A stretch of DNA of 64,000 bases from Salinicola halimionae (GTDB lineage: Bacteria > Pseudomonadota > Gammaproteobacteria > Pseudomonadales > Halomonadaceae). Below the pieces are notes generated by a model. That model ran no database searches. It saw nothing but the letters and a program-made list of their open reading frames with translations, and was not told the DNA's origin. The stretch lies in contig NZ_PZJQ01000002.1 of the NCBI RefSeq assembly GCF_003206065.1, positions 774,135-838,134 of the forward strand, in the 5' to 3' direction. Below, piece by piece: positions 1 through 64,000 of this stretch. Each line of letters starts with the position of its first letter. Positions within the stretch are counted from its first letter, which is position 1. The translations under genes were made by a program, and so were the position numbers.

Positions 1-116
1 AACGAGGTTGCACTGATCTTCCGTCATACGAGTAAGGCTATGTGAGCGAAGCGCGATAGTAATCATCGCGCCAGCGGTTAAAGATTTTACAAATCCAATA
101 ACACAAGAGACCTGCC

Positions 117-1691
117 ATGACCCTGCTATCGTCCGTGACCGGCCGTCTGACGGCGGCTGCCCTAACGCTATCCTTCGCCGCGCCCGTGCTGGCGCAGGAA
201 ACCCCACAGGCCGGCGGCGTCGCCAATGTCGCCATTCAGCCCGAGCCGCCGGGGCTGATGCTGCCGCTGGTGCAGAACGCCCCGACCCAACGCGTCGCCG
301 GCAACATCTTTGAAAGCCTGCTGCGTTACAGCACCGATCTCGAGCCCATGCCGCAGTTGGCGGAAACGTGGGAGATCAGTGACGACGGCCTGACCTATAC
401 CTTTCATCTGCATCCGGACGTGAAGTGGCACGATGGTGAAGCGTTCAGCTCTGCCGACGTGGTTTTCTCTGCCGATGTCTTTCTGCGCCAGACCAATCCG
501 CGAACTCGAGTGATTCTCGATCACGTGGAGAGCATCGAGGCGCCGGACGACAATACGGTCGTGTTCACACTCAAGGAACCGTTCCCGGCGTTCATTCAGG
601 CGTTCGAGGTCGGCACCATGCCGATGGTGCCCAAGCACATCTATGAAGGTACCGATTTCTACAATAATCCCGCCAACAATCATCCTGTCGGTACCGGTCC
701 GTTCGAGTTCGCCAAGTGGGATCGCGGTTCGGTGATCGAGCTGGACAAGAACCCGGACTACTACGAAGACGGCAAGCCGTATCTCGACAAGATCTACTGG
801 CATGTGATTCCGGACGCGGCATCGCGCGCGGCTGCCTATGAAAATGGCACGCTCGATATCATGCCGGCCGGCTCGGTGGAAAACTTCGACATCCCGCGCC
901 TTTCCGAGATGGATGGCAGCTGCATGACCGAATCGGGCAACGAGTACTTCAACCCGTTCGCGATGCTGTGGCTCAACAACCGCGAGGGGCCGACCGCCGA
1001 CAAGCGCTTCCGCCAGGCGGTGATGTACGCCATCGATCGTGACTTCGCCAAGAATGTGCTGTGGAACGGTCTCGGCGAGGTGCCGAACGGCCCGTTCAAC
1101 TCGACGCTGGCGTCGCACGACGACGATCTCGAACAGTACCCCTACGACCCGGACAAGGCCGAAGCGCTGCTCGACGAGATGGGTTATGACGGCGAGCCGG
1201 TGCGCCTGCTGCCGCTGCCCTACGGCGAAACCTGGACACGCTGGGGTGAAGCCGTGCGTCAGAATCTCGAGGACGTGGGTATCAACATCGAGACCGAATC
1301 CTCCGATGTGGCGGGCTGGAACCAGAAGATCAGCGACTGGGACTACGACATCGCCTTCACCTATCTCTTCCAGTACGGCGATCCGTCGCTCGGCATCGCG
1401 CGCACTTATATGTCCAGCAATATCGCCAAGGGCTCACCGTGGAACAACGTCGAGGGCTACGCCAATCCCAAGGTGGACGAGCTGTTTGCCAAGGCGGCGG
1501 TGGAGAACGATTCGGAGAAGCGTCAGGCGATGTACGACGAGGTCCAGCAGATCCTGCACGACGACGTACCGCTGGCGTGGATCATGGAGCTGGCCCAGCC
1601 GACCATTTACCGCTGCAACGTCCATGACCTGATCACCACCGGTATCGGTCTCAGTGACGGCTTCAAGAACGCCTGGATCGAGCAGCAGTAA
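117..1691 (+). CDS. ABC transporter substrate-binding protein, peptide/nickel family (SBP family 5)
   Basis: Periplasmic binding protein of a DppA/OppA-type importer, 524 aa. The N-terminus is a clear signal peptide (basic start, hydrophobic run, Ala-rich cleavage site near VLAQE, about residue 27). The body has the family's usual length and features, such as the LAETWEISDDGLTYTFHL segment and the GTGPFEFAKW segment. It heads a cluster with two permeases and a double ATPase, so it sets the specificity of that importer. The ligand cannot be read from sequence; the downstream deacetylase and M20 deacylase suggest an acylated amino compound or short peptide. The start is the ATG at 117, placed directly at the signal peptide. 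A hairpin in the gap to the next gene may lower permease expression relative to this gene. Confidence 0.9.
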   Translation: MTLLSSVTGRLTAAALTLSFAAPVLAQETPQAGGVANVAIQPEPPGLMLPLVQNAPTQRVAGNIFESLLRYSTDLEPMPQLAETWEISDDGLTYTFHLHPDVKWHDGEAFSSADVVFSADVFLRQTNPRTRVILDHVESIEAPDDNTVVFTLKEPFPAFIQAFEVGTMPMVPKHIYEGTDFYNNPANNHPVGTGPFEFAKWDRGSVIELDKNPDYYEDGKPYLDKIYWHVIPDAASRAAAYENGTLDIMPAGSVENFDIPRLSEMDGSCMTESGNEYFNPFAMLWLNNREGPTADKRFRQAVMYAIDRDFAKNVLWNGLGEVPNGPFNSTLASHDDDLEQYPYDPDKAEALLDEMGYDGEPVRLLPLPYGETWTRWGEAVRQNLEDVGINIETESSDVAGWNQKISDWDYDIAFTYLFQYGDPSLGIARTYMSSNIAKGSPWNNVEGYANPKVDELFAKAAVENDSEKRQAMYDEVQQILHDDVPLAWIMELAQPTIYRCNVHDLITTGIGLSDGFKNAWIEQQ

Positions 1692-1736
1692 GCGCGCCCT
1701 CCTGGGTGGTGCATACGCCCAGATCGTGTAAGAAAA

Positions 1737-1760
1737 GCCGGCGGCCCGTGGGGCGCCGGC
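1737..1760 (+). promoter_or_regulatory. GC-rich hairpin in the gap between binding protein and permease
   Basis: Arms GCCGGCG (1737-1743) and CGCCGGC (1754-1760) enclose an inner CCC/GGG pair, giving a strong stem without a T-run. Such stems between a binding-protein gene and its permease genes commonly protect upstream mRNA or attenuate downstream transcription. The role here is inferred. Confidence 0.45.
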
Positions 1761-1781
1761 CCTCTCGGTGAGGACGAGCCA

Positions 1782-2759
1782 ATGCCCTATGTTTCTCTGA
1801 TCCTGGGTCGCGTCTTCAAGGCGGTCATCGTGCTGCTGGCGATCTTGGTATTCAATTTCTTCCTGATTCACGCCGCTCCCGGCGATCCGGCCGCAGTGAT
1901 GGCCGGCGAGGCCGGGGCGACCGACCAACAGTTCCTCGAGGATCTGCGCGAGCGCTTTGGCCTCGACCAGTCGTTGCCGGTTCAGCTGTGGCGCTACATG
2001 AGTGGCGTGCTGCAGCTCGATTTCGGCTACTCCTACCGTCAGCAGATGCCGGTGCTCGATCTGATCCTGGATCGACTGCCGGCGACATTATTGCTGACCG
2101 GGGCGGCATTCGTGATCTCGCTGGCGTTCGGCATACTCGCCGGCACGCTGGCGGCCATGCGTGCCAAGCGACCATCCGGGTCAGTCATCATGGGGCTGTC
2201 GCTGCTGTTCTACGCCACCCCGCTCTATTGGGTCGCGATGATGGCGGTGCTGGTGTTCTCGGTGATGCTCGACTGGCTGCCGGCCTACGGCTATTCGACG
2301 GTGGGCGCCGGCTATACCGGTTTGACGCACGTCGGCGATGTCGCGGTGCATCTGATTCTGCCGGCGCTGACGCTGGGACTGTTCTTCATGGCTGTCTATA
2401 CCCGCATGACGCGCACCTCGATGCTCAGCGTCTCGCAGCAGGACTTCGTCAAGACGGCCCGTGCCAAGGGGCTGGCGCCGGGAGTGATACAGCGCCGCCA
2501 CATTCTGCGTAATGCGCTGCTGCCGATAATTACCCTGGCCGGTCTGCAGGCGGGGCAGATGGTGGGTGGCGCGGTGCTCACCGAAACCGTGTTCGCCTGG
2601 CCCGGCATCGGCCGGCTGATGTACGAGGCTCTGATGCAGCGTGACTACAACCTGCTGCTGGGCATTTTCTTCTTCTGCGCTCTGCTGGTGATTCTGTTCA
2701 ACATGCTGACCGACGTGATCTACAGACTCGCCGATCCGCGCATCAAGGAGGCGACATGA
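1782..2759 (+). CDS. ABC transporter permease, DppB/OppB type
   Basis: Inner-membrane permease of the peptide/nickel importer family, 325 aa. The N-terminal helix is followed by the periplasmic segment typical of DppB (FFLIHAAPGDPA), about six membrane spans, and the EAA loop near the C-terminal third (VKTARAKGLAPGVIQRRHIL) that docks on the ATPase. The ATG at 1782 is preceded by GAGGA. The stop overlaps the start of the next permease by 4 bases (ATGA), indicating translational coupling. Confidence 0.92.
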   Translation: MPYVSLILGRVFKAVIVLLAILVFNFFLIHAAPGDPAAVMAGEAGATDQQFLEDLRERFGLDQSLPVQLWRYMSGVLQLDFGYSYRQQMPVLDLILDRLPATLLLTGAAFVISLAFGILAGTLAAMRAKRPSGSVIMGLSLLFYATPLYWVAMMAVLVFSVMLDWLPAYGYSTVGAGYTGLTHVGDVAVHLILPALTLGLFFMAVYTRMTRTSMLSVSQQDFVKTARAKGLAPGVIQRRHILRNALLPIITLAGLQAGQMVGGAVLTETVFAWPGIGRLMYEALMQRDYNLLLGIFFFCALLVILFNMLTDVIYRLADPRIKEAT

Positions 2760-3589
2760 GTTTCTGCAAACGCTTCGCCCAGAATCGTGGCGCGCTGGTG
2801 GGTCTGGTGATTCTCGGACTCGTGGTCCTGCTGGCCTTGCTGGCGCCGTTTCTGTATCCCGATTCGCCCTGGCGTATGGTGCAGCGTCCGTTTCTGGCCC
2901 CCGGCGAAGTCTCCGGTTTCTGGCTGGGTACCGATGTCATGGGGCGTGACGTTGCCGCCGGACTCGCCCATGGTGCCTGGGTGTCGCTGTTGATCGGACT
3001 GATTTCCACGGTGGTGGCGCTCGCCATCGGCGTGCCGCTGGGGGCGCTGGCCGGCTACTTCGGCGGCCGGATCGACGATGCCCTGATGCGCTTCACCGAG
3101 TTCTTCCAGACCATTCCCAACTTCGCGCTGGCGATCGTGCTGGTGGCAATCATGGAGCCGAGCACGTTCTCGATCGTGCTGGCGATTGCCATCGTCAGTT
3201 GGCCGCCGGTGGCGCGGCTGGTGCGGGGCGAGTTCCTGTCGATCAAGCATCGGGAATACGTCGAGGCGGCCAGACTGGTCGGCCAGACCCATCGCGACAT
3301 CATCATTAAGCAGATTCTGCCCAATACGATGTCGCCGGTGATCGTGCTCGCCTCGCTGATGGTGGCGACCGCCATCCTGCTCGAGTCGTCGCTGTCGTTT
3401 CTCGGCCTCGGCGATCCGGACACCATGTCCTGGGGCTACATGATCGGCGCCGCGCGCACGGTCATGCGTCAGGCGTGGTGGCTGTCGGTGATTCCCGGTG
3501 TGGCAATCCTGCTCACGGTGCTGGCGCTCAACCTGGTCGGGGAAGGCCTGGACGATGCATTGAACCCCCAGCTCGCCAGAGCCCGATAG
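2756..3589 (+). CDS. ABC transporter permease, DppC/OppC type
   Basis: Second inner-membrane permease, 277 aa, pairing with the upstream DppB-type subunit. It shows the DppC-type short N-terminal cytoplasmic stretch, a first span (GLVILGLVVLLALLAPFLYP), the periplasmic GTDVMGRDV motif characteristic of the family, and the EAA loop (EYVEAARLVGQTHRDII). It overlaps the previous gene by 4 bases and is followed 19 bases later by the ATPase, with an AAGGAG ribosome site between them. Confidence 0.92.
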   Translation: MSFCKRFAQNRGALVGLVILGLVVLLALLAPFLYPDSPWRMVQRPFLAPGEVSGFWLGTDVMGRDVAAGLAHGAWVSLLIGLISTVVALAIGVPLGALAGYFGGRIDDALMRFTEFFQTIPNFALAIVLVAIMEPSTFSIVLAIAIVSWPPVARLVRGEFLSIKHREYVEAARLVGQTHRDIIIKQILPNTMSPVIVLASLMVATAILLESSLSFLGLGDPDTMSWGYMIGAARTVMRQAWWLSVIPGVAILLTVLALNLVGEGLDDALNPQLARAR

Positions 3590-3608
3590 GTTCCGAAGGA
3601 GATCGATC

Positions 3609-5282
3609 ATGAGTGAACCCTTACGACATTCCGGCGAACCGCTAAGCCATTCTGGCGAATCCCTGCTACGTATCGAGCGTCTGTCGCTGGCGCTGCCGGA
3701 AGGCGCCGATCGGCGCTACGCGGTCGATGATGTCAGCTACGACCTTGGCGCCGGCGAGATCCTCTGTATTGTCGGCGAATCCGGCTCGGGTAAATCGATG
3801 ACCGCCAATGCGGTGATGGGGCTGCTGCCGACCGGTGTCCATGCCTCCCAAGGGCGAGCGCTATTCGACGGCCAGGATCTGCTGGCGATGAACGAGATCA
3901 GTCATCGTGCCCTGCGCGGGCGGCGTATCGGCATGATTTTCCAGGAGCCGATGACGGCGCTCAATCCGCTGATGCGGGTTGGCGAACAGATCGCCGAGGT
4001 GTTCGAGGCACATGGACTACTGACGGCCAAGGCGCGCAAGGAGAGAGCGCTGGCGCTGCTGGAAGAGGTGCGCCTGCCCAATCCCCAGGCCGCGCTGCGG
4101 GCCTATCCGTTCGAACTCTCCGGCGGTCAGCGTCAGCGGGTGATGATCGCCATGGCGCTGGCGCTCGAGCCGGAGCTGCTGGTCGCCGACGAGCCGACCA
4201 CAGCGCTGGATGTCACCACCCAGGCGCAGATTCTGCATCTGGTGAAGGATCTCCAGCAGCGTCGTGGCATGGCGGTGATGTTCATCACCCATGACTTTGG
4301 CGTGGTCGCCGAGATCGCCGATCGGGTCTGCGTCATGCGCGAAGGCAAGATCGTCGAGATGGGTAGTGCCCGCGAGGTGCTCGACAGCCCTCAGCATGAG
4401 TACACCCGGGCGTTGATCGAAGCGATCCCCGGCGACGCCGTGCCGCCGAGCCGGGATGAAGCACCAGCGAAGCCGCTGCTGGCGGTAAAAGGGCTCGACA
4501 AGGTCTATCGATCCAGTGGCGGCTGGTTTCAGCCCAAGCGCGAGGTGGTGGCGCTCGATACCATCGATTTCACCCTGGACAAGGGCGAGACGCTGGGTGT
4601 CGTCGGCGAATCGGGATCGGGTAAATCGACCCTCGGGCGCTGCATCGTGGGCCTGAATACGCCCGACAGCGGCGAAATCCGACTCAACGGTGTCGATCTG
4701 CGTGCATTGGAAGGACGCGAATTGCGCGAGCATCGTCGGCGTATCCAGATGGTGTTCCAGGATCCTTACGCCTCACTCAATCCGCGCATCCGCGTCGGCA
4801 TGGCGATTGCCCAGGGCCCGATCGCCAACGGCGTGAACAAAGCCCAGGCGATGAAGCAGGCCCGTGATCTGCTGGCAACCGTGGGGCTCGATGCCAGCGC
4901 CGCCGAGCGTTACCCCCATGAATTTTCCGGTGGCCAGCGTCAGCGCATCGGCATCGCCCGTGCGCTGGCGCTGAACCCCGAACTGATCGTGGCCGACGAA
5001 GCGGTCTCGGCGCTGGATGTGTCGATCCAGGCCCAGGTGCTGAAGCTGCTCGACGATCTCAAGAAGGAGCTCGATCTGTCGCTGCTGTTCATCACCCATG
5101 ACCTGCGCGTCGCCGCCCAGATCTGCGATCGTCTGATCGTGATGCAGAAGGGGAAAATCGTCGAGCATGGCAGCGCCAGACAGATATTCCTGTCGCCGCA
5201 GCATGCTTACACCCGCGAGTTGCTGGCAGCGATACCCGGACGGGCTCCTCATGCCGAGCCGACCGAAGCCGTTGCTATCTGA
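3609..5282 (+). CDS. Fused dipeptide-type ABC ATPase (DppD-DppF in one chain)
   Basis: Cytoplasmic energising subunit, 557 aa, with two complete nucleotide-binding domains, as in GsiA or YejF. Domain 1 has Walker A GESGSGKS at 56-63, signature LSGGQRQRV and Walker [13 protein letters not shown]. Domain 2 has Walker A at 333-340, signature FSGGQRQRI and Walker [13 protein letters not shown]. Both carry the oligopeptide-type C-terminal extension ([13 protein letters not shown] and [13 protein letters not shown]). The first 20 residues contain a tandem repeat of about seven residues ([17 protein letters not shown]) that is not part of the family fold. Start ATG at 3609 has a good AAGGAG. Because one chain supplies both ATPase halves, no separate DppF gene is needed. 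Confidence 0.93.
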
Positions 5283-5356
5283 GTCACCAACCGACTCTCG
5301 GATATCGAATCAAAAGACTCGTGAACGATGGGATCAAGAATCAAAGGGATCGGAGA

Positions 5357-6358
5357 ATGAAAACGATGGAAACCGAGCGCTCCAGCGGCTCAACCAGCGC
5401 GCTCGAAACGAACGAGGTCGCGCAGATTCAGGGCGTACTGCTGGGCTCTCCGGAGATCATGACCGATTACATCGCGGCGTTCGAGCAGGCGACGCCGCAT
5501 ATCCGTCTGGCCTTGCCACAGGACGTCTCCGATCCCCAAGCGATCACCTTCGCGTTGGCCTGGGATCCGGGTGCCGAGGATTTCCGGCCCTATCCCAACC
5601 TGCGTCTGGTTTCGTCGATCGCGGCGGGCGTCAACGGCATTCTTGCCAGTGCGAGCCTGCCTGGCGACGTCCCGCTGATGCGCATTGCAGGTGAGTCCCA
5701 GGCCCAGATGATGGCCGGTTTCGTGACCTGGCATGTGCTTTGGCACCACCGACGTTTTGGCGACTATTTCGCGAACCAGGACCGACAGCACTGGGAGCGT
5801 CTGCCCAAGCGCGACGCGCGCGATATTCGCGTCGGACTGTTGGGAGCCGGCAAGATGGGTGGGGCGACGGCGCGGGCACTCAAGGCGCTCGATTACGATG
5901 TGGCTATCTATTCGCGCAGCGGGCGCAATCTGCCGGAGGGTGTCACGGGTTTCAGTGGTGACGGCGGTCTTGATCGACTCGCCGCTCGCAGCGAGATTCT
6001 GATCAACCTGCTGCCGCTGACGCCGGAAACCCGCGGCATTTTGAATGCCGAACTCTTTGCCCGGATGCCCGAGGGCGCGATGCTGATTCATGTCGGTCGT
6101 GGCGAGCATCTCATCGAGGCGGATCTGTTCGCTGCGCTCGATGGAGGCCGGCTTTCGGCGGTTTCGCTGGATGTGTTCGCCATTGAGCCGCTACCGCAGG
6201 ATCATCCGTTCTGGAATCACGAAAAGATCGTCGTCACCCCGCACGATGCCTGCGATTCGACGCCGACTCAGGTGGCCCACGAGGTCGCCGAAGCGATGAA
6301 ACGACTGGACAATGGTCGCCTGCCGACGAGTGTCGTGGATCGCCACGCGGGTTATTGA
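5357..6358 (+). CDS. D-2-hydroxyacid dehydrogenase, glyoxylate/hydroxypyruvate reductase A-like
   Basis: NAD(P)H-dependent reductase of 2-oxoacids such as glyoxylate or hydroxypyruvate, about 333 aa. The Rossmann motif is GLLGAGKMGGATARAL. The catalytic triad of the family can be placed: Arg in VGRGEHL, Glu in VFAIEPLP and His in VTPHDA. I chose the ATG at 5357, which has AAGGG seven bases upstream, over a GTG at 5321 that adds 12 unconserved residues. It lies 38-75 bases after the ABC ATPase on the same strand, so it probably belongs to the same operon. The true substrate is unknown; family members have broad specificity. Confidence 0.82.
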   Translation: MKTMETERSSGSTSALETNEVAQIQGVLLGSPEIMTDYIAAFEQATPHIRLALPQDVSDPQAITFALAWDPGAEDFRPYPNLRLVSSIAAGVNGILASASLPGDVPLMRIAGESQAQMMAGFVTWHVLWHHRRFGDYFANQDRQHWERLPKRDARDIRVGLLGAGKMGGATARALKALDYDVAIYSRSGRNLPEGVTGFSGDGGLDRLAARSEILINLLPLTPETRGILNAELFARMPEGAMLIHVGRGEHLIEADLFAALDGGRLSAVSLDVFAIEPLPQDHPFWNHEKIVVTPHDACDSTPTQVAHEVAEAMKRLDNGRLPTSVVDRHAGY

Positions 6359-6392
6359 CGATCAACGGACTGCGCATGACAAGGACAAATCG

Positions 6393-7424
6393 ATGAAGAC
6401 CTTCTTCCACGACGACCAGCTGCTGCATCAACCGCAGACCTATTTTTCGCGCGGCAAGATGCGCAAACCGCAGGAAGTGCCGGATCGAGCGGAGCACCTG
6501 CTGGCGGCGGCCAAGCGACTCGGCTTCGAGATTCAGGCGCCGACCGATCATGGTGTCGCGCCGCTGCGCGCGGTGCACTCGTTACCTTATCTGCGTTTTC
6601 TCGAGAGCGCCTATCGGCGTTGGCACACTGTCAACGAGACCGGGGGCGAAGACTGGGGCGAGGAGGTGATCTCCAGCATCTTCGTGCGCTCACCCAATGC
6701 GCTGCGCGGGATTCTCGCCGAGGCCGCGCGCTATCTGGCGGATGGCAGTGCGCCGGTGGGGGAACATACCTGGCAGGCCGCTTACTGGGCGGCGCAGAGT
6801 GCGGTGGCCGGCGCCGAGGCACTGCTGGCGGGCGAGCGCTTCGCCTACACGCTGTCGCGACCGCCGGGTCACCACTCGGGTATCGACTCCGCCGGTGGCT
6901 TCTGCTTCCTCAACAACGCCGCCATTGCCGCGCAGCATCTCACCTCACGCTATCCGCGCGTCGTCGTACTCGATACTGACATGCACCACGGTCAGGGCGT
7001 GCAGGAGATTTTCTATGAGCGCGATGACGTGATGTACATCTCGATCCATGGCGACACCACCAACTTCTACCCGGCGGTCACCGGCTTCGAGAATGAGCGC
7101 GGGCGGGGTGCCGGGCTAGGTTACAACCTCAATCTGCCGATGCCGCATGGCTCGGAGGAGCCGGTGTTCTTCGAGCGTCTCGAAGCAGCCTGCCAGGCCA
7201 TTCGACTGTTCGAGCCGGACGCGCTGGTGCTGGCGCTGGGTTTCGATATCCACGAGAAGGACCCGCAGGCCAAGGTATCCGTCTCCACGCCGGGGTTTGG
7301 CAGACTTGGGCGCGACATCGCCGGGCTCGATCTGCCCACGCTGGTGGTGCAGGAGGGTGGTTATTACCTGGAAGGACTCGAAGCCAACGCGGTGAGTTTC
7401 TTCGAGGGGCTAGCGGGTCGCTGA
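6393..7424 (+). CDS. Histone-deacetylase-family amidohydrolase (acetylpolyamine amidohydrolase-like)
   Basis: Zinc-dependent deacetylase, 343 aa, the length of bacterial acetylpolyamine amidohydrolases (APAH). The active site is intact: the His pair H160-H161 in PPGHHSG, zinc ligands D196, H198 and D285, and the transition-state Tyr in the QEGGYY motif. By recollection the Mycoplana enzyme uses D195, H197 and D284, an almost identical spacing. Function inferred: release of acetate from acetylated polyamines or similar amides. The start is the ATG at 6393, after AAGGAC; an upstream in-frame start would overlap the previous gene. It sits in the ABC-importer cluster, so the imported ligand may be an acylated amine. 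Confidence 0.85.
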   Translation: MKTFFHDDQLLHQPQTYFSRGKMRKPQEVPDRAEHLLAAAKRLGFEIQAPTDHGVAPLRAVHSLPYLRFLESAYRRWHTVNETGGEDWGEEVISSIFVRSPNALRGILAEAARYLADGSAPVGEHTWQAAYWAAQSAVAGAEALLAGERFAYTLSRPPGHHSGIDSAGGFCFLNNAAIAAQHLTSRYPRVVVLDTDMHHGQGVQEIFYERDDVMYISIHGDTTNFYPAVTGFENERGRGAGLGYNLNLPMPHGSEEPVFFERLEAACQAIRLFEPDALVLALGFDIHEKDPQAKVSVSTPGFGRLGRDIAGLDLPTLVVQEGGYYLEGLEANAVSFFEGLAGR

Positions 7425-7502
7425 ATCATCGCGACGTCTTTTAGCGATCCGGCTGACGACGCGATCCGCTGCCGTCACGGTCACCATCGAGAGAGCTAAC
7501 CC

Positions 7503-8786
7503 ATGCTGACGGAAAGTCAGGTTCAGCGCATCGTCGCGTCGGTGGACGCGCGGTTCGACGAGCAACTGCAGTTCACCCAACGACTGGTCGAATTTCCCTC
7601 GCTGCGCGGACAGGAACATACCGCGCAGGACTTTCTCCACGACGCCATGGCCGCGCGCGATTTCGCCATGGATCGCTGGAAGATCGACGTCGAAGATATC
7701 CACCACCACGAAGGGTTCGGTCCGGTCACGATTTCCTACGACAATGCCTTCAATGTGGTGGGCACCTATCGGCCGGAACGACAGACAGGGCGTTCGCTGA
7801 TTCTCAACGGCCATATCGACGTGGTGCCGACCGGCCCGCGCGAGATGTGGAGTCGCTCGCCGTGGGAGCCGGCGATCGTCGATGGCTGGATGTACGGGCG
7901 TGGCTCGGCCGACATGAAAGCCGGTCTGGTGGCCAATCTGTTCGCCTTCGATGCCGTTCGCGCGGCGGGCTTCGCGCCCCAGGCACTGATCTATTTCCAG
8001 TCCGTGGTGGAAGAGGAGTGTACTGGCAACGGCGCGCTGGCGGCACTATTACGCGGTTACCGGGCGGATGCGGTGATCATTCCCGAGCCGGAAGAGAACA
8101 TGCTGGTGCGGGCCAACGTGGGCGTGCTCTGGTTCAAGGTGAGAGTCGCCGGAAAACCTTCACATACCCGCGAGATGACAAGCGGCTTCAACGCCATCGA
8201 TGCCGCCTATGCCGCGATCGAAGCGCTGCGTGGTTTGGAATCGCAATGGAATGCGGAGAAGGGCGAGCATCCCCACTTCGAGGATCTCGAGCATCCGATC
8301 AACTTCAACGTTGGACAGATCCAGGGCGGCGACTGGCCCTCCACGGTGCCGCCGTGGTGCGAGTTCGACATGCGTATCGCCATCTATCCGGGAACGCACG
8401 CCGACGAGGCAAGGCAAGCGGTCGAAACCACTCTGCAGCAGGCGGCCGACAGCGATCCCCGCCTGGGCGGCAAGATGCCTGACGTCAGCTATACCGGCTT
8501 CTATGCCGAGGGCTACGTGCTGGAAGCGGGCTCTGACGCCGAGCATACGCTGCGCGCCTGTCACCAGATCGCGTTTCAAGACGAACTGAAGACGTTTACC
8601 ACGCCGGGCTATCTGGATGGCCGCGTCTTCACCATCTACGGTGACATGCCGACGCTGGTCTACGGCCCCAAATCCAGGGACATTCACGGTTTCGACGAGT
8701 GCGTGCACATCGAGTCGCTGCGGCTCGTGACCAAGACCATCGCCCTGTTCGTCGCCGACTGGTGCGGAATCGAGGAAAGCCGTTAG
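7503..8786 (+). CDS. M20-family deacylase/peptidase (ArgE/DapE-like)
   Basis: Two-metal cytoplasmic hydrolase of the M20 family, 427 aa, cleaving N-acyl amino acids or small peptides. Visible active-site elements in order: metal His in NGHIDVVPTG, bridging Asp in GRGSADMKAG, the catalytic Glu pair in VVEEECTGNG, a metal Glu in IIPEPEE, and a C-terminal His in the IHGFDECVHIE region. The middle insertion (VRVAGKPSHTREMT to WPSTVPPWCEFDMR) is the dimerisation domain. It is the last gene of the importer cluster and complements the upstream deacetylase. The substrate is not identifiable from sequence; ArgE, DapE and N-acyl amidohydrolase activities all occur in this family. Confidence 0.85.
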   Translation: MLTESQVQRIVASVDARFDEQLQFTQRLVEFPSLRGQEHTAQDFLHDAMAARDFAMDRWKIDVEDIHHHEGFGPVTISYDNAFNVVGTYRPERQTGRSLILNGHIDVVPTGPREMWSRSPWEPAIVDGWMYGRGSADMKAGLVANLFAFDAVRAAGFAPQALIYFQSVVEEECTGNGALAALLRGYRADAVIIPEPEENMLVRANVGVLWFKVRVAGKPSHTREMTSGFNAIDAAYAAIEALRGLESQWNAEKGEHPHFEDLEHPINFNVGQIQGGDWPSTVPPWCEFDMRIAIYPGTHADEARQAVETTLQQAADSDPRLGGKMPDVSYTGFYAEGYVLEAGSDAEHTLRACHQIAFQDELKTFTTPGYLDGRVFTIYGDMPTLVYGPKSRDIHGFDECVHIESLRLVTKTIALFVADWCGIEESR

Positions 8787-9029
8787 AGATTTTCCAGCGG
8801 GAAATCGGTCTTGGATAATCTCAAGCTGAGCTCCTCGCTGCCGATACTGTGATTCCAGAATAGACCTCTGACAAATATCTCTGCCAAAGAGCTTTGGCAT
8901 CGATGTCTCGCATACCGGTTATCGACGCCTTCAATTTCTCGTCACAATTGTGTGGTTATATCCTGAGTGTCATCTCTCTGGGACACCCTGTTCAAGGACC
9001 CGGAAACCTCTAATTCAAGGAGAAGTAGC

Positions 9030-9227
9030 GTGAAGATTTCCGGGCGCATCAAAGCGTTGATCATTATGGCCGTCGTTGTCTACGTGCTCGCGCACGTGGT
9101 ACGCGCCATGCTGATGACGCTGGTTCGCTCGAATGCGCTGCCCGGGCCATCGTCGAAAGCCTCGCGGCCGGCGCCGCGCCTGGAAAACCATGACGATGAG
9201 ACGTTGAAACACTGCACGCGTTGCTGA
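9030..9227 (+). CDS. Small putative membrane protein
   Basis: Small reading frame of 65 codons starting at GTG 9030 with a strong AAGGAG seven bases upstream. It encodes a basic start, one hydrophobic helix (ALIIMAVVVYVLAHVV) and a short polar tail ending in Cys-Thr-Arg-Cys. A good intrinsic terminator follows within 30 bases, which supports a real transcription unit. I do not recognise a family. A longer frame from 8967 is possible but lacks a ribosome site. Confidence 0.5.
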   Translation: MKISGRIKALIIMAVVVYVLAHVVRAMLMTLVRSNALPGPSSKASRPAPRLENHDDETLKHCTRC

Positions 9228-9251
9228 AGAGCGCTATCGTCACACGCGTGA

Positions 9252-9282
9252 AAATCCCGGCCTTCAAGCCGGGATTTTTTCG
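9252..9282 (+). terminator. Intrinsic terminator after the 65-aa gene
   Basis: Stem AAATCCCGGC / GCCGGGATTT with a six-base loop, followed by a run of T. Confidence 0.85.
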
Positions 9283-9455
9283 TCTGAGGCTCCATTCGTC
9301 AGCCCTGCGAAAGTGCTTTGGTGAGTTCGGTGCCGAGCGCGGCGGGTGGGCGGCACGAAGCTGCCCTTGACGGGGAATCTGGAGAATACTTCGAAGCGTC
9401 ACCGCCGGTGTGGCCGCGGATGGTAGGGTAGGGCTTTGCCTAATGTCGAAGACCC

Positions 9456-10343
9456 ATGCTGGATATCAAATTCTACGCGCTGATCGATGCCGTGGCGGCC
9501 AAGGGGACCGTGCACGCAGCCGCGGCCTCCATCGGTCTGACCCAACCCGCCGCGACGCATCGAATTCGAGAAATGGAGCGCCGCCTGGGCGTGGCGCTCT
9601 TCGTGCGCGAGGGGCGTCGGCTGGTCCTGACGCCGTCGGGGGAACGGCTGGTGAAGGCCGCCCGAGACATTCTGCCCAAGCTGCGCAGTGCCGAACTCGA
9701 AGCCTGGCACCTGGCCAGTCGAGGCGAGCCCGCATTGCGTCTCGGTGTCGGGCCCTATGATACTTTTTCTCGGGTTCTGCCCCACCTGTATGACAATCAC
9801 GATCGCGATATCTCGCTGGTCCGACTGCCGATGGAGGAGATGACAGGCGCTCTGTTGGCCCGTCGCGTCGACATGATCGTCATGGTCGAAGTGCCGACAC
9901 AGCGCGGCGTGGAATGGGAGGCGCTGTTCGAGGAGCCAACCGTGGCGGTATTGCCGCCTGACCATCCGGCGGCAGCCTACGAGGTCGTGCCACCGGAAGT
10001 CTTTCAGCAAAGTCGTCATTTTACCTACAGCATCGCACCGGAAACCGGGCATGAGTTCGAACACTTCTTTCAGCCGGCAGGCATTCATCCCTCTCACATG
10101 GTGCAGATCGAATCCGTGGCCTTGATCCTGGAGCTGGTAGCCGCGGGAAAAGGCGTGAGCATTCTCTCGCGCTGGGCAGTTCGTGATGCCGAAATCAGCG
10201 GCAAGGTTGTGACCCGACCGCTGGCATGTGAGATGCCATGCATCGCATGGAATCTGGCTTTCCTCGACGAGCCTTTGATACGCGAAGTCGCGGGTTCGTT
10301 GTCGGCAACGCTGAAGGCTCTCTATGCTCCGTCTGAACGCTGA
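9456..10343 (+). CDS. LysR-family transcriptional regulator
   Basis: DNA-binding regulator, 295 aa. The N-terminal winged helix is clear (AAAASIGLTQPAATHRIREMERRLGVALFVREGRRLVLTPSGE broken over residues 18-60), followed by the usual two-lobed effector domain (PYDTFSRVLPHLY, VVPTQRGVEWEALFEEPTVAVLPPDHP pattern). It lies 190 bases upstream of the oxygenase/DddP-like/binding-protein run and on the same strand, so it may control it. The effector is unknown. Its last codons are part of a 29-bp tandem duplication that continues into the gap. Confidence 0.88.
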   Translation: MLDIKFYALIDAVAAKGTVHAAAASIGLTQPAATHRIREMERRLGVALFVREGRRLVLTPSGERLVKAARDILPKLRSAELEAWHLASRGEPALRLGVGPYDTFSRVLPHLYDNHDRDISLVRLPMEEMTGALLARRVDMIVMVEVPTQRGVEWEALFEEPTVAVLPPDHPAAAYEVVPPEVFQQSRHFTYSIAPETGHEFEHFFQPAGIHPSHMVQIESVALILELVAAGKGVSILSRWAVRDAEISGKVVTRPLACEMPCIAWNLAFLDEPLIREVAGSLSATLKALYAPSER

Positions 10344-10380
10344 AGGCTCTTTATGCTCCGCTTGGCTGAGGGCTCTTTAG
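10309..10380. repeat. Tandem duplication at the end of the LysR gene (29-bp period)
   Basis: A 23-base stretch at 10309-10331 recurs at 10338-10360 with one mismatch, and a shorter third copy (GGCTGAGGGCTCTTTAG) follows. The first copy contains the last coding triplets, so the repeat straddles the stop codon. Confidence 0.8.
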
Positions 10381-10532
10381 ACCTCGCCTGAAGGAAACTG
10401 ACGACGAAGCGAGTCGGGAACGATAGAAAACTCGTCAAAGATCCAGCGAATTTCCAATTGGAGCCACGCGTCCTCCTTTCGTTAGCGTAGTCGGCCACGT
10501 ACCGGTCACTATCACGACGACGGGAGAGCCCC

Positions 10533-11426
10533 ATGCATGGATCCGATCACACTTCGCGGCCCAAAGCTTCAGAGACACCGGAAACGGAAGATCTCGCCAG
10601 CCTGGTCAACTTGAAGCACTTCCCCATCAACCAGCCCGGGAGCGAGGCTTATCGAGAGGCGGTGGAATCCGTCAGAGCGCAGTTGAACGTTGACGGGTGT
10701 GCTCTGCTGTCTCGCTTCATTCGCGATGACATTCAAGCGAGGCTTCAGGAGGAGAGCGAAGCTCTGGCGCCTCAAGCCTTTTTTTCCGATAACGACGTCA
10801 ATCCCTACGTCACGCCGGACGATCCGAACCTTCCCGAAGATCACCCCGCACGCTTTTTCCAGCACTACACCAACGGTTTCGTCGCCCGGGATCTCATCCC
10901 GGAAAAGGCGATCGTCAAGCAACTCTATGGCAATGCCGTTTTTCAGCGTTTCATTGCCGACTGCCTCGAAGAGCCAGTGGTTTACGAGTTCGCCGACCCA
11001 ATCGCGGGATTGGTCATCAACGTGATGCCGGATGATACCGAGCTCCCTTGGCATTTCGACACCAATGAATTCATCGTCAGTCTGATGACTCGGCGCCCCG
11101 ACGAGGGCGGTGAATTCCAGTACTGTCCCGACATACGACGTCCTGGCGAGGAAAATTTTTCCGACGTGAAACGTGTGCTCGACGGCGATCACGGAAGGGT
11201 CAAATCGCTGGCGCTGAACACGGGCGATCTGCAGCTCTTCAAAGGGCGCTATTCGATGCACCGCGTTGCGCCAGCCAAGGGGCAGCGCCTGTGCACATTG
11301 CTGGGCTATGCCAAGGCGCCCGACATGATGGGCAGCCTGGAGCATACCCGGAAAATCTACGGTCGAGTCACGCAGCAGCATATCGATGCTCATAACCAGC
11401 GCCGCCAGGATGAACTGATGGGCTAA
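10533..11426 (+). CDS. HalD/BesD-family (ArpA-like) non-heme Fe(II)/2-oxoglutarate oxygenase
   Basis: Iron and 2-oxoglutarate-dependent enzyme, 297 aa, resembling the HalD/BesD amino-acid halogenase/hydroxylase family. The iron triad is visible: H174-x-D176 (LPWHFDTNEF) and H243 (SMHRVAP), with R252 as the likely 2-oxoglutarate anchor. In true halogenases of this family the Asp is replaced by Gly so that chloride can bind iron; here Asp is present, so hydroxylation rather than chlorination is predicted. The substrate is probably a free amino acid or osmolyte, by inference from the family and from the DddP-like and betaine-binding neighbours. The start ATG has GGGAGAG upstream. It leads an apparent three-gene operon. 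Confidence 0.75.
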   Translation: MHGSDHTSRPKASETPETEDLASLVNLKHFPINQPGSEAYREAVESVRAQLNVDGCALLSRFIRDDIQARLQEESEALAPQAFFSDNDVNPYVTPDDPNLPEDHPARFFQHYTNGFVARDLIPEKAIVKQLYGNAVFQRFIADCLEEPVVYEFADPIAGLVINVMPDDTELPWHFDTNEFIVSLMTRRPDEGGEFQYCPDIRRPGEENFSDVKRVLDGDHGRVKSLALNTGDLQLFKGRYSMHRVAPAKGQRLCTLLGYAKAPDMMGSLEHTRKIYGRVTQQHIDAHNQRRQDELMG

Positions 11427-11476
11427 TCCAGCCCACCCGCCTCACCACTTTACCAAGACCATCGGAACCGAGACTC

Positions 11477-12781
11477 ATGAGTGACTACGAGACCCTTGCC
11501 AGCGGTGACGCTGGCAAGTCGAACATTGTGGCGCTGGCCGAGACGGGCAGCGGCAAGAGTAGCTATGCCAGCGGAAATTTTCGGACGCTGGAAATCGACG
11601 CTGCGCTGCTCGCGCGTGTCGAGCGCTATCGCCTGGGAAGACTGCGTCAGCAGATGCAGCATCACGCCATGGATGCAGTGATCCTGTTCGACCCGATCAA
11701 CATTCGCTACGCCTGCGGCTCGCGCAACATGCAGGTCTACTCCCAACGGAATCCCGCGCGCTATCTGTACGTCGCAGCGGACGGTCCGGTCGTTCTGTTC
11801 GAATTCAGCGCGTGCCTGCATTTGGCGAAGGGGCTGGCGCTGCTCGATGACGTTCGCCCGGCGCGTGCCGTCATGCCTCAGTACAGCGGGCCACATTGTG
11901 CTCGGCATACGGCCGCATTCGTGGACGATATCCGTGCATTACTCGCGCAGTCACAGACCTCCGGTAAACGGATCGGGGTCGAATCGGCGCCCACCGGCGC
12001 GCTGACGGCACTCGGCGAGGCAGAGTTCGACATCGTGGATGCGGCCATTGCGATGGAGGGGGCAAAGTCGATCAAGAGCGTGGAAGAGCTGGCTCTCATC
12101 CATCGATCAATGACCCTCACCGAAGCGGCGATGACACGAATGGAAGCGGCGCTGCGGCCGGGCATGAGTGAAAATGAGCTGTGGGCCATTTTCAACCAGC
12201 ACGTATTGGCCACCGGCGGTGAATATGCCGAGACGCGTTTGCTCACCTCCGGTGCCCGGACCAATCCCTGGTTCCAGGAGTGTTCCGACAAGATCATTGC
12301 TCCTGGGGAACTGGTCGCATTCGATACCGATATCGTGGGCTGTTTCGGGTATTACACCGATTTCTCGCGTACCTTTCATGTACCCGGTGCCGGGGAAGCA
12401 ACGGCAACGCAGAAGTCGCTCTATCGGATGGCGGTCGATCAGCTCGAGACCAACATCGCTCTGCTCGCGCCCGGCATGAGCTTTCGCGAATACTCGCAAC
12501 GAGCCTGGCCCATTCCCCGCGGTTATCGAGAGAATCGCTATCTCGATATCGTGCACGGCTGCGGCATGACGGGAGAATGGCCGTTGATCGCCCATGACAT
12601 GGACTGGGACGATGTCGGCTATGATGGCAACATCGAGCCCGGAATGACGCTATGCGTCGAAGCCTATATTGGTCATCGTGATGGTCAGGAGGGCGTCAAG
12701 CTCGAAGAGCAGGTACTGATTACCGAAACCGGCATCGACCGTCTCTCCACGTACGGTTACTCGGGGGAGTTGATGGAATAA
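11477..12781 (+). CDS. M24-family metalloprotein, DddP-like (DMSP lyase homologue or related hydrolase)
   Basis: Pita-bread-fold metalloprotein, 434 aa. The six metal ligands known from DMSP lyase DddP appear at matching spacing: D283, D285, D295, H360, E395 and E410 here, against D295, D297, D307, H371, E406 and E421 recalled for Ruegeria DddP. The extra D285 separates it from ordinary Xaa-Pro peptidases. However the residue matching the proposed catalytic Asp377 of DddP appears to be Gly366 (HGCGMTGEWP), so DMSP cleavage is uncertain; an ectoine-hydrolase-like or other C-N/C-S bond reaction is possible. It lies 50 bases after the oxygenase and 94 before a betaine-type binding protein, all on one strand. 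Confidence 0.7.
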   Translation: MSDYETLASGDAGKSNIVALAETGSGKSSYASGNFRTLEIDAALLARVERYRLGRLRQQMQHHAMDAVILFDPINIRYACGSRNMQVYSQRNPARYLYVAADGPVVLFEFSACLHLAKGLALLDDVRPARAVMPQYSGPHCARHTAAFVDDIRALLAQSQTSGKRIGVESAPTGALTALGEAEFDIVDAAIAMEGAKSIKSVEELALIHRSMTLTEAAMTRMEAALRPGMSENELWAIFNQHVLATGGEYAETRLLTSGARTNPWFQECSDKIIAPGELVAFDTDIVGCFGYYTDFSRTFHVPGAGEATATQKSLYRMAVDQLETNIALLAPGMSFREYSQRAWPIPRGYRENRYLDIVHGCGMTGEWPLIAHDMDWDDVGYDGNIEPGMTLCVEAYIGHRDGQEGVKLEEQVLITETGIDRLSTYGYSGELME

Positions 12782-12875
12782 AGCCCTCTGGCCGGCTGCC
12801 GGTTGGCTGATTATCACGACAATTTAGCCAACGATTACGACAAAACTAGCCGAAAATCCTAGCAAGAGGAACGTT

Positions 12876-13736
12876 ATGAAGTTATTCAAGATGGCCTTGA
12901 TGGCTACCGCCCTGGGCGCCCCGAGCGCGCAGGCGGTGGCTGCTGACAGCCTGACGATCGGCACCAACAACTGGGCCGAGAACATTGCCATCTCGCACAT
13001 GTGGCAACAGTTGCTCGATGAGAAAGGCCATGACGTATCGCTGAGTGAAGTCTCCAAACCGGTCCTGTTCGGCGGGCTGGCGGAGGGCGATATCGACGTG
13101 TCGCTGGAGGTCTGGCTGCCGAGCGATTCCGAGTATCTGAAGCCTTATGGAGAGCGGATCAGCCTGCACGAGACCTGGTACGACGATGCGCTGGATGCAT
13201 TGGTCGTGCCGACCTACGTCGATGACATCGATACCATCGAGCAGCTCAAGGCGCATGCCGACGATTTCGAGTACCAGGGCGAATCGACGATTTTCGGCAT
13301 CGAGCCCGGCTCGTCGATCGCCAGCGAAACCGATGCCGCCATCGAGCAGTACTCGCTGCCGTTTCGCCAGTTGAGTAGCAGCGAATCGGCCATGCTGGCT
13401 CAGCTCAAGGACGCCTATCAGCGCCACGAGCCTATCGCCGTGACGCTGTGGCAACCCCACTGGGCGTTTGCCGAGTACGATCTCAAGGTGCTGAAGGATC
13501 CCAAGAAAACCTACAGCGCCGGCGAGCAGATCAAGTGGGTGTCGCATCAGGGATTTGCTGCGTCGCATCCCGAGGTGGCGAAAATGCTCGACGCCTGGCA
13601 CATGACGCCGGAGCAGCTTTCCCAGTTGATGCTGACGATCGAAAAAGCCGGCGATCCCGATGACGGCGCTGCCCAGTGGATCGACGACAACCGGGAACTG
13701 GTCGACGGTTGGCTGGCAGCGGATGGCGGTCAATGA
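12876..13736 (+). CDS. Glycine-betaine/choline-type ABC substrate-binding protein (ProX/OpuAC fold)
   Basis: Exported binding protein for a quaternary-amine-like ligand, 286 aa. A signal peptide ends near AVAADSLTIG. Conserved family features are TNNWAENIA, the EVWLPS loop and LWQPHWAFAEYDL, whose Trp residues (W in VWLP, WQPHW) are those that form the cation-binding aromatic box in ProX/OpuAC proteins. No permease or ATPase gene follows: a terminator lies 60 bases downstream. It must share a transporter encoded elsewhere. Next to a DddP-like gene, DMSP, betaine or an ectoine-type ligand is plausible but unproven. Confidence 0.85.
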   Translation: MKLFKMALMATALGAPSAQAVAADSLTIGTNNWAENIAISHMWQQLLDEKGHDVSLSEVSKPVLFGGLAEGDIDVSLEVWLPSDSEYLKPYGERISLHETWYDDALDALVVPTYVDDIDTIEQLKAHADDFEYQGESTIFGIEPGSSIASETDAAIEQYSLPFRQLSSSESAMLAQLKDAYQRHEPIAVTLWQPHWAFAEYDLKVLKDPKKTYSAGEQIKWVSHQGFAASHPEVAKMLDAWHMTPEQLSQLMLTIEKAGDPDDGAAQWIDDNRELVDGWLAADGGQ

Positions 13737-13796
13737 GCACTGATATTCAAGGGTAGTCGCCTCTCGGGCGGCCTTGTTTCAGTTGGCGCCATCAAA

Positions 13797-13828
13797 AACG
13801 CCCGCGCTCGAAGAGCGCGGGCGTTTCC
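13797..13828. terminator. Bidirectional terminator between binding protein and peroxiredoxin genes
   Basis: Twelve-base stem AACGCCCGCGCT / AGCGCGGGCGTT with a five-base loop; T-rich on the plus side and A-rich upstream, so it can serve both convergent genes. Confidence 0.85.
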
Positions 13829-13877
13829 GTTCTGAAGCGACTAGCACCGCGTTCGCGATGCCTTCTTCCAGGTGGCG

Positions 13878-14513
13878 TTACTTGTTGGGCTGCTTGGTGA
13901 CGCGAAGATAGGGCTTCTTCTCGTCCCAACCGTTGGGAAAGAGTTCCTTGGCCTTCTCGTTGTCGATCGAGGGCACGATGATGACGTCGTCACCGTCCTG
14001 CCAGTTGACCGGCGTGGCGACCTTGTAGCCGTCGGTCAGCTGCAGGCTGTCCAGCACGCGCAGAATTTCGGCGAAGTTGCGGCCGGTGCTGGGCGGGTAG
14101 GTGATCGTCAGGCGTACTTTCTTGGCCGGGTCGATGATGAACACCGAGCGCACGGTGTTGGTGCCGCTGGCATTGGGATGAATCATGCCGTAGGCCTCGC
14201 TCACCGAGCGGTCGGCGTCGGCCAGCAGCGGAAAATTGAGCCCACAGCCCTGGGTTTCCTCGATGTCGCCGACCCAGCGGGTGTGATCGTCCAGCGGGTC
14301 GACGGAGAGCCCGATCGCCTTGGTGTTGCGGCGCTCGAATTCCGGCTTGAGTCGCGAGACTTCCCCCAGTTCTGTCGTGCAGACAGGCGTGAAATCCGCC
14401 GGATGAGAAAACAGGATGACCCAGTTGTCGCTGGCCCATTGGTGAAAGCTGATCGGTCCGTCGGTGCTTTCCTGGGTGAAATCCGGTGCGGTATCGCCAA
14501 GTTGCAAAGCCAT
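13878..14513 (-). CDS. 1-Cys peroxiredoxin (Prx6/AhpC-TSA family)
   Basis: Thiol peroxidase that reduces hydrogen peroxide and alkyl peroxides, 211 aa. The peroxidatic Cys45 lies in the PxxxTxxC-type motif (DFTPVCTTE). The C-terminal domain (VIIVPSIDNEKAKELFP) is that of the Prx6 subgroup, and no resolving Cys is evident at the usual 2-Cys position; one other Cys occurs in TQGCGLNFP. The length fits the 1-Cys group. Single gene between a terminator and a gap of about 250 bases, start ATG at 14513 preceded by AGGAGA-like sequence. Cytoplasmic. Confidence 0.92.
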   Translation of the reverse strand: MALQLGDTAPDFTQESTDGPISFHQWASDNWVILFSHPADFTPVCTTELGEVSRLKPEFERRNTKAIGLSVDPLDDHTRWVGDIEETQGCGLNFPLLADADRSVSEAYGMIHPNASGTNTVRSVFIIDPAKKVRLTITYPPSTGRNFAEILRVLDSLQLTDGYKVATPVNWQDGDDVIIVPSIDNEKAKELFPNGWDEKKPYLRVTKQPNK

Positions 14514-14762
14514 GACTTTCTCCTGTTGCCATTGACGGCTTCGGTTCGAAGCCTAGAGTCAGATGCTCATCATGACGAGCGGAGGCGATGCTGTGAAACA
14601 ATCGATAGCCATAACGACATGCCTGCGCTCGTGAGATGTATGTGTGACGTCCCCGTAACGTGGTAGCCAAGGCTGGATATCTCAAGGGTGGCGCGGTTTT
14701 TCCATTCACACGCAGCAACTCGTCCACATGCGACCAACCCTTCAAAAGCCGCCGTGCTCGGC

Positions 14763-15311
14763 TCAGTTCGCGGGAGCGGCCGCGCCCAGATAGTGTTTGC
14801 GCCAATAGCGGATATCCAGCGATGAGACGCTGACGGTGCGGCCGCTACCGGGCGCATGAATCATCTGACGGTCGCCCATGTAGATACCGACATGGGTGGC
14901 GTGGCTGCCGGCGCCAAAGAACAGCAGATCCCCGGGGCGAGCGACATCGATCTCGTCGAGTGCGTGGAACTGGTCGTTGGAGGTTCGTGGCAGCGAGATG
15001 CCGATCTTGCCGTAGGCCATCTGAACCAGCCCCGAGCAATCGTAGCCGGAGGGGCTGGTGCCGCCCCATTGATAGGGCGTGCCGAGAGCATCCTTGGCCG
15101 CCGACATCACCAGAATGCGATCGATCGAGAGATTGTTGCCATCGATGGCCGGGCCATCGTCTCGAGTGACGATCGTTTTCTGCGAGCTGCAGCCGGCAAG
15201 AAACAGTACCGCAAGCAACATCAGGTACCCGAGGTAACGGTGAGCCGCCTTGGGTTCGCGACCGCGTGTCGAATGCCAGGTGGGCGCTGGCGATGGAGTG
15301 CCGCTCTGCAT
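14763..15311 (-). CDS. NlpC/P60-family lipoprotein (cell-wall endopeptidase)
   Basis: Predicted peptidoglycan D,L-endopeptidase of the Spr/NlpC type, 182 aa. A lipoprotein signal with lipobox LAGC is at about residues 28-41, following an unusually long polar N-terminus, so a later start inside the frame is possible. The catalytic Cys is in YDCSGLVQMAYGKIG and the His in SHATHVGIYMG; a second polar residue follows in the MIHAPGSGRTV segment. Expected location: periplasmic face of the outer membrane, cutting stem-peptide cross-links during growth. Confidence 0.88.
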   Translation of the reverse strand: MQSGTPSPAPTWHSTRGREPKAAHRYLGYLMLLAVLFLAGCSSQKTIVTRDDGPAIDGNNLSIDRILVMSAAKDALGTPYQWGGTSPSGYDCSGLVQMAYGKIGISLPRTSNDQFHALDEIDVARPGDLLFFGAGSHATHVGIYMGDRQMIHAPGSGRTVSVSSLDIRYWRKHYLGAAAPAN

Positions 15312-15553
15312 GTGGCTGAGTCCTGACTATCGATTTTCACCGAGTTTAGAGCAGCCCCGTGAGCCTGCAAAGGCAAGCGAGTTACCGGAATGGCGCAAAC
15401 TGGCAGATACCCGAGCGTACCGATGTCGTCGGTCGGACGTCGGTGGCGAGTGGGAGCAATCCTCGGGTTCGGTTGTGAGGGTCGGTCGTCGCCCTCATCT
15501 TGTCTTCCGTGAATGATCCGATCGTTTCCCGCGACAACGTAAGGAGGCCCATA

Positions 15554-16117
15554 ATGGCCATTGGCGAAGATGTTTCGATTGTTGAAAATCAGGTGGCCGG
15601 CGTTCAACCCGCCACGGCCGACAGCCAGGGTTTCGTGCTCAACCACACCATGTTGCGAGCCAAGGACCCCGAGGTTTCGCTCGCTTTCTATACCCGTGTT
15701 TTCGGCATGCGTCTGCTGCGCAAGCTCGACTTTCCCGAGATGCGATTCACGCTCTACTTTCTGGCGCGCGTCGATGACGAGAGTGCCATTCCCGAAGACG
15801 ACGGTGAGCGCACCGCCTACACCTTCTCGCAAAAAGGCGTGCTGGAGCTGACCCACAACTGGGGCAGCGAGGACGACCCCGAACTCAGCTACCACGACGG
15901 CAATGCCGAACCGCAGGGTTTCGGACATATCTGCTTCTCGGTGCCGGACCTCTCGGCGGCGGAGCAGTGGTTCGATCTCAACGAGGTCGAATTCAAGAAG
16001 CGCGCCGATCAGGGCAAGATGAAGAATGTGATCTTCATCAAGGACCCCGATGGCTACTGGATCGAGGTGGTGCAGCCGTCGCTGTCGAAAGCGCTGGGGG
16101 AAGCGCCAGCCGAGTGA
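15554..16117 (+). CDS. gloA: Lactoylglutathione lyase (glyoxalase I)
   Basis: Converts the hemithioacetal of methylglyoxal and glutathione to S-lactoylglutathione, 187 aa. Metal-site residues are visible in the two paired modules: His in LNHTMLRAKD, Glu in GVLELTHNWG, His in FGHICFSV and Glu in YWIEVVQP. The length and the insert between modules resemble the long, zinc-type (human/Pseudomonas GloA3-like) class rather than the short nickel type. The start chosen is the ATG at 15554 with a near-perfect AAGGAGG; upstream in-frame codons lack a ribosome site. It converges on an FMN 2-hydroxyacid dehydrogenase that could use its end product, lactate. Confidence 0.9.
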   Translation: MAIGEDVSIVENQVAGVQPATADSQGFVLNHTMLRAKDPEVSLAFYTRVFGMRLLRKLDFPEMRFTLYFLARVDDESAIPEDDGERTAYTFSQKGVLELTHNWGSEDDPELSYHDGNAEPQGFGHICFSVPDLSAAEQWFDLNEVEFKKRADQGKMKNVIFIKDPDGYWIEVVQPSLSKALGEAPAE

Positions 16118-16153
16118 TCGGGCGCCGGCTTCTATCGCGACGCGACTTGCCGT

Positions 16154-17422
16154 CTAGGGCATGTCGCCGGGGATTTCTCCGCCAGCTCCTTTGAAGGACA
16201 GCGCCTCGCTCGGGCGCCGGGACGACTCGTTCGGTGCCGGAGAATACGGGGAGCGACGGAGACAGCTTGCGTCGATCTGCTCGAGCGATGGTCGACCGAG
16301 CTGCGCCATCAGGTTGTGCAGCTGATCGCGCAGCAGGTCGATGGCGTGTGCCGCGCCGGCCTCGCCGCCCAGCGCGAGACCGTAGAGCGTGGCACGGCCA
16401 CACAGCACGCCCTCGGCGCCCAGCGCCACGGCCTTGGCGATATCGCCACCGCGACGGATGCCGCTATCCAGCAGCACGTGCATCGAGTCGCCGACCGCCT
16501 CGACGACCTCGGGCAGCGCGTCCAGCGTCGCTGGCGCACCGTCGAGCTGGCGTCCGCCGTGATTGGTCACGACCACGCCATCGGCACCGATGCGTTTGGC
16601 CGCGAGCGCGTCTTCGGCGTTGAGGATGCCCTTGATCAGCAGCTTGCCGGGCCAGCGCTTGCGGATATCGGCCAGCACTTCCCAGGTCAGCCGCCGTGTC
16701 ATGCGCTGGTTGATGTAGCCGGCAGCGCTGCCCGCGCTCTGCTGTTCCTTGGGCAGGTATTTCACCAGGTTGCCCAGCGTCGGTAATCCCTGGGGCCAGA
16801 GCGCGCGGTAAGCCCATTGCGGGTGCAGACCGGCATCGAGCATATGCGCCAAGGTGAGTCGGCGCGGGTTCACGTAGCTGCGCGAGTCCCATTCGCGTCT
16901 TCCCAGCACCACCGTATCGGTAGTGACCATTAGCGTTTCGACGCCGGCCTGGCTGGCACGTTCGAGCATATCGTTGCGAACCGCTTCGTCGTCCAGCACA
17001 TATAGCTGAAACCAGAGCCGCACGTTCGGCACGGCCGCGACCAGCGTCTCGAGACTGGTGCAGGATACGGTGCTCAGCGTGAACGGGATGCCTCGGCTGG
17101 CGGCGGCGCGGGCCAGCGCGATATCCCCATCGCGCCACAGCATGCCGTTGTAGCCGGTGGGAGCGATCGCCATCGGTAGCTCGGCAGGGCGTTCGAGCAG
17201 TTGAGTCCGACTATGGCGAACATCGACGTCGACCAGTGTGCGCGGCTGCCAACCCCAGGCGGCGAAGGCGCGACGGTTATCGCCGAGGGTGATCTCGTCT
17301 TCGGAACCGCCGTGGACATATTCCCAGGCGAAGGCGGGCAGTCGATGGCGAGCCATCCAGGCGAGTTCATCGATACTCTGCGCGCGGCGCCAGCAATGGT
17401 GGGAGGAGTAGCGTCTTTTCAC
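16154..17422 (-). CDS. FMN-dependent alpha-hydroxy-acid dehydrogenase (LldD/mandelate dehydrogenase type)
   Basis: Flavoenzyme oxidising L-lactate, mandelate or a related 2-hydroxyacid, 422 aa. Family landmarks: N-terminal PAFAWEYVHGG, FMN-binding PTGYNGMLW, substrate segment WFQLYVL, Lys in LLIKGIL, catalytic His in VVTNHGGRQLDG, and the phosphate loop in LLDSGIRRGGDIAKAVALGA. The C-terminus carries about 35 extra Ser/Pro-rich residues beyond the usual end. It converges with glyoxalase I with only 36 bases between stops. L-lactate dehydrogenase is the simplest guess; no lldP or regulator is adjacent to confirm it. Confidence 0.85.
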   Translation of the reverse strand: MKRRYSSHHCWRRAQSIDELAWMARHRLPAFAWEYVHGGSEDEITLGDNRRAFAAWGWQPRTLVDVDVRHSRTQLLERPAELPMAIAPTGYNGMLWRDGDIALARAAASRGIPFTLSTVSCTSLETLVAAVPNVRLWFQLYVLDDEAVRNDMLERASQAGVETLMVTTDTVVLGRREWDSRSYVNPRRLTLAHMLDAGLHPQWAYRALWPQGLPTLGNLVKYLPKEQQSAGSAAGYINQRMTRRLTWEVLADIRKRWPGKLLIKGILNAEDALAAKRIGADGVVVTNHGGRQLDGAPATLDALPEVVEAVGDSMHVLLDSGIRRGGDIAKAVALGAEGVLCGRATLYGLALGGEAGAAHAIDLLRDQLHNLMAQLGRPSLEQIDASCLRRSPYSPAPNESSRRPSEALSFKGAGGEIPGDMP

Positions 17423-17639
17423 GTGGCCTCTCGATGTCGACGGATGACGATGTGACTGACGTTAGCACGCCACTCATTCGTCGACGATGCCACCAAGGGT
17501 GAGGTAGCGTTTGTGCTGGGGGAAACGGAACCCCGCCAGCGTGACGGCGTCTGATAGAGGATTCTTTCCGGGGCAGCCCGATCCGCGCTGATCGGGTATG
17601 CTGCGACATCGACGGCAATTCACTAAAGGATGCGTGTTA

Positions 17640-19289
17640 ATGGATCGTAGAACTCTGCTGAAGAGCTCCATCGCGTTGGCTGCCTGGTATGGCCTCCCCT
17701 CGGCGCCGCTGTTCGCGGCCGCACGGGCCTCCAGCGATATCGCCGATGGGCAGTCCGAGGCATTCAGCTTCGATTGGCTACAGCAGTTCGCCAAGGAGCT
17801 GGCAGCCAAGGCGTATCAGAGCAACGTCGAGCAGTTACCGCCGACGCTCGCCAATCTGACGCCGCAGCAGTACAACGACATTGGCTACGATCCCGACCAC
17901 TCGCTGTGGAACGAGATGAATGGCCCGCTCGATGTCCAGTTTTTCCATGTCGGCATGGCTTTCAATCAGCCGGTTCGCATGTACTCCATCGAGCCGGGTA
18001 GCCAGCAGGCGCGAGAGATTCACTTCCGTCCGGATCTATTCGAATATTCCAAGGCCGATGTCGACGTCTCACAGCTCGAGGGACAGGGCGATCTCGGCTT
18101 TGCCGGGTTCCGCGTGTTCAAGGAGCCTTCGCTGACCAAGCGCGACATCGTATCGTTCCTTGGCGCCAGCTATTTCCGCGCGGTCGACGACACCTATCAA
18201 TATGGACTCTCTGCGCGCGGCGTGACGGTGAACACCTACAGCGATGGCAAGCCCGAGGAGTTCCCTGCCTTCACGCGGTTCTGGTTCGAGACGCCGGAAA
18301 AGGGCAGCACCACGTTTACCGCCTATGCGCTGCTCGATTCACCGAGCCTTGCCGGGGCCTATCGATTCGTCATTCATTGCGAAGACGATCGCGTGGTGAT
18401 GGATATCGACAAGCACCTCTACCCGCGTGAATCGATCTCCCAGTTGGGGGTCACGCCGATGACCAGCATGTTCAGCTGCGGCACCCAGCAGCGCGACATG
18501 TGTCTGACCTTCCACCCGCAGATCCACGACTCCGACCGTTTGTCGATGTGGCTAGGCAATGGCGAATGGGTCTGCCGGCCGCTCAACAACCCGCCACGGG
18601 TCCAGTTCAATACCTTTGCGGACAACAATCCCAAGGGCTTCGGCCTGTTGCAGACGGACCACGACTTCAGCCATTACGAAGACATCGTCGGCAACTATCA
18701 CAAGCGTCCGAGTCTGTGGGTCGAACCCAAGGGGCAGTGGGGCAAGGGCGAAATCCAGATGCTCGAGATCCCCACCACCGGCGAGACCATGGACAACGTG
18801 GTGGCATTCTGGAAGCCGGAACAGGCCATCGAGCCGGGCCAGACGTTGAGCTACGGCTACAAACTCCATTGGAGTGCGCAGCCGCCGGTGAAGCCCGATC
18901 TGGCACGCGTACGCAAGACCTTCACCGGTATCGGCGGTTTCCCCGAGGGCTGGGCACCGGGCGAGCACTATCCCGAAGTCTGGGCCAAGCGCATCGCGGT
19001 CGATTTCATCGGCGGTGAGCTCAAGCACCTCTACGATAACGACATCGATATCAAGACCCAGCTCGACGTGCCAGAAGGCGACGTCAAGCAGCTCGAGATT
19101 CTATGGGTCGAGGAGATACAGGGCTTCCGCATCCAGTTCGACTGGTATCCGACCAGCGATGCCACCGATCCGATCAACATGCGTCTGAATCTGCAGGCGG
19201 ACAACAAGACGGTGAGCGAAACCTGGCTCTACCAATACTTCCCGACCCCGCCGGAAGAGCGCCAGTATCCGGCGCATCCCGCCAGCTGA
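17640..19289 (+). CDS. opgD: Periplasmic glucan biosynthesis protein, OpgD (MdoD) type
   Basis: Periplasmic protein that shapes osmoregulated periplasmic glucans, 549 aa. The N-terminus [15 protein letters not shown] is a twin-arginine export signal, typical of OpgD and absent from the Sec-exported OpgG, which is why D is preferred. The rest shows the family's beta-sandwich signature ([56 protein letters not shown]). The ATG at 17640 has AAAGGA nine bases upstream. No opgH or opgG is adjacent. Followed by a strong terminator. Confidence 0.9.
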
Positions 19290-19317
19290 CAGAAACGTCG
19301 ATGGAAAGATGAACGCC

Positions 19318-19346
19318 AGGGGGCGGCCAGTTGGCCGCCCCCTTTG
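19318..19346 (+). terminator. Intrinsic terminator after opgD
   Basis: Twelve-base stem AGGGGGCGGCCA / TGGCCGCCCCCT, loop GT, then TT. Its right side belongs to a 12-bp tandem repeat (GCCGCCCCCTTT twice). Confidence 0.75.
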
Positions 19347-19513
19347 CCGCCCCCTTTGCGTTGGTGTCCGCTGCGAAAGGGCATCGACGCGAGCGGATCT
19401 CTCGTCATGTCCTGATTTTTCTGGCGTTCGCTGGCTGGGTCGATATCATCGGCGGCTTCGTCTGGCGGTTGCGCGCCGGCAGATGCCGTTCACGGTTCGA
19501 AAAGAGGCGATGC

Positions 19514-20893
19514 ATGAATGCTGTGGTGCTGGCCATCCTGGTGATGGTCACGTTGAGTCTGGCGCGGGTTTCGGTGGTGTTTGCGCTGATCGTGGCCGCG
19601 CTGGTAGGCGGGCTGTATGCGGGGATGCCGCTCGACGGTATTGTCGAGGCTTTCAATGGAGGCCTGGGAAATGGGGCGACGGTCGCTATCTCCTATGCGG
19701 TGTTGGGCGCTTTCGCGGTGGCGCTGTCGCGCTCGGGGATTACCCAGGGACTCGCTTACCGCGCCGTTCGGCGATTCCATCTCGAGGGTGTCGGCGCGCG
19801 TCGGCGCAAGGTGACGTTGGGGTTACTGGGTTGTCTGCTGTTGGCCGCGATCAGCTCGCAGAATCTGATCCCGGTCCATATCGCCTTCATTCCGATTCTG
19901 GTGCCGCCGCTGCTGGCCTTGATGAATCGCCTCAAGCTCGACCGGCGGGCCGTTGCCTGCGTCATCACCTTCGGCATCACTGCGCCCTACATGCTGTTGC
20001 CGGTCGGCTTCGGGGCGATCTTTCTCAACGACATCCTGCTCGGCAATCTCAACGCCAGCGGCGCGGATCTGGGCCTTCATATCGAGGCCGCGCAGGTGCC
20101 ATTGGCGATGGCGATACCGATCGGCGGTATGGCGCTGGGGCTGATCGTGGCGGTGTTCTTCAGCTATCGCCGCCAGCGCACCTACGAAGACCGCGCGCTG
20201 GTGGGGCAGCCACAGCAGGAAGTCCAACGCGAAGGTAACGGCGGTACGACTACCGGCGTGACGGGCAAACGCCTTCATGGCTGGCAGAAGATCGTGCTGG
20301 CGCTCGCCCTCGCCGGTACCGTCGTCGTTCAACTGCTGACGGAGTCGATGGTACTGGGTGGGCTGTTCGGGTTCGCACTGCTGTCCGTCAGCGGTGTATT
20401 TCGCTGGCGCGAACAGGATGACGTATTTACCGAAGGCATGCGGATGATGGCGCAGGTCGGCTTCATCATGATCGCCGCGGCCGGCTTCGCCGGCGTGATG
20501 CAGGCGACCGGCTCCGTCGACAGCCTGGTGACGAGTTCCGCCGCGATGATCGGCGATCACAAAGGGTTGGCGGCATTGATCATGCTGATCGTGGGCCTGT
20601 TCATCACCATGGGCATCGGCTCGTCATTCTCGACCATTCCCATCATTGCCTCGCTCTACGTACCGCTGGCGCTGAGCTTCGGTTTTTCGCCGCTGGCGAC
20701 CACCGCTCTGGTCGGAACGGCGGCGGCGCTGGGCGATGCCGGCTCGCCGGCCTCGGATTCCACCCTGGGACCCACCGCCGGGCTCAATGCCGACGGTCAG
20801 CACGATCACATCTGGGATAGCGTGGTGCCGACGTTCCTGCACTACAACGTGCCGCTGCTGGTGTTCGGCTGGATCGCGGCGATGTCGCTCTGA
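19514..20893 (+). CDS. Na+/H+ antiporter family membrane protein
   Basis: Polytopic inner-membrane protein of about 460 aa with roughly eleven hydrophobic segments, matching the Na+/H+ antiporter (PF03553-like) group by sections such as [30 protein letters not shown] broken over two helices, [15 protein letters not shown], and the late helix [19 protein letters not shown] with the following [15 protein letters not shown] loop. Predicted job: sodium extrusion coupled to proton entry, consistent with a halophile. The start at ATG 19514 gives a normal first helix; the frame is open further upstream but that stretch overlaps the terminator region and is not conserved-looking. Confidence 0.82.
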
Positions 20894-20985
20894 GTTTTTG
20901 ACCGCAACTCACGCGTGTCCTTGTCTCGCGTGGAGCGACGCCTCGATATGACCGACCACGGCGTTAACCGCTGCGTCGCCCGGCT

Positions 20986-23900
20986 TCAGGACGTCTCGTT
21001 CGTGGGCGCCTGCGGCTTTATGCGGTACCAGATTGCATACATCGCCGGCAGAAACAGCAGCGTCAGGGCTGTTCCAGCGATCGTCCCGCCGATCAGCGTG
21101 TAGGCGAGCGTGCCCCAGAACACCGAGTGTGTGAGCGGAATGAACGCTAGCACCGCGGCCAGCGCCGTCAGCAATACCGGGCGAGAGCGCTGGACCGTCG
21201 CCTCGATGACGGCATCGAACGGCACCAGCCCCTCCTCGCGGTTCTGACTGATTTGGCCGATGAGAATCAACGTATTGCGCATCAGGATGCCGGAGAGCGC
21301 GATCAGCCCGACCAGCGCGTTGATGCCAAACGGCTGGTTGAATAGCAAAAGCGTCGGCACGACACCGATCAACCCCAGCGGGCTGGTCAGAAAGACCATG
21401 ATCATCGCCGAGATCGAGCGCACCTGCAGGATGATGACTAGCAACGTCAGCGCCACCATGATGGGGAACAGCGGTAGCATTGCCTGGGTGGCCTTGCCCG
21501 ACTCCTCGATCGAGCCACCCTCCTCGATCCGATAGCCGGGCGGCAGCGCGTCGATGAGCGGCTGAAGCTGGTGGGTGATGGCCGTCGAGACGTCCGGCGG
21601 TTGAAGCCCCGGGGCGACGTCGCTGCCTACCGTAATGGTCGGCGTACGATCGCGACGACGCAGGATCGGTTCCTCCATGCGAACCTCGATGTCACCCACC
21701 TGGGACAGCGGTATCCGCTGACCTTGCTCACCCATCAAGGTGAGATCGGCTACCTTCGCCGGGTCGAGGCGTACGTCGCCCGCGGCGCGACCGACGACTT
21801 GTACGGTACGAATGTCTTCACGCACCTCGGTCATCGAGACGCCGCTGAGCAGAAACTGCAGCTGCTGTGAGGCCGAGCGCGACGAAAGCCCCATGGCACG
21901 CAGCCGGTCCTGCTGCAGCTCGATATGCAGCGTCGGTACGCGCTCGCCCCAGTCGGTATTGACCGTGCGTGTCATGGGGCTCGCGACCATGATGTCTTCG
22001 ACCTTGCGGGCAAGTCCGCGAAGGGTGGCGGGATCGGGCCCGGAGACGCGATAGGCGACGGGGAACGGCGAGTAGGGGCCAAAAACCAGATGCGTCACCC
22101 GGACTCTGGCCTCGGGCGCGAGCCCATCGGCGATGGCGCGCCGCAGCCGCTGCTGCAAGTTATCGCGGGCTTGCTCATCTGACGTCAGTACGACCAGTTT
22201 GGCATAGGAAGGATCCGGCAACTCCTGACCCATGGCGAAGTAGAAACGAGGTGCGCCTTGACCGATATAGGCGGTGACGATTCTGGCCTCTGCTTGCTCT
22301 CCCAGCCACGCCTCGACCTTGGCCGTGGCGTCGCTGGTTCGATCGATCGAGGTGCCATAGGGCATCTGGACCTCGACCAGGACTTCGGGACGGTCGGATA
22401 TCGGGAAAAACTGCTTCTTGACCAGGCCCATACCCATGACGGCGACGACGAACGACATCACCACCGCACCGCCAACCCACCATTTTCGCAAGATGACCCA
22501 GGCCAGCGCGCGGCGAAAAAGATGGTAGCGTGGCGTGTCGTAGGTCGATGCCTGGCCGTTGTCGTGCGTTTCGATCTCCGGCAAGAGCTTGACGCCGAGA
22601 TAGGGCGTGAACACCACCGCCACGATCCAGGACGCGATCAAGGCGATACCGACGATCCAGAACATGTTGCTGGTGTACTCGCCCGCGGCAGATTGGGCGA
22701 AACCGTTGGGCATGAAGCCAATCGCGGTGACCAGCGTTCCCGACAGCATCGGCGCCGCGGTATGACTCCATGCGTACGCTGCGGCGGCGGCACGCTTGTA
22801 GCCCGCTTCCATTTTCACCACCATCATCTCGATGGCGATGATGGCGTCATCGACCAGAAGCCCCAGCGCCAGAATCAATGAACCCAGTGTGATGCGATCA
22901 AAGTTCTTGCCGGTTGCCTCCATGACGACGAACACCAACGCGAGCGTTAGCGGCACGGCGGCCGCGACGACAATACCGGCACGCCATCCCATGCTGACGA
23001 AGCTCACCAGCATCACCACCAGCAGGGCCGCGAAGAACTTCATCATGAACTCGCCGACGGCGGCATCGATGATCACCGCCTGATCGGAGACCTTGCTCAG
23101 GCTGACGCCCAGCGGCAGCGCATCATTGATCGCGCCAACCTCCTTTTCCAGCGCCTTGCCGAGATCCAGCCCGTTCCATCCTTCGCGCATGATCACGCCC
23201 AGCAGCAGCGCCTGCTCGCCGTCATGGCGTACCAGAAAGGTTGCCGGATCTTCATGGCCGCGCTTGACGGTCGCGATATCGGAAAGCTTGAGCGTACGCC
23301 CCTGAGCGACGATGGGTGTATTGCGGATTGTATCCAGCGAGTCGAATCTGCCGTCGATACGAACGTCGATCTGTGGGCCGTCGGTCTCCACTGACCCTGC
23401 TGGTGTCAGGGCGTTCTGGCCATTGAGCGCTTCAAAAATCTGTGCGCTGTCGATCCCTAGTGTCGCCAGGCGCTCGTGGGAAAACTCGACGAAAATGCGC
23501 TCGGGTTGCTCACCGATGATGTTGATCTTCTTCACGCCGGGCACCTGAAGCATTTGCTGACGCAGCTTCTCGGCATCGCGTACCAGCAGTCGTTGTGGCT
23601 CGTCGCGGGACTTGAGCGCGTAGAGTGCAAACGTCACATCCGAGTATTCATCATTGACCATTGGGCCAATGACGCCGGCAGGCAGATTGCGGGTCTCGTC
23701 ATGAATCTTCTTGCGTGCCTGATAGAACTGCTCCTGGACCTGCGAAGGTGGCGTGCTGTCCATCAGCGTTACCTTGGTGAAGGCAAGGCCCGGGCGTGTG
23801 TAGGTCTCGGTGTTGTCGTACCAGCGCAGCTCCTGCATGCGCTTTTCGATTTTATCGGCGACCTGATCCTGCATCTCCTTGGCCGTTGCCCCGGGCCAGG

Positions 23901-24063
23901 CGCTGATGACCGTCATGACCTTGACCGTGAAGGCCGGATCTTCCTCCCGTCCCATATCAAGAAACGAGAACACGCCGGCCAGCGTGATCAACACGATGAG
24001 AAACAGCGTGACGGACTTCTCCCGCACGGCAAGCGCTGAGAGGTTGAAGCGGGAGCGACTCAT
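20986..24063 (-). CDS. RND multidrug efflux permease (HAE1 family)
   Basis: Proton-driven inner-membrane pump, 1025 aa, full length for the AcrB/MexB superfamily. The first helix (SVTLFLIVLITLAGVFSFLDMG), the two large periplasmic domains and twelve spans are all recognisable. The proton-relay Asp pair of TM4 is present in LGLLVDDAIIAIEMMVVKMEAG. Sequence flavour (GREEDPAFTVKVMTVISAWPGA) is closer to the TriC/VexF-like branch than to AcrB. The start overlaps the adaptor stop by 4 bases, so the two are co-translated. No outer-membrane channel gene is adjacent; a TolC encoded elsewhere must be used. Confidence 0.93.
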   Translation of the reverse strand: MSRSRFNLSALAVREKSVTLFLIVLITLAGVFSFLDMGREEDPAFTVKVMTVISAWPGATAKEMQDQVADKIEKRMQELRWYDNTETYTRPGLAFTKVTLMDSTPPSQVQEQFYQARKKIHDETRNLPAGVIGPMVNDEYSDVTFALYALKSRDEPQRLLVRDAEKLRQQMLQVPGVKKINIIGEQPERIFVEFSHERLATLGIDSAQIFEALNGQNALTPAGSVETDGPQIDVRIDGRFDSLDTIRNTPIVAQGRTLKLSDIATVKRGHEDPATFLVRHDGEQALLLGVIMREGWNGLDLGKALEKEVGAINDALPLGVSLSKVSDQAVIIDAAVGEFMMKFFAALLVVMLVSFVSMGWRAGIVVAAAVPLTLALVFVVMEATGKNFDRITLGSLILALGLLVDDAIIAIEMMVVKMEAGYKRAAAAAYAWSHTAAPMLSGTLVTAIGFMPNGFAQSAAGEYTSNMFWIVGIALIASWIVAVVFTPYLGVKLLPEIETHDNGQASTYDTPRYHLFRRALAWVILRKWWVGGAVVMSFVVAVMGMGLVKKQFFPISDRPEVLVEVQMPYGTSIDRTSDATAKVEAWLGEQAEARIVTAYIGQGAPRFYFAMGQELPDPSYAKLVVLTSDEQARDNLQQRLRRAIADGLAPEARVRVTHLVFGPYSPFPVAYRVSGPDPATLRGLARKVEDIMVASPMTRTVNTDWGERVPTLHIELQQDRLRAMGLSSRSASQQLQFLLSGVSMTEVREDIRTVQVVGRAAGDVRLDPAKVADLTLMGEQGQRIPLSQVGDIEVRMEEPILRRRDRTPTITVGSDVAPGLQPPDVSTAITHQLQPLIDALPPGYRIEEGGSIEESGKATQAMLPLFPIMVALTLLVIILQVRSISAMIMVFLTSPLGLIGVVPTLLLFNQPFGINALVGLIALSGILMRNTLILIGQISQNREEGLVPFDAVIEATVQRSRPVLLTALAAVLAFIPLTHSVFWGTLAYTLIGGTIAGTALTLLFLPAMYAIWYRIKPQAPTNETS

Positions 24064-25184
24064 TGTGGCGATCCCTGTACAGCGTCAGGGCGCGTCTCGG
24101 TAGAGCGTACGGCATCTCCTTCGCGTAGCAGATGCGCCCCCATCGCCACGATGTGGGCGCCGGACTCAAGCGCTCCGCTCACGCGGGCTCGTTCATCACT
24201 CATGGCGAGAACCTTCACCGGCTGCCAACGTACCGTCGCGGGATCCCCATCAATGACCCAGACGCCGGGGCCCGCGCCCTTGTCGTAGAGCGCGGTGAGG
24301 GGAATTTCCAGAGCGCCACTCTCGTCTGCGTTACCGATCGGCAGCCGAACGCTGACCGTCGCTCCGAGTGGCGCATTGGCGAATTCAGCGCCCAGCACGT
24401 AGCGTGCCTCGAAGGTCCGCGTGAGTGAATCCGATGCTTCCGACAACTGACGCAACGACGCCGGGTGATAGGCGTTCTCGCCGTAGAGACTCGCCTGCGC
24501 CATTGATCCGAGTGCAGGTCGTAGCGTCTCCGGTAGCGTGACAAGCGCCTCGCGCGGACCGGCGTGGGCCAGCCGAATCACGGCCTGCCCGGCCGCGACG
24601 ACCTGACCGGGCTCGGCGAACGTTTCCATGACCACACCGGCGGTGTCGGCCTCGAGTGTCGAATACTGGGTCGCGTTACGCGCCACCTCGGCTTCCGCGA
24701 TGGCCGCCTCGAGATTGGCATGCGCCGCGTCGGCGGCCGCCTTTGCCTCGTCATAGCGTGACACGGCGATGACGCCGCGTTCGCGCAGCGAGCGATAGCG
24801 ACGCTCGTCATCCGCTGTCTGCTTGGCACGGGCCCGAGCGGCGGAAACCGCCTGGGCAGCCGACTCCGCGCTCAGGGTCAGATCGACGGGATCTAGTCGC
24901 GCCAACGGCTCTCCGCGCTCGACCCGCTCACCGGTGTCGACGAGCCTTGAAAGGATCTTGCCATCGACCCGAAAACCGATATCGCTCTCGATCTTCGCCG
25001 AGATGATACCGGTGAAGACTCGCGAGCCTGGCTCGGCCGGCGTGACCGTTGCCACGCGCACCAGCGGTGGTTCGGTTCGCGGGTCCGCGCTCTGCTGCTG
25101 TTCGCAGCCGGCGAGTGTTAATAGCAAAAGCGCCGCCGTCGTCACCGCCCTGGGGCGCCAGAGCGCCAGTCGCAGACCCATCAT
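24060..25184 (-). CDS. RND periplasmic adaptor (membrane-fusion) lipoprotein
   Basis: HlyD/AcrA-type adaptor linking the pump to an outer-membrane channel, about 374 aa. Lipoprotein signal with lipobox LTLAGC near residue 26, then the beta-barrel and lipoyl half-motifs (GFRVDGKILSRLVDTGERVERGEPLARLDP and later PGQVVAAGQAVIRLA), with an Ala-rich alpha-helical hairpin between. Start: the ATG at 25184 is preferred to a TTG at 25196. An operator copy lies 30 bases upstream of it, so transcription is probably under the divergent-style TetR gene next door, which is on the same strand. Confidence 0.9.
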   Translation of the reverse strand: MMGLRLALWRPRAVTTAALLLLTLAGCEQQQSADPRTEPPLVRVATVTPAEPGSRVFTGIISAKIESDIGFRVDGKILSRLVDTGERVERGEPLARLDPVDLTLSAESAAQAVSAARARAKQTADDERRYRSLRERGVIAVSRYDEAKAAADAAHANLEAAIAEAEVARNATQYSTLEADTAGVVMETFAEPGQVVAAGQAVIRLAHAGPREALVTLPETLRPALGSMAQASLYGENAYHPASLRQLSEASDSLTRTFEARYVLGAEFANAPLGATVSVRLPIGNADESGALEIPLTALYDKGAGPGVWVIDGDPATVRWQPVKVLAMSDERARVSGALESGAHIVAMGAHLLREGDAVRSTETRPDAVQGSPQ

Positions 25185-25213
25185 GATATTGACCAAATCC
25201 GAATGATGAAGTC

Positions 25214-25237
25214 GTGACTATATTTGTAAATGGTCAC
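25214..25237. promoter_or_regulatory. Putative TetR operator 1 (upstream of the efflux adaptor)
   Basis: Inverted repeat with half-site GTGACYATT: GTGACTAT at the left and AATGGTCAC at the right, total 24 bases. The same design and length recur at 25938-25961 upstream of the repressor gene; the outer 8-9 bases of each arm are identical and only the centre differs. Confidence 0.75.
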
Positions 25238-25263
25238 TATCGCAATCGATCATCTGCCATCGA

Positions 25264-25878
25264 TCACGGGGCGAGGCTGCGCAGGATATGACTCGAGAGC
25301 AGGCCGGGGGCAGAGCCGACCTGATCGAGGTTCTGCTTGAGGATGACGGGATGCATGTAGGGGCGAATGATCAGATAGATCGATGCACAGACCTCGTCCA
25401 GCGGCGTCTTGCGCTCGAAGTCGCCACGCTGGCGCCCCGCGACGACGATGTCTTCGATCAGTGCCCTGACGCGCTTCTCGTAGAGCACCACTGGTGGCCA
25501 GTTGTCGGAGGCCGCGGCGACGGCGATCTCGTAGAGGTTGCGCGCTTCGGAAAACAGCCTAACGCTCGAGGTTACCAGCGCCTGGAACAGACGTCGTATC
25601 TGCTCTGGAGGGTGGTCGGTCGACGCCACGGCGGCGCTTATCTCACGATCGATCTCCTCCAGGCAGTCGCTGCAGATCACCTCGCCGATTGCCTGTTTGG
25701 ACGCGAAAAATTTGTAGATGTAGGCCTTGGAAATGCCGATTGCCTTGGCGAGCTCCGAGACGGTCGTCTTGTCGTAGCCGTGGTGGCGGAAATGTGTCTG
25801 GGCCGCGGCCACGATCTGGTCGCGCATATCATGCTCGGCAGGGCCGCGGGTGGGATCTGGGAGAAAAGAGTGGGACAT
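25264..25878 (-). CDS. TetR-family repressor of the RND efflux operon
   Basis: Transcriptional repressor, about 204 aa from the ATG at 25878 (a GTG at 25929 would add 17 unconserved residues). The N-terminal helix-turn-helix is typical: IVAAAQTHFRHHGYDKTTVSELAKAIGISKAYIYKFFASKQ over roughly residues 24-64 (quoted in pieces). The C-terminal ligand domain is unremarkable. It lies upstream of, and on the same strand as, the adaptor and pump. Matching operators sit before its own start and before the adaptor, so it probably represses both itself and the pump until a substrate binds. Confidence 0.9.
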   Translation of the reverse strand: MSHSFLPDPTRGPAEHDMRDQIVAAAQTHFRHHGYDKTTVSELAKAIGISKAYIYKFFASKQAIGEVICSDCLEEIDREISAAVASTDHPPEQIRRLFQALVTSSVRLFSEARNLYEIAVAAASDNWPPVVLYEKRVRALIEDIVVAGRQRGDFERKTPLDEVCASIYLIIRPYMHPVILKQNLDQVGSAPGLLSSHILRSLAP

Positions 25879-25937
25879 CGGCTGTACGTTTCCGATAGCA
25901 GGAAGACATGGATTTTCTGTGTAACACATTCAGGCGG

Positions 25938-25961
25938 GTGACTATTTATTTTAATGGTCAC
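25938..25961. promoter_or_regulatory. Putative TetR operator 2 (upstream of the repressor gene)
   Basis: Second copy of the 24-base palindrome with outer arms GTGACTAT and AATGGTCAC, 60 bases upstream of the tetR start. The AT-rich centre could be the -10 region of the tetR promoter. Confidence 0.75.
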
Positions 25962-26166
25962 CTGAAGAGTCGGTGGTTTTGTGCGGGAAGGATACAGCCT
26001 GCCGGCATCATTCGCCTCATGGCGGCACAATGATCGTCGTCATCCGTCATTGGCGCTCAACTCGCTATCCGAGATTCACGGCGACAGCCAGCCGCGCCGA
26101 TGCGAGCATCCAAGCTTCATAGGCTGCTAAGCTAGAGTCACCTTCATGACTCGTTAGGGAAGATGG

Positions 26167-27312
26167 ATGAGTAAAAGCACCGACAAGAGCCCCAAGACCG
26201 CTAAGACCACCAAGACGACGAAGCGTGGCGCCACGCCGCTCAATGCAGAAGCGATGACGTTTCTGGAGCGCTATCTCAACAACGCCTCGCCCACTGGCTA
26301 CGAGTGGGAAGGGCAGAAACTGTGGATGGAGTACCTGCGGCCCTACGTGGATGAGTTCATCACCGATACCTACGGCACTGCCGTCGGCGTGATCAATCCT
26401 GACGCCGAGTACAAGGTCGTGATCGAAGGCCATGCCGACGAGATCTCCTGGTACGTCAACTACATCACCGACAACGGCCTGATCTACGTCGTCCGCAACG
26501 GCGGCAGCGATCATCAGATTGCGCCGTCCAAACGCGTCAATATCCATACCGACAACGGCATCGTCCAGGGCGTGTTCGGCTGGCCGGCGATTCATACCCG
26601 CCGTCAGGGCCCGAAGGAACAACCGCCGGAGCTCGACAATATCTTCATCGATGTTGGCTGCAGCACCAAGGATGAAGTCGAAGCGCTAGGCGTGCACGTC
26701 GGCTGCGTGATCACCTATCCCGACGAATTCTTCGTCCTCAACGGTGACAAGCTGGTCTGTCGTGCCATCGACAATCGCATCGGCGGCTTCATGATCGCGG
26801 AAGTGGCGCGGCTGCTGAAGGCGCGCAAGAAAAAGCTCGATTTCGGTCTTTATATCGTCAACGCGGTACAGGAAGAGGTCGGCCTGCGCGGGGCAGAGAT
26901 GATCGCCGAGCGGCTCGATCCCAACGTCGCCATCGTCACCGATGTGAGCCACGACACCTCGACGCCGATGATCGAACCCAAGCGCGAGGGCGCCAACAAG
27001 ATCGGCGACGGCCCGGTGATCTGCTATGCCCCGGCGATCCAGAACAAGCTGCGCGAACGCCTGATCAAGGTCGCGACCGAGCAGAAGATCCCGTTCCAGC
27101 GCTTGCCGCGCTCACGAGCGACCGGCACCGATACCGATGCCTTCGCCTACAGCAATTCCGGCGTCGCCTCGGCGCTGATCTCGCTGCCGCTGCGTTACAT
27201 GCACACCACCGTCGAGATGGTTCACAAGCAGGACGTCGAAAACGTGATCGAGCTGATCTACCACACCCTGCTCGATATCAAGCCCGGCGAGACCTTCAGC
27301 TACTTCGACTGA
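26167..27312 (+). CDS. M42-family aminopeptidase/glutamyl-aminopeptidase-like protein
   Basis: Two-metal peptidase of the M42 (FrvX/TET-like) group, 381 aa. Metal and catalytic residues can be followed: His in VIEGHADEI, Asp in CRAIDNRIGG, Glu pair in VNAVQEEVGLRGA, Asp in IVTDVSHDT, and the C-terminal His in RYMHTTVEMVH. The N-terminus has an unusual Lys/Thr-rich tail (KTAKTTKTTKRG, residues 10-21) before the folded domain. It is expected to be a cytoplasmic oligomer that trims peptides. A hairpin that may terminate transcription follows 15 bases after the stop. Confidence 0.85.
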   Translation: MSKSTDKSPKTAKTTKTTKRGATPLNAEAMTFLERYLNNASPTGYEWEGQKLWMEYLRPYVDEFITDTYGTAVGVINPDAEYKVVIEGHADEISWYVNYITDNGLIYVVRNGGSDHQIAPSKRVNIHTDNGIVQGVFGWPAIHTRRQGPKEQPPELDNIFIDVGCSTKDEVEALGVHVGCVITYPDEFFVLNGDKLVCRAIDNRIGGFMIAEVARLLKARKKKLDFGLYIVNAVQEEVGLRGAEMIAERLDPNVAIVTDVSHDTSTPMIEPKREGANKIGDGPVICYAPAIQNKLRERLIKVATEQKIPFQRLPRSRATGTDTDAFAYSNSGVASALISLPLRYMHTTVEMVHKQDVENVIELIYHTLLDIKPGETFSYFD

Positions 27313-27326
27313 GTTATCGGCCGAAC

Positions 27327-27362
27327 GCCCGGGCCAGGTTGGGATTGGCTCGGGCTCTCTCC
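27327..27362 (+). terminator. Probable terminator hairpin after the M42 gene
   Basis: Ten-base stem GCCCGGGCCA / TGGCTCGGGC (one G-U pair) with a nine-base loop and a pyrimidine-rich tail, no long T-run. Confidence 0.45.
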
Positions 27363-27490
27363 TTGGGACTCATGCAATCACTTGCGGCACATGAGACCTG
27401 TAGATACCGTCACATCACGAGCACCGCTCCGTCAGGAACATCGAAACACCAAGAACACCACATCAAGAACAACATCTTCTGGGGGTTCTC

Positions 27491-28897
27491 ATGTCAAAAT
27501 CGACCGGCAATCTTCGCTGGTATGAACGGGTACCGCACCCGGCCATTCTGATCTTCTGTCTACTGATCGTCGTCTGGGTCATGACGTTGATCATTCCCGC
27601 CGGTACCTTCGATCGCCACGAGGTCAATGGCCGTAGTGCCGTCATCCCCGGGACTTTCCATTTGATAGATGCGCCGGCACAGTCCTTCCTCGAGATTTTC
27701 CACGTCGTGCCGCTGGGCATGGTCCAGGCGGCGAGCATCGTCATCGTGGTGCTGATCGGCGGCGGATTGTTCCGGGTACTCGAGGCGACCGGCGCGCTGG
27801 AGAACATGGTCGGCACCCTGGTCAAACGCCTGGGATCGGAGCATCCGGTGCCGCTGATCTGGCTGATGACCTTCGTCTTCGGGGCACTTGGTGTGGCAGT
27901 CGGCTATGAGAACAACATCGCGCTGATCCCTATCGCAGTGTTGCTGGGTCGGGCGATGGGCGGCGATCGTCTGGTCGGCACCAGTATTGCGCTGGGCGGC
28001 GTGGGCATCGGCTTCGCGACGTCTCCGATCAACGTCTATACCGTCGGCGTGTCGGACCAGATTGCTGAACTGCCGCTGTTTTCCGGGGCCGGGCTGCGTA
28101 GCGTGCTGTGCGTCGGTGCGCTCTGCCTGCTGGCGCACCACACCAGCCGTTACATGAAGCGGCTGAAACGCGATGCCAATGCCACGCTGCTGCGCGATGC
28201 CGAGGACGAAGGCAGCTCGCTGCGTAAGCCGCTCGCCGACTATCGCCTGAACGGCCGTGACTATCGGGTGCTGGGCACGTTCGTGATCGGGCTCGCGATC
28301 ATGCTCTACGGCGTGTTCAGCTACGGCTGGTACATCGACGAGATCTCGGCCACTTTCCTGGCGATCGCCATCGTGGCGGGGCTGATGGCGCGGCTACCGG
28401 CTTCAAAGATCAATGCCTACTTCTTCGAGGGCGCGGCATCGGTGACGACCGGCGCACTGCTGGTGGGTCTGGCGAGGGGGCTGCAGGTGTTGCTCGAACA
28501 GGGGCAGATCGGCGACACCATCGTTCACTCGTTGGCCGAACCGCTGGGTCACATGCCGGTGCTGGTCTCGACGCTTGCGATGACGCTGGTTCACTCGGTC
28601 ATCAACTTCTTCATTCCCTCCGGCAGCGGCCAGGCGATGGCGACGATGCCGATCATGATTCCACTCTCGGATCTGATCGGGATGACCCGGCAGACCGCGA
28701 TCCTGGCCTTTCAGGTCGGCGATGGCCTGACCAACCTGATCGTGCCCACCTCCGGCGGCACGCTTGCCATGCTGGCGATGGCGCGTGTGCCTTACGACGT
28801 CTGGGTACGCTTCTTCTTTCCGATGCTGTTACAGGCATTTCTACTGAGCTGGGTGATATTGGCGGTCGCCGTCGCGATCGATTGGGGGCCGGCCTGA
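27491..28897 (+). CDS. YfcC-family (C4-dicarboxylate carrier-like) permease
   Basis: Inner-membrane carrier of the DcuC/YfcC superfamily, 468 aa, about twelve spans. Conserved family stretches are the first-loop LIIPAGTFDR, VLIGGGLFRVLEATGAL, GYENNIALIPIAVLLGRAMGGD, and the second-repeat VHSVINFFIPSGSGQAMATMPI with DGLTNLIVPTSGGTLAML. Family members import amino acids, ornithine/arginine or dicarboxylates; the ligand is unknown here. The gene follows an M42 peptidase on the same strand (178-base gap), so uptake of amino acids or peptides is a reasonable guess. Start ATG at 27491 has GGGGG upstream. Confidence 0.85.
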   Translation: MSKSTGNLRWYERVPHPAILIFCLLIVVWVMTLIIPAGTFDRHEVNGRSAVIPGTFHLIDAPAQSFLEIFHVVPLGMVQAASIVIVVLIGGGLFRVLEATGALENMVGTLVKRLGSEHPVPLIWLMTFVFGALGVAVGYENNIALIPIAVLLGRAMGGDRLVGTSIALGGVGIGFATSPINVYTVGVSDQIAELPLFSGAGLRSVLCVGALCLLAHHTSRYMKRLKRDANATLLRDAEDEGSSLRKPLADYRLNGRDYRVLGTFVIGLAIMLYGVFSYGWYIDEISATFLAIAIVAGLMARLPASKINAYFFEGAASVTTGALLVGLARGLQVLLEQGQIGDTIVHSLAEPLGHMPVLVSTLAMTLVHSVINFFIPSGSGQAMATMPIMIPLSDLIGMTRQTAILAFQVGDGLTNLIVPTSGGTLAMLAMARVPYDVWVRFFFPMLLQAFLLSWVILAVAVAIDWGPA

Positions 28898-28909
28898 TTC
28901 CGGTGGGCG

Positions 28910-29854
28910 TCAGATACTGATCAGCCCTTCCCACCATTGCCGGATCGACTTCCACCAGTTGGACGATGTCTCGCGGTCCTGGCGGTCGCTGTCGAGATAG
29001 ACCGTGGCGGTGAGGCCGGCGGAGAGCTTGGTGCCCGCGGGGATGTCATCCAACGCGATGCGTACCGGGATGCGCTGGGAAAGTCGGACCCAGTCGAACG
29101 AGGCGTTGACCGCGGCCAGACCGTTGGCCTGGCTGCTGAGGCTGCCGTCGCTGATACCGCGAGCGAAGCTGTCGACATGCCCCCATATGGCCTCGTCGCT
29201 GGAGAGCAGCTGCACGCGAACGGGTGCGCCGACATCGATGCTGTCGAGCTTGGTCTCCTCGAAATAACCCAGGACATAGAAACTCTCGGCATCGACCAGC
29301 GTCATGGCGTCCGTACCCACCGTCACGTATTGGCCGGGGCGCAGCAGCAGGTTGGTGACGTAACCGTCGACCGGCGCGCGGACGGTGGCGCGCGCCAGAT
29401 CCAGCTTCGCCTGTTCCACTTCGACCTTGGCCTGTTCGACGGCGGCCTGAGCCGTGGTCAGCGCGAAGCGGGCGTTGTCCTTGTCCTCTTGCGAGACGTA
29501 ATTCTTCAGACGCTGGCGGCGGCTGTTGGCCGCCTTGGCTTCGTCACGCTGCTGCGCCAGCTGATTGAGATTGGCCTGGGCCTCATCCAGCGCCAACTGG
29601 TAGCGCTGCTGGTCGATGGTGAACAGCACGGCGCCTTTTTTCACCAACTGGTTGTCGTGCACCTCGAGACTGTCGACGAGCCCGGCGACATCGGTACCCA
29701 GATTGACCACATCGGCACGAACGCGGCCGTCACGGGTCCACGGATCGTGCATGTAGTGATTCCATATCTGGGCGACGGCGGCGATCGCGGCAATGACCAC
29801 GATCACGGTCAGCACCAGGCGAACGGTTTTACGAAGTCCGATAGACCCGATCAT
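28910..29854 (-). CDS. AaeA-type efflux adaptor (HlyD family)
   Basis: Membrane-fusion protein, 314 aa, with one N-terminal anchor (RLVLTVIVVIAAIAAVAQI), the lipoyl motif (VRADVVNLGTDVAGLVDSLEV) and a long coiled-coil hairpin (LNQLAQQRDEAKAANSRRQR onward). It matches AaeA, partner of the aromatic-acid efflux pump AaeB. The ribosome site is duplicated: two tandem 13-bp copies each containing AAGGA lie immediately before the start. It is the last gene of the aaeB-aaeX-aaeA-type operon. Confidence 0.88.
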   Translation of the reverse strand: MIGSIGLRKTVRLVLTVIVVIAAIAAVAQIWNHYMHDPWTRDGRVRADVVNLGTDVAGLVDSLEVHDNQLVKKGAVLFTIDQQRYQLALDEAQANLNQLAQQRDEAKAANSRRQRLKNYVSQEDKDNARFALTTAQAAVEQAKVEVEQAKLDLARATVRAPVDGYVTNLLLRPGQYVTVGTDAMTLVDAESFYVLGYFEETKLDSIDVGAPVRVQLLSSDEAIWGHVDSFARGISDGSLSSQANGLAAVNASFDWVRLSQRIPVRIALDDIPAGTKLSAGLTATVYLDSDRQDRETSSNWWKSIRQWWEGLISI

Positions 29855-29855
29855 G

Positions 29856-29881
29856 CACTCGATTCCTTCACTCGATTCCTT
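29856..29881 (-). repeat. Tandem 13-bp duplication carrying the ribosome site of the adaptor gene
   Basis: AAGGAATCGAGTG occurs twice head to tail on the minus strand, immediately before the adaptor start codon. The outer copy overlaps the stop codon of the preceding DUF1656 gene. Confidence 0.85.
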
Positions 29882-30095
29882 ACCCCGCGATCGGCAAGGC
29901 GCCCGTCAGGGCGAGCACCGACCACAACAGCAAAGCGTAAATGGCGATATCCAGCAGCACCGGCTGCCAGAACCAGTGATAGAGCCCCAGGCGGACGAAC
30001 ACGCGCCGGAGAATCAGGTAGAGCCCCAGCGCCAGAAAGACGGGCACGGCCAGAGGCGGTAACAGAAACCCCAGGAACGACCATTCAGTCAGCAT
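29880..30095 (-). CDS. AaeX-type small membrane protein (DUF1656)
   Basis: Membrane protein of 71 aa with two hydrophobic helices (GFLLPPLAVPVFLALGLYLILRRV split, and ILLDIAIYALLLWSVLAL-like C-terminal helix), the size and position of AaeX/DUF1656 in aaeXAB operons. The ATG at 30095 overlaps the 3' end of the AaeB-type gene by 11 bases; a longer frame from 30176 would run deep into that gene and is not needed. Function unknown even in E. coli. Confidence 0.85.
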   Translation of the reverse strand: MLTEWSFLGFLLPPLAVPVFLALGLYLILRRVFVRLGLYHWFWQPVLLDIAIYALLLWSVLALTGALPIAG

Positions 30096-32220
30096 GTCGG
30101 GTCTCTCCCGTCGTTTCGGTGGTCGCTTTCGTGGCCGTGTTAGCGGCGGTATCACCAGCTCCATCGGAAACTTCATCGGCGCGGGCTTCGAGCGCGACGC
30201 CCGGGGCCGCGCGCATCAGATGGCTCAGCATGGCGATTTCGCCGATGCTGGCGATCGGCAGATGGGCTTCGTGATAGAGCCGCTCGACCCAGCCAATGGC
30301 TTCGTCGGCGAGGGCATGCCAGACGGCGGGATCGTGACGGCGACGGGCGGCCACACGCCTGCCGATGTCGTCGAGCCAGGCTTCGATCTCGGCACGGTGG
30401 GGGCCGAGCGCGTCGCGCAGGCGCCGGATCCGCCAGACGCAGAGCGCCAGCGCGTGCAGGTCGATGGCTTCACGCACGACGCTATCGCTGCCGCCGAGTG
30501 CCACCAGCCGACCCAGGCGATCATAGAGTCGGCTTTCCAGACGGGCGCGGTTGGGCAATGACTTCTCCCGCAGCAGCCGGCTCAGCCCACGCCAGTAAGC
30601 CGCCATCAGCGTCTCGATACGTTCACCGGGAGAGCGCTGGCGGAACAGCGAATAGGTGATCATGGCGGCGATGGTGCCGATGATCGACGCCAGCCCGCCA
30701 TTGATGTAGCTCGACGGTGAAAAGGTATAGGTCGAATGCAGATTGAGCAGGGTCATCATGGTGATGGCGCCAGCCAATCCGATCAGCGACCAGCGCGGAT
30801 GGGGCGTCATCAAGGTGCCGATGGCGACCGGGATGCCGATCGCGATGGCCAGCAGCGGAAAGCCGTTGATGGTCGGCAGCACCAGAAACAGCAGGATGCC
30901 ACCCAGAATGACCGCGGCGATCGATCCCCACAGGAATTGATAGACCACGGCGGCCGGGTTCGGTGCCTTGGCAAACAGCATGGTGAAGACGCCGAGCAGC
31001 ATCATCGCCAGATAACCGGAATGCCAGCCGCCATGGATCCAGATCTGGCCCAGCAGCTCGAAGGCGATGAATACGCGAAAGGCGTTGAAGCGCGCCACGA
31101 AGTGTTCGTTGTGAGTAGTCCGGGAGCGACGCTCGCGGGGCAATGTCTCGACCTTCGACGAGGTCGGGTCGTCGAGCGCGTTGCGGAGCCGGCGGCCGTG
31201 CTGCAGAAGCCCCAGCACTTCGCCCAGGCGCTGGCGCACCAGCTCCGCCCTGGCGCGGGTGCGCGGGTCGACGGCTTTGTCTTCCCAGTCGAAATCGGCC
31301 AGCAATAGACGTTCGGTCGGTCTTCCGTCCGGTTCGGACTCTATGGCCCGGAGCAGCGGCAGCGCCTGCTGTCTCAGTTCGGCTAGCCAGTGCTCGCCGC
31401 GGTCGCATTCGCGTGGGCCGTCGCATTCCCTTAAATAGTCCAGCGCTGTTTCCAGTTCACGCACGGCGGTAATCAGCGCCAGCCCGTCACTGGCGAATCG
31501 ATCCAGCGCGGGAATGAAATGACTGAGGCGGCGGGTCTCCAGGCGGGCGAGTCCGCGCAGCTTCTCGAAATCCTGGTATCGCTGGAATAGTGCTTTCAAC
31601 GGGGCGTCGCGGCTCGCCTGGTCACGCCGCTCGGCGAGCGTCGTCAACGTCTCGGCGGCAGCCCGCGACAGAAAACCGGAGAGCGCATCTGGCAGCGCTC
31701 GGCTGCCGAAGCGCGGCGCGATGACCACGTGGGCGAGCAGGCCGCAGCCGATGCCTAGCGCCGTCTCGCTGAACCGTCCTTGCGCCACCGACCAGATGTT
31801 GTCGACGCCGGTACCGATCGCCGTCAGCGATACCAGCGTCGCGGTATAGCCGCTGAGCATCATCACGTAGCCCAGATACTCGTCCTGCTCGAGCATGACC
31901 CAGTACATGCAGAACGCCAGCCAACCACCGGCGAACAGCAGATAGAGCATCGGTTGCTGGCCGAACAGCGCAATCAGCACCAGACCGGCGATGGCGCCGA
32001 TCAGCGTGCCGAACAACCGCGCCACGCTGCGGCCGATGATGATGCCGATCGGCGGCGTCCCCCCGGTGAACATCACCGGCTGCAGTGTCACGATCATCAC
32101 CGCCAGAATCGCCCAGGCGGGCTGATAGAGATCGAGACGCATGGAGAGATAGAGCGCCAGCCAGACAGCCAGCACCGTTCTCAACGCTAATAACCAGTGA
32201 TCGACGGGGATTCGGGGCAT
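30085..32220 (-). CDS. FUSC-family (AaeB-type) aromatic acid exporter
   Basis: Inner-membrane transporter of roughly 711 aa in the fusaric-acid/p-hydroxybenzoate efflux family. Two membrane modules of about six helices are visible, one at the N-terminus (LDLYQPAWAILAVMIVTLQP, the family hallmark) and one in the second half (AFRVFIAFELLGQIWIHGGW onward), separated and followed by cytoplasmic helical domains. The ATG at 32220 is preferred; a GTG at 32274 adds 18 residues without a ribosome site. First gene of the operon with aaeX- and aaeA-like genes. No LysR-type AaeR gene is adjacent. Confidence 0.88.
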   Translation of the reverse strand: MPRIPVDHWLLALRTVLAVWLALYLSMRLDLYQPAWAILAVMIVTLQPVMFTGGTPPIGIIIGRSVARLFGTLIGAIAGLVLIALFGQQPMLYLLFAGGWLAFCMYWVMLEQDEYLGYVMMLSGYTATLVSLTAIGTGVDNIWSVAQGRFSETALGIGCGLLAHVVIAPRFGSRALPDALSGFLSRAAAETLTTLAERRDQASRDAPLKALFQRYQDFEKLRGLARLETRRLSHFIPALDRFASDGLALITAVRELETALDYLRECDGPRECDRGEHWLAELRQQALPLLRAIESEPDGRPTERLLLADFDWEDKAVDPRTRARAELVRQRLGEVLGLLQHGRRLRNALDDPTSSKVETLPRERRSRTTHNEHFVARFNAFRVFIAFELLGQIWIHGGWHSGYLAMMLLGVFTMLFAKAPNPAAVVYQFLWGSIAAVILGGILLFLVLPTINGFPLLAIAIGIPVAIGTLMTPHPRWSLIGLAGAITMMTLLNLHSTYTFSPSSYINGGLASIIGTIAAMITYSLFRQRSPGERIETLMAAYWRGLSRLLREKSLPNRARLESRLYDRLGRLVALGGSDSVVREAIDLHALALCVWRIRRLRDALGPHRAEIEAWLDDIGRRVAARRRHDPAVWHALADEAIGWVERLYHEAHLPIASIGEIAMLSHLMRAAPGVALEARADEVSDGAGDTAANTATKATTETTGETRHAD

Positions 32221-32274
32221 AAATGACCAAAACCCGTGAATGCAGGCATCCACAGGCAAAATGTAATCAAGCAC

Positions 32275-32518
32275 AGTAAAAGTTAGGCTGCGAATAATCC
32301 CATCATGGGCGACTTTTGTCTACCGTTGCAGCCAGAAGACCCGGAGAATTTGACCCGGTCGAAAGCGAGCAGAGGGAACCCATTGGGCGTGAGGGCGCGT
32401 ATCGGTGGGTGGTAAGCGAGGACCTTCCTACCGACATGGCAGCAGGAAAGCGCTGAGGGGCGATGAATGAGTCGCACGACTGATTGCACTCTTCGGCATC
32501 ACCGCCCCTGGCGGGGGA
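32275..32518. other. Non-coding gap with several GGA-containing possible hairpins
   Basis: No convincing gene. The plus strand has repeated GGA motifs (CCGGAGA, AGGGAAC, GAGGACC, CAGGAAAG), one in the loop of a small CAGC/GCTG hairpin near 32440-32456, and ends in a CCCC/GGGG stem next to the ompW stop. This pattern is seen in CsrA/RsmA-binding RNAs but is far from proof. Confidence 0.25.
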
Positions 32519-33202
32519 TCAGAAGCGGTAGCCAATGCCACCCATGATCACGACCGGATCGATATGGACCGTCGTGTCGTAGGACTCGCCGCCAATCGTC
32601 GCGGTGGTATCGGAATCGATATCCAGATACCAGGCGGCGGCATTCAGCGACCAGTGGTCATCGATCAGCAGGTCCACGCCGAGCTGTGCGGCGGCACCCC
32701 AGGAGTCGTCCATATCGAGACTGCCGCCGTCGACTTTCTCGTCGGAGAAGTGGGTGTAGTTCAAGCCGGCGCCCACGTAAGGCTGAACCCGTGACTGGGT
32801 GCCGCCGAGAGGGTAGTACTGCAGCGTCAGGGTCGGCGGCAGATGCCGGGTGGAAGCCATTTCCGTGCCGTCCAGGCTGACGTCGTGTTTGAAGCGCTGG
32901 GCAGCGAGCAGTTCGACTCCCCAGTTGTCCAGAAAGCGATAGCCCAGCGTGAAGGCGAAGCCGGTTTCATCGTCGACATCGATCTTGTCGACGCCGATGG
33001 CATCGAAATTGCCGTTATCGCTCTTGGGTGAGACCTTGGCGATGCCAAAGTGGGTGAACCAATCGCCGCCACCGTAAGCGAAGACGTTACCGGCATTGAG
33101 CGACATCGCGATCGCCAGCCCGGCGACGCCGATGTGGCGTGGTTTGGGGTTGCGCAGGCAGAGATGGCCCAGGCTGATTTGGCTTGGAAGGCTTGTGTTC
33201 AT
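32519..33202 (-). CDS. ompW: OmpW-family outer-membrane protein
   Basis: Eight-stranded outer-membrane beta-barrel, 227 aa. A long signal peptide ends near NVFAYGGGD. Barrel signatures are GFAFTLGYRFLDNWGVELLAA, LPPTLTLQYYPLGG and the terminal strand ending in Tyr-Arg-Phe (IGYRF), the classical C-terminal Phe used for outer-membrane insertion. Members form small channels for hydrophobic compounds and are often stress- or iron-regulated. A perfect inverted repeat lies about 80 bases upstream. Confidence 0.9.
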   Translation of the reverse strand: MNTSLPSQISLGHLCLRNPKPRHIGVAGLAIAMSLNAGNVFAYGGGDWFTHFGIAKVSPKSDNGNFDAIGVDKIDVDDETGFAFTLGYRFLDNWGVELLAAQRFKHDVSLDGTEMASTRHLPPTLTLQYYPLGGTQSRVQPYVGAGLNYTHFSDEKVDGGSLDMDDSWGAAAQLGVDLLIDDHWSLNAAAWYLDIDSDTTATIGGESYDTTVHIDPVVIMGGIGYRF

Positions 33203-33281
33203 GAATGGCGTTCCCCTATCGATCCCTTGTGGATCTGCCAGCGACTGTCACCGCCGTGGCATCGGGAATAGCCTACGCCCG

Positions 33282-33308
33282 AATAACCACACAAATAATG
33301 TGGTTATT
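33282..33308. promoter_or_regulatory. Perfect inverted repeat in the ompW promoter region
   Basis: AATAACCACA and TGTGGTTATT, ten-base arms separated by seven bases (CAAATAA). It is in the AT-rich gap upstream of ompW and also downstream of the ycaQ-like gene stop, so it is either an operator for ompW or a terminator for neither strand in particular. No T-run supports termination. Confidence 0.5.
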
Positions 33309-33362
33309 TGTCGCAAAAGTATTCTTAACCATGGAAGGGGCGGGTTAGCTGCTATGGCTTGG

Positions 33363-34628
33363 CTACAGCTCCCGCCGCCGATTGAGATCCACCGGCCAGT
33401 GGGTGGAGAGCTTCTGAGCCAGCGGGCGTTCGCAGGCGAGATGGATACGCGGCAGTCCCAGCCACGAAGCCAACTGCTCGAACTGCCGGGCGAGCGCCGT
33501 AAGCTGCGAGTCATCGAACGTGATGTCCGGTTCGGGATGTATCGCCACGACCGTCAATTCGCCGTCGGCCCGGCGTGCGCGCAGATCGATCCGGCCGATG
33601 AGCCGGTCGCCGTGGAGAAACGGCATGACGTAGTAGCCGTAGGTCCGCTTGGCCGGCGGCACGTAGAACTCGAGTCGATAGTGAAAGCCGAACAGCCGCT
33701 CGGTCCGTTCACGAAACCAGATCAGCGAGTCGAAGGGGGAAAGCAGGGCAGGAGCCTCGATCTGGCGAGGGATTCGTGGCTCGCCGATGACATAAGCCGG
33801 CTGGCGCCAGCCTTCCACCGACACCGGCGTCAGCGTGCCGTCCTCGATCAGCGTCTGCAGCGCGGCCCGCGTGTCCTGCGGCGCCAGCCGGTAGTAGTCG
33901 CGCAGATCCTTCTCCGTCGCCACGCCGAGCGCGCTGGCGGATTGGCGCAGCAGCTGGCGGTGGGCGTCGAGCAGATCGGGCTCGGCCTGATTGAGTATGC
34001 ATTCGGGCAGCACTCTCTCGGGCAGATCGTAAAGCCGTTCGAACCCTCGGCGGCGGGAGACGGTGACTTCACCGGCGGCGAACAGCCACTCCAGTGCGTG
34101 TTTCTCGTCGCTCCAGTCCCACCAGGGCCCGGCCGGGCCTTCGCGAGTGTTCAGTTCTCCCGCCCCCAGCGGGCCGTGTGCCTGCACGCTGGCCAACACG
34201 CGTTCGATCACCTCGCGGCGATCCCGCCCGAATCTCGCCAGGTGCTTGTAAATACCCATGCCGTCCTGCGCGCGACGCATGCGCCAGTGCATCGCCGGGT
34301 AGAGCGACACCGGCAGCAGTGAGGCCTCGTGGCCCCAGTATTCGAACAGCGAGCGATGCCGGTTACGGCCCCAGGCCGCCTCGTCGAGCAGGTCCGTCGA
34401 ATACGAACCGAGCCGCGAAAAAACGGGAAGATAGTGGGAGCGGGCCAACGCGTTGACGGAGTCGATCTGCAGCACGCCGAGACGATCCAGCAGACGATTG
34501 AGATGACCGCGATTGACGATGACGGGAGGCGAAGACGTGAAGCCCTGCGCTTTGAGCGCAAGACGACGTGCCTGAGCGAGTGTGAGACGACGAGGCGAAG
34601 AGATCACTGACGGCATGTGAAGCGGCAC
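33363..34628 (-). CDS. YcaQ-like winged-helix DNA glycosylase
   Basis: Cytoplasmic protein of the HTH_42/YcaQ family, 421 aa, whose E. coli member unhooks DNA interstrand cross-links. The N-terminal helix-turn-helix is followed by LGVLQIDSVNALARSHYLPVFSRLG (in pieces): the QxD catalytic motif is Gln-Ile-Asp. Further family marks are FEYWGHEASLLP, WWDWSDEKHALEWLFAAGEVTVSRR and LLSPFDSLIWFRERTERLFGFHYRLE. One or more in-frame Met residues near the start (MPLHMPSVISS) leave the exact start open. Single gene. Confidence 0.85.
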   Translation of the reverse strand: MPLHMPSVISSPRRLTLAQARRLALKAQGFTSSPPVIVNRGHLNRLLDRLGVLQIDSVNALARSHYLPVFSRLGSYSTDLLDEAAWGRNRHRSLFEYWGHEASLLPVSLYPAMHWRMRRAQDGMGIYKHLARFGRDRREVIERVLASVQAHGPLGAGELNTREGPAGPWWDWSDEKHALEWLFAAGEVTVSRRRGFERLYDLPERVLPECILNQAEPDLLDAHRQLLRQSASALGVATEKDLRDYYRLAPQDTRAALQTLIEDGTLTPVSVEGWRQPAYVIGEPRIPRQIEAPALLSPFDSLIWFRERTERLFGFHYRLEFYVPPAKRTYGYYVMPFLHGDRLIGRIDLRARRADGELTVVAIHPEPDITFDDSQLTALARQFEQLASWLGLPRIHLACERPLAQKLSTHWPVDLNRRREL

Positions 34629-34685
34629 TTTCCGGATGAAGCTGCGTTAGACGGCTATCGAGAAAGTGTCGTTCAGTCGGCGTGA

Positions 34686-34715
34686 ATTGACCAGCGCCGG
34701 GATTGACCAGCGCCG
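34686..34715. repeat. Short tandem repeat downstream of znuA
   Basis: ATTGACCAGCGCCG occurs at 34686-34699 and 34702-34715 (16-bp period), just after the znuA stop. Confidence 0.75.
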
Positions 34716-34740
34716 TCGGTGCGGCGCCGGCCAGACGGGA

Positions 34741-35754
34741 TCAGTCGTCGGTATTCAGCGCCTCGATCAGGGTGTCGACATTGTGCTGGAACATGCCGAG
34801 GTAAGTGCTGCCTTCGCCGTCCGGCGTCAGTGCGTCGGCGTAGAGCGTGCCGCCGATGGCGACGCCGGTCTCTTCATGCAACTGGTTGATCAGTGCCGGA
34901 TTGGACATATTTTCCAGGAACAGCGCCTTGGCGTGGCTGGACTCGATCTGCTGGATCAGATTGCCCATGTCGTTGGCGCTGGGTTCGGCCAGGGTATTGA
35001 TACCCACCGGCGAGAGCAGCTGCAGGCCATAGGCATCGGCGAAATAGCCAAAGGCATCATGGCTGGTGATGATCAGCCGATCCGATTCCGGGATCTGCGC
35101 CATGCGCTCCTTGCTCTCGCTGTTCAGTGCTTCCATCTTGCCGATGTAAGCCTTGGCATTGGCCTGGTAGTCGTCGGCATTATCGGGGTCGAGCTTGACC
35201 AGCGCATCGCGGATATTGCGGGCGTACTGTTCGCCATTCTCGAGATCCTGCCAGGCGTGTGGGTCGACATCGCCGTGATGATGATGGCCTTCCTCGGCAG
35301 CGGCGTGATCATGATCGTCATGGTCATGGTCATGGTCATGGTCATGGTCATCGCCGTGGTCGTGGCCTTCCTCGTCTTCATGACCTTCGAACGGTCGTGT
35401 CTTGATGCCGTCGCTGGCGACGACGATGTCACCCTCATATTCGCTGGCGTCGATCAGCCTGTCGATCCAGCCCTCGAGCTGCAGGCCGTTGACCACGATC
35501 AGATCCGCGTCGGCGAGTGACTTCGCGTCATCCGGCTTGGGTGAAAAGGCATGCACATCGCCATCCGGGCCGACCAGCGACGTGACCGCGACATGATCGC
35601 CGCCGACGGTTTCGACCATATCGTCGAGAATGCTGAAACTGGTGACGACCTTGAGCGGGTCCGCGTGAGCGTAGACCGGTGACAGCGCGGCGATACTCAG
35701 GCTGCCGGCGAGCACGCTCTTGAGCAGCGCGGAAGCGATCGATTGGCGGGACAT
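34741..35754 (-). CDS. znuA: Zinc ABC transporter substrate-binding protein
   Basis: Periplasmic zinc-binding protein, 337 aa, cluster A-I. A signal peptide ends near VYAHADPLK. The three metal His positions of the family are recognisable: VGPDGDVHAFSP, VDPHAWQDLENG and ITSHDAFGYFADAYGL. Between the first and second lies the zinc-chaperone loop, about residues 125-160, with a His-Asp alternation (HDHDHDHDH) and a following HHHH. The loop is encoded by a run of identical CAT-GGT-type repeats (plus-strand view), which could slip. Last gene of the 48-aa/znuC/znuB/znuA unit. Confidence 0.93.
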   Translation of the reverse strand: MSRQSIASALLKSVLAGSLSIAALSPVYAHADPLKVVTSFSILDDMVETVGGDHVAVTSLVGPDGDVHAFSPKPDDAKSLADADLIVVNGLQLEGWIDRLIDASEYEGDIVVASDGIKTRPFEGHEDEEGHDHGDDHDHDHDHDHDDHDHAAAEEGHHHHGDVDPHAWQDLENGEQYARNIRDALVKLDPDNADDYQANAKAYIGKMEALNSESKERMAQIPESDRLIITSHDAFGYFADAYGLQLLSPVGINTLAEPSANDMGNLIQQIESSHAKALFLENMSNPALINQLHEETGVAIGGTLYADALTPDGEGSTYLGMFQHNVDTLIEALNTDD

Positions 35755-35814
35755 CGTGAATCCTCGTAAAAAGTGGAACGGTGGTGAATCAGCGGGGAGC
35801 GGCGGCGCACCGGA

Positions 35815-36699
35815 TCAGCCGTGGGCATCCGGCGGCAGCATCGGTTGAACCCGGCGGCGCCAGCGGGCAAAGACACTGTGATAACGCCCGAACAGCGCGG
35901 AAAGCAGGTAAACCACGCCGGCAAACAGAATGATGCAGGGCCCGGAGGGCAAGCCGGCGTGGTAGGAGAGCAGCAGCCCGCCGACGCTCGAGACCATGCC
36001 GATGGCGATCGCCAGCCCCATTAACCCCTCGAGCCGCTTCGACCAAAAGCGCGCGGCGGTGGCCGGCAGCATCATCAGGCCGACCGCCATCAGGGTGCCC
36101 AGGGTCTGAAAGCCGGCGGTCAGGTTGAGCACCATCAGGCCAAGGAACAGCCCGTGCACTGCGCTGCCGCGGATGCCCTGGCCGCGCAGAAACAGCGGAT
36201 CGAGACATTCGACGACCAGGATGCGGAAGATCGCGGCCAGCACGATCAGGGTCAGGCTCGACACACTGACGATCAGCCACAGCGCGGTACCGTTGACGGC
36301 CAGAATCGAGCCGAACAGCACGTGGGTCAGGTCGACGCTGCTGCCGCGCATCGAGATCAACATCACCCCGGCGGCGAGCGAAATCAGATAGAAGCTGGCG
36401 ATGGCCGAATCTTCCCGGTGGCCGGTCAGGCGCGACACGCTGCCCGCCAGCCCCGCCACCAGCAGCCCTGCGAGCAGGCCGCCGAAGCTCATCGCCGGTA
36501 GCGAAAACCCTGCCAGCAGAAAGCCGACCGCGACGCCCGGCAACACGGCGTGGGCCATGGCATCGCCGACCAGACTCATGCCGCGCAGCGTGAGGAAGAC
36601 CCCCAGCGGCGGGGCGACCAGCGACAACGCCAGCCCGGCCACCAGCGCGCGGCGCATGAAGCCGAAATCCAGCAGCGGAGAGAACAGCCAATCGATCAT
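35815..36699 (-). CDS. znuB: Zinc ABC transporter permease
   Basis: Inner-membrane permease of the ABC-3 metal family, 294 aa, with about eight spans. Family marks include LVAPPLGVFLTLRGMSLVGDAMAHAVLPGVAV at the N-terminus (broken over two helices) and LTAGFQTLGTLMAVGLMMLPATAARFW in the middle. Its start overlaps the znuC stop by 4 bases. A 60-base gap separates it from znuA. Confidence 0.92.
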   Translation of the reverse strand: MIDWLFSPLLDFGFMRRALVAGLALSLVAPPLGVFLTLRGMSLVGDAMAHAVLPGVAVGFLLAGFSLPAMSFGGLLAGLLVAGLAGSVSRLTGHREDSAIASFYLISLAAGVMLISMRGSSVDLTHVLFGSILAVNGTALWLIVSVSSLTLIVLAAIFRILVVECLDPLFLRGQGIRGSAVHGLFLGLMVLNLTAGFQTLGTLMAVGLMMLPATAARFWSKRLEGLMGLAIAIGMVSSVGGLLLSYHAGLPSGPCIILFAGVVYLLSALFGRYHSVFARWRRRVQPMLPPDAHG

Positions 36700-37418
36700 G
36701 TCAACGTCTCCGCCGGTGAAGAGGCGTCGCCGGCCCGAGAGGGCGTCGACCAGGTGCCGTGCCCGCGTTCCAGCCGCAGGGTTCGATCGGCAAGACGGGT
36801 CATCTGATCGTGATCGTGCAGCACGATGATGATCGCCGCGCCCTCAGCCGCCATGGTGCGCAGCACGTCGATCAACACCTCGACGGTCGCGGCATCGACA
36901 TTGGCAAACGGCTCATCGAGCAGCAGAAGTTGGGCTTCCTGCATCAGCGTGCGGCCGAGCAGGGCACGCTGGCGCTGGCCGCCGGAAAGCTCACCTAGCG
37001 GGCGGTGTTCGAACGCCTGCAGCCCCAGGCGCTGCATCACCGCCTGACCACGGCGATACTCCGGTGGCCCGTAACGCTTGAAGCTGCCGTGGGTCGGCCA
37101 GCAGCCGCTCATCACCAGCTCCTCGACGCTCATGGGGAAAGTCAGATCCAGCGCCAGCTGCTGTGGCAACCACGCACGGCGGGCATTGGGAACCTCGCAG
37201 CGAACGCGGCCGCTGACCGGGCGCAGCTCGCCCATGATGCCCTGGACCAGCGTGCTCTTGCCGGCCCCGTTGGCGCCCACCAGCGCGGTAATCGTGCCGG
37301 CCTCGAAATGACCGTCGATATTCTCCAGCACCATGCGGTTGCCCTGCGCCAACGACAGGGACTCCAGCGTCAGTAGCGTGTCGGGTTTTGCCATGGATCG
37401 TGTCTGCAACGGAGCCAT
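36696..37418 (-). CDS. znuC: Zinc ABC transporter ATP-binding protein
   Basis: ATPase of the zinc importer, 240 aa from the ATG at 37418. Walker A is GANGAGKST, the signature [15 protein letters not shown] and Walker B LLLLDEPFANVD; the H-loop is in IIIVLHDHDQ. The start at 37418 is chosen because its ATG overlaps the stop of an upstream 48-codon frame as TGATG, the classic coupling arrangement; an internal ATG at 37394 is an alternative. A Zur-box-like palindrome lies further upstream. Confidence 0.92.
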   Translation of the reverse strand: MAPLQTRSMAKPDTLLTLESLSLAQGNRMVLENIDGHFEAGTITALVGANGAGKSTLVQGIMGELRPVSGRVRCEVPNARRAWLPQQLALDLTFPMSVEELVMSGCWPTHGSFKRYGPPEYRRGQAVMQRLGLQAFEHRPLGELSGGQRQRALLGRTLMQEAQLLLLDEPFANVDAATVEVLIDVLRTMAAEGAAIIIVLHDHDQMTRLADRTLRLERGHGTWSTPSRAGDASSPAETLT

Positions 37419-37564
37419 CAACCGAACACCCCGCCCGCCCAACCGGCGACGAGCCACAGCACCGCCAGAGGAATGAGCGCCAGCAACACACGCCGCCCGG
37501 CGCCAAGCGACATCAGTGAAAAGTGGCACGGCCCATCGGAGCGATGCCGGTGACGATGTGACAT
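37418..37564 (-). CDS. His-rich 48-aa putative membrane peptide upstream of znuC
   Basis: Short frame that starts at ATG 37564 (AGG about 12 bases upstream) directly below the Zur-like box and stops in TGATG shared with znuC. The first residues alternate His and Arg (MSHRHRHRSDGPCH: three His at positions 3, 5 and 7, a Cys-His pair at 13-14), followed by one hydrophobic helix (VLLALIPLAVLWLVAGWAGG). An internal ATG at 37513 would give only the membrane part. I recognise no family. Metal sensing or delivery beside ZnuABC, or a translated leader that couples znuC, is inferred. Confidence 0.5.
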   Translation of the reverse strand: MSHRHRHRSDGPCHFSLMSLGAGRRVLLALIPLAVLWLVAGWAGGVFG

Positions 37565-37596
37565 GAACAGATCTACCTGAAGAAAACAGGCAGAAA

Positions 37597-37611
37597 GGTT
37601 ATATCATAACA
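37597..37611. promoter_or_regulatory. Zur-box-like operator of the znu operon
   Basis: GGTTATATCATAACA resembles the gammaproteobacterial Zur consensus TGTTATAATATAACA, with arms GTTAT and ATAAC intact. It is the only such site in the gap upstream of the znuC unit. Zinc-dependent repression by Zur is inferred; zur itself is not in the window. Confidence 0.75.
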
Positions 37612-37619
37612 AAATGGGT

Positions 37620-37948
37620 GCCAAGCAGAGATTGCGGCCCCTTGTGTAAGAGATCACCGACAGTCCTTAGGTCGGGCTTGTAGCGACACGGTATCTGCGT
37701 TACCAAGGGTTACAGAAGACGCTCGAGGCCGATGGCTGAGCTTGGTGAGGGTATATTCGACAGACGGGTCGAATGGCTGCAATCGACCCTAAGCGGACAT
37801 GGCGGCAAAGGTAGCAGGCGCGTTTATTGGTGCTATGGGCAGTCGCAATGAAAGTGCCAATTAAAATCAGCAAGTTGGTAGTGCGGTATAATAATATTGA
37901 ACGCGCATGCTCGTTCAAGTGGAAAAACACGTGTGCTACCAGATACCT
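37620..37948. other. Gap between znu promoter and the accessory cassette
   Basis: No gene seen. Composition becomes AT-richer rightward. Contents: an inverted repeat GGGTCGA / TCGACCC at 37766-37789 with an adjoining AAGCGGACAT, and a TATAAT at about 37887 that could drive the next gene. The junction with the cassette is the GTTAGGC at 37949. Confidence 0.5.
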
Positions 37949-37949
37949 G

Positions 37950-39778
37950 TTAGGCAACTTCAACAAGGAGCTATCATGAATGAAGAGCTAGTCAGATTAA
38001 TGGAAGAGCTTGATCGTTCTAAGGAGATAGCTAGCGAACATTCTATTTCGTCAAAAATAAATCGTGCTACCGAAAATGATCAAAGTCCAAAGGCCATAGC
38101 CGAAAGAATTGCATTTGGATTTTGCGAAGAATATCTGGATAAGCCAAATGGCTGGGGCACATATTTTGGGCCTATGATGGTTTGGGTTGGGGATGACGGT
38201 AAGGCGTATGAAAGTCCCAGCATTGCACTGGTGACCAAAGAAATTATTGAGCACTGGAAAAGCAGGTCACAAGAAACCAATAATCCATTGATGAAAGCTC
38301 GCTATGCTGGGCTTGTTTGGGATCTCTCTGAAGCTGCTGTGGACGAAAAGCCTGACTATAGGATTGCTATTGACTATGTAAATGCGCTTCTTGATGTGAC
38401 TGATAACGATCTCTGCGAACACCCAATCGAAGCAATCACGAAAATCAAAAGGGCGTTCAAAGTTGCGTCCGCTCTGAATAACAGAGAACTGGCAGAAAGG
38501 TGTGTTGAAAGCGCGATTAAATTAGAATGCAGAATTGCTGAGGATGATAAAGCGGGCCTTTGGGGATTTTGCTTTGAGCTTTTTGTTTTAGGTAAATATA
38601 GGAATTTGTCTGAGACACAAGAGCAAAAGCTTGTGGATGATCTCGAGTCCCGATTAACACGTGTCTCTAAAGGGCATTCACCATGGGTGTGTGAATCGGC
38701 GGCCATCCCTTTAGCCACTTATTATCGTAGCAAGGGAATGAACGATGAAGTCATTCGAGTAATTGAGGTCGTAGGAAATAGTTTTGAAGATGCGTGTGAT
38801 GGCTTGGCTCCAATGCAGGTCTCTTCTTGGCTCCAGCATTTGCACGACATTTATATAAGCTACAACATGATCGAAAACGCAGAACGCGTTTCGAAGAAGA
38901 TCTCTGAGGTAGGGCCAGGTGTCGTAGAGAGTATGCAAGAATTCTCTCATAGCATGGAGATTCCCAAGGAAAAGTTAGATGCATATCTAGCTTCAATGAC
39001 GGAAGGTGGGCTTCATAAAACCCTTAGTAGAACTGCTGCGCAATTTATTCCGAAGAGGGATCAAGTAGAACAGCAGGTCTTGGGTCTGGCAAAAAATCAC
39101 CCATTGACATATTTGTTTACGAAGACACTGCAGGACCACAAGGGAAGACCTGTGGCGACGATTGGAGGAATAGAAGACGATCTGGAAGGCAATGTAATTC
39201 ACCAGCTATCACAAAATATGAGTATTTACTCATTTTTTCTCAGGCATTCATTTAAAAAAGCCTCTGAAGTTTACGAATTTGATGCCCAAGAATTGACCGC
39301 ATATATATTTCAGTCACCGATATTCGAAGAGTCTAAAAAGGATCTTATCCATACTGGTGTCCAAGCTTACCTCGGCGAGGATTATATCTCCGCAATACAT
39401 ATATTGGTTCCCCAGGCAGAGGCAGCTATTCGAACGTTGGTGGAGCTAATGGGGGGCGCTACTTTAAGGAAGAATAGGCAGGGTGGGCTACAGTTGAGGA
39501 CGTTTGACGATTTACTAAGAGATGAAAGGGTAGAAGAGTGTTTTGGTACTGATTCATCTTTCTATTTCAGGATGCTACTTACTGATCAACGGGGTTGGAA
39601 TATGCGAAATGACGTATGCCATGGAATCAGTCCGGTAGGTGCCTTCAATTATTCCACGGCAGATAGAATCATGCACGTAGTCCTTTGCTTGGCTCAGGTT
39701 AGAGAGAACAATACCTAACAAGGTGCTGCTGGCGGACAATTTTTACGCTGCTCTATAAAATTGCCGCAGAACGCGACG
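37950..39778 (+). mobile_element. Integron-type gene cassette carrying the DUF4209/HEPN gene
   Basis: The segment has the anatomy of a single mobile gene cassette: core site GTTAGGC at its left end (37949-37955), a ribosome site and one gene occupying nearly all of it, and an attC-like site whose first box overlaps the gene's stop codon. In the excised circle the left GTTAGGC would join the attC and pair exactly with its CCTAAC box, as cassettes require. Base composition is clearly more AT-rich than the surroundings. No integron integrase or second cassette is visible in the window, so this would be a lone cassette inserted at a secondary site. Confidence 0.65.
37976..39718 (+). CDS. DUF4209-like protein with C-terminal HEPN motif
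   Basis: Large, mostly helical soluble protein of 580 aa. The C-terminal part contains GWNMRNDVCHG: R544 and H549 give the Rx4H motif of HEPN ribonucleases, and RNxxxHG is the signature of DUF4209. The preceding segment (QAYLGEDYISAIHILVPQAEAAIRTLVELMGG, in pieces) is the usual lead-in helix. The N-terminal two thirds resemble a helical-repeat region with no recognised motif. Codon use is AT-rich and unlike the flanks. ATG at 37976 has AAGGAG five bases upstream. HEPN proteins often act in defence as RNases; that role is inferred. It sits inside a cassette-like element next to a TIR gene. Confidence 0.7.
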   Translation: MNEELVRLMEELDRSKEIASEHSISSKINRATENDQSPKAIAERIAFGFCEEYLDKPNGWGTYFGPMMVWVGDDGKAYESPSIALVTKEIIEHWKSRSQETNNPLMKARYAGLVWDLSEAAVDEKPDYRIAIDYVNALLDVTDNDLCEHPIEAITKIKRAFKVASALNNRELAERCVESAIKLECRIAEDDKAGLWGFCFELFVLGKYRNLSETQEQKLVDDLESRLTRVSKGHSPWVCESAAIPLATYYRSKGMNDEVIRVIEVVGNSFEDACDGLAPMQVSSWLQHLHDIYISYNMIENAERVSKKISEVGPGVVESMQEFSHSMEIPKEKLDAYLASMTEGGLHKTLSRTAAQFIPKRDQVEQQVLGLAKNHPLTYLFTKTLQDHKGRPVATIGGIEDDLEGNVIHQLSQNMSIYSFFLRHSFKKASEVYEFDAQELTAYIFQSPIFEESKKDLIHTGVQAYLGEDYISAIHILVPQAEAAIRTLVELMGGATLRKNRQGGLQLRTFDDLLRDERVEECFGTDSSFYFRMLLTDQRGWNMRNDVCHGISPVGAFNYSTADRIMHVVLCLAQVRENNT

Positions 39779-39784
39779 TTATAT
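39713..39784 (+). repeat. attC-like integron recombination site
   Basis: Outer boxes ACCTAAC (39713-39719) and GTTATAT (39778-39784). The inner part folds as CTG, CGG and CAATTTT pairing with AAAATTG, CCG and CAG, leaving an extrahelical G and A on one strand only, the hallmark by which the integrase chooses the attC bottom strand. The stop codon of the HEPN gene lies inside the first box. Confidence 0.7.
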
Positions 39785-39943
39785 CAGCTCTGGCTGAACG
39801 TCCGCTCTTGGCCGGTAGCTGCCGGCCGCCAGATGCAGCTTCCGGAGTCGATACCGGTGACTAAACATGGTGTAAGGCGGCCCCTAAGGTTTTTTCATTT
39901 CTGGCAAGCGCTCCAGTCCCACGGATATCTGGCAGGAATCAGT

Positions 39944-40897
39944 TTAACGCTGCAGAGGAGCAATGACGGTTTCCCATAGCAGCTCCGCGGCACCTTCCTG
40001 TGATAGTTTCTGATCGCGTCCTCTAGGGGCAGTCATTCCCAAGCTCGTTAGATAGAGCGATTGGTCATCTGCCTGTATCGTGAGCATCTCGTTGTACGAG
40101 CTGTCGCTGAAAGAGGCGCCCTGGCTATAGTAGATACCCGCACCCATTTGGCCTCCAACAAAGACCGTCGCCCTGGCAACGTCTTGACCGTCCTTATAGA
40201 TGGTTGCCGAGAACCTATTGGCATCGACTCGCCGGAATGCCCCCTCGAAACCGGGATTGCGTGCCTGAAGTTCATTCAGTGAGTTTTCGAAATAGCGCGC
40301 GATGTACTCGAAGGTGTCGAGCTGGAACCGGTCTTTGTCCAGCTGAGTGAAGGTCTTGGTAAGACGCAGATTGCTTGATCGTGGGCCATTAGGTACTACC
40401 TGGTGGGAGGTAGTTAGGTTGATGCGATCTGTTTGCGGACTGACGCCGATGTCCCTGGTACGCAATTTCTCAGCTGCTTTACGCACCTCTTTGGCCACCA
40501 GCAGAAACGCTTCGTCCCTATCAGGCCACAACGTAACTGGCTTTCCGTCCTGAGGGGTGCCAAGGAGTTTGCCGAATGGCGCGTACTGCCAATCGCATGC
40601 GCGTAGGATCACTGGGATGACGATCGCATCACCAGCTTGATGGCGCTCCATAGCCCGCTTCATCTCGATGTTGTAACAATAGTCGGAAGCGATGAAGTCG
40701 GGGCTGACCAACAGCAGGATGATCTCATCGCTGTTGATATGTTCGTCAATGGCAGCATCGATCTCTTGGCCAGCATTGATACGTCGATCATGCCAAGTGT
40801 TGATGACCCCTTGCCGCCTGAGCATTGCAAGCTGCTTCTCAAGCTGATCTCGCAGCGCCTCGTCAACATGACAGTATGAGAAAAAAACATTGGGCAA
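39944..40897 (-). CDS. TIR-domain protein with conserved C-terminal domain
   Basis: Cytoplasmic protein of 317 aa. Residues 1-145 form a TIR domain: first strand NVFFSYCHVDE, box-2-like DEIILLLVSPDFIASDYC, and the catalytic-type Glu E78 in YCYNIEMKRAM, the position used by NADase TIRs. Residues about 180-317 form a separate domain (FQLDTFEYIARYFENSLNEL, RRVDANRFSATIYKDGQ, GGQMGAGIYYSQG, LYLTSLGM) that I have seen attached to bacterial TIRs but cannot name; it may sense the trigger. Start is TTG at 40897 with GGGGAT upstream; no ATG or GTG gives a full first strand. Divergent from a 118-aa gene. Anti-phage NAD depletion is the likely role by family. Confidence 0.8.
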   Translation of the reverse strand: MPNVFFSYCHVDEALRDQLEKQLAMLRRQGVINTWHDRRINAGQEIDAAIDEHINSDEIILLLVSPDFIASDYCYNIEMKRAMERHQAGDAIVIPVILRACDWQYAPFGKLLGTPQDGKPVTLWPDRDEAFLLVAKEVRKAAEKLRTRDIGVSPQTDRINLTTSHQVVPNGPRSSNLRLTKTFTQLDKDRFQLDTFEYIARYFENSLNELQARNPGFEGAFRRVDANRFSATIYKDGQDVARATVFVGGQMGAGIYYSQGASFSDSSYNEMLTIQADDQSLYLTSLGMTAPRGRDQKLSQEGAAELLWETVIAPLQR

Positions 40898-41051
40898 GAT
40901 CAGTAATCCCCAGTGATAGGCTTTACCCGATCTTACGATCTATTGTGCGCTGAACACAAAGCTTTATGATTACGTCAAGCATCTGGGAACTACAATTCAG
41001 ATCGGCGCAGCCAAACCCTCCCCGCCTCACACCAACAAGAAGGAAAGCGGT

Positions 41052-41408
41052 ATGGAGATCGTCACCCTCGTTGAAATCTGCTTAAACCGTATCGGAACAG
41101 CTCAAGGGACTGGTGGAGCCTTTAGCGCCAGTAAGTCGCTCGTAGTGTTTGCTGAGGTAGAAGACCCAGAAATACAGACAGTACGCGACATGGTTATCAA
41201 GGCAGCTGAGGAGAATGGAGAGACCGATGCGCTTGATGAACTCAAGCACGACCCCCACTATGGAGCAGGAACCATCTTCTTCAATATTCAGGGGAGGAAC
41301 GTCCATTACAGCCAAGTATATGCCGAGTGCGAGGTCTTTCCGGCACTCAAGTCTGGAGATCGTTATTCCCGTCTACAGGAAGTTAAAACAACGTCTCGCG
41401 ATAGGTGA
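41052..41408 (+). CDS. Hypothetical 118-aa protein divergent from the TIR gene
   Basis: Small soluble acidic protein, ATG at 41052 with AAGGAA upstream. It has no signal peptide or membrane segment and no motif I recognise; an alternation of predicted strands and helices (SLVVFAEVEDPEIQTVRDMVIKAAEEN, then GAGTIFFNIQGRNVHYSQVYAE, in pieces) suggests a small alpha/beta fold. Its 5' end faces the TIR gene across 154 bases, so the two may share a control region and function (for example antitoxin, sensor or co-effector). That link is inference. Confidence 0.6.
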   Translation: MEIVTLVEICLNRIGTAQGTGGAFSASKSLVVFAEVEDPEIQTVRDMVIKAAEENGETDALDELKHDPHYGAGTIFFNIQGRNVHYSQVYAECEVFPALKSGDRYSRLQEVKTTSRDR

Positions 41409-41523
41409 AGCAGCAGCGCCAAGAGGTGGAGGTTTTGCTTGAAGCCGCCACGCCACTGAGTCGTCCCTAATTTTGTAGATATCGCCACGCTCAAATGGAA
41501 GCCTACTAATACTTTGCGGGGTA

Positions 41524-41547
41524 GTCCGCTTAAGGCCGAAAGCGGAC
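41524..41547. terminator. Inverted repeat at the right edge of the accessory island
   Basis: GTCCGCTT and AAGCGGAC, eight-base arms with an eight-base loop (AAGGCCGA). It separates the 118-aa gene from the convergent SIMPL gene and may terminate both. Sequences with CCGCTT/AAGCGG also occur at 37789-37800 and 39800-39827 in the island. Confidence 0.5.
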
Positions 41548-41560
41548 CCTCGAATTGGCC

Positions 41561-42268
41561 TCACTCCTCCAGCGCGTAATCGATCGTCGTCACCACCCGC
41601 ACCCGCTTGATATCGGGGGTGTAGCTGTCGAGATCCTCGATCGAGAAGTAGCCTTGGCTGGCGCTGCGAATCGCGCCGACGCGACTGCCGGAGTCTCTGG
41701 CGAACTGCTGGGCCACACCGCGTGCATCCTTGGTGGCTTCGGCGACCATTTCCGGCTTGAGGTCATTGAGGCCGGTGAACAGGAATTCGGTACGGTAATC
41801 GTAATTGGGTGACAGCACGACGCCGGCACGCACCAGTTCTCCCGTTTGGGGCATCGCTTTCTTGACGTTATCGACTGCCGGGGTTCGCAGCAGCACCGTG
41901 GCTTCGGCCTGATAACGCTCGTCGGGCCGGTCGGCGCCATAGAGGTTGGCGAATCGGTCGGTCACCTGGGGCGAGGTCACGGTAATGTTGCCGGTCTCGA
42001 AACCACGCTGGGTCAGGAATTCGCGAATGCGGGTTTCCTGAGCGGTCAGGTCGCGCTGCAGCGTTTCCAGCTCGTTGGCGGTGACGGTGTAGTGCAGCGG
42101 CCAGAGTGCCATGTCCGCTGGCACCTCACGGTCCGAAAGCCCCTTGACTGTGACGCTACGACCGGCGTCTCGCCAGGTTTCGGCGGCATCTTCGATATAG
42201 CTGCCGCCCCAGATCATGCCGATTGCCAGTAGGCCTCCCAGAATCACCGCGCTCCGTGTCGGTAGCAT
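41561..42268 (-). CDS. SIMPL-domain (DUF541) exported protein
   Basis: Protein of 235 aa with an N-terminal membrane anchor or uncleaved signal (AVILGGLLAIGMIWGGSYI) and a SIMPL/DUF541 domain: VTVKGLSDREVPADMALW, the long helix ELETLQRDLTAQETRIREFL, and the C-terminal SQGYFSIEDLD with VRVVTTIDYAL. Related proteins lie in the periplasm and form ring-like oligomers; function unknown. Normal GC-rich coding, so it is back in the core genome to the right of the island. Confidence 0.85.
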   Translation of the reverse strand: MLPTRSAVILGGLLAIGMIWGGSYIEDAAETWRDAGRSVTVKGLSDREVPADMALWPLHYTVTANELETLQRDLTAQETRIREFLTQRGFETGNITVTSPQVTDRFANLYGADRPDERYQAEATVLLRTPAVDNVKKAMPQTGELVRAGVVLSPNYDYRTEFLFTGLNDLKPEMVAEATKDARGVAQQFARDSGSRVGAIRSASQGYFSIEDLDSYTPDIKRVRVVTTIDYALEE

Positions 42269-42459
42269 TGATTTCTCCTGTTTCCATAGCCGTCTGCTGG
42301 CATTGTCCTGATAGCCAGTATCGTAGCCGGTTATCAGTGCCGTGGGATAGACCGCCGCCGTCTGGCAATCCGGTGACTCTATCCATCAATCCCGCTGATA
42401 TTTGATTTCAGACTGACTGATTAGTCAGCTAATAAGGTGATCCCCATAATCGCGTCATC

Positions 42460-42480
42460 GGTTAGGCCAAGGGGCCAACC
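42460..42480. promoter_or_regulatory. Leader hairpin of the small exported protein gene (copy A)
   Basis: GGTTAGGCC / GGCCAACC-type inverted repeat about 20 bases before the ribosome site GGAGG; exactly conserved in copy B at 45380-45400, in a region otherwise free to drift. Confidence 0.5.
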
Positions 42481-42509
42481 ACTCAAACGAAGATGATTGG
42501 AGGTTCACC

Positions 42510-42884
42510 ATGAAAACTCGCATTCTCGCCGCTATCGCACTGGCCGTCGCACTCCCTGCCGCCGCTCAGGCCAACAGCGTCATGGAGCAACGGGCATTCG
42601 CTCAGCAGCACGAAGCGCTGAATACCCAGACAACTTCCAGCTATCAGTTGCTGCCGTCCGACTATCGCATCAATACCGTCAGCGGCGGCCATAGCACCGC
42701 GGCCGATCATTCCCTTGCCTATGTCGCAGCGATCACGCAGCGGGCAACCGCTATCGCTGGTGGCAATAGCGAGCTGGTCGGCCAAGGCCAGAGTGATTCA
42801 GCCGCGCAGTCGCTGCAGAACGTCAATGGCGGCGGCGATACCGGGCAGGGCAATGTCGAAATGTCTTTCGCCAGCCTCGATTGA
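42510..42884 (+). CDS. Small exported protein, copy A (unknown function)
   Basis: Protein of 124 aa with a strong signal peptide (KTRILAAIALAVALPAAAQA, cleavage about residue 21). The mature part is polar, Gln/Asn/Ser-rich, without Cys. Comparison with the copy at 45430 shows two conserved blocks, NSVMEQRAFAQQHEALNTQT at the mature N-terminus and the C-terminal QNVNGGGDTGxGNVEMxFASLD, with a variable middle. No family recognised; a secreted or periplasmic role is inferred. RBS GGAGG at the right distance. Confidence 0.7.
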   Translation: MKTRILAAIALAVALPAAAQANSVMEQRAFAQQHEALNTQTTSSYQLLPSDYRINTVSGGHSTAADHSLAYVAAITQRATAIAGGNSELVGQGQSDSAAQSLQNVNGGGDTGQGNVEMSFASLD

Positions 42885-42904
42885 TCGATAAGGCTGTGAC
42901 GGTA

Positions 42905-42925
42905 GGCGCCCGAGTGTCGGGCGCC
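42905..42925 (+). terminator. Hairpin after small exported protein gene A
   Basis: Nine-base stem GGCGCCCGA / TCGGGCGCC with loop GTG; no T-run. Confidence 0.6.
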
Positions 42926-43039
42926 CTGACAGGAATTGAAACTCGAGCCGTATGACACTCGAGCCGGCACGACCACTTTTGCTTCTTCTTAGTTGCTTCT
43001 TGCTAGTTGGTACTTCCAGGTTCCCTGTACCTCCAACTT

Positions 43040-43071
43040 CCCCGGTCCATCCCCTGGTCCGGGGCTTTTTT
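43040..43071 (+). terminator. Second terminator of copy A
   Basis: Stem CCCCGGTCC / GGTCCGGGG (one mismatch) followed by six T. The same element follows copy B at 45982. Confidence 0.75.
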
Positions 43072-43100
43072 GTGTCTGGCCATCATGATTTCCGCCGGCG

Positions 43101-43215
43101 TAGACCAGCTGCGTGTGGCCCGGCTCGTTGACGGTGCGGGTCAGCTGGATGAGTACCAGTACGCCGGGTCGTGGTCGGATTCCGGGCGCCGATGAACTCC
43201 TTGCGGACTTCCCTG
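43101..43215 (-). pseudogene. Eroded otsA fragment
   Basis: This stretch aligns with the minus-strand otsA coding region at about 46236-46340: shared blocks include CTCGTTG, GAGTACCAGTACGCCGGG versus GAGCACCAGCACGCCGGG, and GAACTCCTTGCGGAC versus GAACTCCTTGCAGAC. Indels break the frame. It lies in the same position relative to copy A as true otsA does to copy B, so it is the remnant of an ancestral duplication rather than a chance match. Confidence 0.7.
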
Positions 43216-43234
43216 GACGCCTCGGAAACCATGA

Positions 43235-43987
43235 TCAGACGGCGGTGTAACCACCATCCGCCATCACTACGGAACCTGTCATGTAGCTCGCACGATCACA
43301 GGCGGCAAATGCGATAATCTCCGCGATCTCTTCAGGCTGGGCCGCGCGGCCTATTGGTGTGCTCTCGCCATGCTTGGCCAGAAAATCACGTCCATTCGAC
43401 ATGATATCGTCCAGAATCCCGGTCACGATATCGCCAGGCGCTACTACGTTGGCGCGAATACCATGCTCGGCACCCTCCAAAGCCAGCACTCGGGTCAACT
43501 GAGCTATGGCGCCCTTCGAGGCGGCGTAAGCGCCGATGGTAGGAAACGCGACATGGCAGGCATAGGAACCCACATTCACGATCGTGCCACGGTTGGCGGC
43601 GATCATGACTTTCATCGCCTCGCGCGAATGTAGAAAAGTCCCGCGCAGATTCACATCGAGCACGGAGTCCCAATCCTCGATCGTCATCTCCGCCACACGC
43701 TTGTTGATGATGCGCGCAGCGTTATTGATAAGAATGTCCAATCGGCCAAAGCGCGCCATTGCCAGCTCGACCGCTCGAGTAGCCGACTTTTCTTCTGAAA
43801 TGTCGCCGGTTATCGAGACGATCCGGTCGGAGTATGACTCGAGTTCTGCGACTTCAGGTTTCACGTCTTCCGCGACGACATAAGCGCCGCGGTCAGCGAA
43901 GAGTCTGGTCACGGCGCTGCCCACGCCGCCAGCGGCACCTGTCACGATTGCGACGCGGCCATCGAATTCTCGATTCAGATCAGTCAT
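43235..43987 (-). CDS. Short-chain dehydrogenase/reductase (SDR)
   Basis: NAD(P)-dependent oxidoreductase, 250 aa, classical SDR. Cofactor motif TGAAGGVGSAVTRLFADRG, acidic residue in VVAEDVKPE pointing to NAD, NNAARI in place of NNAG, catalytic Ser in VNVGSYACH, YAASKGA (Tyr-x3-Lys) and the terminal VMADGGYTAV. The substrate is unknown. A LysR gene lies about 115 bases upstream on the same strand and probably controls it. Both are inserted between the two copies of a duplicated segment. Confidence 0.9.
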   Translation of the reverse strand: MTDLNREFDGRVAIVTGAAGGVGSAVTRLFADRGAYVVAEDVKPEVAELESYSDRIVSITGDISEEKSATRAVELAMARFGRLDILINNAARIINKRVAEMTIEDWDSVLDVNLRGTFLHSREAMKVMIAANRGTIVNVGSYACHVAFPTIGAYAASKGAIAQLTRVLALEGAEHGIRANVVAPGDIVTGILDDIMSNGRDFLAKHGESTPIGRAAQPEEIAEIIAFAACDRASYMTGSVVMADGGYTAV

Positions 43988-44102
43988 GCGTATTCTCCTG
44001 GTAGTGAAAAAGCACCGTCTTTGACGGTTCGGAGAAAACAGTAGAGGTTTCGCGTAGGCAGATAATCAGCAGATGGCTGAAAGCGATAGTTAGTAGTGCT
44101 AA

Positions 44103-45011
44103 TCAATCAGAGGGCATGCGAATGGTCTGCTTCATAAAGTCGATGAACGCACGCATTACCGCAGAGTTCTGGTGTTGCCTCGGAAAGCAGAGATAGAAGC
44201 CCTCGAATGGCGCACTCCAGTCTGTCAGCAACGGGATGAGTTCGCCGTTGTCGACGTATGGTCGAATCTGATCTTCTGCCCAGAAAGCGACGCCAGCGCC
44301 TCTCACGGCTGCCTCAAGAGCGATGCGCTGATCGTTGAACGACAGAACGCCATCCAGTGTGACCTTGAGCCACTGGCCATCCTTGAAGAACTCCCATTGA
44401 TAACTGCCCAGCTGACCCGGCCATCGCCAGGTAATGCATCGATGTCCCCCGAGGTCAGCCGGTGTTTCCGGATAGCCGAACCGTTCCAGGTAGGAAGGAG
44501 ACGCCGCAGCAACCTGGCGAATTCGTGGTCCTAGCGGTATCGCAACGAAACCCTGATCCAGCATTTCCTCAAGACGGATGGAGAAGTCGTAGCCCTGATG
44601 GACCACGTCCAGTGAAGCGTCATCGAGGGTCACGTCGATTCGAATATCCGGAAACGCATCAAAGAAGTCGGGCAGATGCGGTTCCAGATACAACCGTGAT
44701 CCCATGCGCATGGCGTGCACGCGAATCCGGCCGCGCGGTCGAGTGGCAAGCAGGGAGGTGTCAGTCACGGCAGCCGACACTTCATTCAGAGCAGGCTTCA
44801 ATCGATCTGCCAAATGCTTACCGGCTTCCGTCAGATGGACGCGCCGGGTCGTGCGATGCAGAAGCTGCACACCCATCCGGCTCTCGAGAGCTTTGGTGCT
44901 CTGGCTCAACGCCGAAGGTGTAACATCCAGCGATTCAGCTGCGCGTACGAAGCTGCCATGTTCCACGATAGCCATGAAGCCTTGCAGCTCTGCGAACTCG
45001 GTTCCGCGCAT
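44103..45011 (-). CDS. LysR-family transcriptional regulator
   Basis: Regulator of about 302 aa from the ATG at 45011, which has GAGGA eight bases upstream; an upstream ATG at 45053 lacks a good site. HTH: FVRAAESLDVTPSALSQSTKALESRMGVQLLHRTTRRVHLTEAGK (residues about 19-63, in pieces), the CrgA-like subgroup typical of regulators next to oxidoreductases. Effector domain follows (IDVTLDDASLDVVHQGYDFSIRLEEM). Likely regulates the adjacent SDR gene. Confidence 0.88.
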   Translation of the reverse strand: MRGTEFAELQGFMAIVEHGSFVRAAESLDVTPSALSQSTKALESRMGVQLLHRTTRRVHLTEAGKHLADRLKPALNEVSAAVTDTSLLATRPRGRIRVHAMRMGSRLYLEPHLPDFFDAFPDIRIDVTLDDASLDVVHQGYDFSIRLEEMLDQGFVAIPLGPRIRQVAAASPSYLERFGYPETPADLGGHRCITWRWPGQLGSYQWEFFKDGQWLKVTLDGVLSFNDQRIALEAAVRGAGVAFWAEDQIRPYVDNGELIPLLTDWSAPFEGFYLCFPRQHQNSAVMRAFIDFMKQTIRMPSD

Positions 45012-45078
45012 CGAAAAGGTCCTCGTTCGATTCAGCGTTGAATAAGCCTTCATTGCTGCCGAAATTTAAGCCTCGGAT

Positions 45079-45297
45079 CCCTGCCTACGAACCGCCATAT
45101 CGCATGAGCATGCCGGATTCAGCCCTGACTTCGCTGTGCGCCTTGAGCGTGGGTATCGGTACGGCTCGCCATTGGATGGCGCGCAATCGACTTACAAATT
45201 CTGGCAGACCGAGCATTGGGATCCGCCTCAGGTAAATCCGTGGGAAAGGCTGGTTAGGCTGCCTCGATCAGGACGTCTCTCACTCACCTTTCAATGA
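45079..45297 (+). pseudogene. Decayed HigA-like antitoxin fragment
   Basis: One frame without start reads LRTAISHEHAGFSPDFAVRL, then FWQTEHWDPP and a stop at 45297. This resembles the C-terminal half of HigA antitoxins (AIS...MAIRLxKAFG, WLxxQxxYDLWQAE, in family terms). The N-terminal HTH and any HigB toxin are absent, so it is a remnant of a toxin-antitoxin module near the insertion between the duplicated copies. Moderate confidence: read by eye. Confidence 0.45.
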
Positions 45298-45429
45298 CTG
45301 CCCCATCAATCCCGGTGATATTCGACTTCGCGCCAACTGATTAGCCAGCTAATAAGGTGGCCCCCATAATCTCGTCATCGGTTAGGCCAAGGGGCCAACC
45401 ACTAAAACGAAGATGATTGGAGGTTCAAC

Positions 45430-45804
45430 ATGAAAACTCGCATTCTCGCCGCTATCGCACTGGCCGTTGCCCTGCCTGCCGCCGCTCAGGCCAACAGTGT
45501 CATGGAACAACGAGCCTTCGCTCAGCAGCATGAAGCCTTGAATACCCAGACGACTTCCGGCTATCAGGCACTGCCGACCGAGTACCGCGTAGCCACCTTC
45601 GACAATGGCTATAGCGATGAAGCCGGTCGCGCCCTGGCCAGCGTCGAAGAGTCTACCCGTCACGGCACTCATCTCATCGGTGCAAGCACCGACCTGATTG
45701 GCCAGGGCCAAAGCGTGGCGGCCGCTCAGGCGCTGCAGAATGTGAATGGCGGCGGTGATACCGGCCACGGCAACGTCGAAATGACTTTCGCCAGCCTCGA
45801 CTGA
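45430..45804 (+). CDS. Small exported protein, copy B (unknown function)
   Basis: Paralogue of the gene at 42510, also 124 aa, with the same signal peptide and the same conserved mature N-terminus and C-terminus. The centre differs (GYQALPTEYRVATFDNGYSDE here against SYQLLPSDYRINTVSGGHST in copy A), with mainly substitutions and no length change, which suggests both are maintained as proteins. Same GGAGG ribosome site. No family recognised. Confidence 0.7.
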   Translation: MKTRILAAIALAVALPAAAQANSVMEQRAFAQQHEALNTQTTSGYQALPTEYRVATFDNGYSDEAGRALASVEESTRHGTHLIGASTDLIGQGQSVAAAQALQNVNGGGDTGHGNVEMTFASLD

Positions 45805-45824
45805 TCGAGACCGCTATTGCAGCA

Positions 45825-45846
45825 GGCGCCCGTATGATCGGGCGCC
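45825..45846 (+). terminator. Hairpin after small exported protein gene B
   Basis: Eight-base stem GGCGCCCG / CGGGCGCC, six-base loop TATGAT. Confidence 0.6.
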
Positions 45847-45981
45847 TTGAAATGAGCTGAAACTCGAGCTGAATCTGTGCCGTTTTGGTGCATCTCGGTT
45901 CATGACACTTCTGAATTTCCGGCGCTTCTGACTTGCCAGCGCTCTCGGGTGTCTAGTACCCGTTCCCTGTACCTCCAACTT

Positions 45982-46012
45982 CCCCGGCCCATCCCCTGGT
46001 CCGGGGCTTTTT
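45982..46012. terminator. Terminator between small exported protein B and otsA
   Basis: CCCCGG / CCGGGG stem followed by five T on the plus strand; convergent genes meet here. Confidence 0.7.
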
Positions 46013-46027
46013 GCGTGTGAAACCGTT

Positions 46028-47440
46028 CTAGTCTTCGTCTTCGTCTGCATCGGTCTTCTGCTGGCCGTCGACCTTCTGCTGACTGAGATGCTCCATGAAG
46101 CGCCGGCGCCATTCGAGCAGGCTGTTGCGTCTGAGCACGCCGATCATCTGCTGGTAGCGTTTGCGGCGCTCCTCGAGTGGCATGTTCAGGGCCTGTTCGA
46201 TGGCGCTGGCGATGGCGTGCACGTCGTAGGGATTGACCAGTAGCGCGCTGCTCAACTCGTTGGCGGCACCGGCCAGCTCGCTGAGCACCAGCACGCCGGG
46301 GTCTTCGGGGTCCTGGGCGGCGACGAACTCCTTGCAGACCAGGTTCATGCCATCGCGCAGCGGCGTCACCAGGCCGACTCGGGCGGAGCGGAACAACCCA
46401 ATCAGCGCCTCGCGGGGGTAGGTCTGGTTGAGATAGTGCACCGGCACCCAGTCGAAATCGGCGTAGGTGCCGTTGATGTGTCCGGCCATCTCCTCGAGCT
46501 GGCGGCGCAGCTCATCGTATTCGGGGATCTCGCTACGCGAGGGGCTGGCGATCTGCATGAACAGCGTCTTCTGGCGGCGATGCTCGAAATCGGTGAGCAG
46601 TGCCTCGAAGGCGTTGAAGCGCTGCACCAGCCCCTTGGAGTAGTCGAGCCGGTCGGCGCCGATGATCAGGTCGCGCTCGCCCAGATCCTCCTGGAGCTGA
46701 CGCGCCTGTTCATTGGCGCAGGAGCGCTCGGCTTCGGCGGTCAGCTCATCGACGTCGATGCCCACCGGGTAGACGCCGGTGCGTATCCGTTGGCCGTTGC
46801 ACTCGATCATGTCGCCGAAGACCGCGGCGCCGAACGTCTCGATCGCCGCCTGGCGGAAAGCGTGCAGGTCGTTGTCGGTCTGGAAGCCGATCAGGTCGTA
46901 GTGCAGCAGATCGTCGAGCAATTCGCGGTAGCCGGGCAGTGCTCGCAGCAGATCGTAGCTGGGGAAGGGAATGTGCAGGTAGAACCCCATCGGATCCTCG
47001 ACGCCCGCTTTGCGCAGCTCCTTGGCCAGTGGCAGCAGGTGGTAATCGTGCACCCAGATCAGTTCGCCGCCCTCGAGCAGTGTGGTCAAGGCGCTGGCGA
47101 AGCGCTCGTTGACTCGCCGATACGCCTTGGCGTACTTCAGCTGGAAGTCCATGGCACCCAGGTTGAAGTGGAACACCGGCCAGACGACTTCGTTGGAGAA
47201 GCCCAGATAGTAGTCTTCGTAGTCTTCCTTGGAGAGCGGCAGGGTGGCGTAGGTGATGTTGCCGCGCTCTACGGTGGTGGGTTGGCTCGAGGACGCGTCG
47301 CTGACCTTGCCGTCCCAACCGAACCACAGCCCGCCGTATTCGTTGAGAGCGCCGGTGATCGCCACGGCCAGGCCGCCGGCTTCGGATTTGCCGGGTTCGG
47401 GGATGGACACGCGATTGGAAATGACGACGAGACGGGTCAT
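46028..47440 (-). CDS. otsA: Trehalose-6-phosphate synthase
   Basis: Joins UDP-glucose and glucose-6-phosphate to trehalose-6-phosphate, 470 aa, GT20. Typical features: N-terminal [15 protein letters not shown], the glucose-6-P loop [46 protein letters not shown], and [20 protein letters not shown] near the nucleotide site. The C-terminus has a short acidic tail (DADEDED). Last gene of otsB-GH15-otsA; its start overlaps the GH15 stop by 4 bases. Trehalose is an osmolyte, fitting a salt-adapted host. An eroded relative lies at 43101. Confidence 0.95.
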
Positions 47441-49266
47441 ACAGCCTCCTCCCAGCTACGGCTGAGATGTGTTGCCGAGTTGATCAACCCGACCATGCTG
47501 TAGGTCTGCGGGAAGTTGCCCCACAGTTCGCGATTGGCGGTGTCCAGATCCTCGGAAAGCAACCCTTGGCGGTTGCGGCACTCGAGCATGTTCTCGAACA
47601 GGCGCCGTGCTTCGTCCTTGCGGCCGATCGCGCAGAGCGCGTCGATGAACCAGAAGGTGCAGATGTTGAAGGCGTTCTCGGGGTGGCCGAAATCGTCGGC
47701 GGCGGCGTAGCGAAACAGGTGGTCGCCGCGCCGCAGTTCGACCTCGATGGCATCGACCGTGGAGACGAAGCGCGGGTCGTCGGCTTTGAGGAAGTCCAGG
47801 TCGTGCATCAGCAGCAGGCTGGCGTCCATGGTTTCGCCGCCGAAGCTCTCGGTGAAGGCCTGACGCGATTCGCTCCATGCTTCTTGGCAGATGACCTCGT
47901 GCATGGCGTCTGCCTGCTGGCGCCAGCGGGTCGAATCCTCGGGTAGTTCGAGCTGGCCGGCAATGCGGGCCAGCCGGTCGCAGGCTGCCCAGCACATGAT
48001 CGCGGAGTAGGTGTGCACTCGGGCGCGGCCGCGGTATTCCCAGATGCCGGCATCGGGCTTGTCGAACAGTCGCGCCGCCTGCTCGCCGAGCAGCGTGAGG
48101 CGGCGAAACAGTGCCTCATCGCCGGGTCGCGTCAGGCGCTCATCGAAGAAGGCCTGGTTGGCCGCCAGCACCACGGCGCCATAGACGTCATGCTGTATCT
48201 GGCTGTAGGCGGCATTGCCGGTGCGCACCGGCCCCATGCCGCGATAGCCGCCCAGTCCTGACATGTCGAACTCGTCTAGTCGTGCCTCGCCGCCGATGCC
48301 GTAGAGTGGTTGCAGCTCGCGCTCGGCCGCGCCGACCACCAGGTTGAGAATGTAATTGAGGTAATTCTCCATGGTGGCCGTGGTGCCCAGCCGGTTGAGC
48401 GCGTGGACCACGAAGTAGGCATCGCGCAACCAGCAGTAGCGGTAGTCCCAGTTGCGCTGGCTGTCGGCGGCTTCGGGCACCGAGGTGGTCATCGCCGCGA
48501 TCACCGCGCCGGTATCTTCGAAGGTACTCAGCTTGAGCGTGATCGCCGCGCGGATGACCGCTGTCTGCCAGTCGAAGGGGATCGACAGTCCGCGAACCCA
48601 ATCATGCCAGTAGGTGGCGGTCTCGCTGTGAAAGCGCTGGCACAGGGTGGTTACCGATTCGGTGACACTTTCATCGGGACCGAGCAGGAAGTTGAGTTCA
48701 CCGTCGATCACGATCGGCGATTCCTGCTGGACGTAAGTGATCGAGGCGTCGGTGGTCAGGCGTGTGACCCGGTTGCGACCGATATAGCGAATATGGTGAC
48801 TGCCCTGCGTGGTATTGGGCGTCTGGGTGCCATATTCGCTGGTCGGGCGCAGCTTGACGCGGATCACCGGCGTGCCGGCGAGGGGCTCGACACGACGAAC
48901 CAGCCCGACCGGACGAAAAGGCCGCCCGAATTGATTGAAGCGCGGGCAGAAGTCACTGATACGAATGCGTCCGCCGTACTTGTCGGTGAGTTCGGTGCAC
49001 AGAATCGCGGTGTTGCGCTGGTAGTACTGTTTGGTGTCGACCAGATCCTGCAGCTCGATACTGAAATAGCCGCGATCCTGGTCGTCCATCAGGTGCGAGA
49101 AGAACGGGTCGCCGTCGAAGCGTGGCAGGCAGCACCAGACGATACGTGCCTGGCTGTCGATCAGTGCGCCGATCTGGCAGTTGCCGATGAGGCCGAGTTC
49201 CAGAGTGGAATGTTGCGCGTCGTGGGGCGGGATCAGGGATCCGGCGTTATCAGAGTCTCCAGCCAT
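47437..49266 (-). CDS. Glycoside hydrolase family 15 protein (glucoamylase/trehalase-like)
   Basis: Cytoplasmic alpha-glucan or trehalose hydrolase of GH15, 609 aa. An N-terminal beta domain (ELGLIGNCQIGALIDSQARIVWCCLPRFDG, in pieces) is followed by an (alpha/alpha)6 barrel. Catalytic regions are NWDYRYCWLRDA, the general-acid Glu in GIWEYRGRARVHTYSAIMCW, and the base Glu region GLLSEDLD...ELWGNFPQTYSMVGLI. It sits between otsB and otsA and overlaps both, so it is co-expressed with trehalose synthesis. Trehalase activity (as in mycobacterial GH15) or trimming of glucans is possible; it cannot be decided from sequence. Confidence 0.88.
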   Translation of the reverse strand: MAGDSDNAGSLIPPHDAQHSTLELGLIGNCQIGALIDSQARIVWCCLPRFDGDPFFSHLMDDQDRGYFSIELQDLVDTKQYYQRNTAILCTELTDKYGGRIRISDFCPRFNQFGRPFRPVGLVRRVEPLAGTPVIRVKLRPTSEYGTQTPNTTQGSHHIRYIGRNRVTRLTTDASITYVQQESPIVIDGELNFLLGPDESVTESVTTLCQRFHSETATYWHDWVRGLSIPFDWQTAVIRAAITLKLSTFEDTGAVIAAMTTSVPEAADSQRNWDYRYCWLRDAYFVVHALNRLGTTATMENYLNYILNLVVGAAERELQPLYGIGGEARLDEFDMSGLGGYRGMGPVRTGNAAYSQIQHDVYGAVVLAANQAFFDERLTRPGDEALFRRLTLLGEQAARLFDKPDAGIWEYRGRARVHTYSAIMCWAACDRLARIAGQLELPEDSTRWRQQADAMHEVICQEAWSESRQAFTESFGGETMDASLLLMHDLDFLKADDPRFVSTVDAIEVELRRGDHLFRYAAADDFGHPENAFNICTFWFIDALCAIGRKDEARRLFENMLECRNRQGLLSEDLDTANRELWGNFPQTYSMVGLINSATHLSRSWEEAV

Positions 49267-50021
49267 GTCAGTACCTCCTGTACTGATTCGAGATAGCAGG
49301 TAGCGGCAGTGTCATCCTGGCTGCCGACACGCACGGAATGTCCGCCACGAGCGTTGACGATGCGAAAGGCGTCTTCATCGGTGACGTCGTCGCCAATGAA
49401 GACCGGCTTGCGATCTCGGAAGGCCGCGGTTTCGTCGAGCAGGCGGGCAACAGCGGTCCCCTTATCATAGCCGCTGGGGCGCAGCTCGAGGACGCATTTG
49501 CCGGGAACCAGCTCGAAGGTGTCGCCCAGCGATCGCTGTTGGGCTTCGAAGAACTCGTGGCACGCTCTAGCGAGTTCGGGAGCGCTGCGGTAGTGCAGGG
49601 TCAGCGAGACGCCCTTGTCCTCGTAGTGCAGGCCGGGACGACCTTCGACGAAGGCCGCCAGAGCGTCGCGGCAGGATGCCAGTTGGGCGGGTTGATCGAC
49701 CGCCGAATGGCGGGAGCCGTCGGCATCCCGCCACTCCAGTCCATGAATGCCAGCCATTGGTAGGGAGACCGGCGCGAGCAGACGCTCGAGCTGATCCAGC
49801 GGACGCCCGCTGACCACTGCCACCGCACCGTCGTAGGTCTCGAGGAGTTCGCCGAGCAGCGCCTTCAGTCGTGGCGATACTTGGACATCGTCGGGATGGG
49901 CGGCGAGCGACACTAGCGTGCCGTCGAAATCGAGAAACAGCGCCCAGTCTCGACGAGGTGGGGGCAACTGAGAACAAGGCTGGTTCGAAGAAGGTTTGGA
50001 CATTGGCCTGCGCGCGCTCAT
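49233..50021 (-). CDS. otsB: Trehalose-6-phosphate phosphatase
   Basis: HAD-family phosphatase, 262 aa, removing phosphate to give free trehalose. Motif I is FLDFDGTLVSLAAHPDDV with the nucleophile Asp; motif II region VSGRPLDQLERLL; Lys in GYDKGTAVARLL; motif III FIGDDVTDEDAF. First gene of the operon; it overlaps the GH15 start by 34 bases, an unusually long overlap. Start ATG at 50021 or 50003. Confidence 0.94.
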   Translation of the reverse strand: MSARRPMSKPSSNQPCSQLPPPRRDWALFLDFDGTLVSLAAHPDDVQVSPRLKALLGELLETYDGAVAVVSGRPLDQLERLLAPVSLPMAGIHGLEWRDADGSRHSAVDQPAQLASCRDALAAFVEGRPGLHYEDKGVSLTLHYRSAPELARACHEFFEAQQRSLGDTFELVPGKCVLELRPSGYDKGTAVARLLDETAAFRDRKPVFIGDDVTDEDAFRIVNARGGHSVRVGSQDDTAATCYLESVQEVLTWLETLITPDP

Positions 50022-50121
50022 CTGAGTGAATGATCGGGTTCGTCGGCGTCGCCAGCTTGGGTGGTTCTGCGGTACGCCTGGTAAAACCCGCCCATGGAGG
50101 GCAGCTCAGAGCGACGGTCGA

Positions 50122-50144
50122 AACGCCGGCTGCATGCCGGCGTT
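50122..50144 (-). terminator. Hairpin between the 100-aa gene and otsB
   Basis: Nine-base stem AACGCCGGC / GCCGGCGTT with a five-base loop; on the minus strand it is followed by TTT, so it may end transcription of the 100-aa gene before otsB. Confidence 0.55.
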
Positions 50145-50210
50145 GCCCTGGTGCGCCTTTCTCGGACGGAAACGGGTAGGGAGGTGATGCCGTCCGGCCT
50201 GGTGTTTTTC

Positions 50211-50286
50211 GGTCTGGAGTTGTCCGGTCCAAAATCGCCCGGTCTAGAGTTGTCCCGCTGAAAGTTTGTCCGACTGAAGGTTGACC
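50211..50286. repeat. Degenerate 15-16-bp tandem repeat upstream of otsB
   Basis: Five imperfect units: GGTCTGGAGTTGTCC, GGTCCAAAATCGCCC, GGTCTAGAGTTGTCC, then CGCTGAAAGTTTGTCC and GACTGAAGGTTGACC. Non-coding. Confidence 0.75.
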
Positions 50287-50315
50287 TGGTTTATGACCAG
50301 CAGCCCGCTCCGGGC

Positions 50316-50618
50316 TCAGTCGTCATCCGCGGCGGCTGACTGGAAGGCGCGTTTTTCGTCGGGAAGGCGGACCATGTCGCCAACGTTGAGTTCGCCATGG
50401 CTGTCGTGGCGGTCCCCGTTGTCGCCGACCAGTGCAGCGACCTTGCCGATGCTGACGCCATCCTTGTAGGCCTCGACCTGCACCCGCACCGTGGAGCCAT
50501 GATAGCGCGCGGTCAGCATCATGCCCGGTTGCGGCGTGACACGATGCTGTTCGTCCTTGGCGTAGTGGGCGTCGACACTGGCGCCACCCGGGGTATCCCA
50601 TTCAACATGCTTGTGCAT
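50316..50618 (-). CDS. Hypothetical 100-aa protein
   Basis: Small soluble acidic protein with no signal peptide, no membrane segment and no motif I can name. It has a beta-rich look (GMMLTARYHGSTVRVQVEAY, VGDMVRLPDEKRAF). Reality is supported by an excellent AAGGAG nine bases before the ATG at 50618 and a hairpin downstream. Its Gly/Val pattern suggests a small barrel or SH3-like fold; function unknown. Confidence 0.6.
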   Translation of the reverse strand: MHKHVEWDTPGGASVDAHYAKDEQHRVTPQPGMMLTARYHGSTVRVQVEAYKDGVSIGKVAALVGDNGDRHDSHGELNVGDMVRLPDEKRAFQSAAADDD

Positions 50619-50832
50619 GGCTCTCTCCTTGCCGTTAGCATCATTGCCCGTTCAGCGTAGCTGTTAATCGGCTGGTTTGCTGCCAGTGAGGTGTCTCGCA
50701 CTGGCATCTCGTGTTCATGCCACGCGCTATCATGGAGCCGGGGAGGCACGCCGAAAGGTGAAGACACGAACGGTTACGAATGCTTGTCTTTTGGGCGGCT
50801 TGCCAGCAGAGTAAACGTTGTCTTTCAGGACG
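50619..50832. other. Gap between divergent 100-aa gene and Liv binding protein, no gene seen
   Basis: No coding signal. The right end runs into the tandem repeat array at 50833. Confidence 0.4.
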
Positions 50833-50934
50833 GGATAAAGTCTTTCACAGCCCAACAAAAGCCTTTTACGACCCAATAAAGCCTTTCATGATCGAATAAA
50901 GTCTTTCATGACCGAATAAAGTCTTTCGCAACCC
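50833..50934. repeat. 20-21-bp tandem repeat array upstream of the Liv binding-protein gene
   Basis: Five units of the form AATAAAGTCTTTCATGACCG. The last three are exactly 20 bases apart with only a few changes; the first two are 21 bases and more diverged. The array ends 20 bases before the start codon, so it lies in or next to the promoter or leader. Confidence 0.85.
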
Positions 50935-50954
50935 TACCAAGAGCGACAACAGCG

Positions 50955-52157
50955 ATGAAGAAGACAGTACTGGCACTCGCCATTGCGGCAACTACGGCCT
51001 GCGGCGGCGTCGCGCAGGCGGATGTCAAAGTGGGATTTCTCGGGGGCTTTACCGGCGGTATCGAAAGCCTGACACCGCCGATTTTCGATGGCGCCAAGCT
51101 CGCGATGCAGGAGGTCAATGAGCAGGGCGGCCTGCTGGATGGTGAAGACATGGTGATGCCGTCAGGCGATACGACCTGTTCGGACGCTTCGGCCGCCTCC
51201 AATGCCGCCGACCGTCTGGTGAACAGCGAGAAGGTGACCGCGATCGTCGGCGCGCTATGTACCGGTGCCACCATTGCGGCGGCCAACAATGCCGCGATCC
51301 CCGGTGGCGTGGTGATGGTCTCGCCGGCTTCCACCGCCCCGGCGGTGACGGATCTCGACGACAACGATCTGGTCTTCCGGACCGTGCCTTCCGATGCCTT
51401 CCAGGGCGAACAGCTGGCCAAGCTGCTGCTGTCCAAGGGCATCGAGGACGTCGCCGTGACCTACGTCAACAATGACTACGGTCAGGGCCTCGACGACGCC
51501 TTCACCAAGACTTTCGAAGCCGAAGGTGGCTCGGTCTCCGCCAATCTGGCGCATGAGGACAATCGGGCGGACTATCGTTCGGAGATCGGCAAGCTCTCTT
51601 CCGGCGGTTCGCAGACGCTGGTCGTGCTCGCCTACGCCGATACCTCGGGCCAGACGATCCTGCGTCAGGCCTACGAAAGCGGCGCGTTCACTCAGTATGC
51701 CGGCGGTGACGGCATGGTCGGCAACTCGCTGGTCGAAGCGGTCGGCGCCGACGTACTCGAAGGCATGATCGCGACACGTCCGGGCTCCCCGGATGCGCCG
51801 GGCGGCGATGTCTTCAACGATCTGGCGAAGAAGGCCGACATCGATCCGAGCGCGGTGTTCGCGGCGCAGTCCTACGATGCCGCCTTCCTGCTGGCGCTCG
51901 CCATCGAGAAGAACGGCAGCGCGGACCGCGAGGGCTTGTCCAAGGCACTTCGCGATGTTGCCACCGAGCCGGGCGAGACGATCCTGCCGGGTGAATGGGA
52001 GAAAGCCAAGAAGTTGCTCAAAGAGGGTAAGGAGATCAACTATCAGGGCGCTTCCGGCAACCAGGAGTTCGACGACAACGGCGACGTGCCGGGCATCGTG
52101 GTCGAAATGGCGGTCGAGGATGGCAAGTTCGTCACCAAGGGTGCGATTGGTGAATAA
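50955..52157 (+). CDS. livK: Branched-chain amino-acid-type ABC substrate-binding protein
   Basis: Periplasmic type-I binding protein, 400 aa. Signal peptide KKTVLALAIAATTACGGVAQA. Body: KVGFLGGFTGGIESLTPPIF, AADRLVNSEKVTAIVGALCT, MVSPASTAPAVTDL, then the second lobe with VAVTYVNNDYGQGL. The symbol is used in the family sense: ligand may be an amino acid or an amide such as urea. It converges on livM across a strong bidirectional terminator and is not in the same operon as livGFHM. The tandem repeat array just upstream and a weak ribosome site (no clear GGAG) are unusual for such a strongly expressed gene. Confidence 0.88.
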   Translation: MKKTVLALAIAATTACGGVAQADVKVGFLGGFTGGIESLTPPIFDGAKLAMQEVNEQGGLLDGEDMVMPSGDTTCSDASAASNAADRLVNSEKVTAIVGALCTGATIAAANNAAIPGGVVMVSPASTAPAVTDLDDNDLVFRTVPSDAFQGEQLAKLLLSKGIEDVAVTYVNNDYGQGLDDAFTKTFEAEGGSVSANLAHEDNRADYRSEIGKLSSGGSQTLVVLAYADTSGQTILRQAYESGAFTQYAGGDGMVGNSLVEAVGADVLEGMIATRPGSPDAPGGDVFNDLAKKADIDPSAVFAAQSYDAAFLLALAIEKNGSADREGLSKALRDVATEPGETILPGEWEKAKKLLKEGKEINYQGASGNQEFDDNGDVPGIVVEMAVEDGKFVTKGAIGE

Positions 52158-52200
52158 ATAGCGAGCCGCCGACGAGTGATCGGCGTCACTGTTCAGATAG

Positions 52201-52230
52201 CAAAACCCCGAGCTCAGGCTCGGGGTTTTG
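52201..52230. terminator. Bidirectional terminator between livK and livM
   Basis: Thirteen-base perfect stem CAAAACCCCGAGC / GCTCGGGGTTTTG with loop TCAG; T-run on both strands. Confidence 0.92.
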
Positions 52231-52253
52231 CGTTTCGGGCTTCGTAAAATCGC

Positions 52254-53564
52254 TCAATCGTGATGTGCGACCTTCTCCGGTATCAGTCCGCGCGGGGCGA
52301 AGCGCAGCACCAGCAGAATCAGCAGGCCGATCACGAACACTCTCGCCTGCAATGCGCGACTGTCGAGATTGCCTGGCTGCCAGTCGAACCAGTGCGAGCC
52401 CAGTGCGACGAAGGCGTGCATCACGGCCAGCGCCATCGGCCCCGACATGATCCAGATCACGTAGACCAGCACGGCGCCGAACAGTGTGCCCAGGTTGTTG
52501 CCCGGGCCACCGAGAATCACCATCACCAGCACCAGGAAGGTGTGATTGAGCGGCAGGAAGCCCTGCGGATCGAACAGGCCGTTGAAGCTGGTCAGCGCCG
52601 CGCCGCCGATGCCCATCAAAATACAGCCGAAGACGAAGATCTCCTGACGGCGGCGGTTGATCGACTTGCCCATGGCCGCGGCGGAGACTTCGTTGTCGCG
52701 GATGGCGCGGATCATGCGGCCCCAGGGGGCGTGATAGGCGCGATGGAGCAGGAAGAAGATCACCGCGATCATCACCACGGTCACCGAGAGATAGAGCGCT
52801 CTCGCCGTCAGAAAGCCGACGTCACCGGGTTCCGCCACCGGCCAGGGCAGCGGCGAAATCGTCGCGGTGCCGCGAGTGAGCCAGTCTGAGTTCTTGAGAA
52901 ACGCCTTGATGATCTCGGCAATGCCGAGCGTCGCGATGACCAGGTAGTCGCTGCGAAGTCCGAGACAGATATGACCGATGAAGTAGCCGACACCACCGGC
53001 CAGCACGCCGCCGACGATCCAGCCCAGCCACACGGGCAACCCCAGACCGCCGATGAACTCCACCTGGGATTCGATATCGCCGGTCACGCTGCGCAGCCAG
53101 CTGATCACGACCAGATAGCCGACGAGCCCCGCGACGATGGCCAGTGTCGTGCGCAGCAGTTTTGGAACGCCGATGCGATCGAGGCGGCTGATGCCGAACA
53201 CGATGGCCGTCACCACGACCATCGCCAGCAGAACCCAGCCCAGGCGTCCGGGCAGGTCGCTCGACCAGAATTCATGATTGACGGGGATGCTGAAGAACGT
53301 CGCCGAGAAGCCACCCAGCGCCACGAAACCCATGATGCCGGCATTGAACTGGCCGGCGTAGCCCCACTGGATCGTCAGGCCGAGGGCGAGAATCGCATAG
53401 CACGAAGCTTCCACCAGCATGCGCGTGGAATAGGCCGGGCCCATGGTCGCGAACACGGCGAGCACGACGAGGGCAAGCCCGCCGAACAGGACGAGTTCGC
53501 GCTTCGGCATCGTGCGGTGGGAAGCGGCGTGCCGTGAGCTCGGCGTATTGGAAGTCGAATTCAT
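52254..53564 (-). CDS. livM: Branched-chain amino-acid ABC permease (LivM type)
   Basis: Inner-membrane permease, 436 aa, from the ATG at 53564, which overlaps the livH stop as TGATG. Hallmarks: ALGLTIQWGYAGQFNAGIMGFVALGGFSA near the N-terminus, YLVIATLGIAEIIKAFLKN in the middle, and WGRMIRAIRDNEVSAAAMGKS, the cytoplasmic coupling loop. Ends in a short tail APRGLIPEKVAHHD. Longer than E. coli LivM core because of extra N-terminal polar residues and an additional span. Confidence 0.9.
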   Translation of the reverse strand: MNSTSNTPSSRHAASHRTMPKRELVLFGGLALVVLAVFATMGPAYSTRMLVEASCYAILALGLTIQWGYAGQFNAGIMGFVALGGFSATFFSIPVNHEFWSSDLPGRLGWVLLAMVVVTAIVFGISRLDRIGVPKLLRTTLAIVAGLVGYLVVISWLRSVTGDIESQVEFIGGLGLPVWLGWIVGGVLAGGVGYFIGHICLGLRSDYLVIATLGIAEIIKAFLKNSDWLTRGTATISPLPWPVAEPGDVGFLTARALYLSVTVVMIAVIFFLLHRAYHAPWGRMIRAIRDNEVSAAAMGKSINRRRQEIFVFGCILMGIGGAALTSFNGLFDPQGFLPLNHTFLVLVMVILGGPGNNLGTLFGAVLVYVIWIMSGPMALAVMHAFVALGSHWFDWQPGNLDSRALQARVFVIGLLILLVLRFAPRGLIPEKVAHHD

Positions 53565-54562
53565 CAGATCACCTTCCCTTTGAAGATGCCGGTCGGACGC
53601 CAGATCAGTACCGCGATCAGGATGAAGAAGGGCACGACGATTTTGTATTCGGTGCCCACCAGCGCGAGGTTGTTGGGCAGTTCCAGCCACGTCGGCAGGC
53701 TATCGCGCAACGGCCTGAGCAGCACCGACCAGTTGAACACCGCCAGAGTTTCGGCAAAGCCGACCAGAAAGCCGCCGGCGATGGCGCCATACGGATGGCC
53801 GACGCCGCCGACGATGGCAGCGGCGAAGATCGGCAGCAGCAGGAAGAAACTGAGATCCGGCTTGAAGGCGACATCCAGCGACAGCAGCGTCCCCGCCAGG
53901 GTGGCAAGCGACCCGGCGATGACCCAGGTCAGCGTGATGATCAGCTTGGTGTTGATGCCGGAGGCCCGGGCGAGATCGGGGTTGTCGGACATCGCCCGCA
54001 TCGCCTTGCCCAAGCGGGCCCGAGTCAGAAACAGGTGCAGCCCGACCACGGCGAGCACGGTCACGATGAACAGAATGATCTGCGGTTCGGTGAGGATGAT
54101 CGGTCGGGTAATGCCGGGTACGTCGATCCGGAAGATCTCCTTGCGCGCGTCGACGTAGAGGTTCTGGGAGCCGGTACCGGCGAACAACCGGATCAGCCCC
54201 TGCAGCATCAGGGTGACACCCAGCGACGCGATCACCATCACGATCGGTTTGACGCCGTGATTGCGCAGTGGCTGATAGAAGGCGCGATCGATCCCCACGG
54301 CGATCAGTGAGGTGATCGCCATCCCCACCGGCAGCATGACGATCGCCGTTGGCAGGCCGAGCGGGTCGCCGGCATGGGGGAAAGCCAGCGTCAGCAACAG
54401 CACGGCGAGGGTGCCGAGCGTCATCATGTCAGCATGGGCGAAGTGGGCAAAGCGCAGGATGCTGTAGATCAGCGTCACGCCGACCGCGCCGATGGCGTAG
54501 ATGCAGCCGGTGACGCTGCCGGCGATCACCACGTAGTTGAAGAAATAGATCAGCTCATTCAC
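53564..54562 (-). CDS. livH: Branched-chain amino-acid ABC permease (LivH type)
   Basis: Inner-membrane permease, 332 aa, eight or so spans. Family marks: AIGAVGVTLIYSILRFAHFAHADMMTLG (first helices), GKAMRAMSDNPDLARASGIN (coupling loop) and GGVGHPYGAIAGGFLVGFAETL. Start ATG at 54562 with GAGA upstream. It stands 60 bases after livF in the operon order livG-livF-livH-livM. Confidence 0.9.
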   Translation of the reverse strand: MNELIYFFNYVVIAGSVTGCIYAIGAVGVTLIYSILRFAHFAHADMMTLGTLAVLLLTLAFPHAGDPLGLPTAIVMLPVGMAITSLIAVGIDRAFYQPLRNHGVKPIVMVIASLGVTLMLQGLIRLFAGTGSQNLYVDARKEIFRIDVPGITRPIILTEPQIILFIVTVLAVVGLHLFLTRARLGKAMRAMSDNPDLARASGINTKLIITLTWVIAGSLATLAGTLLSLDVAFKPDLSFFLLLPIFAAAIVGGVGHPYGAIAGGFLVGFAETLAVFNWSVLLRPLRDSLPTWLELPNNLALVGTEYKIVVPFFILIAVLIWRPTGIFKGKVI

Positions 54563-54622
54563 GACAGGGTCTCTCTTGAAAGCGGGGTCTCGCGGCCGGG
54601 AGTACCGGACGACAAGGCGGCG

Positions 54623-55327
54623 TCAGCCACCGAGGAAGCTCTTGGCCACCTGCGGATCATCGAGCAGCGCCGCGCCGGTATCGGTGAAACGGTTCTGCCC
54701 GGCCGCGAGCACGAAGCCCTTGTGCGCGATACGCAGCGCCTGCTTGGCGTTCTGCTCGACCATCAGCACGCCGACACCGGCGGCATTGATGGTCTTCACC
54801 CGCTCGAAGATTTCGTTCATGTAAAGCGGCGAGAGCCCGGCGGTCGGCTCGTCGAGCAGCAGCACGCTGGGTTCGTTCATCAGCGCCCGGCCCATGGCCA
54901 CCATCTGTCGTTGGCCGCCTGACAGCTCGCCGGCGGGTTGACGACGCTTCTCGAGCAGCGGAGGAAAGAATTCGTAGATCTGCGCCTTGAGCCGCGAAGC
55001 GGTACCCGGTTTGAGGAAAGCGCCCATCTCCAGGTTCTCCTCGACGGAGAGACTGGGGAAGATGTTGTTCTCCTGGGGGACGAAGCCCATGCCCATTTCC
55101 ACCAGCTTGTGGGGGGAAAGGTTGGTAATCGCTTCGCCGCGCAGCCGGATCTCGCCTTGGGTAATCGTCAGCAGGCCGAATATGGCCTTGAGCATGGTCG
55201 ATTTGCCGGCGCCGTTGGGGCCGACGATAACGCCGACTTCATCGGCCTCGATCGTCATGTTGACGCCGTTCAAGATGTTCATGCCGCCGTAGCCGCCATG
55301 AACGTCGATCGCTTCCAGTAGTGGCAT
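54623..55327 (-). CDS. livF: Branched-chain amino-acid ABC ATPase (LivF type)
   Basis: Cytoplasmic ATPase, 234 aa. Walker A is GPNGAGKSTMLKAIFG, signature [16 protein letters not shown], Walker B VLLLDEPTAGLSP. The shorter length and the LVEMGMGFVPQENNIFPSLSVEENLEMGAF pattern (in pieces) put it in the LivF group. A 164-base gap without genes separates it from livG upstream. Confidence 0.92.
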   Translation of the reverse strand: MPLLEAIDVHGGYGGMNILNGVNMTIEADEVGVIVGPNGAGKSTMLKAIFGLLTITQGEIRLRGEAITNLSPHKLVEMGMGFVPQENNIFPSLSVEENLEMGAFLKPGTASRLKAQIYEFFPPLLEKRRQPAGELSGGQRQMVAMGRALMNEPSVLLLDEPTAGLSPLYMNEIFERVKTINAAGVGVLMVEQNAKQALRIAHKGFVLAAGQNRFTDTGAALLDDPQVAKSFLGG

Positions 55328-55491
55328 GGTGTGCTCGGTTTATTGTTGAGAATGCCTTGAAGGGTATGAGGCTACCCGGGGCGTTCTGAACCCCTGTATC
55401 GTCTCGGCGTTCTGGTCTGTTCGTTTTTAGGTTTATCGCGTCTCGGCGGCCATCTTGAGGCCCTGGGCCGCCTGATTCGGCGCTCTAAACC
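55328..55491. other. Gap between livF and livG
   Basis: No gene or clear terminator seen; GC-rich with TCTCGGC repeated at two places. Confidence 0.4.
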
Positions 55492-56262
55492 CTAGGCGGG
55501 TTCCGCTCCAAAGTAGGCTTCGATCACTTCCGGGTTGTTCTGGATCTCGGTGATCGAGCCTTCCATCATCACCTGACCCTGGGCCAGCACGATGACCGGG
55601 TCGCACAGCCGCGCGATCATGTCCATGTCGTGTTCGATGACCAGGAAGGTGTAGCCAAGCTCGCGATTGAGGCGTTCGATATTACCCATCAGATCGCCGA
55701 GCAGGGTGCGATTGACCCCGGCGGCGATTTCGTCGAGCAGCACGACGCGGGCATCGGTCATCATCGTGCGACCCAGTTCGAGGAGTTTCTTCTGCCCCCC
55801 GGAAAGGTTGCCGGCCAGTTCGTTGCGCACGTGCGAGAGCCCGACGAAGTCGAGCACCTCGAGAGCACGGCGGCGAACTTCGGCCTCCTGTCGACGCACT
55901 TCACCGGGTTTCAGCCAGGTACTGAACAGGTTCTCGCCTTCCTGGCTCGGCGGCACCATCATCAGATTTTCGAGCGCAGTCAGGTGACTGAATTCGTGGG
56001 CGATCTGAAACGTGCGTAGCAGACCCTGATGGAAGCGTTGATTGGCAGTCAGGTGAGTGATCGGTTTGCCGTCGAGCAGGACCTCACCACTATCGGGCAT
56101 GAGGCTGCCGGCGATGATGTTGAACAGCGTGGACTTGCCGGCGCCGTTGGGGCCGATCATACCGGTGACCGAGCCCTCGGCGACCTGAATGGAGCAGTCG
56201 TCGATGACCGTCAGGCCTCCGAACGACTTGCGAATATTGCGGACATCGATGATCGGCGTCAT
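55492..56262 (-). CDS. livG: Branched-chain amino-acid ABC ATPase (LivG type)
   Basis: Cytoplasmic ATPase, 256 aa. Walker A GPNGAGKSTLFNIIAG, the LivG-type TFQIAHEFSHLTALENLMM, signature NLSGGQKKLLELGRTM, Walker B VVLLDEIAAGVN (Glu-Ile in place of Glu-Pro), H-loop LVIEHDMDMIARLC. First gene of the livGFHM operon, which starts from the gap at 56263-56474 shared with the typA 3' side. Confidence 0.92.
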   Translation of the reverse strand: MTPIIDVRNIRKSFGGLTVIDDCSIQVAEGSVTGMIGPNGAGKSTLFNIIAGSLMPDSGEVLLDGKPITHLTANQRFHQGLLRTFQIAHEFSHLTALENLMMVPPSQEGENLFSTWLKPGEVRRQEAEVRRRALEVLDFVGLSHVRNELAGNLSGGQKKLLELGRTMMTDARVVLLDEIAAGVNRTLLGDLMGNIERLNRELGYTFLVIEHDMDMIARLCDPVIVLAQGQVMMEGSITEIQNNPEVIEAYFGAEPA

Positions 56263-56413
56263 CGGGTTTCCCTTAGCGCGTCATTGCTATTGTTGAGCGG
56301 ATACGCCGGTAAGACGGCGCTCCAGCTGTCGCTTATTGATGATGTTGCCGATTGTACAGCGGTGGGTCATCTTGAATAGTTTTTCTTGTTCAACGCTCGA
56401 ACGCCACAAACGA

Positions 56414-56440
56414 ATACACCCGCCGAAGGGCGGGTGTATC
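56414..56440 (-). terminator. Hairpin after typA
   Basis: Eleven-base stem ATACACCCGCC / GGCGGGTGTAT, four-base loop; weak T-run on the typA side. Confidence 0.65.
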
Positions 56441-56474
56441 GATGTCACGTCAACGCGATCGATTCAGCGTGCGA

Positions 56475-58328
56475 TCAGCCTTTCTTGCCGGCTCGCTTGC
56501 GCTCGTTTTCGGTCAGGTGCTTCTTGCGCAGACGAATGTGGCTTGGCGTCACCTCTACCAGTTCATCGGAATCGAGGAATTCGATCGCCTGTTCGAGCGT
56601 GAACTTGATCGGTGGCGTCAGCACGATGTTTTCATCGTTACCCGTCGAGCGCATGTTGTCGAGCTTCTTGCCCTTGGTCGGGTTGACCACCATGTCGTTG
56701 GCACGGTTGTTGATGCCGATCAGCATGCCTTCGTAGACTTCCGTGGCGTGATCGATGATCAGCTTGCCGCGCTCCTGCAGCGCGTAAAGCGCATAGGCCA
56801 GGGCCTTGCCGCCGACCATGGAGACCAGCACGCCGTTACGACGCTCGATGGAGGCATCCGGCTTCAGCGGGCCGTAATGATCGAAGCGGCTGGTCAGGAT
56901 GCCGGTGCCCGAGGTCAGGGTCAGGAACTGGCCACGGAAGCCGATCAGACCGCGCGCGGGGATGATGAAGTCCAGACGCACACGACCCTTGCCATCCGGG
57001 TTCATGTTGGTCAGCTCGCCCTTGCGGTAGCCGAGCTCTTCCATCACCGAGCCCTGATGCTGCTCTTCACAGTCGATGATGACTTCTTCGTACGGCTCCT
57101 GCTTGACGCCGTCGATCTCGCGGATGATGACCTCGGGGCGGCCCACGGCCAGCTCGAAGCCTTCACGACGCATGGTTTCGATCAACACCGAGAGGTGCAG
57201 TTCGCCACGTCCGGAGACCTTGAACTTCTCCGGCGTCTCAGCCTGCTCGACACGCAGCGCCACGTTGTGGATCAGCTCCTGGTCGAGACGATCCTTGATG
57301 TTACGGCTGGTGACGTACTTGCCTTCCTTGCCGGCGAACGGCGAGTCGTTGACCTGGAAGGTCATCGAGACGGTTGGCTCGTCGACGGAGAGCGGCGGCA
57401 ACGCTTCGACGACGTTGACGTCGCAGAGCGTGTCGGAGATCGCCAGGTTGTCGATACCGGTGATGCAGACGATGTCGCCGGCGGTGGCTTCGTCGGTCTG
57501 CACGCGTTCCAGACCCATGTGCGTCATCACCTGGCCGATCTTGCCCTTACGGGTCGCGCCTTCCTTGGTGATGATGCTGATCTGCTGGCTGGGCTTGACG
57601 CTACCACGCTTGATGCGGCCGAGACCGATAACGCCGACGTAGCTGTTGTAGTCCAGCGCTGAGATCTGCATCTGGAACGGGCCGTCAAGTTCGACCTTGG
57701 GCGGCTCGACGATGTCGACGATCGACTGGAACATCGGCGTCATGTCCTCGGCCATCGCGTCCGGCTCCATGCCGGCGATACCGTTGAGCGCGGAGCAGTA
57801 GATGATCGGGAAATCGAGCTGTTCGTCGGTGGCGCCGAGGTTGTCGAACAGATCGAAAATCTGATCGACCACCCAATCCGGGCGCGCGCCCGGGCGGTCG
57901 ACCTTGTTGACCACGACGATCGGCTTGAGGCCCTGGGCGAAAGCCTTCTGGGTCACGAAGCGAGTCTGCGGCATCGGGCCGTCGACGGCATCGACCAGCA
58001 GCAATACGGAATCGACCATGGACATGACGCGTTCGACTTCGCCACCGAAGTCGGCGTGTCCTGGTGTATCGACGATATTGATGTGGTAGTTGTGGCCTTT
58101 ACCGTCATCCCAGCGGATCGCGGTGTTCTTGGCCAGAATGGTGATGCCGCGTTCCTTCTCCTGATCATTGGAGTCCATGATCCGGTCTTGGCCTTCGGCC
58201 TTGCGATCCAGCGTGCCGGACTGGCTCAGGAGCTTGTCGACCAGTGTCGTTTTGCCATGGTCGACGTGGGCGATAATGGCAATGTTCCTAATGCTCTCGA
58301 TACGAGCGTTAGAGGCGTTGTCACTCAT
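56475..58328 (-). CDS. typA: Ribosome-associated GTPase TypA/BipA
   Basis: Translation-factor-like GTPase, 617 aa, binding the ribosome and helping 50S assembly and stress growth. G1 is [15 protein letters not shown], switch region [21 protein letters not shown]3 [16 protein letters not shown]4 NKVDRPGA, G5-like IYCSALNG. The C-terminal TypA-specific domain ([26 protein letters not shown], in pieces) ends with a Lys-rich tail. Start ATG at 58328. In gammaproteobacteria typA is often next to glnA, as here. Confidence 0.96.
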
Positions 58329-58564
58329 GGGGCGGTTTCCATCGTAAAATGTGTGCGCCCATGTCTAAGTCGATGATCCACGCTCAAGCGCTGGATCGAC
58401 GAGTCCCCTGGGCACTGAGTAGGAGGGTCGGGCGCGCATTGTACAGCCAAGCGCGCGACACTGGCTACTTTAGTCTATCCGGATAATTTATCGATGGATC
58501 GCAGGATCTTTCTTGTGCGATTTCCGCGCACGGCAAGCGGGTTGGGTCACGGTTCGAGAGGCGT

Positions 58565-59125
58565 ATGACGGACGCAGAAAGATTGTGCGGATGGATTCGC
58601 GCCGACGCTTGGCGCATGGCGGCGCTGCGCAAGGCTCGGTCGCAGGGGCTGCCCGACTGGTGGCTGGCGGCCGGCTTCGTGCGCAACCTGGTCTGGGACC
58701 GGCTGCATGGCTATGCGTCGTCGACACCGCTCAACGATATCGATCTTGTCTATTTCGAGCCCGCCAACCCCCACGCGCTGATCGATCGCGAGCATGAAGC
58801 GAGTCTCAATCACGCCACCCATCTGCCCTGGTCGGTCAAGAATCAGGCGCGCATGCACCACCGACATGGGCACGCTGCCTATACCTCTATAGAGGAGGCG
58901 TTGAGCGTATGGGTCGAATGTGAAACCGCCGTCGGCGTGACGCTGGATGACGATGAGCGTCTGCGTCTGCTCGCGCCGCTTGGCATCGAGTCGCTGATGG
59001 CGGGGCGGGTAACGTCCAATCCATACCATGGTGACCGTGAGGTGTTTCGACGTCGGGTCTCGGCCAAGGGGTGGCGTCATCGCTGGCCGAGGCTCGAGAT
59101 AGAAGATTTCCCCGGCGGAAGTTAG
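58565..59125 (+). CDS. Nucleotidyltransferase-family protein (DUF925-like)
   Basis: Soluble protein of 186 aa in the NTP_transf_6 family of unknown substrate. Motifs: WLAAGFVRNLVWDRLHG, the catalytic-type Asp-x-Asp in PLNDIDLVYF, and WSVKNQARMHHRHGHAAYTS. Located divergently from typA. Its last four bases overlap the last four of the convergent polysaccharide deacetylase gene. Confidence 0.85.
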   Translation: MTDAERLCGWIRADAWRMAALRKARSQGLPDWWLAAGFVRNLVWDRLHGYASSTPLNDIDLVYFEPANPHALIDREHEASLNHATHLPWSVKNQARMHHRHGHAAYTSIEEALSVWVECETAVGVTLDDDERLRLLAPLGIESLMAGRVTSNPYHGDREVFRRRVSAKGWRHRWPRLEIEDFPGGS

Positions 59126-60111
59126 CCCGACAGATTGCCGAGCAGCCAGTCGAACAGCCGCCCGGGGCTATTGGCGATTGGCTGCGTGATCAGGAAGCGT
59201 GGCAACAGAACGGTGTCGATCGGAGGTTCCAGCCAGCCGGCGCGGCGGGTCAAAACGCGCTCGAATCCGGCGTTGACGGCCAGCTTGGCCAACGCCTCAT
59301 CCGCCGGTTCGTTGGCACAGGCGGCCACGTTCAGCGGATGTCGACAGAGAACCGCTAACTGGTGCTGGCTATCGCGAAGTCGATTCAGGGTCTGAACGTC
59401 CTGCGGCATGGCTCGTGTCGGCACCAGACTTCCGAAGCGGAAAAGTCCGCCCTGTTCCAGGCGGCGGATGCTGAACGCGTCCAGCGCTTGATCGGCGAAC
59501 ACCGGTTCGTCACCCAGTGACGCGGCGATCGCGCGCAGCGTCAGGGCATGATGGGATCGTTCGAGCTCATCGACGTAGCTCTTGATCGCCTGGCTGTAGC
59601 GCTCGTCCCGATGGCCGTTGGCAATCGGCGGCATCGGCAGGGCTGCGTCGGCGAGCAGCCGATGCGCGTTATTGGCGGTATCTTCGCGCCATAGCGCCTC
59701 GCCGAGGACCTCGTGCCAACTGCTCCAGGCCCGTTGGGTGATCGGGGAAGGAAGAAACACGTTGGCCGGCAGCGCCAGCCGCTCCATCGTCGGCGAGATC
59801 TGCTTGAGCGTATCGCGCCAGCCACCGTCGAACGTAAGCGTAATGCGAGGCAGTTGATCGTGATGTAGCTGCAGCGCGCTTTCCAGGCTGACGATCTGGG
59901 CACTTTCGCTGAGACTTTCCAGCAGTTTCCGAAAGCTCTCCGGACCCAGGCACCAGTCGGATCGATGAGGCAGACGTGCCTCGGCTTCGTCATGCATGAC
60001 CCGGCGCAGCGCGAGAATGGCGCTGCGGCCCCATAATGGTTCACTCAGGTTGAGACGCCAGTGGCCTCTTAGCCGCTGTACCACGTCCTGTGTACGATCC
60101 AGCCTGGGCAT
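59122..60111 (-). CDS. Polysaccharide-deacetylase-fold protein
   Basis: Protein of 329 aa with a NodB-type core: ITLTFDGGWRDTLKQISPTMERLALPANVFLPS (in pieces). The catalytic Asp-Asp pair of true deacetylases (TFDDG) is TFDGG here, so the second metal Asp is replaced by Gly and the enzyme may be inactive or altered. No signal peptide, so probably cytoplasmic. A HSDWCLGPESF segment and a C-terminal Leu/Pro-rich end (VLLPRFLITQPIANSPGRLFDWLLG) are not recognised. Function unknown. Confidence 0.75.
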   Translation of the reverse strand: MPRLDRTQDVVQRLRGHWRLNLSEPLWGRSAILALRRVMHDEAEARLPHRSDWCLGPESFRKLLESLSESAQIVSLESALQLHHDQLPRITLTFDGGWRDTLKQISPTMERLALPANVFLPSPITQRAWSSWHEVLGEALWREDTANNAHRLLADAALPMPPIANGHRDERYSQAIKSYVDELERSHHALTLRAIAASLGDEPVFADQALDAFSIRRLEQGGLFRFGSLVPTRAMPQDVQTLNRLRDSQHQLAVLCRHPLNVAACANEPADEALAKLAVNAGFERVLTRRAGWLEPPIDTVLLPRFLITQPIANSPGRLFDWLLGNLSG

Positions 60112-60559
60112 GGGGAATTCCGTTACTGAAGTCGTTGATCGCCATCATTACAGGCGCCTTGTCACAGTATCCGTTGCCAATCGGATTTCGGCAAAGTTTC
60201 TAGGCAAGGCTTCGGATGATTTATTTTGGTGCATTGGTATTAAATTTCGATCCATATTGGTGCGTTATCCGCCCCGTCTGTCTTCGGGGAGCGCCATTTG
60301 AGCGCCAATATAGGGCTATCAGTGCCCGTGCACTCCACCGCACCATCCTGAATTGCCTTTTTTATCATTCGCTTATTGTTTTGTTTCAGCGCTCCGCTTC
60401 ATTTTGGCACATTCTCTGCATATCAATGTAAAAAGGTGTGCACATGGGCAAGAGTGCCGACTTCATGCTACAAAATACGCACGCCACACAGACGTACGCC
60501 AAACAACGGTGTTGGACATTCGTTAACGAATCGAGCCATGGCTCACAGTGGAGGACTAC
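60112..60559 (+). promoter_or_regulatory. glnA upstream regulatory region
   Basis: No gene in 448 bases. Contents from left: half-sites GGTGCA (60228-60233) and GGTGCG (60259-60264), each preceded by ATTTT or ATATT; TGCACT (60329-60334) and GCACCA (60340-60345); then the sigma-54 promoter at 60405. These resemble NtrC half-sites (TGCACC / GGTGCA) but none is a perfect dyad. The AT-rich stretch 60355-60400 is suitable for bending. Confidence 0.5.
60405..60420 (+). promoter_or_regulatory. Sigma-54 promoter of glnA
   Basis: TGGCACATTCTCTGCA: the -24 element TGGCAC is exact, and the -12 element CTGCA differs from TTGCA at one base, with the correct spacing. About 140 bases before the glnA start, fitting nitrogen control through NtrC. 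Confidence 0.75.
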
Positions 60560-61966
60560 ATGTCTGAGAAAACCCTCGCCCTTATCGAAGAACACGACGT
60601 CAAGTGGGTGGATTTGCGCTTTACCGATACCAAGGGCAAGGAGCAGCACGTCACCATCCCTGCCAAGGTCATCGATGCAGAATTTTTCGAAGACGGTCAG
60701 ATGTTCGATGGTTCTTCCATCGAAGGCTGGAAGGGCATCAACGAGTCCGACATGATCCTGCGTCCGGAAGACGGTACTGCCTTCCTCGATCCGTTCACTG
60801 AAGACTCCACACTGATTCTGCGCTGCGACATCATCGAGCCGGCCACCATGCAGGGCTATGAGCGTGACCCGCGTTCCATCGCCAAGCGCGCTGAAGCCTA
60901 TCTCAACAGCACCGGCCTCGGCGATACCGCCTTCTTTGGTCCGGAGCCGGAATTCTTCATTTTCGACGAAGTCCATTGGAAGTCCGATATCGAAGGCTCC
61001 ATGTACAAGATCTCGTCTGAAGAAGGTGCCTGGTCCACCGATCGTCAGATCGAAGGCGGCAACCTGGCGCACCGTCCGCGCGTCAAGGGCGGCTATTTCC
61101 CGGTACCGCCGGTCGATAGCTTCCACGACATCCGTAGCGCCATGTGCAACACGCTGCAGGCCATCGGTCAGGAAGTCGAAGTGCACCACCACGAAGTGGC
61201 TAACGCCGGCCAGAACGAGATCGGTGTCAAGTTCAACACGCTGGTGAAGAAGGCCGACGAAGTTCAGGAAATGAAGTACGTGATCCACAACGTGGCGCAC
61301 GCTTACGGCAAGACCGCGACGTTCATGCCCAAGCCGCTGGTGGGTGACAACGGTTCCGGTATGCACGTTCACCAGTCATTCTGGAAAGACGGCACCAACC
61401 AGTTCGCGGGCGACGAGTACGCGGGGCTCTCCGAAATGGCGCTGTACTACATTGGCGGCATCATCAAGCACGCTCGGGCCCTGAACGCCTTCACCAACGC
61501 GTCGACCAACTCCTACAAGCGTCTGGTGCCGGGTTTCGAAGCGCCGGTCATGCTCGCCTACAGTGCGCGCAACCGTTCTGCATCCATTCGTATTCCGTAC
61601 ACCGCGAGCCCGAAGGGCAAGCGTGTCGAGACACGATTCCCTGACCCGACGGCCAATCCGTACCTGGCGTTCTCGGCCATGCTGATGGCCGGTATCGACG
61701 GCATCAAGAACAAGATTCATCCTGGCGATGCCATGGACAAGAATCTGTATGACCTGCCGCCGGAAGAAGGCAAGAAGGTCCCGACCGTGGCGACCAGCCT
61801 CGATCAGGCGCTGGAAGCGCTCGACGCCGATCGCGCCTTCCTGACCGAAGGTGGCGTGTTCACCGACGAGATGATCGATGCCTATATCGCGCTGAAGGGC
61901 GAAGACGTCGAGCGGCTGCGTCTGGCGACACATCCGGTCGAGTTCGATCTCTACTACAGCGTCTAA
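60560..61966 (+). CDS. glnA: Glutamine synthetase type I
   Basis: Makes glutamine from glutamate, ammonia and ATP; dodecamer of 468-aa subunits. The ATG at 60560 follows GGAGGA. Family sites: [19 protein letters not shown], the latch and metal site [27 protein letters not shown], the ATP site [23 protein letters not shown], and the adenylylation site Tyr397 in [10 protein letters not shown]. Hence activity should be set both by NtrC/sigma-54 transcription and by GlnE adenylylation. Its stop codon begins an 18-bp tandem repeat. Confidence 0.97.
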
Positions 61967-62018
61967 GCGGATTCGAGCGTCTAAACGGATTCGAGCGCCT
62001 AAACGCACTCGAGCGTCC
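61959..62018. repeat. 18-bp tandem repeat at the end of glnA
   Basis: GCGTCTAAGCGGATTCGA, GCGTCTAAACGGATTCGA and GCGCCTAAACGCACTCGA follow head to tail from 61959. The first unit includes the last codon and stop of glnA, and further units repeat the stop codon. Confidence 0.85.
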
Positions 62019-62043
62019 GGGACCACCTGGTCGGACCTGACGG

Positions 62044-62069
62044 AAGCCCCACTCTGGTGGGGCTTTTTT
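62044..62069 (+). terminator. Intrinsic terminator of glnA
   Basis: Nine-base stem AAGCCCCAC / GTGGGGCTT, loop TCTG, and a run of T. Confidence 0.92.
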
Positions 62070-62152
62070 CGTGGACCGCCACGTTTCCGCGCTTTCAGCC
62101 GATATTGTTTTTGGCCGATAGGAGATATCGGACGATAACGGAGGGATTGGCG

Positions 62153-62737
62153 ATGTCAGTATGGATGATGGGATTGATAGCCTGGGTCGGCCTGATGGCT
62201 GGGATTGTCTCGCCGATGATTGTCTCGTCGGCCCAGGCGGCGTCGGTGTACCGCCATGTCGATGCCGGCGGCAACGTGGTCTATAGCGATGAGCCCCAGG
62301 CGGGCCATCGAGTCGACCTCAAGCCGATTACGGTGGTTGATCCCACGAAGCCTGAAACCCGCACGCGCCCGGTCGAGACGGCGACGGCACCCGAGACGGC
62401 GATCGATTATGAGCGTTTCACGATCGCCAGTCCGCGTAACCAGCAGACACTCCCCACCGGGCAGGCCGGAAACGTTCAGGTGCAACTGTCAATCGAACCG
62501 GCACTGCAGCGGGGCGATCGCGTTCAGCTCAGGGTCGATGGCGAAGTGCGTCAATCGCCCATGCACACCAGCGTGTTCGCGCTGAGCCAGCTCGAGCGTG
62601 GCGAGCATCGGTTGCAGGCCGAGCTTGTCGACGCGCAAGGCCGGGTGCGTCTGGCGACGCCGACGGTCACGCTTTATGTCCAGCGGGCCAGCGTCAATTT
62701 GCCGGCCAATCCCAATAATCCCAACCGCAAAAAGTAA
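62153..62737 (+). CDS. DUF4124-domain exported protein
   Basis: Periplasmic protein of 194 aa. Signal peptide to about residue 29 (LIAWVGLMAGIVSPMIVSSAQA-like, cleavage before ASVYRH). The DUF4124 motif VYRHVDAGGNVVYSDEP follows, then a Pro/Thr-rich linker and a beta-sandwich-like part (VQVQLSIEPALQRGDRVQLR). Function unknown, but this family is commonly found between glnA and ntrB in gammaproteobacteria. ATG at 62153 has GGAGGG upstream. Confidence 0.85.
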   Translation: MSVWMMGLIAWVGLMAGIVSPMIVSSAQAASVYRHVDAGGNVVYSDEPQAGHRVDLKPITVVDPTKPETRTRPVETATAPETAIDYERFTIASPRNQQTLPTGQAGNVQVQLSIEPALQRGDRVQLRVDGEVRQSPMHTSVFALSQLERGEHRLQAELVDAQGRVRLATPTVTLYVQRASVNLPANPNNPNRKK

Positions 62738-62786
62738 TCCCGACCGCAAAAAGCCCTCTCAATCGGTAGACAGGTTTCCAGGCGTT

Positions 62787-62803
62787 TGCACTATTTTGGT
62801 GAA
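62787..62803. promoter_or_regulatory. NtrC-binding-site-like dyad upstream of ntrB
   Basis: TGCACTATTTTGGTGAA fits TGCACC-N5-GGTGCA with one mismatch in each half. It lies about 120 bases before the sigma-54 promoter, the usual enhancer distance. Confidence 0.6.
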
Positions 62804-62922
62804 TGGAGGGGATGTGATGTCGCCTCCCTGTTGAGTCAATCAGTGAGCCAATCAGGTCTTGATGGGTGAATAACGGCCAGTCTCTCCCGGATCGCTGCCC
62901 TTCAGTGAGCGAGATCGGGGGG

Positions 62923-62938
62923 TGGCGCGGTTTTTGCA
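62923..62938 (+). promoter_or_regulatory. Sigma-54 promoter of ntrB
   Basis: TGGCGCGGTTTTTGCA: -24 TGGCGCG (one change from TGGCACG), N4, then TTGCA at -12. About 29 bases before the ntrB start. Suggests NtrC-dependent autoregulation of ntrBC. Confidence 0.7.
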
Positions 62939-62966
62939 CTGTATAAGCACATACCGGATCACCACG

Positions 62967-64000
62967 ATGGAACAACGCATGTATCAACGTTTGCTGGAGC
63001 ATATGACGACCGCGGTCCTGTTGCTGGACGAGCGTCTTCACGTGCGCTGGCTCAATCCCGCCGCCGAGGCGTTGCTGGCTGCCAGTCGACCTCGGGTCGT
63101 CGGTCAGTGGCTGGAGTGTCTGAACGGCGAGGATGGCAGTGTCCGTCAGGTCCTGGTCAAGGCGATGCAGGAGTTTCATCCCTATACGCAGCGTGAAGCG
63201 TCGCTGGTGCTGACTGCGGGGGACGTGATCACGGTGGACTTCACCGCGACGCCGATCACCAGCCGCGAGCTGCTGCTCGAGATCGAGCCGCGGGACCGGC
63301 TGTTGCGAATCTCGCGGGAAGAGGCGCTGATGGCGCGTCAGGAGACGGTCAAGGTGCTGATGCGCGGCCTTGCCCATGAGGTCAAGAATCCGTTGGGCGG
63401 CATTCGCGGCGCGGCGCAATTGCTGGAGCGGGATCTGCCCGACCCGCAACTCACCGAGTTCACCCGGATCATCGTCGAAGAGGCGGATCGGCTGCGCGAT
63501 CTGGTCGACCGCATGCTGGGCCCCAACACGCTGGTTCATCACGAGCCACTCAACGTGCACAAGGTGTTGGAGCGGGTGCGCGCGCTGCTCGAGGCGGAGC
63601 ATCATCAGTTGAGTTTCGAGCGTGATTACGACCCGAGCGTGCCGGATCTGATCGGTGACGAGCCACAGTTGATTCAGGCGGTTCTCAATATCGCGCGCAA
63701 CGCCGTTCAGGCGATGGAGGAGTTCGGCACGCTCGAGCCACGCCTGCTGCTGCGCACCCGGGTTCGTCGCCAGTTCACGTTGGGTGCCGAGCGTCACCGG
63801 CTGGTGTGTGAAGTCGCGATCGTCGATAACGGTCCCGGTATTCCGCAACACATTCGCGAGACGTTGTTCTTCCCGATGGTCTCCGGACGTGCGGAAGGCA
63901 GTGGCCTGGGGCTGTCGATCGCGCAGTCGATCCTGCATCAGCATCAGGGCCTGATCGAATGCGAGTCGCATCCCGGTGTGACGGAGTTCCGCCTGTTGAT
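62967..64000 (+). CDS. ntrB: Nitrogen regulation sensor kinase NtrB (partial, runs off the window)
   Basis: Histidine kinase that phosphorylates NtrC when nitrogen is short; partial, 344 codons without stop. PAS domain at about residues 5-110 (LLDERLHVRWLNPAAEALL), dimerisation/phospho-acceptor helix with H137 in GLAHEVKNPLGGIRGAAQLL, N-box LNIARNAVQAM, G1 IVDNGPGIP and G2 GSGLGLSIAQSIL. No long antisense frame on this stretch is credible. ATG at 62967; NtrC should follow beyond the window. Confidence 0.95.
   Translation, partial: MEQRMYQRLLEHMTTAVLLLDERLHVRWLNPAAEALLAASRPRVVGQWLECLNGEDGSVRQVLVKAMQEFHPYTQREASLVLTAGDVITVDFTATPITSRELLLEIEPRDRLLRISREEALMARQETVKVLMRGLAHEVKNPLGGIRGAAQLLERDLPDPQLTEFTRIIVEEADRLRDLVDRMLGPNTLVHHEPLNVHKVLERVRALLEAEHHQLSFERDYDPSVPDLIGDEPQLIQAVLNIARNAVQAMEEFGTLEPRLLLRTRVRRQFTLGAERHRLVCEVAIVDNGPGIPQHIRETLFFPMVSGRAEGSGLGLSIAQSILHQHQGLIECESHPGVTEFRLL

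Follow-up and report, generated by a model that had tools for sequence, protein, structure and literature searches.

Integrons are usually conceived as one attI site beside one integrase gene, and a single gene cassette in a chromosome with no integrase around it raises the question of what received it. We asked this of a DUF4209 cassette in Salinicola halimionae, a member of the Halomonadaceae, using a window of 64,000 nucleotides (the whole stretch of DNA analysed, in whose positions all coordinates are given). Very probably, a circular DUF4209 cassette was integrated by the integron integrase IntI at an orphan attI, which is part of a repeated docking platform without an integrase of its own. 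The cassette comprises the following features:

37950..39778, + strand: integron gene cassette of 1829 bp (TTAGGC ... GACG); homologous cassettes end at 37949 and 39780/39781
37976..39718, + strand: DUF4209 protein of 580 aa (PADLOC PDC-S39) with a HEPN-type RxxxxH motif
39713..39784, + strand: attC of the cassette, 72 nt, with the recombination point after G39778

Judged from its anatomy and its homologues, segment 37950-39778 is a bona fide integron gene cassette. Its left core reads G37949^TTAGGC and its right core G39778^TTATAT, with the stop codon TAA of the DUF4209 gene (39716-39718) lying inside the first attC box, ACCTAAC (39713-39719). An initial sequence-only reading had described such a unit, with a GTTAGGC left end, a foldable attC with two one-sided extrahelical bases at the right end and the stop codon within the first box, and both its coordinates and its anatomy hold. 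An attC covariance model built from 21 sequences from related loci, with training sites chosen by eye, matched one site in the 64-kb window at 76.9 bits, the site itself being in the training set. The attC hit anticipated by that reading was also obtained with a hold-out model that left out the window attC and still contained a site with 87% identity to it across 69 bases (64.5 bits, E = 4e-14). Elsewhere in the genome there was one further, weak match (23.4 bits, E = 0.08), while Rfam gave one sub-threshold chance match in the window and no match for the attC. The covariance model replaced an earlier hand-made detector (15 hits in elements, 0 in the reversed control and 2 in 115 kb of other loci, both strands) because the latter was too strict, missing the window's own attC.

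The consensus fold of the attC has two one-sided unpaired bases, with two-sided changes in 14 of 18 pairs. The minimum-energy fold of the inserted form leaves the outer boxes unpaired; once re-circularised, with TTAGGC joined, the site closes into the full attC hairpin with six outer pairs (-12.6 kcal/mol). Closure had been expected, but the exact pairing also claimed falls short by one position, with 6 of 7 positions of the first attC box paired to GTTAGG and the seventh being A against C. The fold energy z-score is modest, at about -2.2 (range about -2 to -3), so the case for the attC is carried by comparison and not by folding energy.

The same cassette occurs at 91-94% DNA identity in four other organisms: Pseudidiomarina terrestris (L215), Rheinheimera sp. 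D18 (L220), Salinibius halmophilus (L218/L223, a copy spanning two contig pieces) and a gammaproteobacterial MAG (L216). These copies start at 37949 and end at 39780 or 39781, in agreement with the breakpoints of 37949 and 39778 first proposed, and because homologous copies share their ends, the cassette unit and both breakpoints are fixed independently of any model. An attC lies directly upstream of the cassette in L215, L218 and L220 (only 22.7 bits in L218), placing these copies inside arrays. Vreelandella glaciei (L214) is the exception on the right, where the match covers 37948-39720 and is followed by a TIR gene. More distant protein relatives (41-70% identity; Psychrobacter, Bacteroidetes-type MAGs) revealed no such cassette ends; the relatives of the DUF4209 protein were taken from named genomes and comprise 12 loci.

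DUF4209 has been placed in HEPN, according to the excerpted text of PMC3710099, and the motif R544...H549 is invariant in 9 of 9 aligned relatives. No relative of the protein was found among PDB sequences, and its AlphaFold model is mostly helical, with a mean pLDDT of 70.4, a pTM of 0.51 and low values around the motif (538-554). The product is probably a HEPN ribonuclease that protects against phage. As for the earlier view of the gene, its DUF4209/HEPN identity stands, with the RxxxxH motif kept, whereas the label 'RNase-type defence gene' is plausible and unproven. Matches to defence models are frequent in cassettes of the platforms described below: PADLOC models at 1e-12 matched 23 of 40 cassette proteins with a length of 230 aa or more, the window protein included (42 such proteins exist, of which 40 were scanned singly), versus no more than 7 of 39 control ORFs taken from the window, a sum of family counts in which four matches come from one mad3 model (Fisher p = 3e-4, computed with 7). 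In assembling the controls, one automatic pick was dropped, one was swapped for an overlapping ORF and one was added. The cassette matches include Gabija GajA and GajB, a CBASS cyclase, AriA-type ATPases, AbiU, PD-T4-7 and PD-T7-3; PADLOC includes both tested and candidate systems, and candidates account for several of the 23.

We next turned to the DNA flanking the cassette, which contains these elements:

37775..37812, + strand: platform left end L, a 24-nt imperfect palindrome GGCTGCAATCGACCCTAAGCGGAC (37775-37798) followed by the conserved stretch GGCAAAGG
37813..37951, + strand: orphan attI, with a -10-like TATAAT (37887-37892) and a simple site ending at the core G37949^TTA
39779..39823, + strand: platform right end R, TTATATCAGCTCTGGCTGAAC plus the palindrome GTCCGCTCTTGGCCGGTAGCTGCC (39800-39823), inverted relative to L
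41524..41547, + strand: second right-end-type palindrome GTCCGCTTAAGGCCGAAAGCGGAC, where R sits in three related species

The DNA left of 37949 is, on comparative grounds, an attI site. A search with 37540-37955 in 58 genomes revealed, besides the orthologous chromosome, 31 places in 14 genomes matching the attI part, 3 of which adjoin an intI match on the opposite strand. A single genome carries up to six such places (G035, one of these beside intI), with orphans numbering up to five. The aligned copies have in common the -10-like ATAA (largely conserved in 24 copies), a 22-nt palindrome that reads TTGAACGCGCATGCTCGTTCAA in the window (37897-37918) and CTAATACCTG^TTA, followed by unrelated sequence. 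In the alignment of 24 copies, anchored on positions -8 to +3, conservation beyond GTTA (from +4 on) never rises above 0.54 bits; upstream of the anchor, several positions reach 1.5-1.75 bits and others carry little. A LexA-like box lies within 300 bases upstream in 4 of 26 attI regions, namely three intI-linked attIs, about 185 bases upstream of the core, and the orphan L084; none was found in the upstream 250-300 bases of the window attI and 21 other copies. A search of the window attI for a promoter-like site on the + strand found none. The 22-nt palindrome closely follows the -10-like box and may serve as an operator or an integrase accessory site, and in one copy (L072 2818-2841) both of its outer arms have changed together.

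In many orphan attIs, L takes the place of the LexA/intI side; on the other side, the sequence immediately following the last attC is shared too and constitutes R, TTATATCTNCTCTGGCTGAAYGTCCGCTTYTGGCCG. The two ends form an inverted-repeat pair, and each is an imperfect 24-nt palindrome. Among 151 family genomes, and with up to 3 mismatches allowed, the 29-nt L pattern occurs in 53 and the 26-nt R pattern (39789-39814) in 31; neither reversed control gave a hit. L or R is present in 65, or about two fifths of the sampled genomes. The own genome contains one L, one R and one clear attC, so the dispersal of platforms is visible in relatives and not in this genome. An origin of the palindromes as REP/BIME repeats was considered and rejected because of their low copy number, at most 4 places per genome in 14 of 35 genomes and 0 of 11 genomes from other families (the reversed control gave one hit).

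We then scanned 86 sequences (the window plus 45 and 40 loci), a non-random set fetched through attI, L, R or hotspot matches. This identified 36 L-then-R units of 0.7-5.4 kb, some being the same locus in different species, while the reversed sequence gave no L, R or attI match. The units are strongly polarised: attCs occur in 30 of 36 (counted at E < 0.05, some sites having been in the training set), all 56 attCs are oriented L to R, and so are 84 of 85 ORFs, the one reversed ORF being left out of the family scans, which took the other 84. In 23 units, 4-6 bp separate the end of an attC from the R pattern, and 144 kb of control loci contained 0 attCs. The attI reaches threshold in 19 units and not in 17; in some units it is degenerate, or a core inside the L region seemingly holds the cassette, as in L088. 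Tandem R-spacer-L arrays are found in three genera. In one genome (G065; L172, L167), tandem L-R units include ones as small as 688 and 832 bp, with an R-spacer-L junction of about 36 bp.

Does an integrase accompany these sites? The own genome is 99.99% complete and its best IntI match scores 80.5 bits versus a cut-off of 265, alongside three Phage_integrase matches. The initial remark that no integrase was seen thus extends to the whole genome, with none nearby and none over the cut-off. Across the 151 family genomes, 34 pass the IntI cut-off and 43 have a match at 1e-40, while 13 of the 65 L- or R-bearing genomes pass it (18 with any match) and 52 do not. The presence of L or R shows no association with IntI (p = 0.56), indicating that docks do not track a resident integrase. 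Of nine intI-type loci, seven of which carry an intI match, not one is enclosed between L and R, although a lone weak hit to one of these patterns (7 mismatches) is present in three. The family genomes also include intI genes that are incomplete or interrupted.

The contents of the platform vary between related species. In relative G003, the right flank is 96% identical from 39777 on, followed leftward by other cassettes and a different L-attI segment; because that segment differs too, the turnover is explicable by block exchange without IntI. Other cassettes occupy the same locus in G009 and G011 and also in G008, where the locus is split over contigs and the last cassette region is shared with G011. 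In G006, the locus holds a type I-F CRISPR-Cas system. CRISPR-related sequences at this znu/SIMPL hotspot comprise Cas1f, Cas3f and a 60-bp-spaced repeat array in one relative (L092 2042-6393 and 12500-14600) and three CRISPR-like repeats in another (L089 12611-12761).

Several copies are flanked by further repeated sequence. A dispersed 253-bp sequence, X, lies left of platforms in the window's genus (L170 4005-4257 and 25 other loci) and has no Rfam match (L170); of the 26 X-bearing loci examined, 9 have an L match (9 mismatches allowed) no more than 30 bases further on, the others having a bare attI or neither. A GNAT gene lies right of many X-bearing platform copies in this genus. As X and the GNAT gene border several copies, the true boundaries of a moving unit may lie elsewhere than at L and R: that unit may be larger than L-R, or X/GNAT sites may be reused hotspots. 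Two further observations concern the DNA to the right of the cassette, which includes this gene:

39944..40897, - strand: TIR protein (PADLOC ThsB model, 513 bits), outside the cassette

This TIR gene (39944-40897) sits between the two right-end palindromes (39800 and 41524), and in Vreelandella glaciei a TIR gene 47% identical to it directly follows the same DUF4209 gene. Two similar 124-aa ORFs (42510-42884 and 45430-45804) lie 2.9 kb apart on the same strand, with near-identical N-terminal ends that are signal-peptide-like by eye.

How, then, did the cassette arrive? The favoured sequence of events would begin with IntI integrating the circular DUF4209 cassette at the G^TT of the orphan attI, an attI belonging to an integrase-less platform (L - attI - [cassettes] - R) of which many family members carry one to several scattered copies. 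On this view IntI must have acted in trans or been lost since, and the cassette gene would probably be expressed from a promoter in the attI region, yielding the presumed phage-guarding HEPN ribonuclease. The sequence-only reading had instead suggested that the cassette may be inserted at a secondary chromosomal site, IntI having used a chance GTT in ordinary chromosome (attG insertion, reportedly the subject of Loot et al. 2024). A single cassette with no integrase nearby would fit this, but conserved elements lie on both flanks, the left one being an attI as found beside intI in relatives and in orphan copies, and we rejected attG as a very improbable explanation. The sequence beyond 39778 is likewise the end of a conserved element, so before insertion this place was most likely an attI within a repeated platform. 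The empty join predicted by the same reading, CCTG followed directly by TTATATC, gave no match in the 151 family genomes when sought as a 32-base pattern allowing 3 mismatches. Empty sites were also sought twice with joined flanks; no clean one was among the matches listed, but these searches brought to light X, the 253-bp repeat, and the GNAT flank.

The spread of the platforms is a separate matter. We hypothesize that they are mobile, each probably a non-autonomous unit bounded by the inverted palindromes of L and R, and we tentatively propose, at somewhat less than even confidence, dispersed, mobile, integrase-free attI docks at which one IntI acting in trans can load or swap anti-phage genes at many expressed sites, not in one mostly silent array. 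An unlikely alternative is that the platforms are remnants of complete integrons that lost intI in place, L and R being mere neighbouring chromosome. The orphan attI L084, which retains a LexA-like box resembling that of the intI promoter, shows that in-place decay does occur, and broken intI genes exist in the family. Against decay as the general explanation, only 4 of 26 attI upstream regions have the box, three of them intI-linked; moreover, L-type copies share one end in its place, R is shared too, and both recur in different contexts, up to several times per genome. Doubtful, though harder to set aside, is spread solely by homologous recombination between conserved hotspots, with no movement of L-R units. 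Here the znu/SIMPL locus is reused in different species and a right flank, recD-like by eye, is common to three genera (L057, L058, L164). Such recombination would also agree with the absence of a common target-site duplication (the best of 8,092 offset/length combinations reached z = 3.7; at the window's locus, three units have TCGAAT or CGAAT close to each end, as noted by eye only). It does not account for L and R being mutual inverted repeats or for their tandem arrays in three genera. No transposase was found among 25 of the 52 Pfam families listed for cassette ORFs, so no mobilising enzyme is known for the platforms.

The platform resembles several known systems without coinciding with any of them. 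Like a sedentary chromosomal integron, it has an attI, oriented cassettes, homologous attCs and defence genes among its cargo; unlike one, it has no intI, mostly holds one to a few cassettes, exists in several copies per genome, is delimited by L and R and, in the window, has no LexA-like box beside attI. For comparison, in Xanthomonas integrons 1.8% of cassette gene orthologues were defence genes by DefenseFinder, according to the part of PMC12444791 available. CALINs (attC clusters lacking an integrase) likewise hold cassettes without an integrase, but they need at least 2 attCs, whereas the platform keeps its attI and the window has a single attC. An attG insertion is likewise a lone cassette away from an integrase, the target here being a conserved attI and not ordinary sequence. 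Integron mobilization units and TIMEs are likewise short elements with inverted repeats that lack a transposase of their own and can mobilise other DNA, with Tn3-type repeats and usually 5-6 bp duplications in the excerpted account of PMC13367494; platform ends, unlike those of TIMEs, are 24-nt palindromes with no consistent duplication, and the attI is part of the unit. In Delta-attI cassettes of class 1 integrons, attI-derived sequence again lies outside its usual place, as pieces at the cassette's downstream end (PMC12901181, in excerpt), whereas the platform attI is upstream of the cassettes.

A literature search of titles and abstract openings, covering few subscription papers, revealed no description of dispersed attI platforms. 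Standard software would miss these docks, because IntegronFinder 2, as described in the available part of PMC9024848, reports by default only clusters of at least 2 attCs and leaves attI sites outside class 1 undetected. In this family, attI seems to have increased in number and become uncoupled from intI, which provides many docks in first position, possibly expressed and mostly holding one or a few cassettes. If the docks work, new defence genes could be found by their position, and the question is raised of which enzyme moves the docks.
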